Of a stretch of 36,265 bases of DNA, positions 1 through 36,265 are shown one piece after another (the stretch's first letter is position 1; each line of letters opens with the position of its first letter). The stretch comes from Bacteroidota bacterium. Lineage in GTDB: Bacteria > Bacteroidota > Bacteroidia > Bacteroidales > CG2-30-32-10. A model generated the notes under the pieces. It was not told where the DNA came from. It did no database searches and worked only from the letters and a program-made list of their open reading frames with translations. The position numbers were made by a program, and so were the translations under genes. Location: the NCBI GenBank assembly GCA_013377115.1, contig JACAAW010000019.1, positions 1-36,265 of the forward strand, written 5' to 3'.

Positions 1-1098
1 CATTCACAAAATGCACGTTTTGAGTGCATTGATGGAATGAGAGGTTTTTTAGCATTGGGTGTTTTTATTCACCATTCAGCTATTTGGCATCAATACATTC
101 AAATTGGTCTTTGGGAAGCCCCTAAGTCGAACATTTATAATCAATTCGGACAAACCAGCGTTTCATTTTTCTTTATGATTACCAGTTTTTTGTTTATATC
201 AAAGCTGATCAATTCCGCGGAAAAGGGTTTTAACTGGCGCAATTTTTTTATTTCCAGAATATTCAGGCTGGGGCCAATGTATTATTTTTCATTATTGGTA
301 ATAATTATCTCTGTGATGTTTATTACTAATTGGCAGCTCCAAATTGGAATTAGACCCTTTTTAGATTCTATTTTTAAATGGAGCCTCTTTACAATAAATG
401 GATTAACTGATATCAATGGCTCTGAATTAACTTCAAAAGTTGGTGCTGGTGTTGTTTGGTCATTGCCTTACGAATGGTTATTTTATTTCAGTTTACCCAT
501 CATTTCTATATTTATTTTAAAAGTGAAGCATAAAATCGGTTATATCGCTTTGAGTGTGATATTTATTTTTGTTTTTTATAAAGTTCATGAAATTTATCCA
601 TATCATATTTATTCTTTTATTGGTGGCGCCATCGCGCCATTTTTAATCAGATATACCCAGTTTTATAAGAAAATAAATAAGAATTTAGCCAGCCTTGTAA
701 TAATTGCTTGTTTAATAATTTTATGTTTGCATAGTACCGCATTTAATATTTATAATGTAATTTTTAGTTCATTGGCTTTTACACTTGTTGCATTGGGTTT
801 TTCGGTTTTTGGATTATTGAAAAATTCTACGCTGAAATTTTTAGGAGAGATTTGCTATAGCACCTATTTACTCCATGGAATTGTTCTTTTTACGGTATTT
901 TATTTCGGATTTGGATTCGAGTATTCGAAAAGTTTAAATCCTTTTCAATATTCGCTTGTAATTTTTTCAATTACACCAATCGTTGTAATAATTAGTTTCT
1001 TGGGATTTAAATTTATCGAAAAGCCATTTATGGATAAATCGAAAATTATTATTCAGAAATTAAATTTACGGGACGAAAAAAAGAAAAATAATAAATAA
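1..1098 (+). CDS. Acyltransferase family 3 (OafA/YrhL-like) membrane protein, 5' partial
   Basis: An integral membrane O-acyltransferase, the family that adds acetyl or other acyl groups to surface sugars. The reading frame is open to base 1, and the residues before the listed Met (RFECIDGMRGFLAL) match the usual family opening R-x-x-x-LDGLRG. The Met at 37 is therefore internal and the true start lies outside the window. Around ten hydrophobic segments follow, with the typical early His pair (FIHHS) that carries the proposed catalytic histidine. The C-terminus is a short basic tail. The next gene starts 6 bp downstream, so the two are probably co-transcribed. The acyl acceptor cannot be told from sequence; the nearby glycan genes make a surface polysaccharide plausible. 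Confidence 0.85.
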   Translation, partial: HSQNARFECIDGMRGFLALGVFIHHSAIWHQYIQIGLWEAPKSNIYNQFGQTSVSFFFMITSFLFISKLINSAEKGFNWRNFFISRIFRLGPMYYFSLLVIIISVMFITNWQLQIGIRPFLDSIFKWSLFTINGLTDINGSELTSKVGAGVVWSLPYEWLFYFSLPIISIFILKVKHKIGYIALSVIFIFVFYKVHEIYPYHIYSFIGGAIAPFLIRYTQFYKKINKNLASLVIIACLIILCLHSTAFNIYNVIFSSLAFTLVALGFSVFGLLKNSTLKFLGEICYSTYLLHGIVLFTVFYFGFGFEYSKSLNPFQYSLVIFSITPIVVIISFLGFKFIEKPFMDKSKIIIQKLNLRDEKKKNNK

Positions 1099-1104
1099 TA
1101 TCTC

Positions 1105-1458
1105 ATGAAAACCAGGAAAGAAATTAAAGCCGAATATAAGCTAATGAAGTTTCCAATTGGAATTTTCCAGATTAGGAACAAAGTAAATGGAAAAATATTT
1201 GTTGGAAGTACCACCGATTTAAAAGCAATTTGGTTTGCTCAAAAACTCCAATTGGATGTGGGGATTCACCAAAATGCCGAGCTGCAGCAAGATTGGAAAC
1301 AATTTGGTGCCGATCAATTTGTATATGAAATACTTGAAGAGATAAAACAAGATGATGAAAAACAAATTGACTATAACAAAGAATTGAAAATCCTTGAAGA
1401 AATGGTTATTTCAGAATTAAAACCATTTAATGAAAAAGGATATCATAAGCAAAAGTAA
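1105..1458 (+). CDS. GIY-YIG domain protein
   Basis: A 117-residue protein with a GIY-YIG nuclease-like fold. The signature is present in variant form: GIFQIRN for the GIY strand and KIFVGST for the YIG strand (residues about 19-37). A later segment, W..FGADQFVYEILEE, matches the usual F.F.ILE segment of small stand-alone members. Both signature tyrosines are replaced by Phe, so catalytic activity is uncertain. The gene follows the acyltransferase by 6 bp. Small proteins of this type are common in Bacteroidota and their role is poorly known. Confidence 0.7.
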   Translation: MKTRKEIKAEYKLMKFPIGIFQIRNKVNGKIFVGSTTDLKAIWFAQKLQLDVGIHQNAELQQDWKQFGADQFVYEILEEIKQDDEKQIDYNKELKILEEMVISELKPFNEKGYHKQK

Positions 1459-1503
1459 AAATTGAGCAGAATATTATTAAATTTGAATTATTAAACCAAG
1501 TAT

Positions 1504-2010
1504 ATGAAAAACTTATTGACTTTATTATTTATTACATTTTCAATAAATGTATTTTCTCAAACAAAAGTGGTTTGCACTGAAGTGAAAAAAGACACAGTTT
1601 TAACAAAAACCTGTGTTTATAAAAATACAAAAATTGTTGAAACATGCGATTTAGTTGGCAAAGATGCAGAGCCTACTGGTTGTTCCAGTGCTTTTTTTAT
1701 GAAAAAGGGTCGAAAATATGTAACGGTTGATAATTGTGAGATTTTCAATGAAAAGCAGGATTCATTATTGATTTTGATAAATAATCAGATTAAAGAAGTT
1801 TACAAAGATAAATCAACCACCAAAGGAGGAAAGATTTGTTTTGCGAATCACCCACCATTAAAGCCTTACGGAATGAAAAATTTGGAAATTTCTTTTTCGG
1901 AAGACAAGGTGATTTTTAAAGCCTATTTTGATTTAAGCGAATCTTGTAAAGCAATGAATACGGTAGAAGTTGTAATATCAATGAATGATATTGAAAAGTA
2001 TTTGAAGTAA
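1504..2010 (+). CDS. Secreted hypothetical protein, Cys-containing
   Basis: A 168-residue protein with a clear Sec signal peptide (MKNLLTLLFITFSINVFSQ, cleavage likely after FSQ). The mature part has several cysteines (VCTEV, KTCVY, ETCDL, GCSS, NCEIF, KICF, ESCKA), which could form disulfides in the periplasm or outside the cell. I recognise no domain. A TAAATTTG box at 1478-1485 could be its promoter -7 element, but no well-placed -33 element is visible. Confidence 0.7.
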   Translation: MKNLLTLLFITFSINVFSQTKVVCTEVKKDTVLTKTCVYKNTKIVETCDLVGKDAEPTGCSSAFFMKKGRKYVTVDNCEIFNEKQDSLLILINNQIKEVYKDKSTTKGGKICFANHPPLKPYGMKNLEISFSEDKVIFKAYFDLSESCKAMNTVEVVISMNDIEKYLK

Positions 2011-2034
2011 TACCAATTGTATTTATATTCTTTT

Positions 2035-2065
2035 TTTGTTTAAATTTCCAAACCGATTACCTTTG
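2035..2065 (+). promoter_or_regulatory. Bacteroidota-type promoter for the GT2/gmhA cluster
   Basis: TTTG (2035-2038), a 19-nt spacer and TACCTTTG (2058-2065) match the Bacteroidota consensus. The -7 box ends on the G of the GTG used as start in the ORF track, so that start cannot lie in this transcript. Confidence 0.75.
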
Positions 2066-2088
2066 TGCCAATTATTAATTTTCGTAAA

Positions 2089-3078
2089 GTGATCAAATTT
2101 TCAATAATAATCCCAGTTTATAATCGTCCTGACGAAATTACCGAGCTTCTCGAGAGTCTCGAAAAGCAATCATATCAAAACTTTGAAGTTCTGATAATTG
2201 AGGACGGGTCAACACAAAAAAGTGATCATATCATTGAATCATTTTCAAAAAAATTGGATGTAAAGTACTTTTTTAAAGAAAATACTGGTAGAAGTTTTAC
2301 CCGGAATTATGGAATGGAGCGAGCCACAGGTGATTATTTCATTCTTTTCGACTCAGATTGTATTATTCCACCACAATATTTTGAAACCCTGCACAATCGG
2401 CTTCAAGAAAATTATACTGATTGCTTTGGCGGACCAGACAATGCTCACGAATCTTTTACCACCATTCAAAAAGCAATTAATTATTCAATGACTTCTTTTT
2501 TTACAACTGGTGGAATCCGCGGTGGAAAAGAAAAAATGGATAAATTTCATCCAAGAAGTTTCAATATGGGATTTTCGAAGGCGGTTTACGAAAAAGTTGG
2601 GGGATTTGCCAATATGTTTGGTGAAGATATTGATTTAAGTATCCGCATCATGGAAGCAGGTTTTACAACTCGATTAATTCGCGATGCCTATGTTTTTCAT
2701 AAAAGGAGAGTAAGTTTTAAAAAGTTTTTTAAACAGGTTTATACTTTTGGATTGGCAAGAATTACACTTTATAAAAAATATCCCAAATCCTTAAAATTGG
2801 TGCATGCACTTCCTTCATTATTTCTATTGGGTGCAGCTTTATTGGTTATTTTATCAGTTTTTTGCTGGCTTTTTATTACTCCTTTATTATTATATATTTT
2901 TATTATATTTACCGATTCGTTGATGAAAAACAAGAGTTTAACCATAGCTTTCATTTCTATATATACCAGTTTTATTCAAATTTCTGGTTATGGCTCTGGT
3001 TTTTTGACGGCTTTTTTCAAAAACGTTATTTCTGGTAAGTCAGAAACGGATGAGTTTATTAGTAAATTCTACAAATAG
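2089..3078 (+). CDS. Glycosyltransferase family 2, membrane-anchored
   Basis: An inverting GT-A sugar transferase. The nucleotide-binding opening FSIIIPVYNRPDEI is followed by IEDGST, then a DxD-type metal motif (LFDSDCIIPP) and the acceptor-side GEDIDLSIR motif with a probable catalytic acid. Two or three hydrophobic segments near the C-terminus suggest attachment to the inner membrane. The track start (GTG 2065) overlaps the promoter -7 box. The GTG at 2089 (protein beginning IKFSIIIPVYN) gives the usual family N-terminus and about 329 residues. The stop is 6 bp before gmhA, so the genes form one operon. The donor sugar is unknown; the heptose genes next door make a heptose-containing surface glycan possible. 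Confidence 0.85.
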   Translation: MIKFSIIIPVYNRPDEITELLESLEKQSYQNFEVLIIEDGSTQKSDHIIESFSKKLDVKYFFKENTGRSFTRNYGMERATGDYFILFDSDCIIPPQYFETLHNRLQENYTDCFGGPDNAHESFTTIQKAINYSMTSFFTTGGIRGGKEKMDKFHPRSFNMGFSKAVYEKVGGFANMFGEDIDLSIRIMEAGFTTRLIRDAYVFHKRRVSFKKFFKQVYTFGLARITLYKKYPKSLKLVHALPSLFLLGAALLVILSVFCWLFITPLLLYIFIIFTDSLMKNKSLTIAFISIYTSFIQISGYGSGFLTAFFKNVISGKSETDEFISKFYK

Positions 3079-3084
3079 AAATAA

Positions 3085-3657
3085 ATGTCAATAAAAAGGT
3101 CGATTGAAGAGTCAATAAAAGTAAAGCAAGCCATTCTCAGTAATTCTGAATTGCTTTCAATAATTGAGAAAGTTGCTCAAACTACCATTGCTGCATTTCA
3201 AAATCAAGGAAAACTATATTTATGTGGAAATGGCGGTAGCGCAGCAGATGCACAACATATTGCCGCAGAACTTTCTGGTAGGTATAAAATTGATAGAGAT
3301 CCTTTACCAGCAGAAGCACTTCATGTCAATTCTTCTTATATGACAGCAGTGGCAAATGATTATTCATTTGATCTTGTTTATTCGCGCATGGTTAAAGCTT
3401 TTGGAAATGAAAATGATGTATTGTTTGCTTTTTCAACTTCAGGGAATTCAAAGAATATTGTAAATGCCGTAATTGAAGCCAAAAAGCTTGGAATGAAAAC
3501 CATTGGTTTTACTGGTCAGAATAAAAGTAGTTTATCTGAAATTTGCGATTATTTAATTGCTATACCATCGATTGATACTCCTAGAATTCAGGAATCTCAC
3601 ATTTTAATCGGTCATATCATCTGCGATTTGATAGAAATTGAAATGTTTTCAAAATAA
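3085..3657 (+). CDS. gmhA: Phosphoheptose isomerase (SIS domain)
   Basis: Converts sedoheptulose 7-phosphate to D-glycero-D-manno-heptose 7-phosphate, the first step of nucleotide-heptose synthesis, in the cytoplasm. The 190-residue length is normal. Visible features are the GmhA N-terminal helix, LCGNGGSAADAQHIAAEL (phosphosugar-binding loop and metal-ligand region), LFAFSTSGNSKNIVNA (second SIS loop) and a C-terminal QESHILIGHIICDLIE with catalytic and metal-site residues. It sits between the GT2 gene and a K+ channel gene, with gmhB one gene further. No heptose kinase or nucleotidyltransferase gene is in this window. Confidence 0.93.
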   Translation: MSIKRSIEESIKVKQAILSNSELLSIIEKVAQTTIAAFQNQGKLYLCGNGGSAADAQHIAAELSGRYKIDRDPLPAEALHVNSSYMTAVANDYSFDLVYSRMVKAFGNENDVLFAFSTSGNSKNIVNAVIEAKKLGMKTIGFTGQNKSSLSEICDYLIAIPSIDTPRIQESHILIGHIICDLIEIEMFSK

Positions 3658-3665
3658 AGAAACTG

Positions 3666-4727
3666 ATGAATTATAAAAAGTTCGGAAAATTTATCATTGC
3701 TATTGCTTCAATTCTATTCATCACCTTAGTATTGCTTTTATTCTATTTTGAAAGAGATCAACCTCAAACAAAAATTACCAATTTATTTGATGCAATTTGG
3801 TTTTCAATAGTAACCATTACCACTGTTGGATATGGTGATGTTTATCCTGTTACTGTCGCCGGAAGAATAATTGGAGTATTAATTGTTTTAACAAGCTTTT
3901 TAACCATGGGTTATATGGTGGGTAATTTGTCAAATAAAATCAGAAAATTTATGGAAGAAAAAAAATTGGGTTTTTATGGAACTGACTTCGAAAACCATGT
4001 AGTAATAATTGGTTGGGATAAATTCGGACAGCAAGTTACTGATCAAATTATCAATGCCAATCATAAAGTTGCAATTATCACCAATAATAAAGATGATATT
4101 GATTTGATTTACGATTTATATAATCATCATAAGGTTTTTGCTTTGTTTTCAGATTATAATAATCTGGATTCAATGAAGAAATTAAACATCGAAAAGTCGG
4201 CTTCTGTTTTTGTTAACTTTCCAGATGATACTGAAACATTGGTTTATTTGATTAATGTAAAACAAAAATTTGCTGATCTAAGATTGGTAGTTTCATTAAA
4301 TAACTCGAATCTTAAAGAAACATTTGCTTCTGCTGGTGTAACTTATGCCATTTCTAAAAATGAAATCGCTTCCAAATTGGTTGCTTCTTATATTTTTGAA
4401 CCAGATGTTGCCAGTTTTACTGAAGATATTATGTCGACAGCTATTGATAAAACCGATTTTGATATCCAGGAGTATATGGTACTTGAAAAAAATCCATTTT
4501 TTGGCAAGAAATATAATGATGCTTTTGTTGATCTAAAACTCAGCTACAATTGTATTTTAATTGGAATTAGCAAGTTTGTGAAAGACAATGAATATAAATT
4601 GGTGAAAAATCCATCAGAAGATATTTTGGTTGAAGACAAAGATTTTTTATTGATTATTTCTAATGGTGTCGCCAAAAAAGAAGTAGAAAAGGCTTTTGGA
4701 GTTAAAGAAGGCAGATTAAACTGGTAA
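3666..4727 (+). CDS. Two-TM potassium channel with RCK (TrkA-N/TrkA-C) domain
   Basis: A ligand-gated K+ channel of MthK-like layout. TM1 is at about residues 8-28. A pore helix and selectivity filter follow (TITTVGYGDVYPVT, about 51-64), then TM2 (about 68-90). A cytosolic RCK domain comes next (about 105-230, NHVVIIGWDKFGQQV as the Rossmann start), then a TrkA-C-like domain (about 265-345). The TVGYGD filter is intact. It lies 8 bp after gmhA and 9 bp before gmhB, so it appears to be transcribed with heptose genes. A direct role in glycan synthesis is not implied by the sequence. Confidence 0.9.
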   Translation: MNYKKFGKFIIAIASILFITLVLLLFYFERDQPQTKITNLFDAIWFSIVTITTVGYGDVYPVTVAGRIIGVLIVLTSFLTMGYMVGNLSNKIRKFMEEKKLGFYGTDFENHVVIIGWDKFGQQVTDQIINANHKVAIITNNKDDIDLIYDLYNHHKVFALFSDYNNLDSMKKLNIEKSASVFVNFPDDTETLVYLINVKQKFADLRLVVSLNNSNLKETFASAGVTYAISKNEIASKLVASYIFEPDVASFTEDIMSTAIDKTDFDIQEYMVLEKNPFFGKKYNDAFVDLKLSYNCILIGISKFVKDNEYKLVKNPSEDILVEDKDFLLIISNGVAKKEVEKAFGVKEGRLNW

Positions 4728-4736
4728 TTCTATAAA

Positions 4737-5315
4737 ATGATTGATTTAGCCAAGCTCAATATTGATAAAACTTGGTCGCTATTTCTCGATAGAGATGGCG
4801 TTATCAATAGGCGTATAATTGACCAATATGTTAAAACCACTGAAGAATTTGTGTTTTTGCCAGGAGTTTTGGAAGCCATTTCAGTATTCTCAAAAATTTT
4901 CGGTAAAATTATTGTTGTCACAAACCAGCAGGGTATTGGAAAAGGAATCATGACCTTGGGAGAACTTGAGATTCTTCACAAAAATATGGTTGACGAAATT
5001 TCAAAATCTCTTGGTCGAATTGATAAAATCTATTTTTGTCCTGCCAAAAGTGAAGATAACCATCCAGACAGAAAGCCATCAATAGGAATGGGCTTAAAAG
5101 CTAAAAGTGATTTTAAGGAAATCCATTTTAAAAAATGCATTATTGCTGGGGATTCCTTTTCTGATATGGAATTTGGCCATAGATTAAATATGGTGAAAGT
5201 TTTTATTAATGATGATTTTCAATTAGCAAAAGGTAAAGAACCATTGGTAGATATTCAATTTAGAGGTTTGATTGATTTTGCTGAGGAATTGAAACTAGTT
5301 TTAAAAATAATTTAG
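4737..5315 (+). CDS. gmhB: HAD-IIIA phosphatase, GmhB-like (heptose 1,7-bisphosphate 7-phosphatase)
   Basis: Predicted to remove the 7-phosphate from D-glycero-D-manno-heptose 1,7-bisphosphate. HAD motifs are complete: motif I FLDRDGVINRR (two catalytic Asp), motif II VVTNQQGIGKG, a Lys in DRKPSIGM and motif IV IIAGDSFSDMEFG. The length of 192 residues fits. One oddity: the zinc-binding Cys/His set of E. coli GmhB (CPHH...CDCRKP) appears here as FCPAKSEDNHPDRKP, so only one Cys remains and zinc is probably not bound. Its place in a cluster with gmhA supports the assignment. A histidinol-phosphate phosphatase-like role is the main alternative. Confidence 0.8.
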   Translation: MIDLAKLNIDKTWSLFLDRDGVINRRIIDQYVKTTEEFVFLPGVLEAISVFSKIFGKIIVVTNQQGIGKGIMTLGELEILHKNMVDEISKSLGRIDKIYFCPAKSEDNHPDRKPSIGMGLKAKSDFKEIHFKKCIIAGDSFSDMEFGHRLNMVKVFINDDFQLAKGKEPLVDIQFRGLIDFAEELKLVLKII

Positions 5316-5372
5316 ACAAAATATAATAATAGAAGGCATTTTGCATTATTATAGAGACCAATAAAGAATTTA

Positions 5373-6293
5373 ATGAAGAAAATATCTGTTATTTTTATCC
5401 TGTTTTTTTTGACTTTTATTGTTAATGCGCAAAAAAAAGAAGATTTCCTTCAAGATGAAGATTCACTAAAAGTTTTAGCAAACCTAATCCTTAGCGGAAA
5501 AGATGATTTTGTTAAGTACAATGCCAATGCTCGGTTTGTCTTATTAATGGAGAATTCTTTATTAAAAGAAAACTCAATCGATTATCCATATGATTCTTTA
5601 AAATCCATCAAAATTTTATGTGCTCCCGATAAAAAAGTAAGACTTGTTAATTGGGTAATTGTTAAAAAGGATGGCACTTTTGAATATTTTGCTTTTCTGC
5701 AATTATACAATAAACAAAAAAAAGGATATGATATTATTTCCTTACAGGATAAGTCCGATGAGATTCAATTTCCAGATATTCAGATTTGTGATCATAATAA
5801 GTGGTATGGAGCCCTGTATTATAAGATAATTCAGAATAAGTATGCTGGTAAAAAGTATTATACACTTTTAGGTTGGGATGGAAATGATCTTATTTCAAAT
5901 AAAAAAATAATTGAGGTATTAACTGTTGGAGCAAAAAATAAACCTGTTTTTGGTGCCCAGATTTTTTCAGGAATTGGAAAGAAAAATTCAAAACGTATCT
6001 TTTTCGAGTATTCAGAATCAACAACTTTGGCGCTTCGTTACGAAAATCAATTCATGTCTAAAGGAAAGAATCGGAAAAATATGATTGTATTCGATCATCT
6101 GTCTCCACTCGACAAATCAATGGAAGGAAATATGCAATATTATGTTCCTGACACCAATATTCAAGATGCTTTTTATTTTAAGAATGGGAAATGGCATTAT
6201 ATTAAGGATATTGATGCTCGGAATCCTAAGGAAAAAAAGCATAAAATTAGAAATCGAACAGAGCATAATCACCAATTAGATAATTCCCACTAA
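5373..6293 (+). CDS. Secreted hypothetical protein
   Basis: A 306-residue protein with an N-terminal signal peptide (MKKISVIFILFFLTFIVNAQ). I recognise no named domain. The mature part is rich in aromatic residues and lysine with alternating hydrophobic strands, and ends in a basic, His-rich tail (KKHKIRNRTEHNHQ) with no T9SS sorting motif. It probably acts in the periplasm or at the outer membrane. A hairpin terminator starts within its stop codon, so it ends the transcription unit. Confidence 0.7.
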   Translation: MKKISVIFILFFLTFIVNAQKKEDFLQDEDSLKVLANLILSGKDDFVKYNANARFVLLMENSLLKENSIDYPYDSLKSIKILCAPDKKVRLVNWVIVKKDGTFEYFAFLQLYNKQKKGYDIISLQDKSDEIQFPDIQICDHNKWYGALYYKIIQNKYAGKKYYTLLGWDGNDLISNKKIIEVLTVGAKNKPVFGAQIFSGIGKKNSKRIFFEYSESTTLALRYENQFMSKGKNRKNMIVFDHLSPLDKSMEGNMQYYVPDTNIQDAFYFKNGKWHYIKDIDARNPKEKKHKIRNRTEHNHQLDNSH

Positions 6294-6317
6294 CTCCATT
6301 TTTATGGAGTTTTTTTA
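6292..6317 (+). terminator. Rho-independent terminator
   Basis: AACTCCAT, a TTTT loop and ATGGAGTT form a perfect 8-bp stem followed by a T-run. It begins inside the stop codon of the secreted protein gene and separates it from serC. Confidence 0.85.
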
Positions 6318-6418
6318 TTTGCAAAAATCTTTTATTTTTCTTGTTTTATTCAAAAAATATTTCGCAACTTCGCATCGAATTAAGCTATTTGATACATTTT
6401 TTTTAAACTTATTTTTTT

Positions 6419-7489
6419 ATGAAAAAACATAATTTTAATGCAGGTCCATCGATTCTTCCAAGAATTGCAATTGAAAATACAGCCAAAGCTGTTCTAGAAT
6501 TAAACAATTCTGGACTTTCTTTGATAGAGATTTCTCATAGAACAAAAGATTTTGAAGCAATTCTTGACGAAGCAGTGGCTTTATTTAAGGAACAATTAAA
6601 TATTCCTGAAAATTATAAAGTTTTGTTTTTGGGCGGAGGAGCAAGCATGCAGTTTTGTATGGTACCATTCAATTTGTTGAATAAAAAAGCTGCTTATCTT
6701 GAAACAGGAGTTTGGGCTAAAAAAGCAATCAAAGAAGCTAAACTTTTTGGTGAAGTTGAAATAATTGCTAGTTCTGCAGATAAGAATTTTACATATTACC
6801 CAAAAGGATTTAATATTCCAACGGATGCCGATTATTTGCATATTACAACTAACAACACTATTTATGGTTCAGAAATTCATTATGATTTAGATTCTCCAAT
6901 TCCTTTGGTTGCTGATATGTCATCTGATATTTTAAGTCGTCCTGTTGATGTTTCTAAATATGCCATGATATATGGTGGAGCACAAAAGAATTTAGGACCA
7001 GCTGGCGTTACTTTTGTAATTATTAGAGAAGATATTTTAGGAAAGGTAGAACGTGCGATTCCAACAATGCTTGATTATAGAACTCATATTAAAGAAGGTT
7101 CTATGTTCAATACTCCTCCTTGTTTTGCAATTTTCACAGTTAACGAAACTTTGAAATGGATCAAAAGTTTAGGTGGCGTGAATAAGATTTTCGAGATGAA
7201 TAAAGCCAAAGCTGAATTATTATATAAAGCAATTGACGAAAGCCCAATTTTTGTTGGTACTGTTGAAAAAGATTCCCGCTCCTTAATGAATATTTGTTTT
7301 GTTTTAAAACCAGGTTACGAAGATAAACAAGAAGCCTTCATGGAATTCTTAAAACAAAATGGAATGGTTGGATTAAAAGGTCATCGTTTGGTTGGTGGGT
7401 TCAGAGCATCTACATACAATGCATTACCAATTGAAAGCGTTCAAGCATTGGTTAATTGCATGAAAGAATTTGAATCAAAAAATGCATAG
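6419..7489 (+). CDS. serC: Phosphoserine aminotransferase
   Basis: Second step of serine synthesis: 3-phosphohydroxypyruvate plus glutamate to phosphoserine, PLP-dependent, also used for pyridoxal phosphate synthesis. The N-terminus [12 protein letters not shown] is typical of Ser[18 protein letters not shown] binds cofactor phosphate. The PLP lysine lies in [14 protein letters not shown]. The C-terminal [16 protein letters not shown] carries substrate-binding Arg residues. Length 356 is normal. It is followed by a strong terminator and then by serA, so serA may have its own promoter despite belonging to the same pathway. A weak promoter-like pair lies upstream (TTG at 6341, CAACTTCG at 6365). 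Confidence 0.95.
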
Positions 7490-7498
7490 ATAATAATG

Positions 7499-7532
7499 AA
7501 ACCGAAGTTGATACCCAGCTTCGGTTTTTTTT
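7499..7532 (+). terminator. Rho-independent terminator after serC
   Basis: AAACCGAAG and CTTCGGTTT form a perfect 9-bp stem around an 11-nt loop, followed by a run of T. It begins 9 nt after the serC stop codon. Confidence 0.9.
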
Positions 7533-7584
7533 GTTTTAATAGTTTTTCAATCATTCATTGAATTTAGTTTAAAATATAAAATAA

Positions 7585-7657
7585 CCACGACCTTCTTTCA
7601 ACTCCGCTCAAGATGACGGTCATGGATTATTGAAAAGAAAAAAAAGGGCTTCAGCCC
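7585..7657. repeat. Two-palindrome repeat, copy A (before serA)
   Basis: Palindrome 1 is CCACGACC (7585-7592) with GGTCATGG (7618-7625). Its loop holds about 25 extra bases (...CTCCGCTCAAGATGAC) that look like another dispersed repeat. Palindrome 2 is GGGCTTCAGCCC (7646-7657). The element ends 20 nt before the serA start. Related copies lie at 30367, 31478 and 31659. Confidence 0.75.
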
Positions 7658-7677
7658 AAAAAATAAAATATTGAATT

Positions 7678-8604
7678 ATGACAAAAGTTTTAATTGCTAC
7701 AGATAAACCATTTGCAGCTGTTGCAGTTGCTGGTATTAGAAAAGTTGTTGAAGATGCCGGTTTCGAATTGGTTTTACTTGAGAAATACACCCAACAAGCA
7801 GATTTTGTTAATGCAGTTGCTGATGTTGATGCAGTAATTGTTAGAAGCGATTTAGCCACAAAAGAAGTTATTGATGCCGGAAAAAAACTGAAAATCATAG
7901 TTAGGGCAGGAGCTGGTTTTGATAATGTTGATTTACCTGCAGCTACAGAAAAAGGAGTTGTAGTTATGAATACTCCTGGACAAAATTCAAATGCCGTGGC
8001 TGAATTGGCTTTAGGAATGATGGTTTATATTGCCCGAAACAGTTATAATGGTTCTTCAGGAACAGAACTTAGAGGAAAAAAACTCGGAATTCACGCTTAT
8101 GGTGCAGTTGGTAGATATGTTGCTGAGATTGCAAAAGGGTTTGGAATGGAAATTTTAGCTTTTGATCCTTTTGTTTCAAAAGAAGCAATGGAAAAAGATG
8201 GTGTGAAATGGGTTGAATCTATTCAAGATCTTTACAGCTCATGTCAATACGTTTCCGTTCATATTCCAGCAAATGAAAAAACAAAAAAATCAATCAATTT
8301 TGAAGTGCTTTCTATGATGCCAAAAGGAGCTACATTGGTAAATACCGCTAGAAAAGAAGTGATTGACGAAGAAGCTTTGATGGAAATTTTCGAAGGACGT
8401 CCAGATTTTAAATACGTTTCTGATATAGAGCCAGGTTGTAAAGAAGAAATTATTACAAAATATCCTGGAAGATTCTTTTTTACACCAAAGAAAAGTGGTG
8501 CTCAAACTTCGGAAGCAAATATCAATGCAGGAATAGCCGCAGCAAAACAAATTGTTGGCTTTTTGAAAAACGGAGATAGGACATTTCAAGTAAACAAATT
8601 TTAG
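7678..8604 (+). CDS. serA: D-3-phosphoglycerate dehydrogenase, short form
   Basis: First step of serine synthesis: oxidation of 3-phosphoglycerate with NAD. At 308 residues it has only the substrate- and cofactor-binding domains, with no C-terminal ACT domain, so serine feedback through ACT is not expected. The conserved VRAGAGFDNVDL, NTPGQNSNAVAE and NTARKEVIDE (catalytic Arg) are present. Two departures stand out: the dinucleotide loop reads HAYGAVGRYV, with Ala at the first Gly, and the usual TPH catalytic His is Lys (TPKKSGAQTSEAN). I recall the same sequence in Bacteroides SerA, so this looks like a clade feature. The stop codon falls inside the left inverted repeat of the adjacent cassette. 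Confidence 0.92.
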   Translation: MTKVLIATDKPFAAVAVAGIRKVVEDAGFELVLLEKYTQQADFVNAVADVDAVIVRSDLATKEVIDAGKKLKIIVRAGAGFDNVDLPAATEKGVVVMNTPGQNSNAVAELALGMMVYIARNSYNGSSGTELRGKKLGIHAYGAVGRYVAEIAKGFGMEILAFDPFVSKEAMEKDGVKWVESIQDLYSSCQYVSVHIPANEKTKKSINFEVLSMMPKGATLVNTARKEVIDEEALMEIFEGRPDFKYVSDIEPGCKEEIITKYPGRFFFTPKKSGAQTSEANINAGIAAAKQIVGFLKNGDRTFQVNKF

Positions 8605-8626
8605 TGAGTTGGTAAATTAGTGATTT
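8601..8626 (+). repeat. Left inverted-repeat arm of the four-helix-bundle cassette
   Basis: This arm contains two copies of TTAGTGA (8601-8607 and 8617-8623) separated by GTTGGTAAA. It matches the reverse complement of 9033-9059 apart from three small differences. It overlaps the serA stop codon at 8602-8604. Confidence 0.8.
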
Positions 8627-8641
8627 AGGAAAAATATTGCA

Positions 8642-9028
8642 ATGGAAAATAATTATTTTGATTTTGAAAAATTGCAAGTTTACCAAAAGGCACTGGATTA
8701 TATTAGTTTTACTTATAAACTCACAAATAATTTTCCAACACATGAAACTTATGGCTTAACATCCCAATTTAGAAGAGCTTCAACATCGATTGCTTTAAAT
8801 ATGGCTGAGGGATATGGTGAAACAAAACCTTTATTTATAAGATACTCCAGAATATCAAAAGGTTCTTTAAGAGAATGTGTTGTTTGTACAACAATTGCTG
8901 CCAGACTTAATTATATTAATGAAAATGAACAAAAAGAATCAATGACAAGATTAACCGAATTATCAAAAATGCTAAGTGGACTGGTTAGTTTTGTAAAAAA
9001 GAAAATCGAAGAAGAGAAATTAACTTAA
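8642..9028 (+). CDS. Four-helix-bundle protein (S23 / 23S rRNA intervening-sequence protein family)
   Basis: A 128-residue all-helical protein. Family marks are FEKLQVYQKALDY near the start, LTSQFRRASTSIALNMAEGYGE in the middle and an SLRECVV helix. This family includes proteins encoded in intervening sequences of 23S rRNA genes and, more distantly, Avd of diversity-generating retroelements. Members form pentameric barrels with a basic surface thought to bind nucleic acid, but stand-alone copies have no settled function. The gene lies between serA and the DUF1015 gene and is bounded by near-matching inverted repeats 15 nt before its start and 4 nt after its stop. This suggests it was inserted as a unit. 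No reverse transcriptase or variable repeat is nearby. Confidence 0.9.
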   Translation: MENNYFDFEKLQVYQKALDYISFTYKLTNNFPTHETYGLTSQFRRASTSIALNMAEGYGETKPLFIRYSRISKGSLRECVVCTTIAARLNYINENEQKESMTRLTELSKMLSGLVSFVKKKIEEEKLT

Positions 9029-9032
9029 TAAC

Positions 9033-9059
9033 AAATTCACTAATTTACTCAATCACTAA
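9033..9059 (-). repeat. Right inverted-repeat arm of the four-helix-bundle cassette
   Basis: Reads AAATTCACTAATTTACTCAA then TCACTAA, the reverse complement of the arm at 8601-8626 with two single-base insertions and one further difference. It ends 15 nt before the DUF1015 start. Confidence 0.8.
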
Positions 9060-9074
9060 TTAACTACAAAGAAA

Positions 9075-10325
9075 ATGGCGATAATAAAAGCTTTTAAAGG
9101 ATTTCGACCCCCCAAAGAAATTTCCAAGGATTTAGCCTCTCGTCCTTATGATGTTTTAAATTCTGCCGAAGCCAGAGTTGAAGTAGAAGGCAATCAATAT
9201 TCATTATTACACATCATTAAACCAGAAATTGATTTGGCTACTGGTATTGATGAACATGATGAAAGTGTCTATAATAAAGCCAAAGAGAATTTTGAGAAAT
9301 TTAAAACCAACGGATGGCTGGCAAAAGACAATAGCGATAGTTTGTATATTTATGCCCAAACCATGAATGGCAGAATACAATATGGTCTTGTTGCCTGTGC
9401 TGCTGTTGAAGATTATTTGAATGGCATCATCAAAAAGCATGAATTAACTCGTCCAGATAAAGAAGAAGATCGAATGAAACATGTTCGCGTTACCAATGCC
9501 AATATGGAACCCGTTTTCTTTACCTATCCAGCGGTGGCAGAAATTGACGAAATTGTAAATAATATTGTTAAAAATCAGCCTGCTGAATATGACTTTACAT
9601 CAAGCGATGGATTTGGCCATCATTTTTGGTTGATTAATGATGCTTCAACAGTAAATAAATTGGTTGAATTATTTAAAACGAAAGTTCCTTTTACTTATGT
9701 TGCTGATGGACACCATCGTACTGCCGCTGCAGCCTTGGTTGGCGCTGAGAAAAAGAACAACAATCCAAATCATAATGGTACCGAGGAATACAATTTCTTT
9801 TTAGCAGTTCATTTCCCAGGCAATCAAATGAATATTATTGATTACAACCGTGTAGTAAAAGATTTGAATGGTTTATCTGCTTCCGAATTTTTAGAAACAT
9901 TGAAAAATGATTTCGAAATTGAAAATAAGGGAACAGAAACTTTTAAACCTACGAAACTTCATAACTTCGGAATGTATCTTGAAGGAAATTGGTATTCTTT
10001 AACAGCAAAACCAGGAAAATACAACGACAACGATCCAATTGGAGTTTTGGATGTAACCATCCTTTCTAATTCAATTTTGGATTCTGTTTTAGGAATTAAA
10101 AACCTTCGTACCGACAAACGTATTGATTTTGTTGGAGGTATCAGAGGTTTAAATGAATTAAAGCGCAGAGTAGATAGTGGAGAAATGAAAGTTGCTTTTG
10201 CTTTGTTCCCAGTTTCGATGCAGCAATTATTTGATATTGCTGATACCGGAAATATTATGCCTCCAAAAACTACTTGGTTCGAGCCAAAACTCAGAAGTGG
10301 TTTAATTGTGCATGAATTGGATTAA
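9075..10325 (+). CDS. DUF1015 family protein
   Basis: A 416-residue cytoplasmic protein of the DUF1015 family. It starts with the family opening IIKAFKGFRPPKE...RPYDVLN and contains the conserved YVADGHHRTAAAALVG motif (about residues 210-225). In Bacteroidota and other phyla it is commonly found next to serA and serC, which suggests a role linked to serine or phosphoserine metabolism. I recall reports of free-serine kinase activity for relatives, but that is not certain for this branch. Its link to serA is broken here by the four-helix-bundle cassette. A strong terminator follows. Confidence 0.88.
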   Translation: MAIIKAFKGFRPPKEISKDLASRPYDVLNSAEARVEVEGNQYSLLHIIKPEIDLATGIDEHDESVYNKAKENFEKFKTNGWLAKDNSDSLYIYAQTMNGRIQYGLVACAAVEDYLNGIIKKHELTRPDKEEDRMKHVRVTNANMEPVFFTYPAVAEIDEIVNNIVKNQPAEYDFTSSDGFGHHFWLINDASTVNKLVELFKTKVPFTYVADGHHRTAAAALVGAEKKNNNPNHNGTEEYNFFLAVHFPGNQMNIIDYNRVVKDLNGLSASEFLETLKNDFEIENKGTETFKPTKLHNFGMYLEGNWYSLTAKPGKYNDNDPIGVLDVTILSNSILDSVLGIKNLRTDKRIDFVGGIRGLNELKRRVDSGEMKVAFALFPVSMQQLFDIADTGNIMPPKTTWFEPKLRSGLIVHELD

Positions 10326-10346
10326 AAAATATTATTTTTAATAAAA

Positions 10347-10374
10347 AACCACTGAACCCTCAGTGGTTTTTTTT
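10347..10374 (+). terminator. Rho-independent terminator of the serA-DUF1015 unit
   Basis: AACCACTG, loop AACCCT, CAGTGGTT, then a run of T. The 8-bp stem is perfect. Confidence 0.9.
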
Positions 10375-10470
10375 ATTTACTTGAATAGGCCTATCAAAAT
10401 TTATTTGAAAAATTTCGAAAAATCTCAAGTCTAAAGCAATTTCAATCCAAATTGAAATTACAAGATTCTA

Positions 10471-10502
10471 TTTGGCTAAAAATAAATAATTTACTATATT
10501 TG
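10471..10502 (+). promoter_or_regulatory. Promoter of the MntA-HepT pair
   Basis: TTTG (10471-10474), a 20-nt spacer and TATATTTG (10495-10502) match the consensus closely. The ATG at 10506 begins 4 nt after the -7 box, so the mRNA is probably leaderless or nearly so. Confidence 0.72.
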
Positions 10503-10505
10503 CCT

Positions 10506-10817
10506 ATGAATTTAATAGAAGCAAATAAAGATTCCTTAAATAAACTTTGTGATTCTCATAAAGTTAAAGAATTATATTTATTTGGTTCAATTCTTACCGA
10601 AAAATTCAATGATTCTAGTGATATTGATATGCTAATTCTTTTTTCTCAAGTTGATTTATTAGAATATTTTGATAATTACATGGATTTAAAAGAAAAGTTA
10701 GAACAATTATTTCTAAGACCTGTTGATTTAGTCGAGAATCAGTCAATCAGAAACCCAATATTCAGAAGAGTTATTGATCGTGAAAAACAATTAGTTTATG
10801 AACGAAAAAATTCTTAA
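10506..10817 (+). CDS. mntA: MntA-like nucleotidyltransferase antitoxin
   Basis: A minimal nucleotidyltransferase of about 103 residues with the motif GS-x10-DxD (FGS...SDIDMLI), which marks MntA antitoxins. MntA adds AMP units to a tyrosine of its partner HepT toxin and thereby blocks it. The track start (TTG 10452) lies upstream of the promoter; the ATG at 10506 is preferred and gives MNLIEANKDSLNKL. The gene overlaps the downstream HEPN gene by 20 bp, a typical arrangement for this type VII toxin-antitoxin pair. Confidence 0.85.
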   Translation: MNLIEANKDSLNKLCDSHKVKELYLFGSILTEKFNDSSDIDMLILFSQVDLLEYFDNYMDLKEKLEQLFLRPVDLVENQSIRNPIFRRVIDREKQLVYERKNS

Positions 10818-11133
10818 GTGCCTATATGATATTAAATTTTCATTAGAAGAAATTGATTCTTTTTTTGGTGGCAAGGAATTAATTTATGAGGAATATGCTG
10901 TAAATATTCTTTTGAAACTTGCTATTGAAAGAAATTTGGAAATAATTGGAGAAGCCATGAGTAGAATTCTTAAAGAAGACTCTGTTTTTCCTCTTGAGAA
11001 TGCGAAAAGAATTGTTGGTTTAAGAAATCAAATTATTCATGGTTACGATAATGTTTCTGATGAAAATATATGGGGGATTTTAATTAATCACCTTCCAAAA
11101 CTTAAAGAAGAAGTCAATAATCTTGTTAGGTAA
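10798..11133 (+). CDS. hepT: HepT-like HEPN domain toxin (RNase)
   Basis: A 111-residue all-helical HEPN (DUF86) protein. The catalytic motif R-x4-H-x-Y is intact as RNQIIHGYDNV (about residues 78-88). Arg and His form the RNase site, and the Tyr is the position AMPylated by MntA in studied systems. The start overlaps the mntA end by 20 bp in a different frame, so translation is probably coupled. With both active sites intact, this looks like a working toxin-antitoxin module. Confidence 0.88.
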   Translation: MNEKILKCLYDIKFSLEEIDSFFGGKELIYEEYAVNILLKLAIERNLEIIGEAMSRILKEDSVFPLENAKRIVGLRNQIIHGYDNVSDENIWGILINHLPKLKEEVNNLVR

Positions 11134-11186
11134 ATATTTTTTTCTACATCAAGTAAAAATAACTATTTGCCTTTATTAATAGGAGT

Positions 11187-11207
11187 AAATGCTATTAGCA
11201 TTTTTTA
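11187..11207 (+). terminator. Probable terminator after hepT
   Basis: AAATGCT, ATT loop, AGCATTT and a T-run form a short 7-bp hairpin, 53 nt after the hepT stop. Confidence 0.6.
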
Positions 11208-11279
11208 TTCCCGAATAATATTTGAAATAAAGTCACTAATTTTAAAGTAATTTAAAAACTCATTCGTCTACCTTAATAT

Positions 11280-11849
11280 ATGGACGAATTAATTGCCTTA
11301 CCAATGACGCAACGTCAGCAAAGTATCAAACAAGCTGTTCAAAATTATGGAAAGCGCTTGTTTAGTTTTATTCGAAGCCGGGTAAAAAGCGACGAAGATG
11401 CTGAAGATATTTTACAAGATGTTTGGTATCAACTAACTTCAGTTGTAGATACTGAGTCGATTGAACAATTGAGTTCCTGGCTTTTCAGAGTAAGCAGAAA
11501 TAGGATAGTAGATAAAAAAAGAAAACAAACGTCACTATCGCTCGAAGACCTGGCTTACGAAGATGAAGATGGTGAAATGGTATTTCCTGCAGGATTATTT
11601 GAAGATACTATTGAACCAGAAACGGAATTTGATAGAGTGCATTTCAGAGAAGCTTTATTCAAAGCTTTGGAAGAACTGCCTCAAAAACAACGAGACGTAT
11701 TTGTTTGGAACGAAATGGATGACATGACGCTTCAACAAATAGCTGATAAAACTGGTGAGAGCATTAAAACGATCATATCGCGCAAACGCTACGCAGTGAT
11801 GTTTCTGCGAGAGAGACTGCAAGATAATTATAAAAATATTAATCATTAA
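11280..11849 (+). CDS. ECF-type sigma-70 family RNA polymerase sigma factor
   Basis: A 189-residue alternative sigma factor. Region 2 (about residues 20-90) includes DAEDILQDVWYQL and SWLFRVSRNRIVDKKRK for core and -10 binding. Region 4 (about 125-180) includes LPQKQRDVF and the helix-turn-helix TLQQIADKTGESIKTIISRK. The gene just downstream (13 bp) encodes a small two-TM protein, the position where ECF sigma factors often have their regulator. The target genes are unknown. Confidence 0.92.
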   Translation: MDELIALPMTQRQQSIKQAVQNYGKRLFSFIRSRVKSDEDAEDILQDVWYQLTSVVDTESIEQLSSWLFRVSRNRIVDKKRKQTSLSLEDLAYEDEDGEMVFPAGLFEDTIEPETEFDRVHFREALFKALEELPQKQRDVFVWNEMDDMTLQQIADKTGESIKTIISRKRYAVMFLRERLQDNYKNINH

Positions 11850-11862
11850 AAAATTAGAAATT

Positions 11863-12213
11863 ATGAAATGTTGTGGAGAAAATCGGGGAAAGAGTTTTTG
11901 GATAAAAAGAGCCATATTCATTCCCATAGCAATTGCAGCCGGAGTTTTTGCATTTGGCTTTATAGTAATGCAATTGTGGAATTGTATACTTAATCCAGTT
12001 TTGGGAGTTCATTTAATAACTTTCTGGCAAGCATTGGGAATACTGGTATTATCGAAAATATTGTTTGGTGGGTTCCATGGCGGACCAAAACATTCCCATA
12101 AGAATAATTGGCATGAAAAACATCACAAGTGGATGCACATGAGTGTCGAAGAAAAAGCAAAAATGAAAGCTGAATGGAATGATAAATGTTGTTCAACTGA
12201 AAAAGCTGAATAG
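11863..12213 (+). CDS. Small membrane protein paired with the ECF sigma factor, Cys/His-rich ends
   Basis: A 116-residue protein with two hydrophobic segments (about residues 16-40 and 48-68). The N-terminus is Cys-rich (MKCCGENRG). The C-terminal tail is His-rich (KHSHKNNWHEKHHKWMHM) and charged, ending with CC. The two ends could bind a metal such as copper, zinc or nickel, and the protein could act as a membrane sensor or anti-sigma factor for its neighbour. This is inferred from context and composition; I see no known anti-sigma domain. It is probably in one operon with the sigma gene, followed by a hairpin terminator. Confidence 0.72.
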   Translation: MKCCGENRGKSFWIKRAIFIPIAIAAGVFAFGFIVMQLWNCILNPVLGVHLITFWQALGILVLSKILFGGFHGGPKHSHKNNWHEKHHKWMHMSVEEKAKMKAEWNDKCCSTEKAE

Positions 12214-12234
12214 TAAAATCCATTGACTTTATAG

Positions 12235-12284
12235 ATTTCCTGCTGACTATTTACGAAAGTATTGATGTTAGTGGGAAATTTTTG
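12235..12284 (+). terminator. Probable terminator after the sigma-factor operon
   Basis: ATTTCCTGCTGAC (12235-12247) pairs with GTTAGTGGGAAAT (12267-12279) over 13 positions, allowing three G-U pairs, and a T-run follows. The G-U pairs imply function as RNA on the + strand. Confidence 0.55.
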
Positions 12285-12327
12285 TTTTATGTTGTTTGCA
12301 TTTTATGCTATACCAATTCCCTCGCTA

Positions 12328-12383
12328 GGCGAAATTTGTAATTCCGCCTTTAATTATTGTAGAATTTGTAATTCAACAATAAT
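12328..12383. repeat. Twin hairpins with the same loop sequence
   Basis: GGCG...CGCC (12328-12348) and ATTATTGT...ACAATAAT (12353-12383) are adjacent hairpins whose loops both contain AATTTGTAATTC. The stems differ and the loop is shared. Confidence 0.6.
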
Positions 12384-12446
12384 GATACTAAAAAGACGAA
12401 GACCTCGATTCCAATGACTGTCAAAGAAGTCTTCGCCCAGCCGTTT

Positions 12447-12501
12447 GTCATTCTGAACTCGTTTCAGAATTTATTAGATGCTGAAATTAATTCAGAATGA
12501 C
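12447..12501. repeat. Dispersed repeat hairpin (GTCATTCTGAA type)
   Basis: GTCATTCTGAA (12447-12457) and TTCAGAATGAC (12491-12501) form an 11-bp inverted repeat. Related stretches occur near 15362, 16608 and 34150. With the twin hairpins, it fills the gap of about 320 bp between the sigma operon and hom; I see no gene there. Confidence 0.65.
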
Positions 12502-12530
12502 CTTACGATAAATTGAGCTCGACTTCAATG

Positions 12531-13712
12531 TTAATTCAAACTAATTATATTCACATCATTTTTCTTCAGCCAATCGGCCGCAATGATCTTTTGTAAATTA
12601 ATGGTTCCGATAATGTAGTTTTCATTATCCGATTCGAAGCGCTGCTCTATGCGGTTGAAATCATTAAAATCAACTTCTTCGATGTTTTTATACCGTAAAT
12701 AAATCCGCAATTCTTCCTCTGAGTGATAAGAATATTTTACTCGCTGATTCAGTTTTTTATATTCGTATTTATAGTTATAGGTCAATGCTGAAATGTCGGA
12801 CAAGACCGCAGAGCCAGTGGGATTGCTACCGGCACCTTTGCCAACAAAAAACTGACTTTCGGAGAAAACACTTTCCAGCACAATTCCGTTGTATTCCTTA
12901 TTTACGTCGCGAAGTTTATTTTTCGAATCTACAAACTGTGGCAAAACATAAGCGACAATTTTATTGTTCACTTTTTTGCACCGAGCCACCAGCTTGATTT
13001 TGAAATTCTTTTCGTTCGCATAATTGATATCGAAATCATTCAAACGATGAATTCCGAAATTATAAACATCCTCAGGTTTGATGAATAATCCAAAAGCATG
13101 TAGCAGAATTATGCACAATTTAAATTTTGGATCGAAGGCTTCGATGTCGAGTTTAGGGTCGGTTTCGGCAAAACCTAAATCCTGCGCCTGTTTCAATGCT
13201 ACATCGAAACTTAATTTTTCTTCAAAAATTTTATCGAGAATAAAATTGGTAGAACCATTAAAAATTCCTTCAACAGAATTCAGCAAATCGTTATCGTAAT
13301 ATTCCTCGAGGTTTCGGATAATCGGAATACTGGCGCAACACGAACCTTCATAAAGAAACGAAGTTTTGTATTTTAGCTGAAGGTCGTAAAGTTCTTCCAT
13401 GTGTTCGGCAATCATTTTTTTATTTGCTGAAACTACGGCTTTCCCATTCGATAAAGCTGTTTTTACAATTTCGAATGCAGCATCGGCATCATCGATTAAT
13501 TCAACCACCACATCAATTTCAGGATCGTTTAAAATCGCGTTTCTATCAGTGGTAAAAAATTTTGTATCTAAAGTCCGAGGTTTTTCAGGATGTTTGATAC
13601 AAATGGTTTTGATGCGGGCGTCGATGCGTTCCGTAAGATTAAGAACATTATGCAATCCTTGCCCCACGCAGCCAAAACCGAATACTCCTAGTGTTATGTT
13701 TTTGTTTTCCAT
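12531..13712 (-). CDS. hom: Homoserine dehydrogenase
   Basis: Reduces aspartate semialdehyde to homoserine, the branch point to methionine and threonine. At 393 residues it is a stand-alone enzyme without an aspartate kinase domain. The cofactor loop is GVFGFGCVGQGLHNVL (about residues 9-24), followed by SANKKMIAEH. The catalytic domain has EGSCCASIPIIRNLEE, GIFNGSTNFIL and DLGFAETDPKLDIEAFD. A short C-terminal region (about 320-393) may be an ACT-like regulatory part. It is the second gene after the SAM riboswitch, so its expression is expected to respond to S-adenosylmethionine. A long perfect hairpin lies between it and the preceding gene. Confidence 0.92.
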   Translation of the reverse strand: MENKNITLGVFGFGCVGQGLHNVLNLTERIDARIKTICIKHPEKPRTLDTKFFTTDRNAILNDPEIDVVVELIDDADAAFEIVKTALSNGKAVVSANKKMIAEHMEELYDLQLKYKTSFLYEGSCCASIPIIRNLEEYYDNDLLNSVEGIFNGSTNFILDKIFEEKLSFDVALKQAQDLGFAETDPKLDIEAFDPKFKLCIILLHAFGLFIKPEDVYNFGIHRLNDFDINYANEKNFKIKLVARCKKVNNKIVAYVLPQFVDSKNKLRDVNKEYNGIVLESVFSESQFFVGKGAGSNPTGSAVLSDISALTYNYKYEYKKLNQRVKYSYHSEEELRIYLRYKNIEEVDFNDFNRIEQRFESDNENYIIGTINLQKIIAADWLKKNDVNIISLN

Positions 13713-13730
13713 TTTTTTTGTTTTTTTTAT

Positions 13731-13763
13731 AGACTACAAAAGTTTTTGAAACTTTTGTAGTCT
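13731..13763. repeat. Perfect 15-bp hairpin between the trans-sulfuration gene and hom
   Basis: AGACTACAAAAGTTT and AAACTTTTGTAGTCT flank a 3-nt loop. In the minus-strand transcript it sits between the two genes and is followed by an A-rich leader rather than a T-run, so it is not an ordinary terminator for that strand. It could stabilise or process the mRNA. Confidence 0.75.
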
Positions 13764-13768
13764 GGTTT

Positions 13769-14902
13769 TTAAAAAGCTTGTCTTAAATCCTCAATCAAAT
13801 CCTCATAATGTTCAATTCCGCAAGAGAGTCTAATAAGAGAATCATTAATTCCTGATTTCTTTCTGGTTTCTTCTGGAATCGATTTATGAGTCATGGTTGC
13901 AGGATGGCACAATAAACTCTTGGTTCCGCCCAAACTTTCTGCTAGTTTAAAATACTTTGTCGAAGTCACAAATTTAGTAGCGCTTTCGATGGTGTCATTT
14001 TTTAATGTAAACGAAACCATTCCTCCAAATAAAGTTTGTTGTTGTTTCGCGATTTCATGATTTTTGTGAGTAACCAAACCAGGATAATAAACTTTATCAA
14101 CAGCTGAGCAGGTTTCAAGAAATTTTGCAACTTCAAAAGCATTGTTCGATTGTTTTTCAACTCTTAATGTCAATGTTGAAATTCCTCTAATAGTAAGCCA
14201 AGAGTCAAATGGTCCAAGGATTCCACCCGAAGAATTTTGATTGAATTTAATTTTCTCAGCAAGGTAAGTTGAGTTCACTACAACCAAACCAGCAATCACA
14301 TCTGAGTGACCAGCCAAATATTTTGTTGCACTGTGAATTATAATATCAGCACCCAGTTTAATTGGATTTTGCAAAGCAGGCGATGCGAAGGTATTGTCAA
14401 CAACCAAAAGTGCATTGAAAGAATGTGCAATATTTGCAATGGTTTTGATATCCGAAATTTTCAAAGTAGGATTCGTTGGAGATTCCAACCAAACCAGTTT
14501 GGTATTTTCATTAATCACAGTTTTTACATTCTCAGCATCGGTCGTATCAACATAATGAATTTTAATTCCGAATTTTTCGTAGATGTGGGTAAAGATTCTA
14601 AATGAACCACCATAAATATCATCAACAGCAACGATTTCGTCACCTGATTTTAAAAGTTTTAGAACTGCATCAACGGCAGCAAGTCCGCTGGCAAATGCAA
14701 ATCCGGCAACACCATATTCTAATCGGGCGATGCAATCTTCGAGTACTTTTCTGGTTGGGTTATTACTACGTGCATAATCAAAACCTTTGTTAACGCCAGG
14801 CGCTTCCTGAACAAAAGTAGATGTTTGATAAATTGGTGTTGAAATGGCTCCTGTTAATTCGTCGACAGGCAATGACTGAATAATTCTGGTTTCTAGTTTC
14901 AT
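13769..14902 (-). CDS. Trans-sulfuration PLP enzyme (cystathionine gamma-synthase type)
   Basis: A 377-residue Cys/Met metabolism PLP enzyme. The family opening TRIIQSLPVDELTGAISTP is followed by PIYQTSTFVQ and FDYARSNNPTR. The cofactor-binding ASGLAAVDAVLKLL is present and the PLP lysine lies in IIHSATKYLAGHSDVIAG. The C-terminal SLGGTKSLLCHPATMTH and LIRLSCGIEHYEDLI are typical. Family members are cystathionine gamma-synthases, gamma-lyases and O-acylhomoserine sulfhydrylases. The SAM riboswitch upstream and hom downstream favour methionine synthesis (metB-like) over cysteine synthesis, but substrate cannot be fixed from sequence alone. Confidence 0.88.
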   Translation of the reverse strand: MKLETRIIQSLPVDELTGAISTPIYQTSTFVQEAPGVNKGFDYARSNNPTRKVLEDCIARLEYGVAGFAFASGLAAVDAVLKLLKSGDEIVAVDDIYGGSFRIFTHIYEKFGIKIHYVDTTDAENVKTVINENTKLVWLESPTNPTLKISDIKTIANIAHSFNALLVVDNTFASPALQNPIKLGADIIIHSATKYLAGHSDVIAGLVVVNSTYLAEKIKFNQNSSGGILGPFDSWLTIRGISTLTLRVEKQSNNAFEVAKFLETCSAVDKVYYPGLVTHKNHEIAKQQQTLFGGMVSFTLKNDTIESATKFVTSTKYFKLAESLGGTKSLLCHPATMTHKSIPEETRKKSGINDSLIRLSCGIEHYEDLIEDLRQAF

Positions 14903-14988
14903 TTTTATTGATTTTTTAGTTTAAGATTTTCGTTTAATGTCTGAAAAACTAATTATCAATAAAAGTTGAAGGAAAAGCTCTAAAATGA

Positions 14989-15020
14989 AAAAGCTCTTCC
15001 AACAAGTCAGAAGAGCTTTT
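14989..15020 (-). terminator. Terminator hairpin downstream of the SAM riboswitch
   Basis: On the minus strand AAAAGCTCTT and AAGAGCTTTT form a 10-bp stem followed by TTTTTC. It lies between the SAM aptamer and the first gene, as expected for an expression platform that stops transcription when SAM is bound. Confidence 0.75.
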
Positions 15021-15051
15021 AATATCTCGAGTTATTAAGAATCTCTGCTAA

Positions 15052-15148
15052 CTTATCTTTACCGTTTTGCAACGGATGGAATTAGCACCTTGCCATTGGC
15101 AGGCTGCTAAGGTTTCATAGGGCCAGTCCCTCCACCTTTCTTGATAAG
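15052..15148 (-). ncRNA. SAM-I (S-box) riboswitch aptamer
   Basis: The minus strand shows the SAM-I core: closing stem P1 CTTATC...GATAAG, the conserved GGTGGAGGGACTGGCCC followed by ATGAAACC, a hairpin GCCTGCCAATGGCAAGG, GTGCTAATTCC and the P4-like CCGTTGCAAAACGG. It senses S-adenosylmethionine and precedes the trans-sulfuration gene by about 150 nt, with a terminator hairpin between. It should repress the methionine-branch operon when SAM is plentiful. Confidence 0.96.
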
Positions 15149-15168
15149 TAATTTTAAAGAACGCGCTG

Positions 15169-15201
15169 CAAAATTAAAAATAGTTTTTCAATTAAAACCA
15201 A
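15169..15201 (-). promoter_or_regulatory. Promoter of the SAM riboswitch operon
   Basis: On the minus strand, TTG (15201-15199), 22 nt and TAATTTTG (15176-15169) lie about 20 nt upstream of the aptamer P1 stem. The spacer is slightly long. Confidence 0.55.
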
Positions 15202-15299
15202 TTTATTTTTATTTTTTTTGAAAATAGGTGTTGTATTGTAGTGGTGGTGGGGAAAATAGAAATGATGAAATTTTGTTTTGTTTCGAAAAAAGAGCATGG

Positions 15300-15720
15300 A
15301 GTATTTCGTCACGAAAATGGATTCATCATTTCGTTCTTCATCTTGAATGACCACGAGTATTTGTCATTCAGAACGCAGTGAAGAATCTGAAACACGATAA
15401 ACCAATTTTTTTTTTTTTGTATCTTAAATCACAAATCTTCAATCCTTGTTCATTATTTAAAATATTTTCAGTGTTCGTTTTACTTGATCAAAAGAACCAA
15501 AAATCAAGGCAGTTTAAAAATTTCTCGTTTTTTACAGGTTGTCTCAGCCACGTGATAAGAGCCGCGCCAACGCTTTTGCCTTCCTGAGCTCGCTTATCAC
15601 TTACAAAATGCCCCTCACTTTGAGCCTTACTTTGAAAACTACAAAATTTTAAAAAGGCCGTTGTGGTTTTTGCTGCGCAAAAATGAAAAGGTTTTATGCT
15701 GATAGAGATGGAGGAAAATA
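15300..15720. repeat. Gene-free stretch with dispersed Bacteroidota-type repeats
   Basis: No credible gene lies between the riboswitch promoter and 15832. The region holds a GTCATTCAGAACGCAGTGAAG repeat near 15362, a T13 tract at 15406-15418 and a stretch containing AAAGAACCAAAAATCAAGGC. It also has an inverted pair GTGATAAG (15552-15559) / CTTATCAC (15593-15600) with GC-rich sequence inside. Sequences like these recur between genes in related genomes, as I recall. The 69-codon ORF at 15378 is probably a by-product of this repeat. Confidence 0.6.
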
Positions 15721-15831
15721 GGATTGGTGTTTACTATTATGATTTTTTATGTTTTGTTTTGTCAGCATTGGCATTTTGTTACGATACAATTCATAAAGAT
15801 TAGAAGGAAATAATTGGATTGATAAATTAAC

Positions 15832-16350
15832 TTAATATTCGTAATTACTAATTCTAATCACTTTACAATTGTACATTAAAAGATTGTTATTGATTTCAGT
15901 AGTTGAATTTACATTATAAGAATATTCACGATTAATTTTAAAAAAAGAATCATCTAAATAATAAAATTCAAAAGAAAAATCAAATTTTTCTTTTTCAATT
16001 GGTTCAATAATTCTTTTAAACTGGAATGATAATTCTTTGCCTGTTTTTAAGCAGGTTAAATGATTTTTCAAATTTGGACTTCCAAGAAATCCATTGTCAA
16101 TAAAAATGCCATTTATACCATTTAGTTTTTTCATTGTGTTAAAATCTGGTTTTTCAAAATCAAAGAATATATTATTCTCTTTATTGTTTTTTATAGTAAA
16201 AGTGACAATGCAATTATTATCCACAACTTCAAATAGCACATGTATCTTAATTGAATCACTCTCAACTGAGGTTTCAAAATAAGAATTTCCTTTCTGACCA
16301 TAAGAATAAATTGAAAATATTAATAAACAAAAAATTAGAGTATTCTTCAT
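15832..16350 (-). CDS. Secreted hypothetical protein
   Basis: A 172-residue protein with a signal peptide (MKNTLIFCLLIFSIYSYGQ, cleavage after YGQ). The remainder is predicted beta-rich (SIKIHVLFEVVDNNCIVTFTIKN) and could adopt an immunoglobulin-like fold. No family is recognised. It stands alone between repeat-rich gaps on the minus strand. Confidence 0.65.
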   Translation of the reverse strand: MKNTLIFCLLIFSIYSYGQKGNSYFETSVESDSIKIHVLFEVVDNNCIVTFTIKNNKENNIFFDFEKPDFNTMKKLNGINGIFIDNGFLGSPNLKNHLTCLKTGKELSFQFKRIIEPIEKEKFDFSFEFYYLDDSFFKINREYSYNVNSTTEINNNLLMYNCKVIRISNYEY

Positions 16351-16520
16351 AGTTTTTTTAGATTTATTGTCCCAATAGATGGTATTAATTTATTTTGTTT
16401 TTTTTAAAAAATGCGGATTAAAAGCTTTTTGGTTTTTTGAGAATTCAAAATAAATCTATTCAAAAAGTAAAACTACGGAAAGAATTGGTTTGGTGCAAGT
16501 TTTTGTTTGGAGCCTAGTTG

Positions 16521-16592
16521 AGCCTCGTAGAGGCGGCATTATGGTAAAAAACAAAGCTAAACTATTAAAAAGCCCCGTAGGGGCGACATTAT
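16521..16592 (+). repeat. Tandem palindromic repeat pair (GCCYCGTAGRGGC type)
   Basis: AGCCTCGTAGAGGCGGCATTAT (16521-16542, written here in full as 22 bases only to show its length) and a copy at 16571-16592 beginning AGCCCCGTAGGGGCGACATT lie 50 bp apart. The two stem changes (T to C, A to G) compensate each other, so the hairpin is kept. A short dispersed repeat (CACTTCGTTCTGAATGAC) follows near 16619. The gap 16351-16659 holds no gene. Confidence 0.7.
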
Positions 16593-16659
16593 AAAAATGT
16601 TTTGAAAAAAGGATTCTTCACTTCGTTCTGAATGACAAGGTGAAATAATATTTTCAAGA

Positions 16660-17133
16660 TTAAATCAAATCTTTTATTTCTTCCGAATAATCGAACTGTA
16701 AATCTTCGTGTAATAAACTAATCGTTTTCTGGATTTTCTTAATTTGATTGTTGTACAGATTATTCAATACTGGACTTTTTTGATAGGGAATAGTGGAGCT
16801 CTTTAATTTCGTACAAAAATAGATTAAAAGTTCGGCCTCAGTTTGTTTAATTCCAGAGTATTTGATGTTTTTATTTACGATTCTCAATATTTTCCGAAGC
16901 GTTTTCTTCACGAAATACAAATTACTTTCATTAATTTCTTCAAAAAGTTCATCAATTGTAAGCTTGATTTTATTGATAAATGAGAGTTCGTCATGCGATT
17001 CGAAAAGCAAATAATTTAGGAGTTCTTTATTGTCCTTTTTGAATTTGGCCAGGCGAATAGCAACTTCAATAACGCCATTAGGCGGGAGGGTTTCAATTTC
17101 TTTTTTCAGTTCGTTAATGGATGCAGATTTCAT
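16660..17133 (-). CDS. Hypothetical cytoplasmic protein, helical
   Basis: About 157 residues, almost entirely predicted helix, beginning MKSASINELKKEIETLPPNG. No domain is recognised. The track start at 17187 lies upstream of a TATTTTTG -7 box (17181-17174), so the internal ATG at 17133 is the likely start. There is no signal peptide after this correction. Nothing in the neighbourhood suggests a role. Confidence 0.7.
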   Translation of the reverse strand: MKSASINELKKEIETLPPNGVIEVAIRLAKFKKDNKELLNYLLFESHDELSFINKIKLTIDELFEEINESNLYFVKKTLRKILRIVNKNIKYSGIKQTEAELLIYFCTKLKSSTIPYQKSPVLNNLYNNQIKKIQKTISLLHEDLQFDYSEEIKDLI

Positions 17134-17173
17134 TTTTTTTACTTGAAAAAGATTTTGTATAGGTCGTTGGCTG

Positions 17174-17181
17174 CAAAAATA
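17174..17181 (-). promoter_or_regulatory. -7 promoter box of the helical hypothetical gene
   Basis: TATTTTTG on the minus strand, about 40 nt before the ATG at 17133. The -33 element is weak (TTTAC). Confidence 0.5.
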
Positions 17182-17277
17182 ATTCATTTCATTAAGAATA
17201 GTAAATAAAAGAAGCCATTTCTTTTAAGGCAAAAAAATATTTTGGTCAGATACTTTAGTTAAAATCAAATTAAGTAG

Positions 17278-17285
17278 TAATTTTG
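17278..17285 (+). promoter_or_regulatory. -7 promoter box of the DUF4238-like gene
   Basis: TAATTTTG, about 70 nt before the start codon. A clear -33 TTG at the usual distance is not seen (TTTAG at 17254-17258). Confidence 0.45.
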
Positions 17286-17353
17286 CAAGAAATATGGAAA
17301 TCTTCATTATTCGTTAAAGAAGATAAAAATAATACCAAGAGTAGGGTTACCGC

Positions 17354-18325
17354 ATGGGGAAAGAAAATCAATACATACCAGAGTTTTACTTAAAGAATTT
17401 TTCAATAAAAAATAAGAATCAAGAAATTGGTGTTTTTAATGTTGACACGGAAGAATATCTTCCAAAAGTTGAAATAAAAACTCAAATTCAAAATCCCTAT
17501 TTCTTTGGTAAAGGCTGTATTATAGAAGAATGGCTTGAAAATGTTGAAACCACAACTGAACTTTGTTTTACTGACATTATTTTTTGTAATGCCATTCCTC
17601 AATTCTCACGGAGATACTTTAAAAATATAACTTATTATGTTTTACTTTTCGAATTGAGAAATCCTATTGAGGCCAAATCTGTTGATAAAGCATTGACTCA
17701 GTTATTATCCGAAATTCCATTTGAAGGTAAAGAGTTTTCTGATTTTAAAAGTTCTTATGATATTCCAAAAGGAATTAATTTTTCGGTTTTAGATAAATCT
17801 TTGGATTGCCTTAAAGATTTGAAAACAAAACTAATTATTAACAAAACGAAAGTTCCTTTTCTTACTTCCGACCGGCCAGTTATTAAATACAATCAATTAT
17901 TACGAAATTTAAACTTCCAAGGTGATTCAACAACCTATGGTGCAAAAGGCTTGCAGTTGATGATACCATTGAGTCCAAATCATTTATTGTTTTTCTACGA
18001 CAATAAAGTTTATAAAGTTGGAGATGCTGGAGAACCAAGAGTTTTTATTGAAAATGAATCAGATATAAAGCAATTGAATGCTTTAATGTTGCTAAATGCC
18101 AAAGAATCTGTTTACTTCAATGAAAATACTGACAATAAGTGTATTTCTGAATTGAAAGAGTTATTCATTGAAAATATTAAAGGAAAATCCTTTAAAAATG
18201 AAATTCGTAATGGACTTAATTTGTCATTTGTAAAAATTAAACCAACCGCTCAGAAAATAAAAATAAACTCAAAATCTTCTCCAAAAAGGGATGAAGCCCT
18301 GTCCAATATGAAATATTGGTGCTAA
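17354..18325 (+). CDS. DUF4238-like protein
   Basis: A 323-residue protein with the layout of DUF4238: an N-terminal YIPEFYLKNF motif, a central helical part and then PFLTSDRPV followed by MIPLSPNHLLFFYD. The family is scattered across bacteria, often in accessory or defence-like contexts, and its biochemical activity is not established as far as I know. The C-terminus is basic (KIKPTAQKIKINSKSS). It appears to be a single-gene unit. An earlier in-frame ATG at 17294 is closed by a stop, so 17354 is the start. Confidence 0.8.
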   Translation: MGKENQYIPEFYLKNFSIKNKNQEIGVFNVDTEEYLPKVEIKTQIQNPYFFGKGCIIEEWLENVETTTELCFTDIIFCNAIPQFSRRYFKNITYYVLLFELRNPIEAKSVDKALTQLLSEIPFEGKEFSDFKSSYDIPKGINFSVLDKSLDCLKDLKTKLIINKTKVPFLTSDRPVIKYNQLLRNLNFQGDSTTYGAKGLQLMIPLSPNHLLFFYDNKVYKVGDAGEPRVFIENESDIKQLNALMLLNAKESVYFNENTDNKCISELKELFIENIKGKSFKNEIRNGLNLSFVKIKPTAQKIKINSKSSPKRDEALSNMKYWC

Positions 18326-18377
18326 TTGTTTTTCAAATAATTATTTCAATTATTAATCTATTTTTTTTTTAACATAC

Positions 18378-18408
18378 TTGCTTTTCGTAGTTTAATGTCG
18401 TATGTTTG
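18378..18408 (+). promoter_or_regulatory. Promoter of the small lipoprotein gene
   Basis: TTG (18378-18380), 20 nt, TATGTTTG (18401-18408). Close to consensus and about 45 nt before the ATG. Confidence 0.75.
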
Positions 18409-18453
18409 ATATAAATATTATAGGATTGATGTATTAATTAAAATTTGAAAAAT

Positions 18454-18852
18454 ATGAAAAGTATTGCAAATAGCTTAATATGCGCTATGGGAGTATTCTT
18501 TTTGTTTTTAGTTGTTTCTTGCAATTCCAATACTCCAATTCCAAAGGAAAAAATGTCCTATGTTGGAACTTGGCGTTCTGATTCAGGAATTGTAATTACC
18601 ATTATGGAAAATGGGACTGCTTCATTAAAGCAAAATATCAATCATGAAATTCTGGATTTTAAGAATCTAGGAATTGCAGCCGGACCAAATTTTATCAATG
18701 ATCTGCAAGTTAAGTTTAAAGATGATAAGAATTTTAGTATTACAAAACCCCATTATTATGGAAAAGTATATGGTGTTGGTATTCAGCCATATATGGAAGA
18801 TGGTCAATATAAAATGCTATTGAATGGTATGCCTTTGATAAAGGATAAATAG
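18454..18852 (+). CDS. Small lipoprotein, hypothetical
   Basis: About 132 residues. The signal peptide ends in a lipobox (FLFLVVSC, with Cys as the lipidation site) and is followed by NSNTP. The mature domain (YVGTWRSDSGIVITIMENGTA) resembles small lipocalin-like or META-like beta barrels only loosely. The track start is TTG at 18445; the in-frame ATG at 18454 is preferred. It lies in its own unit with a strong promoter. Confidence 0.75.
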   Translation: MKSIANSLICAMGVFFLFLVVSCNSNTPIPKEKMSYVGTWRSDSGIVITIMENGTASLKQNINHEILDFKNLGIAAGPNFINDLQVKFKDDKNFSITKPHYYGKVYGVGIQPYMEDGQYKMLLNGMPLIKDK

Positions 18853-18863
18853 TCGAAAAGAAC

Positions 18864-19466
18864 TTATCTTTTAGTTAAATCATTGAAAATCTTTTCCTCT
18901 TTTTCAGCTTCAATTTTATTACCTTTTTTCTCGTAGAAATTAGCCAGATTATGGTGTGATTGAGCGTGGCTATTATCAGTTTTAATATTGTCTTTTAGAA
19001 TTTTAATAGCTTCATCAGTTTTCCCCAATTTATCCAAGCAGGTTGCCATATCGCAACTTACATTTAAATTCGTTTTGTCGATTGCCAATGCTTTTTTGTA
19101 AAAATCTACGGCTTTTTGGTTTTCATTGGTGTCGTAATAAATATTCCCAAGATCTATTAGGGCGTTTAAATTCTTCTTATCTAATTCTAAAACTTTGTTA
19201 AATTGCATAATGGCATTTGGGAAATCTTTGCTAGCATAATAAGCAGTTCCTAAATTTAACCTCAGGCCAACATTTGTTGAATCTTCTTTTACCAATTTTT
19301 CTAAAGAAACGATATCACTTCCAACCGAATTCAAATTGGAAGAAGGAGGTGCCTGGTTGGTTTGCGGATTTGAATTTGAACTTTTTATTTCATTGTTGTT
19401 ACAAGAAAATAAAACAATACAAAAAGCAAAAGAAAAAACTGTTATTGGAATTTTTATGATATTCAT
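18864..19466 (-). CDS. TPR repeat lipoprotein
   Basis: A 200-residue protein with a lipoprotein signal (FAFCIVLFSC, Cys modified), a Ser/Asn/Gln-rich linker and then about four tetratricopeptide repeats, e.g. LRLNLGTAYYASKDFPNAIMQF and ALIDLGNIYYDTNENQKAVDFY. TPRs mediate protein-protein contacts. It is probably anchored to the outer or inner membrane facing the periplasm. It converges with the lipoprotein gene (11 bp between stops). Confidence 0.88.
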   Translation of the reverse strand: MNIIKIPITVFSFAFCIVLFSCNNNEIKSSNSNPQTNQAPPSSNLNSVGSDIVSLEKLVKEDSTNVGLRLNLGTAYYASKDFPNAIMQFNKVLELDKKNLNALIDLGNIYYDTNENQKAVDFYKKALAIDKTNLNVSCDMATCLDKLGKTDEAIKILKDNIKTDNSHAQSHHNLANFYEKKGNKIEAEKEEKIFNDLTKR

Positions 19467-19494
19467 AAAATATTGGTTTAAAAGTTATACACTG

Positions 19495-19525
19495 CAAAGC
19501 TAAAAGAATTTTTAAAAACTGCAAA
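19495..19525 (-). promoter_or_regulatory. Promoter of the TPR lipoprotein gene
   Basis: Minus strand TTTG (19525-19522), 19 nt, TAGCTTTG (19502-19495). A near-perfect match to consensus. Confidence 0.78.
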
Positions 19526-19591
19526 ATCATTTTTTAATTCCAATAATATTAATAGGAAATACTATCCGATACTATGCCATTTTGCTCAAAA

Positions 19592-19620
19592 TTGAAAATT
19601 AAAATAAAATGCTAAATTTG
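19592..19620 (+). promoter_or_regulatory. Promoter of the transporter-aas operon
   Basis: TTG (19592-19594), 18 nt, TAAATTTG (19613-19620), 22 nt before the transporter start. Confidence 0.65.
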
Positions 19621-19642
19621 TATTTTAAATTATTTATGACTT

Positions 19643-20869
19643 ATGGCACCAAACACAAAATGGTTACCACTATTTGCAACAAATTTCCTAGGAGTTTTTA
19701 ATAATAATTTTTTCAAGACGCTTATTATTTTGCTGGGAATAAAATGGTTTTCGGCCAATGAAAGTTCTTTGATTACTTCATTGGCTTCTGGTTTGTATGT
19801 TGTTTCATACATTTTTTTCTCTCCTTATGCAGGGAAATTGGCTAAAACGAAACACAAAAAGAAAATTATTGTTGTTTCGCGAATGATTGAATTTTCGCTC
19901 TTTGTTATTGGAAGTTTTGGTTTTTATATCCAAAATATTTACGTGGTAATGACCTGTATTTTTCTTTTAGGACTAATCAGTACTTTGTTTTCTCCAGCTA
20001 AATATGGTTTGATTCGCGATATTGGCGGAAACGAAGGGATTTCTTTTGGAACTGGAACATTGGAAATGTTAACTTTTTTTGGCGCATTATTGGGTCCTTT
20101 ATTAGCCGCAATTATTTCCGATCATTATAATTTTTTTTTAATGGCTGGAATATTTATCATAGTTTCATTGTCGAGTTGGTTTTCAATTTCAAGATTAAAG
20201 GTTGTTGAATCGGAACCAATGAAAGAATGTAATGATACTGTAAATCCAATTAAATTTTTTATTGAATCTTTTAAATTTGCTGGAAAAATAAAGGGATTAA
20301 ATCTTATCGTTGCTGGTTTGGCTTCCTTTTGGATGATTGCAAGTTTTATTCAATTAACAATTTTAGAACATTGTCCTAAAGTGTTGAAAATGACCAATAC
20401 CGAAATGGGTTATGTTTTAACTGCTTCTGCTGTTGGAATTGGATTGGGAAGTTATTTAGCTGGGATCATTTCCAAGGGTAAAATTGAATTGGGATTAACT
20501 CCAATTGGTGGAATTGGAATGACGATAACCATGTTGCTTTTATTTATCCTTCAGCCAACTGGAATTATTTTTACGGGATTAATATTACTAACAGCAATGT
20601 TTTGCGGAATATTCATGGTTCCATTAAGTGCCTCTATTCAAAGTAGTGTTGAGGGAAGGAAACAAGGAGATATGATAGCGTATTCTAATTTTGTTATTTT
20701 CTTGTTGATTTTTATCTCAGCCGCTGTATTTGGAATCATTTCGGAAGCTTTTGGAAGCAATACTATTTTTATTTTATTGGTAATAATTGTTTCAGTTATG
20801 ACAACAATTATGCTTTTTAAAGTGCCAAATATGAACCAGAGATTTAAAAATTTGATTGGAATGAAATAG
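19643..20869 (+). CDS. lplT: MFS transporter, LplT-like lysophospholipid flippase
   Basis: A 408-residue inner-membrane transporter with about 12 hydrophobic segments. It has the LplT-like opening (FATNFLGVFNNNFFKTLIILL) and the basic loop between TM2 and TM3 (GKLAKTKHKKK). LplT moves lysophospholipids from the outer to the inner leaflet so that Aas can re-acylate them. The following gene, 30 bp downstream by the preferred start, is an Aas-type fusion, the same pairing as lplT-aas in enterobacteria. This context is the main support for the specific call; general MFS membership is certain. Confidence 0.85.
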   Translation: MAPNTKWLPLFATNFLGVFNNNFFKTLIILLGIKWFSANESSLITSLASGLYVVSYIFFSPYAGKLAKTKHKKKIIVVSRMIEFSLFVIGSFGFYIQNIYVVMTCIFLLGLISTLFSPAKYGLIRDIGGNEGISFGTGTLEMLTFFGALLGPLLAAIISDHYNFFLMAGIFIIVSLSSWFSISRLKVVESEPMKECNDTVNPIKFFIESFKFAGKIKGLNLIVAGLASFWMIASFIQLTILEHCPKVLKMTNTEMGYVLTASAVGIGLGSYLAGIISKGKIELGLTPIGGIGMTITMLLLFILQPTGIIFTGLILLTAMFCGIFMVPLSASIQSSVEGRKQGDMIAYSNFVIFLLIFISAAVFGIISEAFGSNTIFILLVIIVSVMTTIMLFKVPNMNQRFKNLIGMK

Positions 20870-20899
20870 TTCTAATCCTTGAACAAAAGCAAGAATTTT

Positions 20900-23533
20900 A
20901 TGAGATTATTAATAGCCATTTACCGTTTTTTCTTATCATTACGATACACAGTTGAAATAAAAGGAATTGAACTACTTAAAACCAATACAACAAAGCTCAT
21001 TCTTCCCAATCACCAAGCTATTGTTGATCCACAATTGATGTTCATGCATTTGCATAAATACACAAATGTAGTTCCTGTGGCTTCCGAAATTTACACCACC
21101 AAACCAGTTTTGAAACAACTCTTCAAGAAATTTGGTGTTGTTCCAGTCAGCGATATAACTGTTGGAAATCGTGATGTTAATGCCTTGAACAATATTTATA
21201 TCAACATTACTAATGCATTAAAAGAAAAAAAGAATGTTTTGCTATATCCTGCCGGACAAATTGCAGGGCAGGGCTTTGAGAAAATATTCAATAAGCAAAG
21301 TGCCTGGGCGGTTGTAAATAATTTGCCTGAAAACACACAAGTTATCGGTGTTAGAATTTCTGGTTTATGGGGTTCAATGTGGTCGAGAGCATGGATTGGC
21401 AAATCACCAGGCTTTTTTAAACCATTTTTGAAAGGAATTTTCTATGTTTTTGCAAACTTCTTATTTTTTGTTCCAAAGCGAAAAGTGGTTTTCGAATTTA
21501 AAGATTTATCGGAGGGTGCAATTGAAAAAGCAAAAGCGAATAGAATCTCCTTTAATTTGTTTCTAGAAGAATTTTATAATTTAAATGGTGCCGAGGAAGT
21601 TCTCTTTTTGAAACACTATTTTTTCGTGCCAAAATCCAAAAGAAAACTTCCAGAAAGAATCGAAGGATCAGTTGAAGATCAAAAGAGTAATGCTATTGTT
21701 TCTGAAGAAGATATACCTGAAGAAATATTTAAAAAAGTTTCTGATATTTTGGTAAAGGTTGCTGGTCTTAATTCATCAGAAATTTCACTTAGTTCCAACC
21801 TTGCCTTGGATTTAAATGTAGATTCACTTTTATTGGTAGAAGCCATCACCGCTGTTGAAGAAAAATTTAAAGTGGTATCTCAGTTTGAAATTACTTTGAT
21901 AAAAACAGTAGATGATTTGTGTAGAATTGCTATGAATCAGGAAATTGCGGAAGATGAATTGAAACCAAGTTTCTTGCACAATCATCTTTCTCCAATTAAA
22001 AATATCAAAATAGACAATACCAAAAATATTGTAGAGAACTTTGTACAAGTTTTTAGTAGTTATAAGAACGATCATTTTGCTTATGATAAAATTCTAGGAT
22101 CCACAACCCGTAAGGATTTTATATTGAAAGCTTTTGTGGTTTCAAAAATAATTCGAAAAGAAGTTAAAGGAGAATACCTTGGAATAATGTTACCAGCATT
22201 GCAAAGCACAGCACTTTTGGTGATTTCTTCTTATCTCGCTGGGAAAATTCCTGTAATGCTCAACTGGACAGTTGGGAAAAAAGTATTGGATCATTGCATT
22301 GAGACTATTGATTTAGACGTGATTCTAACTGCAAAAACATTTCACGATAAAGTCGCCGATTCTCTTACAGAAAATGTAAAAAGCAAATGTGTTTTCTTTG
22401 AACAAAAAGTCAAAGAGGCAAGTTTAGGAACGAAACTTTCTGGTTTGTTCAGCAATATGTTTAAAATTAAGCCAAAAATTGATTTTAATGATGTAGCAGT
22501 AATTTTGTTTACTTCAGGAAGCGAATCTTTACCAAAAGCAGTTCCTTTAACCCATCGCAATGTAATCGACAATCTTTGGGGCGTTTTTGAAATCGTTGAA
22601 CTTAAAAATCAAAGAGTATTTTTGGCATTTCTTCCACCATTTCATAGTTTTGGTTTTACAGTTTTAACAATTCTTCCATTAATAACAGGTTTGAAAGTTG
22701 CATACACACCAGATCCAACAGACAATAGAGAGTTGTTGAAGATATTGAAGCATGTTCAAGCCAATACCGTTTTGGCAACACCAACTTTCCTAAAAATGCT
22801 GCTATCCATTTCCACTAAAAAAGATTTTGGAAATGTTGATTTGGCAATTACTGGAGCCGAAAGTTTGAATCCGACTATCATCAAAACATTTAAAGAAAAA
22901 GGAGCAGAGGGTGCAAGAATTTTGGAAGGGTACGGAATTACCGAATGCTCACCCGTTCTTACAATCAATCCAATGAATATTCAGAAAGAAAAAAGCGTTG
23001 GGAAATTTATTGCTGGAATTTCATATTATATTACCGATATCAATACTTACAGCCCTTTGAATCAGGGTGAAGAAGGAATGATCATGGTTAAAGGTAAGAG
23101 TATTTTTAATGGATATCAAGATAAAAAACTGGATTCACCATTTGTAAAAATAAACGGCGAAGATTTCTATAAAACCGGCGATTTAGGTAAAGTTGATGAA
23201 GATGGTTATCTATTTATTACCGGTCGTTTGAAACGGTTTATTAAAATAGCAGGTGAAATGGTTAGTTTACCTGCTGTCGAAAATACATTGCTTAAAAAAT
23301 ATGGTTCTGAAGAGGAAGTTGTAATGGCTATTGAAGGAAATGACAGCATTGAGCCACCGCAAATTGCTTTATTCTCAAAAATAAAAATCGACATCAACGA
23401 AGCCAACGCTTTTCTGAAAGAAAATGGATTTTCAGGTATTGTAAGAATACATAAAGTAATTGAGGTTGATGAAATTCCGCTACTTGGAACAGGAAAAACG
23501 GATTATAAAATTTTGAAAGAGCAAATTCGCTAA
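20900..23533 (+). CDS. aas: Acyltransferase / acyl carrier / acyl-ACP ligase fusion (Aas-type)
   Basis: A multidomain enzyme of about 877 residues for lysophospholipid re-acylation. In track numbering, a PlsC-type acyltransferase comes first, with catalytic NHQAIVD (H-x4-D, residues 45-50) and LLYPAGQ. Next is an acyl-carrier domain with the phosphopantetheine Ser in LDLNVDSLLLVEAI (about 315). The C-terminal half is an adenylate-forming ligase: VILFTSGSESLPKAVPLTHRN (P-loop), GYGITECSPV, YKTGDLGKVDEDGYLFITGR and a terminal LLGTGKTDYKIL with the catalytic Lys. E. coli Aas lacks the carrier domain. The track start is TTG (20879); the ATG at 20900 is preferred. It is in one operon with the transporter and ends at a bidirectional terminator. 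Confidence 0.9.
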   Translation: MRLLIAIYRFFLSLRYTVEIKGIELLKTNTTKLILPNHQAIVDPQLMFMHLHKYTNVVPVASEIYTTKPVLKQLFKKFGVVPVSDITVGNRDVNALNNIYINITNALKEKKNVLLYPAGQIAGQGFEKIFNKQSAWAVVNNLPENTQVIGVRISGLWGSMWSRAWIGKSPGFFKPFLKGIFYVFANFLFFVPKRKVVFEFKDLSEGAIEKAKANRISFNLFLEEFYNLNGAEEVLFLKHYFFVPKSKRKLPERIEGSVEDQKSNAIVSEEDIPEEIFKKVSDILVKVAGLNSSEISLSSNLALDLNVDSLLLVEAITAVEEKFKVVSQFEITLIKTVDDLCRIAMNQEIAEDELKPSFLHNHLSPIKNIKIDNTKNIVENFVQVFSSYKNDHFAYDKILGSTTRKDFILKAFVVSKIIRKEVKGEYLGIMLPALQSTALLVISSYLAGKIPVMLNWTVGKKVLDHCIETIDLDVILTAKTFHDKVADSLTENVKSKCVFFEQKVKEASLGTKLSGLFSNMFKIKPKIDFNDVAVILFTSGSESLPKAVPLTHRNVIDNLWGVFEIVELKNQRVFLAFLPPFHSFGFTVLTILPLITGLKVAYTPDPTDNRELLKILKHVQANTVLATPTFLKMLLSISTKKDFGNVDLAITGAESLNPTIIKTFKEKGAEGARILEGYGITECSPVLTINPMNIQKEKSVGKFIAGISYYITDINTYSPLNQGEEGMIMVKGKSIFNGYQDKKLDSPFVKINGEDFYKTGDLGKVDEDGYLFITGRLKRFIKIAGEMVSLPAVENTLLKKYGSEEEVVMAIEGNDSIEPPQIALFSKIKIDINEANAFLKENGFSGIVRIHKVIEVDEIPLLGTGKTDYKILKEQIR

Positions 23534-23557
23534 AAAAAACTAATTTTTGAGCAAAAA

Positions 23558-23585
23558 AAAACCACCAATTTGGTGGTTTTTTTTT
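23558..23585. terminator. Bidirectional terminator between aas and the T9SS protein gene
   Basis: AAAACCACCA, ATT loop, TGGTGGTTTT, with a T-run on the plus strand and a matching A-run upstream that serves the minus strand. It lies between two convergent genes. Confidence 0.88.
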
Positions 23586-23598
23586 AATAAAAATAAAT

Positions 23599-24432
23599 TT
23601 ATAGGTTTACTTTTTTAGTAAAGCTACCAGATAATGATTCAACTCTTATCATATAAATGCCGCTAGCTTGAGAGCTCAAATTGATAAGTTTTTTCATTCC
23701 ATTAATTTCTTCGGTCAAAATAAGTTCACCAATATTGTTGTAAACGCTAATTTTTCCATCAATTGGAGTGCTAAAATTAACATGAACATTTTTGTTGAAA
23801 GAATAAATATTCGACTGAATTTCAGGAGTATTGTTGATACCTACTGCTAATTGTCCAGCTGTAATTGGTGCATCAGGTGTAGAATTATATGCATAGTCAT
23901 AAACAGTGCCAGTAGCACCGCCTAATGGAGTGTTTACACGAATCCATCCGTAATGAGTATTTGTTCCAATTAAAAATTTGCATCCAATGTAATGATCAAG
24001 ACCATCACCAAAGTTACCATAATTAACTCCTGAGTAAACTGATGCTAATCCCATTTTAGCTAGTTGTGGGCTAGATCCATCGTTCACAATCCAAGTAGTA
24101 ACGGTTCCATCGATTGCTGCACCAGCTGCAAGAGCTGAAAGGTAAGGAATTGTTGTACCCATTGTTCCCATTGCTGCATTTCCCAATGCTGGAGGCATAA
24201 TTACTGCAGTATTTGCAGGATTTCCACTCCAATCAAATCTTTTAATAACGTAATCGTTTGTTAAATCTGCATTAAAGTCGATGATTATTGAGTCAGCATT
24301 TGCTGTAAGAACAACATCAGGATTAACGTCAGTATAAACAATTTGTGCATTAGCAACTCCAGCACCAGCAATACAAAGTGCCATTGTAGAGTATGCTTTG
24401 ATCTTAGAATCAAAATTTGTAGTTTTTTTCAT
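23599..24432 (-). CDS. T9SS type A sorting domain protein (secreted)
   Basis: A 277-residue secreted protein. The N-terminus has a basic stretch and a signal peptide ending VANAQIVYTDV. The C-terminal 75 residues form a type A T9SS sorting domain: SNIYSFNKNVHVNFSTP, GKISVYNNIGELILTEEI and a terminal SGIYMIRVESLSGSFTKKVNL-like strand (ending KKVNL). Cargo with this domain crosses the outer membrane through the Por/T9SS machine and is often attached to the surface. The central part shows no enzyme motif. Its promoter overlaps a 17-bp inverted repeat. Confidence 0.9.
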   Translation of the reverse strand: MKKTTNFDSKIKAYSTMALCIAGAGVANAQIVYTDVNPDVVLTANADSIIIDFNADLTNDYVIKRFDWSGNPANTAVIMPPALGNAAMGTMGTTIPYLSALAAGAAIDGTVTTWIVNDGSSPQLAKMGLASVYSGVNYGNFGDGLDHYIGCKFLIGTNTHYGWIRVNTPLGGATGTVYDYAYNSTPDAPITAGQLAVGINNTPEIQSNIYSFNKNVHVNFSTPIDGKISVYNNIGELILTEEINGMKKLINLSSQASGIYMIRVESLSGSFTKKVNL

Positions 24433-24460
24433 AGTTTGATTTTTAGTTAAAACATTGGTC

Positions 24461-24492
24461 CAAAGATAATGTTATGTTTAAAATAAAACAAA
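24461..24492 (-). promoter_or_regulatory. Promoter of the T9SS protein gene
   Basis: Minus strand TTTG (24492-24489), 20 nt, TATCTTTG (24468-24461), about 30 nt before the start codon. A near-perfect match. Confidence 0.78.
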
Positions 24493-24524
24493 ATAATATT
24501 GCAATTATTTTATTTTAAACATAA
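24472..24524. repeat. 17-bp inverted repeat overlapping the T9SS gene promoter
   Basis: TTATGTTTAAAATAAAA (24472-24488) and its exact reverse complement (24508-24524) flank a 19-nt loop that contains the -33 element. It could be an operator, or a terminator for the upstream gene on the minus strand. Confidence 0.7.
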
Positions 24525-24599
24525 TCGGGGTTACTATTTATTGAAGTTTAATTGTTTAAAAACAATAATAAATCCAAATTCAAATTTGGTTTAATTTGT

Positions 24600-27143
24600 T
24601 CATATTTTCTTAGATCTATATAGTTCTTTGTCAACAGCTGAAATCATTTCCGGAATATTGGGATTGAAATCTTCTAGAAATTTAGCAGTTTTTAAAATTT
24701 CAATTTCAGGATTTGCGATCACATCAGAATAATTAATATCTAGTAGTTCAATGTTTGATTGTAATTTAAACCATTTTTCAAGTCTGGATAATTCCTTTTT
24801 AAAAGCTTCCGCAATTGCAAAAGGAAATATTGATGGATCTTTTCCAAGCATTTTTTGTTGGGATGACATAATTTCATTAATGTCACGATGCATGAAAATA
24901 ATTTTATAGTCAATATTATCAGGTAAAAATTGCAAAAGTTGAGCAATTACTTTAACAGCCTTGCCATTAGCGTCTATAATGCAAGTATTATCTTTTGATA
25001 ATCTTTTTACAGCTGCATGTTCATAATAACCTTTTGGATTGCTTTGGTCTGCAATTCGCTGTTCATCCGTAAAAATTGAAATACCTCCTTTTTCCAATAT
25101 TTGCATCATCATGGATGTCCCAGAACGAGGCAAACCAGAAACAATAATTACTTGTCCTTTCATGAGTTGTTGAGAATAATTTTGATTAATTATTTGCTTG
25201 TTTTTATCCAATAAATGAACACCATATATTTTAGATAACCATTTATGAGCGCGAAGATTTGTAGGTGCTAATTTTAAAAATAATTCGAATGCATTGGCAG
25301 CATCCTGAAATCGTTCAAGGTGATACAATGCAACACCTAGATAATAATGACTTGGAGGGTAGCTATAAATTAAACCAATTGAGTTTAATAAATTGTCAGC
25401 AGCATCCTCAAAAATATTTAAATGCAATTGAGAAACTCCAAGACCATAATATGCTAAATAACTATTTTCATCTTCGTTCAATTCCTTTGAAAAGGCTTCA
25501 ATAGCTTCATCATATTTTTGTAATTGAAGATATATCATCCCCATTTGATTGTGGATTCCAGAACCGCCACCACCTTCTTTTTCGGCTTGTTTAAAAAAGT
25601 CAAGAGCTTTAATTGAATCACCTTCATTGAAAGCGATAATTCCATCATAAAATGATAAATGGACGAATCCGGCATCTGGAATTGTTCTTAGGTTTTCAAG
25701 AATTTCTTTTGCTTCTTTAAATTTTTGCAAATGAAGATTTAGCCTTAGCAGTTCAAGGTTATAACGAATATCTGTCTTATCAATATGATATAATTCTTCA
25801 AAAGAGGATAAGGCTTCTGTAAAATTTTTGCGAGTAATTTGGATTTTTGCAATACAATATTTTGCTTCATATCCAGCTTTTAAGGCTGCCAATGTTTTAT
25901 CTTCTCCAGGGTCTTCAATATATCCCAGTTCCACCAGTTGTCTGAGAGCTTCTGCCGATTCAAATGTATCCTCCTGATCAATTTCGGAATGCTCCCCAAA
26001 ATCTCCGTCTATTTTTTCCCAACTTTCAATAAAATCTGTTTTAATTTCATTTTCAAATATGGTTCCTAGTACTTTACCATCCATATCTTTGCCAACTGGC
26101 AATCCAAATAAAGCAAGAATTGTTGGAGCAATGTCTAATAGTGAAGCCCCGTAAACTCTTTCGTCTTTTTTAATTCCAGGTCCACTAATTAAAAACATTC
26201 CAAAAGGGTTGTGTTCGAATGTTGGAGCTGTATTGCATTTTGGTAAAGTCGCCATTCTTCGATGGTCTGAGTAAAAACCATGATCAGATGTGATAATGAT
26301 TGTGGTATCTTCGCCAGCTAACTCAACCAAACGTTCCAGCATCATATCATGAAAAATGTACATTCCTTCAACAACATCCTTATAAATCTCGTGATCCGAC
26401 TCAGAAATATGATCCATTTTTGGCGAAATATATTTCACAAATCCATGGCAGACATGGTCGATTGCATCAAGGTAAATGCCCATAAAATCCCATTCGGTAT
26501 TTCGCATTACCCATGTTGAAGCAGAATGAATACTGATAGTTTGAGAAAGAATATTTGCAATACCAAGCAATCTATTGTCTTCATCTTGATTAATTTTTTC
26601 AATCAGAGGAACAAATGGTTTTAATAAATCACCAGTAATTTCACTTGGATGAAAACGGAGGTTAAATAAGTCTTTTTTAGAACCTTCATGCGAAATTGTC
26701 CCATTGGGCATGAACCATTTTTTTTCATCAGAATTATCAACTTTTTGATAATAGTTAGAAACAACTGTCCCATTAATTGGTTCTGCCGGATGACTTGGCC
26801 ACCAGCCTATTACATTCGATTTCATTCCTTCATGGTGGAAAATGTTCCATAAAGCTTTACATTTTCTGGAAGTTACATTTATTGGTCGAATTCCACCTTG
26901 GTCAGGATTTGGTTCTACAAATCCAAGTATTCCATGTTTATCAGCTCTTTTTCCTGTTGCAATTGAAGTCCATAATACAGGAGAAATTGGAGGGTCTAAA
27001 GTTGCAATATTTCCAATGACTCCTTTATTTATAAGTTTTTCAAGCGCAGGCATTTTACCAGCATCAAGTAAAGGGTTAATTAAACCCCAATCAGCTCCAT
27101 CCCAGCCAATCAATAAGACTCGTTTTGATATTCTATTACCCAT
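24600..27143 (-). CDS. Type I phosphodiesterase (AlkP superfamily) - TPR - sulfotransferase fusion
   Basis: An 847-residue protein with three parts. Residues about 5-370 form an alkaline-phosphatase superfamily phosphodiesterase: RVLLIGWDGADWGLINPLL (metal Asp), PPISPVLWTSIATGKRADKHG (nucleophile region), GIYLDAIDHVCHGF and IIITSDHGFYSDH (metal Asp/His). Residues about 420-640 hold TPR units such as YLAYYGLGVSQLHLNIFEDAA and HYYLGVALYHLERFQDAANA. Residues about 665-847 form a sulfotransferase with a PAPS-type loop, VSGLPRSGTSMMMQIL, and IIFMHRDINEIMSSQQKML. No signal peptide is seen, so it is probably cytoplasmic. The substrate is unknown. A 59-codon gene lies 27 bp upstream. Confidence 0.88.
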   Translation of the reverse strand: MGNRISKRVLLIGWDGADWGLINPLLDAGKMPALEKLINKGVIGNIATLDPPISPVLWTSIATGKRADKHGILGFVEPNPDQGGIRPINVTSRKCKALWNIFHHEGMKSNVIGWWPSHPAEPINGTVVSNYYQKVDNSDEKKWFMPNGTISHEGSKKDLFNLRFHPSEITGDLLKPFVPLIEKINQDEDNRLLGIANILSQTISIHSASTWVMRNTEWDFMGIYLDAIDHVCHGFVKYISPKMDHISESDHEIYKDVVEGMYIFHDMMLERLVELAGEDTTIIITSDHGFYSDHRRMATLPKCNTAPTFEHNPFGMFLISGPGIKKDERVYGASLLDIAPTILALFGLPVGKDMDGKVLGTIFENEIKTDFIESWEKIDGDFGEHSEIDQEDTFESAEALRQLVELGYIEDPGEDKTLAALKAGYEAKYCIAKIQITRKNFTEALSSFEELYHIDKTDIRYNLELLRLNLHLQKFKEAKEILENLRTIPDAGFVHLSFYDGIIAFNEGDSIKALDFFKQAEKEGGGGSGIHNQMGMIYLQLQKYDEAIEAFSKELNEDENSYLAYYGLGVSQLHLNIFEDAADNLLNSIGLIYSYPPSHYYLGVALYHLERFQDAANAFELFLKLAPTNLRAHKWLSKIYGVHLLDKNKQIINQNYSQQLMKGQVIIVSGLPRSGTSMMMQILEKGGISIFTDEQRIADQSNPKGYYEHAAVKRLSKDNTCIIDANGKAVKVIAQLLQFLPDNIDYKIIFMHRDINEIMSSQQKMLGKDPSIFPFAIAEAFKKELSRLEKWFKLQSNIELLDINYSDVIANPEIEILKTAKFLEDFNPNIPEMISAVDKELYRSKKI

Positions 27144-27170
27144 CAGTTTCTATTTGTTTTTTGGCCAGAT

Positions 27171-27350
27171 TTATTTCTTAACTTTTTTGATTTTCTCTAG
27201 TTCCTCTGTTCTCTTTTTTCTCCAGGCTTTCAATCCAATATCACCATAAGCCAGTAAACCAAGCATTCCTTCAACAGGAATATCAAGTTTTACTTGTTTC
27301 CCTTCCTGAGTAATGAAGAAATCAAGCTTTTCATTATTTTGATCTTTCAT
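27171..27350 (-). CDS. Small unannotated protein (59 aa) upstream of the phosphodiesterase fusion
   Basis: Missing from the ORF track because it is just under 60 residues. The minus-strand frame runs from ATG at 27350 to TAA at 27171-27173. The product begins MKDQNNEKLDFFITQEGK, has a central VEGMLGLLAYGDIGLKAW and ends in a Lys/Arg-rich helix. A TATTTTTG -7 box lies 14 nt upstream of the start, and the gene ends 27 bp before the large fusion gene. Codon use resembles its neighbours. It may be a small partner or regulator of the phosphodiesterase-sulfotransferase protein, but I do not recognise the family. Confidence 0.72.
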   Translation of the reverse strand: MKDQNNEKLDFFITQEGKQVKLDIPVEGMLGLLAYGDIGLKAWRKKRTEELEKIKKVKK

Positions 27351-27363
27351 AATATTTTTTTTA

Positions 27364-27371
27364 CAAAAATA
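27364..27371 (-). promoter_or_regulatory. -7 box for the small gene and phosphodiesterase fusion
   Basis: TATTTTTG on the minus strand. The nearest TTG upstream leaves a spacer of only 16 nt, so the -33 element is uncertain. Confidence 0.5.
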
Positions 27372-27508
27372 AAAAAAATTGATGAATCAATTTCTCATTT
27401 CAGAATTTGTTTTAAGGTAAATGAAAAAATATGAAATCGAATTTGTGAAATTATTAAAAAAAATAAAAAAATTCATTACTTTTACTCTAATTTATTCATT
27501 TGCAAAAA

Positions 27509-28777
27509 ATGCCACAATATCAGCCACTTGCCGAAATTTTGCGTCCAGATTCTTTGAAGAATTACATCGGACAATCGCATCTTGTTGGTGAAAAGGCTAT
27601 TTTGCGCAAAACGATTGAATCGGGAAATATTCCTTCTTTAATTTTGTGGGGACCACCCGGAGTTGGGAAAACGACACTGGCATTCATTATTGCTCAAACA
27701 CTTAACCGTCCATTTTTTACCTTATCTGCAATTAGTTCAGGTGTGAAAGATGTTAGAGAGGTTTTTGAAAAAGCAAAAGAAACCGTTGGCAATGCAATTT
27801 TATTTATTGATGAAATTCATCGCTTCAATAAAGCGCAACAGGATTCGTTATTGGGTGCTGTTGAGAAAGGAGTGATTACCTTAATTGGTGCCACCACAGA
27901 GAATCCTTCCTTCGAAGTGATTTCTCCATTGCTTTCACGCTGTCAGGTTTATATTTTGAAGCATTTAGAAAAAGATGATTTAATTTCACTTTTAAATAAT
28001 GCTAAAACTTTTCTAGAAGACCGTGATAAAATTAAAATTGACATTCATGAATCCGAAGCTTTATTGAGAGTTTCTGGTGGTGATGCACGTAAATTATTGA
28101 ATGCATTGGAATTGGTTGTTAATGCAAACGAAGGAAAAAAAATCATCATAACGAATGAGCAAGTTCTAAAAGTAATTCAGCAGAATTTGGTGATGTACGA
28201 CAAAAACGGGGAGCAACATTATGATATCATTTCTGCTTTTATCAAATCAATGCGTGGCAGTGATCCAAATGCGGCAGTTTATTGGCTTGCCAGAATGATT
28301 GTAGCAGGTGAAGATCCAAAATTTATTGCCCGCCGAATGTTGATTCTGGCTTCTGAGGACATTGGAAATGCCAATCCAAACGCACTTTTATTAGCAACAA
28401 ATTGTTTTCAGGCAGTTACCATGATTGGTTATCCCGAAAGTGATTTGATTTTGTCGCAAACCGCAATTTATCTGGCTTGTTCTCCAAAAAGCAATGCTTC
28501 GTTAACTGCAATAAAAAGTGCAAAACAAATGGTGATGAATAAAGGCGATTTATCGGTTCCTTTGAAACTTCGCAATACACCCACAAAATTGATGAAAGAC
28601 ATCGGTTATGGTAAAGAGTACAAATATGCCCACGATTTCGAGAATAATTTTGTGATGGAAGATTTTTTGCCTGAAGAAATAAAAAACACCATCTTCTTCA
28701 CACCAGGCAATAATCCTCGTGAAAATGAAATGAGAACAAAACTCAAACAACAGTGGAAAGAGAAATATAAATATTAA
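27509..28777 (+). CDS. rarA: Replication-associated recombination protein A (AAA ATPase)
   Basis: Also known as MgsA. It acts at stalled replication forks and interacts with SSB and the replication machinery. The start at ATG 27509 gives [22 protein letters not shown], the usual opening; the track start is TTG 27500. Walker A is [13 protein letters not shown] (about residue 50), Walker [17 protein letters not shown], sensor 1 [11 protein letters not shown], and the C-terminal MgsA part includes [18 protein letters not shown]. Length about 422 is normal. A C1 peptidase gene follows 10 bp downstream. Confidence 0.95.
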
Positions 28778-28787
28778 AATAAAAAAT

Positions 28788-30185
28788 ATGACAACAAAGA
28801 AATTGATTTTCATGATTTTAGCATTGTTTGTTTCAAAAATGGTAATTTCTCAAGATTTACAAAAAGGGAAACTCAACGAGGAAGCTTTGAAGCAAATAAA
28901 AGCTTCGTTCAAAAAAGATGCTCAAACAAAAGCTTTAATAAATGCTTCCACGAGCAATGATGCGAAAACTTTGGTTCTTAACAGAGAAAACCTTGGTAAA
29001 AACGATCATCTTTTTTCAAATCAAGTAAAATCGAAAGGGATTACCGATCAAAAACAATCTGGTCGGTGCTGGTTATTCACTGGATTAAATGTGGTTCGTC
29101 CGATTGTAATAGATAAATTCAAACTTGATGAATTTGAATTTTCACAAAACTATAGTTTCTTTTGGGACCAACTCGAAAAAGCAAATCTTTTCCTGGAAGC
29201 GATCATTACTACAAGCGCAAAACCAATGGATGACAAAACTGTTGACTGGTTATTCAAAAATGCGATTGGTGATGGTGGAAACTGGGCAGGATTTGTTGAT
29301 GTTGCGGAAAAATATGGCGTGGTTCCAAAATCAGTAATGCCAGAAACCAATAACAGTGATAAAACCTCAATGATGTCATCTGTTTTGACAAGAAAACTTC
29401 GCGAAGATGCTTTGGAATTGAGGGAATCAACCAAGAAATCTGCAGCAGATATTTCTAAGCGAAAGATAGAAATGCTTTCCGATATTTATCGAATTTTGGT
29501 GATTTCCCTTGGTGAGCCACCAGAAGAATTTACATGGAGGTATAAAGATAAAGAAGGAAAAATTTCTGAGAGCAAAACCTATTCTCCAAAATCTTTTTAT
29601 AAAGAATTTGTTGGTGTTAATTTAAAAGATTATGTAATGATAATGAACGATCCAACTCGTGATTATTACAAAGTTTATGAAATAGAATACGATAGAAATA
29701 TGATTGACGGTACCAACTGGAAATATTTGAATTTGCCGGTGAATGAAATTAAAGATTTTGCAAAAGCCTCAATTTTGGATAATCAGGCAATGTATTTTTC
29801 TTGTGATGTTGGTAAACAGTTAAATTCAGCAGAAGGAATTCTAGATGTCAACAACTACGATTACGAATCGCTTTACGGCGTGAAATTTAATATGGATAAA
29901 GCAAAGCGAATTAAATCTTTCGACAGTGGTTCTTCACATGGAATGGCTTTAATGGGCGTTGATTTAGATGCATCTGGTAAACCATTGAAATGGTTATTAG
30001 AAAATTCATGGGGCTCTAGTGCTGGAAATAAAGGAACTTTAACAATGACAGACAAATGGTTCGATGAGTATATGTTCAGAATTGTGATTAACAAGAAATT
30101 CATCAACGAAAAAACAATGAATCTTTTGGAACAGAAATCGATTATGTTGCCTCCTTGGGATCCGATGTTTGCTCCGGAACAATAA
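28788..30185 (+). CDS. Secreted C1 family peptidase (aminopeptidase C / bleomycin hydrolase type)
   Basis: A papain-fold cysteine peptidase of 465 residues. A signal peptide (MTTKKLIFMILALFVSKMVISQ) places it in the periplasm or outside the cell, unlike the cytoplasmic PepC of lactic acid bacteria. The catalytic Cys is in QKQSGRCWLFTG (Cys94), the His in SSHGMALMGVD (about 384) and the Asn in LLENSWGSSAGNKG (about 405). The insertion between these residues is typical for the bleomycin hydrolase branch, which forms hexamers. It lies 10 bp after rarA and may share its transcript, though the two functions are unrelated. Confidence 0.92.
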   Translation: MTTKKLIFMILALFVSKMVISQDLQKGKLNEEALKQIKASFKKDAQTKALINASTSNDAKTLVLNRENLGKNDHLFSNQVKSKGITDQKQSGRCWLFTGLNVVRPIVIDKFKLDEFEFSQNYSFFWDQLEKANLFLEAIITTSAKPMDDKTVDWLFKNAIGDGGNWAGFVDVAEKYGVVPKSVMPETNNSDKTSMMSSVLTRKLREDALELRESTKKSAADISKRKIEMLSDIYRILVISLGEPPEEFTWRYKDKEGKISESKTYSPKSFYKEFVGVNLKDYVMIMNDPTRDYYKVYEIEYDRNMIDGTNWKYLNLPVNEIKDFAKASILDNQAMYFSCDVGKQLNSAEGILDVNNYDYESLYGVKFNMDKAKRIKSFDSGSSHGMALMGVDLDASGKPLKWLLENSWGSSAGNKGTLTMTDKWFDEYMFRIVINKKFINEKTMNLLEQKSIMLPPWDPMFAPEQ

Positions 30186-30189
30186 TTTT

Positions 30190-30310
30190 TGGCTGCAAGA
30201 AAATGACAATAACTGCGTTACTCTTGTCTTTAAATCCAGTCACTTAACATAGTAAACTCCTGAATTTAAAGACTTCGAAAGCCTTGTTCTTGCCATTTTC
30301 TTTCAAGCCA
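30190..30310. repeat. 121-bp imperfect palindromic element
   Basis: The outer ends TGGCT (30190) and AGCCA (30310) close a long inverted repeat. The arms share AAGAAAATG.CAA near the outside and GTCTTTAAAT.CAG near the loop, with a mismatched middle. It begins 4 nt after the peptidase stop. It looks like a dispersed element or a large transcript-end hairpin. Confidence 0.65.
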
Positions 30311-30366
30311 TTTAGATTTTTTAAGTTCTTTAGTAGAAGATAAAATAGATTTGAAATGAAAATTAG

Positions 30367-30419
30367 CCACGACCTTTAGGTCATGGGTTAAGATGTAACG
30401 AAAAAATGGGCTTTAGCCC
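30367..30419 (+). repeat. Two-palindrome repeat, copy B (before acyl-CoA reductase)
   Basis: CCACGACCTTTAGGTCATGG (30367-30386), then 21 nt, then GGGCTTTAGCCC (30408-30419), which ends 7 nt before the start codon at 30427. Same order and orientation as copies A and D. Confidence 0.8.
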
Positions 30420-30426
30420 AAACAGT

Positions 30427-31455
30427 ATGAATTTAAATCAACGAATAAACGCGTTTGTAGAATTGGGAACCAAGCTAAAAGGTCCTGCCAGAATTGAAGA
30501 AATCTCCAATTTAATTGAAGATGCCCGTCATTTCAATCCATGGTTTACAAATGAAAATATGGAATCGGCAATAAATGCCATTGCAGAATCATTAACCAAG
30601 GAGAAATTGGAAAAATGGTTGAAGCCATACGTTCAAAAGATTGAAGAAAGCCAGAAACCAAAAAGAATAGGAGTGATCATGGCTGGAAATATTCCTTTGG
30701 TTGGATTTCATGATTTTTTATGCGTTTTGATTTCAGGGAACCAGTTTTTAGGGAAGCTTTCTTCAGTAGATAGAATTTTATTACCAAAGCTTTCAGAAGT
30801 ATTAATCGAAATTGAACCTGAATTTAAAGAGATTATCAATTTCACTGAAGAGAAACTCGAAGATTTTGATGCCATTATTGCAACGGGAAGTAATAATACG
30901 TCCAGATATTTCGAGGCTTATTTTTCAAAATATCCAAATATTATCAGGAAAAACCGAAACGGAATTGCAGTTTTAGCTGGAAATGAAAGTCCGGAACAAC
31001 TTGAATTGCTTGCTGATGATGTCTTCCTTTATTTTGGATTGGGTTGCAGAAATGTTTCAAAACTTTTTGTTCCTAAAAACTATGATTTTGCAACGATGAT
31101 GGAGGCTTTCAAAAAGTACGAGGAGTATTCCAATCACAATAAATATTTTAATAATTATGAGTACAACAAAGCGATTTATCTGGTCAATAGTGACCAACAT
31201 TATGATAATGGTTTTGTTTTGTTAAAAGAGGACAATCGGTTTTCGTCACCAATTTCAGTTTTATATTTTGAATATTACGATGATTTGTCAGCATTGAAAA
31301 CTTATTTGGATGAAAAAGTGGAGGAGATTCAGTGTATTGTTGCAGATTCTAAAGTTTTCACCAATTCAGTTGAATTCGGCAAAGCACAACATCCTGAATT
31401 GTGGGATTATGCCGATGGAATTGATACAATGGAATTTTTATTTAATGTTAAATAG
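30427..31455 (+). CDS. Acyl-CoA reductase, LuxC-like
   Basis: A protein of about 342 residues of the LuxC/acyl-CoA reductase family (aldehyde dehydrogenase fold). IGVIMAGNIPLVGFHDFLCV is the typical N-terminal region, DAIIATGSNNTSRYFEAYF the nucleotide part and FGLGCRNVSKLFVP contains the likely acylated catalytic Cys. It reduces long-chain acyl-CoA or acyl-protein to aldehyde. The listed Met at 30406 is made by a repeat palindrome (ATGGGCTTTAGCCC), so ATG 30427 (MNLNQRINAFVEL) is preferred. In other Bacteroidota, as I recall, this gene sits next to a ferredoxin and serC-serA; here it is isolated and flanked by repeat copies on both sides. Confidence 0.88.
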   Translation: MNLNQRINAFVELGTKLKGPARIEEISNLIEDARHFNPWFTNENMESAINAIAESLTKEKLEKWLKPYVQKIEESQKPKRIGVIMAGNIPLVGFHDFLCVLISGNQFLGKLSSVDRILLPKLSEVLIEIEPEFKEIINFTEEKLEDFDAIIATGSNNTSRYFEAYFSKYPNIIRKNRNGIAVLAGNESPEQLELLADDVFLYFGLGCRNVSKLFVPKNYDFATMMEAFKKYEEYSNHNKYFNNYEYNKAIYLVNSDQHYDNGFVLLKEDNRFSSPISVLYFEYYDDLSALKTYLDEKVEEIQCIVADSKVFTNSVEFGKAQHPELWDYADGIDTMEFLFNVK

Positions 31456-31477
31456 ATAGAATTGTAAAAAATGATTT

Positions 31478-31531
31478 GGGCTAAAGCCCTTTTTTAATGA
31501 GTTTCATTTGTCCACGTCCTAAAGGTCGTGG
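31478..31531 (-). repeat. Two-palindrome repeat, copy C (after acyl-CoA reductase, inverted)
   Basis: GGGCTAAAGCCC (31478-31489), then CCACGTCCTAAAGGTCGTGG (31512-31531). The order is reversed relative to copies A, B and D. It begins 22 nt after the reductase stop, so the gene is bracketed by inverted copies. Confidence 0.78.
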
Positions 31532-31658
31532 CAAATAAAATTTAAAAAAATACTATGTGTTTTTTACGAAAACTTTGCGTGGAAATATATTCTGGTTTCA
31601 GCCAGAATTTTGGATGATTTTTATTAATCACGTCTTAAAACCACGACAAATCTAATAG

Positions 31659-31712
31659 CCCCGACCTTCAGGTCGGGGATTATTAATAACGATGATTAAT
31701 GGGCTTTAGCCC
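31659..31712 (+). repeat. Two-palindrome repeat, copy D (before tag)
   Basis: CCCCGACCTTCAGGTCGGGG (31659-31678), then GGGCTTTAGCCC (31701-31712), ending 21 nt before the tag start. Paired changes relative to copy B keep the stem. A decayed further unit (CACGTCTTAAAACCACGAC) lies just before, near 31629. Confidence 0.8.
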
Positions 31713-31733
31713 AAAAAAGAAACGAAATGTTTT

Positions 31734-32309
31734 ATGGAAAAGGAAATCAACAGATGCGGCTGGGTGGGAGCGAACCCATTAATGCAAAAATACCACGATG
31801 AAGAATGGGGCGTTCCCGTTCACGATGACCAAAAATGGTTTGAATTTCTAACATTGGATGCTTTTCAGGCTGGATTGAGTTGGTCGACCATCATCAACAA
31901 AAGAAAAAACTTCGATAAAGCCTTTGATAAATTCAATTATAAGAAGATTGCCAATTATGACGAAGCTAAAATCGCAGAATTGATGCAGGATGTTGGAATA
32001 ATCAGAAATAAATTGAAAATTATTGCCACAATCAACAATGCCAAAGAGTTCATGAAAATTCAAAAAGAATTCGGCTCTTTTGATAAATATATTTGGCAAT
32101 TTACGAAAGGAAAAACCATCATTAATAGATGGACCTCCATCAAAGAAATTCCTGCTTCATCAGAAGTCTCGGACGAAATGAGTAAAGAATTAAAAAAGAG
32201 AGGATTCAAATTTGTTGGAAGCACCATTTGTTATGCCTTTATGCAAGCTGCCGGAATGGTGAATGATCATTTGGTGGATTGTTTTCGGTATAAAGAGGTT
32301 TTGAAATAA
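31734..32309 (+). CDS. tag: DNA-3-methyladenine glycosylase I
   Basis: Base-excision repair enzyme that removes 3-methyladenine from alkylated DNA. The 191-residue protein has the Tag opening RCGWVGANPLMQKYHDEEWG with zinc-ligand Cys and His residues. It also has FEFLTLDAFQAGLSWSTIINKR and the C-terminal GMVNDHLVDCFRY, which completes the zinc site. Length is normal. It is a single gene with repeat copy D in its 5' region. Confidence 0.95.
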   Translation: MEKEINRCGWVGANPLMQKYHDEEWGVPVHDDQKWFEFLTLDAFQAGLSWSTIINKRKNFDKAFDKFNYKKIANYDEAKIAELMQDVGIIRNKLKIIATINNAKEFMKIQKEFGSFDKYIWQFTKGKTIINRWTSIKEIPASSEVSDEMSKELKKRGFKFVGSTICYAFMQAAGMVNDHLVDCFRYKEVLK

Positions 32310-32314
32310 AGCGG

Positions 32315-32424
32315 CGTCATTGCGAGGCGCTGCCCTGAGCAAGTCGAAGGGAGGAAAGACGAAGCAATCTAATAGACTAAAGCTTTTCATTGAATGAGAT
32401 TGCTTCACTATGTTCGCCATGACG
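32315..32424. repeat. 110-bp inverted-repeat element between convergent genes
   Basis: CGTCAT (32315-32320) and ATGACG (32419-32424) form the outer pair; GAAGCAATCT (32361-32370) and AGATTGCTTC (32397-32406) form the inner perfect 10-bp pair. The content (GTCATTGCGAGG, GAAGCAATCT) resembles a repeat widespread in bacterial genomes. It fills the gap between the tag and ABC-F stop codons and may end both transcripts. Confidence 0.7.
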
Positions 32425-32431
32425 AACCTAA

Positions 32432-34069
32432 TTAACTCTTCCTTTCTAATTCTTTCAAATTATCCAATTTCTTCTTTTCAAGGAAACTTGAAACATCGCC
32501 AAGATGCTCTTTCACACGTTTATTACCGAATTCATAAACTTTATTGACAAGACCATCAAGGAAATCACGATCGTGAGAAACCAAAATTAAGGTTCCGTCA
32601 TAATCTTTCAAAGCGCCTTTCAGAATGTCTTTGGTTTTCAGATCCAAATGATTTGTAGGTTCATCGAGGATTAAAAAATTAACTGGTTCAAGCAATAATT
32701 TAATCATGGCTAAACGAGTTCGTTCACCACCAGAAAGCATTTTTACTTTTTTATCCCAATCATCTCCACCAAACATAAATGCGCCAAGAATATCGCGAAT
32801 TTTAGTCCGAATGTCGCCTTTGGCAATATCATCGATGGTTTTAAAAACCGTATTTTCTTCATCAAGAGAGGAAGCTTGATTTTGAGCAAAATAACCAATC
32901 AAGGCATTGTGTCCAAGTGTGAGTTTTCCTTTATAATCAATTTCACTCATTATTGCTTTTACCAAAGTAGATTTTCCTTCTCCGTTTTTGCCAACAAAAG
33001 CAACTCTTTCGCCTCTTTCCAATGCGAAAGAAACATCAGAAAAAACAAGATGATCTCCATAAGTTTTCGACATTTCTTCAATTACCAAAGGATAGTTTCC
33101 AGAACGAGGTGAAGGTGGGAATTTTAGTCGTAACGCTGAATTATCAACTTCATCAATTTCGATTATCGGAAGCTTCTCGAGCATTTTTACTCGCGACTGA
33201 ACTTGATTTGTTTTTGAATATGTGCCTTTAAAACGCTCAATAAAATCCATGTTTTCTGCTATGAATTTTTGTTGCTCATCATAATGTTTCTGCTGTTGTT
33301 CGCGGCGTTCTCTGCGTAATTCCAGATAATGAGAATAATTAACTTTATAGTCGTAAATTCTTCCCATAGTAATTTCGATGGTTCGCGTGGTAATATTATC
33401 AATAAAAGCTTTATCGTGAGAAATTACAATTACCGCTTTTGCATTGTTTATCAAAAATTCCTCAAGCCATTGAATCGACTCAATATCCATGTGGTTGGTG
33501 GGCTCATCCAAAAGAATTAAATCCGGTTTTTGTAATAGTATTTTTGCCAGTTCGATTCGCATTCTCCAGCCACCACTGAATTCTGAAGTTGGACGTGTAA
33601 AATCGCTTCTTAAAAATCCCAAACCTAAAAGTATTTTTTCGATGTCAGCGTCAAAATTGGTGTTCTCGATGCTGTAGTATTTTTCGCTCAGGGTTGCAAC
33701 CTGTTCAATTATTTCATAATATTCAGCAGACTCATAATCGGTGCGGGAAGAAAGCTGATTGTTTAAATCTTCAATTTGTTTTTCCATTTCCAAAGCACCA
33801 GAAAATGCCTGAGCAGCTTCCTCAAAAACAGAACGATTGTCCTCAGTTAGTAAATGTTGCGGTAAATATGCAATCACAGCTCCATCGTGGGTAGAAACTT
33901 TTCCAGAAGAAGCGGTTTTTGCACCAGCAATAATTTTTAATAAAGTGGATTTTCCTGCACCGTTTTTTCCCATTAAAGCAATTCGATCTTTGTCGTTTAC
34001 TACAAATGAAATATCTTTAAAAAGAGTGGTGCTACCAAACTCTACCGCCAAGCCATCAACAGAAATCAT
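32432..34069 (-). CDS. ABC-F family ATP-binding protein
   Basis: A soluble protein of 545 residues with two ABC ATPase domains and no membrane part. Domain 1 has Walker A GKNGAGKST, signature EFSGGWRMRIELAKILL and Walker B LILLDEPTNHMD. A charged linker (RRERREQQQKHYDEQQKFI, about residues 250-300) joins the domains. Domain 2 has GKNGEGKST, LSGGERTRLAMIKLLL and LILDEPTNHLD. ABC-F proteins act on the ribosome as translation factors, and some protect against antibiotics. The linker does not look like a clear resistance type, so a housekeeping role (Uup/YbiT/EttA-like) is more likely. Confidence 0.93.
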   Translation of the reverse strand: MISVDGLAVEFGSTTLFKDISFVVNDKDRIALMGKNGAGKSTLLKIIAGAKTASSGKVSTHDGAVIAYLPQHLLTEDNRSVFEEAAQAFSGALEMEKQIEDLNNQLSSRTDYESAEYYEIIEQVATLSEKYYSIENTNFDADIEKILLGLGFLRSDFTRPTSEFSGGWRMRIELAKILLQKPDLILLDEPTNHMDIESIQWLEEFLINNAKAVIVISHDKAFIDNITTRTIEITMGRIYDYKVNYSHYLELRRERREQQQKHYDEQQKFIAENMDFIERFKGTYSKTNQVQSRVKMLEKLPIIEIDEVDNSALRLKFPPSPRSGNYPLVIEEMSKTYGDHLVFSDVSFALERGERVAFVGKNGEGKSTLVKAIMSEIDYKGKLTLGHNALIGYFAQNQASSLDEENTVFKTIDDIAKGDIRTKIRDILGAFMFGGDDWDKKVKMLSGGERTRLAMIKLLLEPVNFLILDEPTNHLDLKTKDILKGALKDYDGTLILVSHDRDFLDGLVNKVYEFGNKRVKEHLGDVSSFLEKKKLDNLKELERKS

Positions 34070-34088
34070 AGTTATTTTTTTGAGGGTG

Positions 34089-34096
34089 CAAAGATA
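34089..34096 (-). promoter_or_regulatory. -7 box of the ABC-F gene
   Basis: TATCTTTG followed by C on the minus strand, 19 nt before the start codon. A matching TTG at the usual distance is not seen. Confidence 0.55.
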
Positions 34097-34129
34097 CTAT
34101 TTTTATTGGAAATACTAATCGGTCACTGA

Positions 34130-34320
34130 AAAGCAATCTCCAAACGATAGTCATTCTGAACTTGTTTCAGAATCTAGCGGTGGCTGACTTGGTCATTGAG
34201 CAGGTTGCTGAGCATGTCGAAGCACTGTCGAAGTGCGCTCAAAGTCACCACATACGAGTATCCCAAACGCACGTCATTGCAATCTGCCAACTGGCTGAGA
34301 AGCAATCTATTTTGAAAATA
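34130..34320. repeat. Mosaic of dispersed repeats, no gene
   Basis: Includes AAAGCAATCTCC, GTCATTCTGAACTTGTTTC, a CACTGTCGAAGTG hairpin-like stretch near 34224, CACGTCATTGCAATCTGC and GAGAAGCAATCT. These resemble pieces of the repeats at 12447 and 32315. I see no coding frame between 34097 and 34479. Confidence 0.6.
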
Positions 34321-34479
34321 AATAAATCAACGTAAATCTTTTGGATAAATGGATAAATGCTGAAAGATCGAGCTTTGCAGTAAATTCCATTCTGAGCAAG
34401 GAACACCAATTTAAAATTTTGAAGAAAATCGAATTGATTTTAAATGTAAAAAATCTTAATATTTGTAAAAAAATCAAAG

Positions 34480-34714
34480 ATGAACCAAACCGAATTACAA
34501 AATAATATTATACGACAAGTGCTAAATAGCAATGATAGTCAATTGCTCGATTATTTAAACAGTATTTTAAGTAAAAGGAAAAGATTCCGCACTTTACAAT
34601 CTTTAGGATTTTGAAAAATCAGCAATTAAAGAAAGTTTATCAGAGTATTCGTCTGGTAATTTAATTTCTAATGAAGATGTTTTCACAAGAAATGAAAAAT
34701 GGCTCGAAGAATCG
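34480..34714 (+). pseudogene. Decayed antitoxin-like gene
   Basis: The frame from ATG 34480 begins MNQTELQNNIIRQVLNSNDS and stops early at 34612-34614. Removing one A from the A-run near 34573 puts the frame into GKDSALYNL, a TAG stop (34604-34606), then DFEKSAIKESLSEYSSGNLI and SNEDVFTRNEKWLEE. That tail (SGNxISxEDVxxRxxxWLEE) is typical of small antitoxins in Bacteroidota. Two lesions, a frameshift and a nonsense codon, indicate a pseudogene. Its own toxin gene is not present downstream; an unrelated module on the other strand follows. Confidence 0.7.
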
Positions 34715-34771
34715 TATGGACAGGCAATGCCGATTTTGTATTTACTCTTATTATTGTCAATAATCTTACAA

Positions 34772-35041
34772 TTAATAAACTTCATCATGTGAACCAAAAT
34801 CAATAAAAATGGCTTTAGTTTGATTATCTGTAAAAAAGAAAATTACCCTAATATCGTATTCAATGCTAAAACTCCATAATTCCTTAAGTTTGCCTGATAG
34901 CTTATGAGTTCTAAGTTTGCTGTCAAACGGATTGGCTATAAAAATAGACACTTTAGTCCAGAACTTTTCTTCTAAGTCTTTATTTTCTTTAACTTTCTTC
35001 TCAAAAGTTTTTTTAAATGAACTGCTAAAACTTATTTCCAT
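34772..35041 (-). CDS. RelE/YafQ-like toxin
   Basis: An 89-residue toxin of the RelE/ParE superfamily. The start MEISFSSSFKKTFEKKVKEN gives the typical strand-helix opening. The core LRTHKLSGKLKELWSFSIEYDIRVIFFF, with the following IFIDFGSHDEVY, matches the RelE/YafQ C-terminal sheet, including the Arg (DIRV) and a late His (SHDEVY). Such toxins usually cut mRNA on the ribosome. It lies 3 bp after the antitoxin gene on the same strand, the normal order. Confidence 0.85.
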   Translation of the reverse strand: MEISFSSSFKKTFEKKVKENKDLEEKFWTKVSIFIANPFDSKLRTHKLSGKLKELWSFSIEYDIRVIFFFTDNQTKAIFIDFGSHDEVY

Positions 35042-35044
35042 AAA

Positions 35045-35251
35045 TTATAGCATTTTTCTTAGTTCATCAATATTTCCCGAAAACTTAAGTTTACCTTTCT
35101 TTAAATCTTTATTGCTATTAATATAATTCTTGGCAATAGCATTTCTGTTTTCCTCCGCAATATTTCGTTCTATGATGAACTTTATTTCTTCTTTTTCTGG
35201 CACTGAAAGATTTTTAATTAAATCAATCAAGGTGCTAAATGTTAAGTCCAT
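35045..35251 (-). CDS. Antitoxin of the RelE-like module
   Basis: A 68-residue protein directly upstream of the toxin. It starts MDLTFSTLIDLIKNLSVPEK, is mainly helical and ends KKGKLKFSGNIDELRKML, where the last part probably wraps around the toxin. Family membership is judged by size, position and layout. A TAACTTTG -7 box (35276-35269) lies 18 nt upstream, next to a TAATAATTAATTA palindrome that could be the autoregulatory operator. Confidence 0.78.
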   Translation of the reverse strand: MDLTFSTLIDLIKNLSVPEKEEIKFIIERNIAEENRNAIAKNYINSNKDLKKGKLKFSGNIDELRKML

Positions 35252-35268
35252 AATTATTTTGTTTTAAG

Positions 35269-35276
35269 CAAAGTTA
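35269..35276 (-). promoter_or_regulatory. -7 box of the toxin-antitoxin operon
   Basis: TAACTTTG on the minus strand, partly overlapping an AT-rich palindrome (about 35274-35287). Confidence 0.55.
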
Positions 35277-35395
35277 ATAATTAATTATCTAAAATAACTC
35301 AGTAAGCAAAAAAATTATTCGGACTCTGCAATTCAAAAATGACACAATATCAATTTATCTATCAATGAAATACATTTTTTGTGTAATTGGATAAC

Positions 35396-35503
35396 TTGGT
35401 AAATGGTGATTTCGTAATTTGAAATTTCCACCTTTCCATTTTCCCATGCCCATCAATTATTATCAATTCATCATCAAATCTTCAAATCAACTCATCATCA
35501 AAT
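35396..35503. repeat. Possible remnant of a four-helix-bundle cassette boundary
   Basis: TTGGTAAATGGTGATTT (35396-35412) resembles 8609-8626 in the left arm of the cassette after serA. It is followed after about 55 bp by two copies of TCATCATCAAAT (35468-35479, 35492-35503) in the opposite sense. No gene lies between. The similarity is short and may be chance in AT-rich DNA. Confidence 0.4.
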
Positions 35504-35713
35504 TATACCCATAGCTAAACTATCCTTTTGAAATAAAACCATGCGACCAAATAATATTTATTTCATATAAAATTTGGTTATTGAATAATTTATTTTAGAT
35601 TTGTGATTGAATTTTTGCTGATTTTTAGTATTAATTAAAGTATGTGTAACGAATTATTGAAAAATGTAAACTTAAACTAATATAAAAATATAGCGTTTAG
35701 CTGAATTCTGGTA

Positions 35714-35854
35714 TTGAAACCGTCCAAACTTCATTTTTTACCACAGGATACAAAGCAAGACGCCACGTCAAGGCGTGGTCGTTGCTTTACTTGTGGTAAG
35801 GGTTCTTGGACGGACCTCAATAACGGTTGGCAATCTGGCCACGCTGTTTTTTTT
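35714..35854 (+). ncRNA. Candidate structured RNA or large nested hairpin
   Basis: A set of nested stems: CCGTCCAA (35720-35727) with TTGGACGG (35807-35814), TACCACA with TGTGGTA, AAAGCAA with TTGCTTT and CCACG with CGTGG at the tip. Outer ATTGA/TCAAT may extend it. The structure spans about 109 nt, is more GC-rich than its surroundings and is followed by a smaller TGGC/GCCA stem and a T8 run (35847-35854) like a terminator. It may be a non-coding RNA, a leader element or a mobile palindrome. The rest of 35252-35926 holds no gene that I can see. Confidence 0.55.
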
Positions 35855-35926
35855 CTATTAGCTGAGACTTAAAAAAAAAAGCTATAAATTATTTATATCT
35901 GCTTTACAAATTATTAACTCACAATC

Positions 35927-36223
35927 ATGAAAACTAAACTAATTATTGCCCTAATTGCAATTTGTTCTTTTGCAAATGCTCAATCACCAGCATGGACTTG
36001 GGCAAAGTTTGCGGGAGGTACTGGAGATGAAATAGGAAAAAGTGTTGCTACAGATAACCATGGAAATACTTATGTAACGGGCTATTTTACGAGTTCCACT
36101 ATAACTTTTGGATCGACCGTACTAACTTGTTCTGGAAATAAGGATGTTTTTGTCGCTAAATACGATGTTGTTGGAAATGTGCTTTGGGCGAAAAAAGCAG
36201 GAGGTCCTTTTGACTCGTCCTAA
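35927..36223 (+). CDS. Truncated secreted SBBP/beta-propeller repeat protein
   Basis: 98 residues: a signal peptide (MKTKLIIALIAICSFANAQ) followed by one to two SBBP-type beta-propeller repeats (SPAWTWAKFAGGTGDEIGKS, DNHGNTYVTGYFTSSTITFG, DVFVAKYDVVGNVLWAKKAG). Related proteins usually have many such repeats and a C-terminal T9SS sorting domain. Here the frame stops inside the second repeat (GGPFDSS, then TAA), and no continuing repeat is seen in the other frames of the last 40 bp. It is probably a broken gene. The window ends 42 bp later. Confidence 0.7.
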   Translation: MKTKLIIALIAICSFANAQSPAWTWAKFAGGTGDEIGKSVATDNHGNTYVTGYFTSSTITFGSTVLTCSGNKDVFVAKYDVVGNVLWAKKAGGPFDSS

Positions 36224-36265
36224 AAAAAGTTTACAGATTAATACTTAAACCCTGATACAAATTTA

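Follow-up and report, generated by a model that had tools for sequence, protein, structure and literature searches.

An S23 gene framed by inverted octamer arrays, probably one copy of a mobile unit

S23 proteins are four-helix bundles that assemble into pentamers. Their genes, annotated as 'four helix bundle protein', occur in very many genomes, and to our knowledge all that is known of their function is their presence in intervening sequences (IVS) of 23S rRNA. Reports of tandem heptamers in cyanobacteria, xanthomonads, Geobacter and other bacteria go back decades, and we know of no agreement on their origin. The 23S rRNA IVS of Coxiella burnetii carries an S23 ORF in sense orientation and ends in a 28-bp terminal stem of complementary repeats; RNase III cleaves the paired ends (PMC4990558). 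Just upstream of this ORF lie 2–3 tandem GACAGAT plus GACAGAA, the number varying by strain (PMC4990558). GGGAATC heptamers were reported in Xanthomonas, often as convergent pairs (70–75 pairs per genome), and GGGGATT heptamers in Nostoc (Rehm et al. 2015, PMC4692102). In the open-access literature searched, we found no general link between heptamer repeats and S23 genes. Here we describe an S23 gene that lies between protein genes and is enclosed by inverted arrays of short repeats.

The S23 locus between serA and DUF1015

The window is a stretch of 36,265 nt of bacterial DNA. Its gene at 8642–9028 (+ strand, 128 aa) is a stand-alone member of the S23/IVP family, exceeding the curated cut-offs of both profiles (PF05635: E = 5e-31, 107.5 bits, cut-off 33.8; TIGR02436: E = 2e-29, 101.7 bits, cut-off 24). 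The AlphaFold monomer model of the protein (pLDDT 93.9) shows a four-helix bundle of the kind seen in 2GSC and 2RLD (Foldseek, 2gsc: E = 7e-8, TM 0.84), and the conserved residues Q42, R45, S49, N53, E56 and E78 are kept. To the left lies a serA-type phosphoglycerate dehydrogenase gene (7678–8604, + strand; PF02826 and PF00389, with TIGR01327 below cut-off), to the right a DUF1015 gene (9075–10325, + strand; PF06245). The unit is thus inserted between serA and DUF1015 and not in 23S rRNA: between 7400 and 10500 there are no rRNA matches and no Rfam matches above threshold.

The gene is framed by an upstream arm (8601–8626, + strand) and an inverted downstream arm (9034–9059, − strand), which are 85% complementary when aligned ungapped and match at 24 positions when two 1-nt gaps are allowed. 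The first-pass annotation had described about 24 agreeing positions and two TTAGTGA copies per arm; both statements hold in the alignment and in a position search, which places TTAGTGA at 8601 and 8617 (+ strand) and at 9059 and 9043 (− strand). The arms are better read as short tandem arrays of octamers than of this heptamer, namely TTAGTGAG TTGGTAAA TTAGTGAT TT upstream and, on the − strand, TTAGTGAT TGAGTAAA TTAGTGAA TT downstream. Their distance to the S23 start is 15 nt, as had been given, and to the S23 stop 5 nt instead of the 4 nt given before. The arm alignment scores 35, a value not attained in 20,000 dinucleotide shuffles of the flanks (60 nt each; best 32) or at 2,368 positions of equal geometry elsewhere in the window (best 28). 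Together with the profile matches this confirms a stand-alone S23 gene framed by inverted arms between serA and DUF1015. The upstream arm starts within the end of serA: the 3′ end of the gene reads AACAAATTTTAG in the window and AACAAATAA or AATAAATAA in relatives, so that the TAG contributed by the arm (8602–8604) is the present serA stop codon.

The S23 gene is the sole ORF of at least 80 aa between the arms, and there is no transposase among the ORFs of the unit. Since a search of its own genome at up to three mismatches gave no second copy of the window arm, the unit has no repeat family there. The second S23 gene of this genome (G000:C1:56285-56590) also has an inverted-arm score of 35, built from a different unit. 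Three further loci of the window may be mentioned. An MntA-type nucleotidyltransferase gene followed by a HepT-like gene (10452–11133) is likely a type VII toxin–antitoxin pair, with Pfam matches above the cut-offs and both NCBIfam matches below them. Going by their translations, an 89-aa ORF (34772–35041, − strand) may encode a RelE/YafQ-type toxin and a 117-aa ORF (1105–1458) a GIY-YIG domain protein.

Arms and mobility of S23 genes in other genomes

Among the 60 genomes examined from the order, 44 carry S23 genes, with at most 20 in any one. We compared the 150 nt upstream of each gene with the reverse complement of the 150 nt downstream and counted arms at a score of at least 30, a threshold of our own choosing. 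By this measure 56% of 95 Bacteroidales S23 genes have arms, against 2.4% when the two flanks came from different S23 genes of the same genome and 1.4% when they came from different genomes. A second set, 85 S23 genes taken from named genomes in 27 phyla, gave 59%, compared with 1.2% when the flanks were mismatched, and armed genes were seen in 17 of the 27 phyla sampled; among the 444 other ORFs of these loci, 1.4% have inverted arms. Pooled, 56–59% of stand-alone S23 genes (n = 180) carry inverted 7- or 8-mer arrays, and about 40% have no arms at the score threshold. Many of the genomes sampled are metagenome assemblies, and they are related by descent and not independent. Within 200 bp of S23 genes the density of tandem arrays with 6–9 nt units is 23 times that found elsewhere; the period is mostly 7 or 8, and G exceeds C in the upstream arm in 49 of 53 cases. 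In its design the unit is an S23 gene with an array of 7- or 8-nt repeats on either side, the two arrays being inverted and the G-rich strand facing inwards. Phages yielded no S23 matches. Another shared operon position of S23 genes, in Dysgonomonas, Bacteroides and Capnocytophaga, is between sdhA/frdA and sdhB/frdB (L123, L124, L130, L154 and L174; these names, like some other neighbour gene names, were read from translations). On cyanobacterial plasmids S23 genes also stand inside CRISPR-cas operons (L275, L277 and L283; cas6|S23|cas4 and cas10|S23|cmr3).

The repeat unit varies from locus to locus, even inside one genome, and similar units go with S23 proteins that are related (AATTACG, GGCAGT, TTTAGGC, AGTGAA and others). 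Between genomes, protein identity correlates with arm similarity (Mantel r = 0.25, reached in 0 of 2000 permutations; r = 0.28 after loci inherited in place were taken out). The flanks of other S23 genes do hold arms, a point raised by the first-pass annotation, but the arm sequence is common only within a protein clade. With loci inherited in place set aside, 22 pairs from the same clade remain; the 1-kb flanks of 18 are without homology and three of the other four show only short or repeat-like flank matches, which means that gene and arms moved together. The correlation could alternatively arise from arms that ride along with the gene, with no recognition involved.

A Flavobacterium locus (L187), where the S23 gene is inherited in place in dozens of genomes and in many species, offers no empty site because the gene is present by descent, but allows changes of the unit to be followed. 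Its arms consist of units of two types, GGTTCAAA or GGTTCTAA, which differ mainly at one base per unit: of two sister groups, one has A at this octamer position in 171 of 173 unit copies and the other T in 136 of 141, and both arms behave alike. Upstream and downstream arms of the same gene agree only slightly better than pairs within the subgroup (4–6% of permutations reach the value), so the data demonstrate concerted change of the unit and not position-by-position compensation. Such a change in both arms is what would be expected if a single protein reads all units, although it is no proof of binding.

Movement of whole units can be seen on plasmids of Nostocales, where S23 genes lie between inverted cyanobacterial heptamers (GGGAACA in the arms of a Nostoc S23 gene). 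The whole S23 block is missing from related plasmids of 92–96% identity at the sites C|D, D|E and TraM|hyp, which lie in conserved operons, and one further empty/filled site was found at about 85% identity. Two of the empty sites have bases extra or missing at the right border; no target duplication was seen at the Nostoc S23 sites, some borders being ambiguous. At one locus (L288) a gene-less armed insert occupies the place where related plasmids hold an S23 unit, and at another (L294, 1245–1426) a gene-less element of 182 nt with the same heptamers interrupts an S23 gene exactly. On 43 Nostocales plasmids the 182-nt element is present at 98 places. In an alignment of five copies the ends are constant, TTGAAGAAGAATTC to GAATTCTGTT, with GATAA alongside and no target duplication. 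One copy sits between two rarA fragments. Reversed, the arrangement is TTATC, element, TTCAA, which resembles the target and right end of IS200/IS605 elements and which we take as no more than a lead. The empty sites, the gene-less derivatives and the exact insertion into an S23 gene establish the arms plus gene as mobile: for the class as a whole, arms with the gene, or without it, come and go as blocks. The earlier proposal that gene and arms form a small mobile unit with no transposase of its own is upheld by the generality of the arms and by their travelling with the gene to unrelated places, and further by the presence or absence of whole units and gene-less relatives on the Nostoc plasmids.

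A possible mechanism and alternative readings

On these observations the window gene and its arms are probably one copy of a mobile S23 unit with inverted arrays of 7- or 8-nt repeats. We also consider it likely that S23 recognises its own repeat units. The protein, a relative of Avd, would bind these units, either as DNA or within a folded single strand, and would thereby mark both ends of its unit. A host enzyme would then cut the strands in trans; the foremost candidate is a transposase of the Y1 type (IS200/IS605- or RAYT-like) that would work on single-stranded DNA, a tentative assignment for which we rate the chances as clearly below even. Across 60 genomes, and computed without phylogenetic correction, S23 number correlates with Y1 number (partial rank r = 0.57 controlling for genome size, and 0.51 when DDE and RT are controlled for as well), compared with 0.37 for DDE transposases as a control and 0.09 for reverse transcriptases (both partial, given genome size). 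A Y1 transposase is a better candidate than a reverse transcriptase, although support for the step itself is weak. Against the Y1 step, the window genome has five Y1 matches, none inside the unit, and its Y1 genes (L300, L302 and L303) are accompanied by REP-like palindromes such as GGGCTTTAGCCC, unlike the 7–8-mer arrays of the S23 arms; moreover, one genome (G052) holds four S23 genes and no Y1.

The arms could instead be an RNA device, in which pairing within the transcript closes the S23 message into a stem-loop, after the manner of 23S rRNA IVS, and sets its processing or translation in the host operon. The minimum-energy RNA fold of 8595–9066 is indeed closed by a stem of the two arms, the Coxiella IVS offers a precedent in its paired ends cut by RNase III (PMC4990558), and both neighbours run in the direction of the S23 gene in 125 cases, against 5 in which the gene is antisense to the two of them. 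This sense orientation in operons may reflect selection rather than mechanism. We regard the RNA device as unlikely because it leaves unexplained the tandem units, the movement of arms with the gene and the gene-less insertions bounded by arms. Beyond the arm stem, the fold of the whole cassette is no better than that of shuffles (z = −0.78), and on two plasmids (L274 and L276) the S23 gene runs antisense to the genes on either side, one of the two copies having clear arms.

It is improbable, too, that S23 alone is the recombinase and that its invariant polar residues form an active site. A scan for residue patterns was carried out on alignment A2, alignment A1 being too diverse, and Q, S, E and E proved nearly invariant across highly divergent arm-bearing S23 proteins; the Q is lost in most of the armless homologues at the junction. 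As a marker of arm-bearing genes the conserved residues were striking within the junction clade and were rejected outside it, where intact residues and arms show no association (Fisher p = 0.81). For this reason the residues are not used here as evidence of catalysis. The fold relatives have no known catalytic activity, and the residues may be structural.

Still less probable is movement through an RNA intermediate, with a reverse transcriptase acting in trans and S23 in a role like that of Avd in DGRs, which the first-pass annotation had entertained. The model matches Avd and the Avd chains of the DGR reverse transcriptase complex at TM 0.7–0.75, the protein gives a weak match to NF033474 (Avd; 24.8 bits, below the cut-off of 80), and the sense orientation of S23 genes in operons would suit such a route. 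The numbers given above lend the idea no support, RT gene number being unrelated to S23 number once genome size is accounted for; in addition, four genomes with 7–8 S23 genes have no RVT_1 gene, and in the window genome no RT adjoins the unit, the only RT match being on another contig.

At the window site itself S23 is old. Ten further genomes of the order also have an S23 gene between serA and DUF1015, which in nine of these belongs to the window clade, and this speaks against a recent cassette at this place. The window gene and these nine relatives form a junction clade of ten proteins (support 98/82) with conserved neighbours, so S23 must have occupied the site long ago. The nine relatives are without arms, encode longer proteins and have mostly lost the conserved glutamine; arms and conserved residues are kept in the clade only by the window copy. 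Either the latter is the descendant that has been preserved best, or a near relative took the place of the original copy at a later time. No empty site for it was found among the comparison genomes, which had no member of the same genus. The tenth copy (G028) falls outside the window clade, has arms of other sequence and is an independent insertion. Gene-less inserts with inverted repeat arms occupy the same junction in two genomes (G026 and G034), which suggests a tolerated insertion site. The comparison of junctions in relatives thus shows a site that is largely inherited, alongside independent and gene-less insertions. That the gene is merely an inherited operon member with arms that are a chance or local feature is very improbable: the single clade and its conserved neighbours agree with this, but no shuffle matched the window arms, arms are typical across the family, the G028 copy entered the junction independently, and G026 holds a gene-less armed insert at that place. 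In the mobile-unit reading that we prefer, the window copy would be an old serA–DUF1015 insertion that has kept its arms and conserved residues, while its homologues there would have lost the arms and most of them the glutamine.

Comparison with known repeats and elements

More broadly, S23 units may constitute a separate class of mobile elements across bacteria, in which the protein reads its own 7–8-nt repeat, the specificity drifts with the protein and a host enzyme mobilises single-stranded DNA; the heptamers of cyanobacteria and xanthomonads and the 23S rRNA IVS would then represent its termini, the gene-less descendants it has left and its insertions into rRNA. Taken as a whole, this proposal falls a little short of an even chance. 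Such a class would be widespread and is apparently unreported. It may give an origin to short repeats that have been seen in bacterial genomes for decades and, if true, would also explain the origin of rRNA intervening sequences. The link between S23 and repeats poses a direct question, whether an S23 protein binds its own repeat, and makes the family a large natural collection in which protein and target sequence are paired and which might allow a recognition code to be read.

The published GGGAATC repeats, the cyanobacterial heptamers and the heptamers of the Coxiella IVS fit the design of the S23 unit. In a gammaproteobacterium with GGGAATC arrays (G635) the single S23 gene, which is frameshifted, lies between such arrays. 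A gene-less convergent pair of the same genome has GGGAATCGGGAATCGTTCAAGC in common with the S23 unit, including the first S23 codons, which identifies the pair as an internal deletion derivative. The GGGAATC/GGGGATT repeats and the cyanobacterial STRRs are like S23 arms in being tandem G-rich heptamers, often in inverted pairs; the papers on them treat the repeats as G-quadruplex or regulatory sequences and name no S23 gene. The 23S rRNA IVS share with the window unit the complementary ends around an S23 ORF, but lie within 23S rRNA and are cut out of the RNA, whereas the window unit has a protein gene on either side; no tie between the heptamers and S23 genes elsewhere is made in the Coxiella paper (PMC4990558). 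Avd has the same four-helix-bundle fold as the window protein, at a greater distance than 2GSC and 2RLD, and differs in context, as RT, template and variable repeat are absent beside the window gene. In contrast to classical IS and MITEs, the window unit has no transposase of its own, and where those elements have common terminal repeats, the arms of S23 genes within one genome match in 2.4% of pairs and are common only within clades. REP/RAYT and IS200/IS605 palindromic elements resemble S23 units in being short and non-autonomous and, as far as the partly ambiguous Nostoc borders show, in lacking target duplications; a further likeness lies in the constant ends and adjoining GATAA of the cyanobacterial gene-less element, and S23 number follows that of Y1. 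The S23 units differ from both in that they encode S23 instead of Y1 and end in tandem 7–8-mers that vary from unit to unit.
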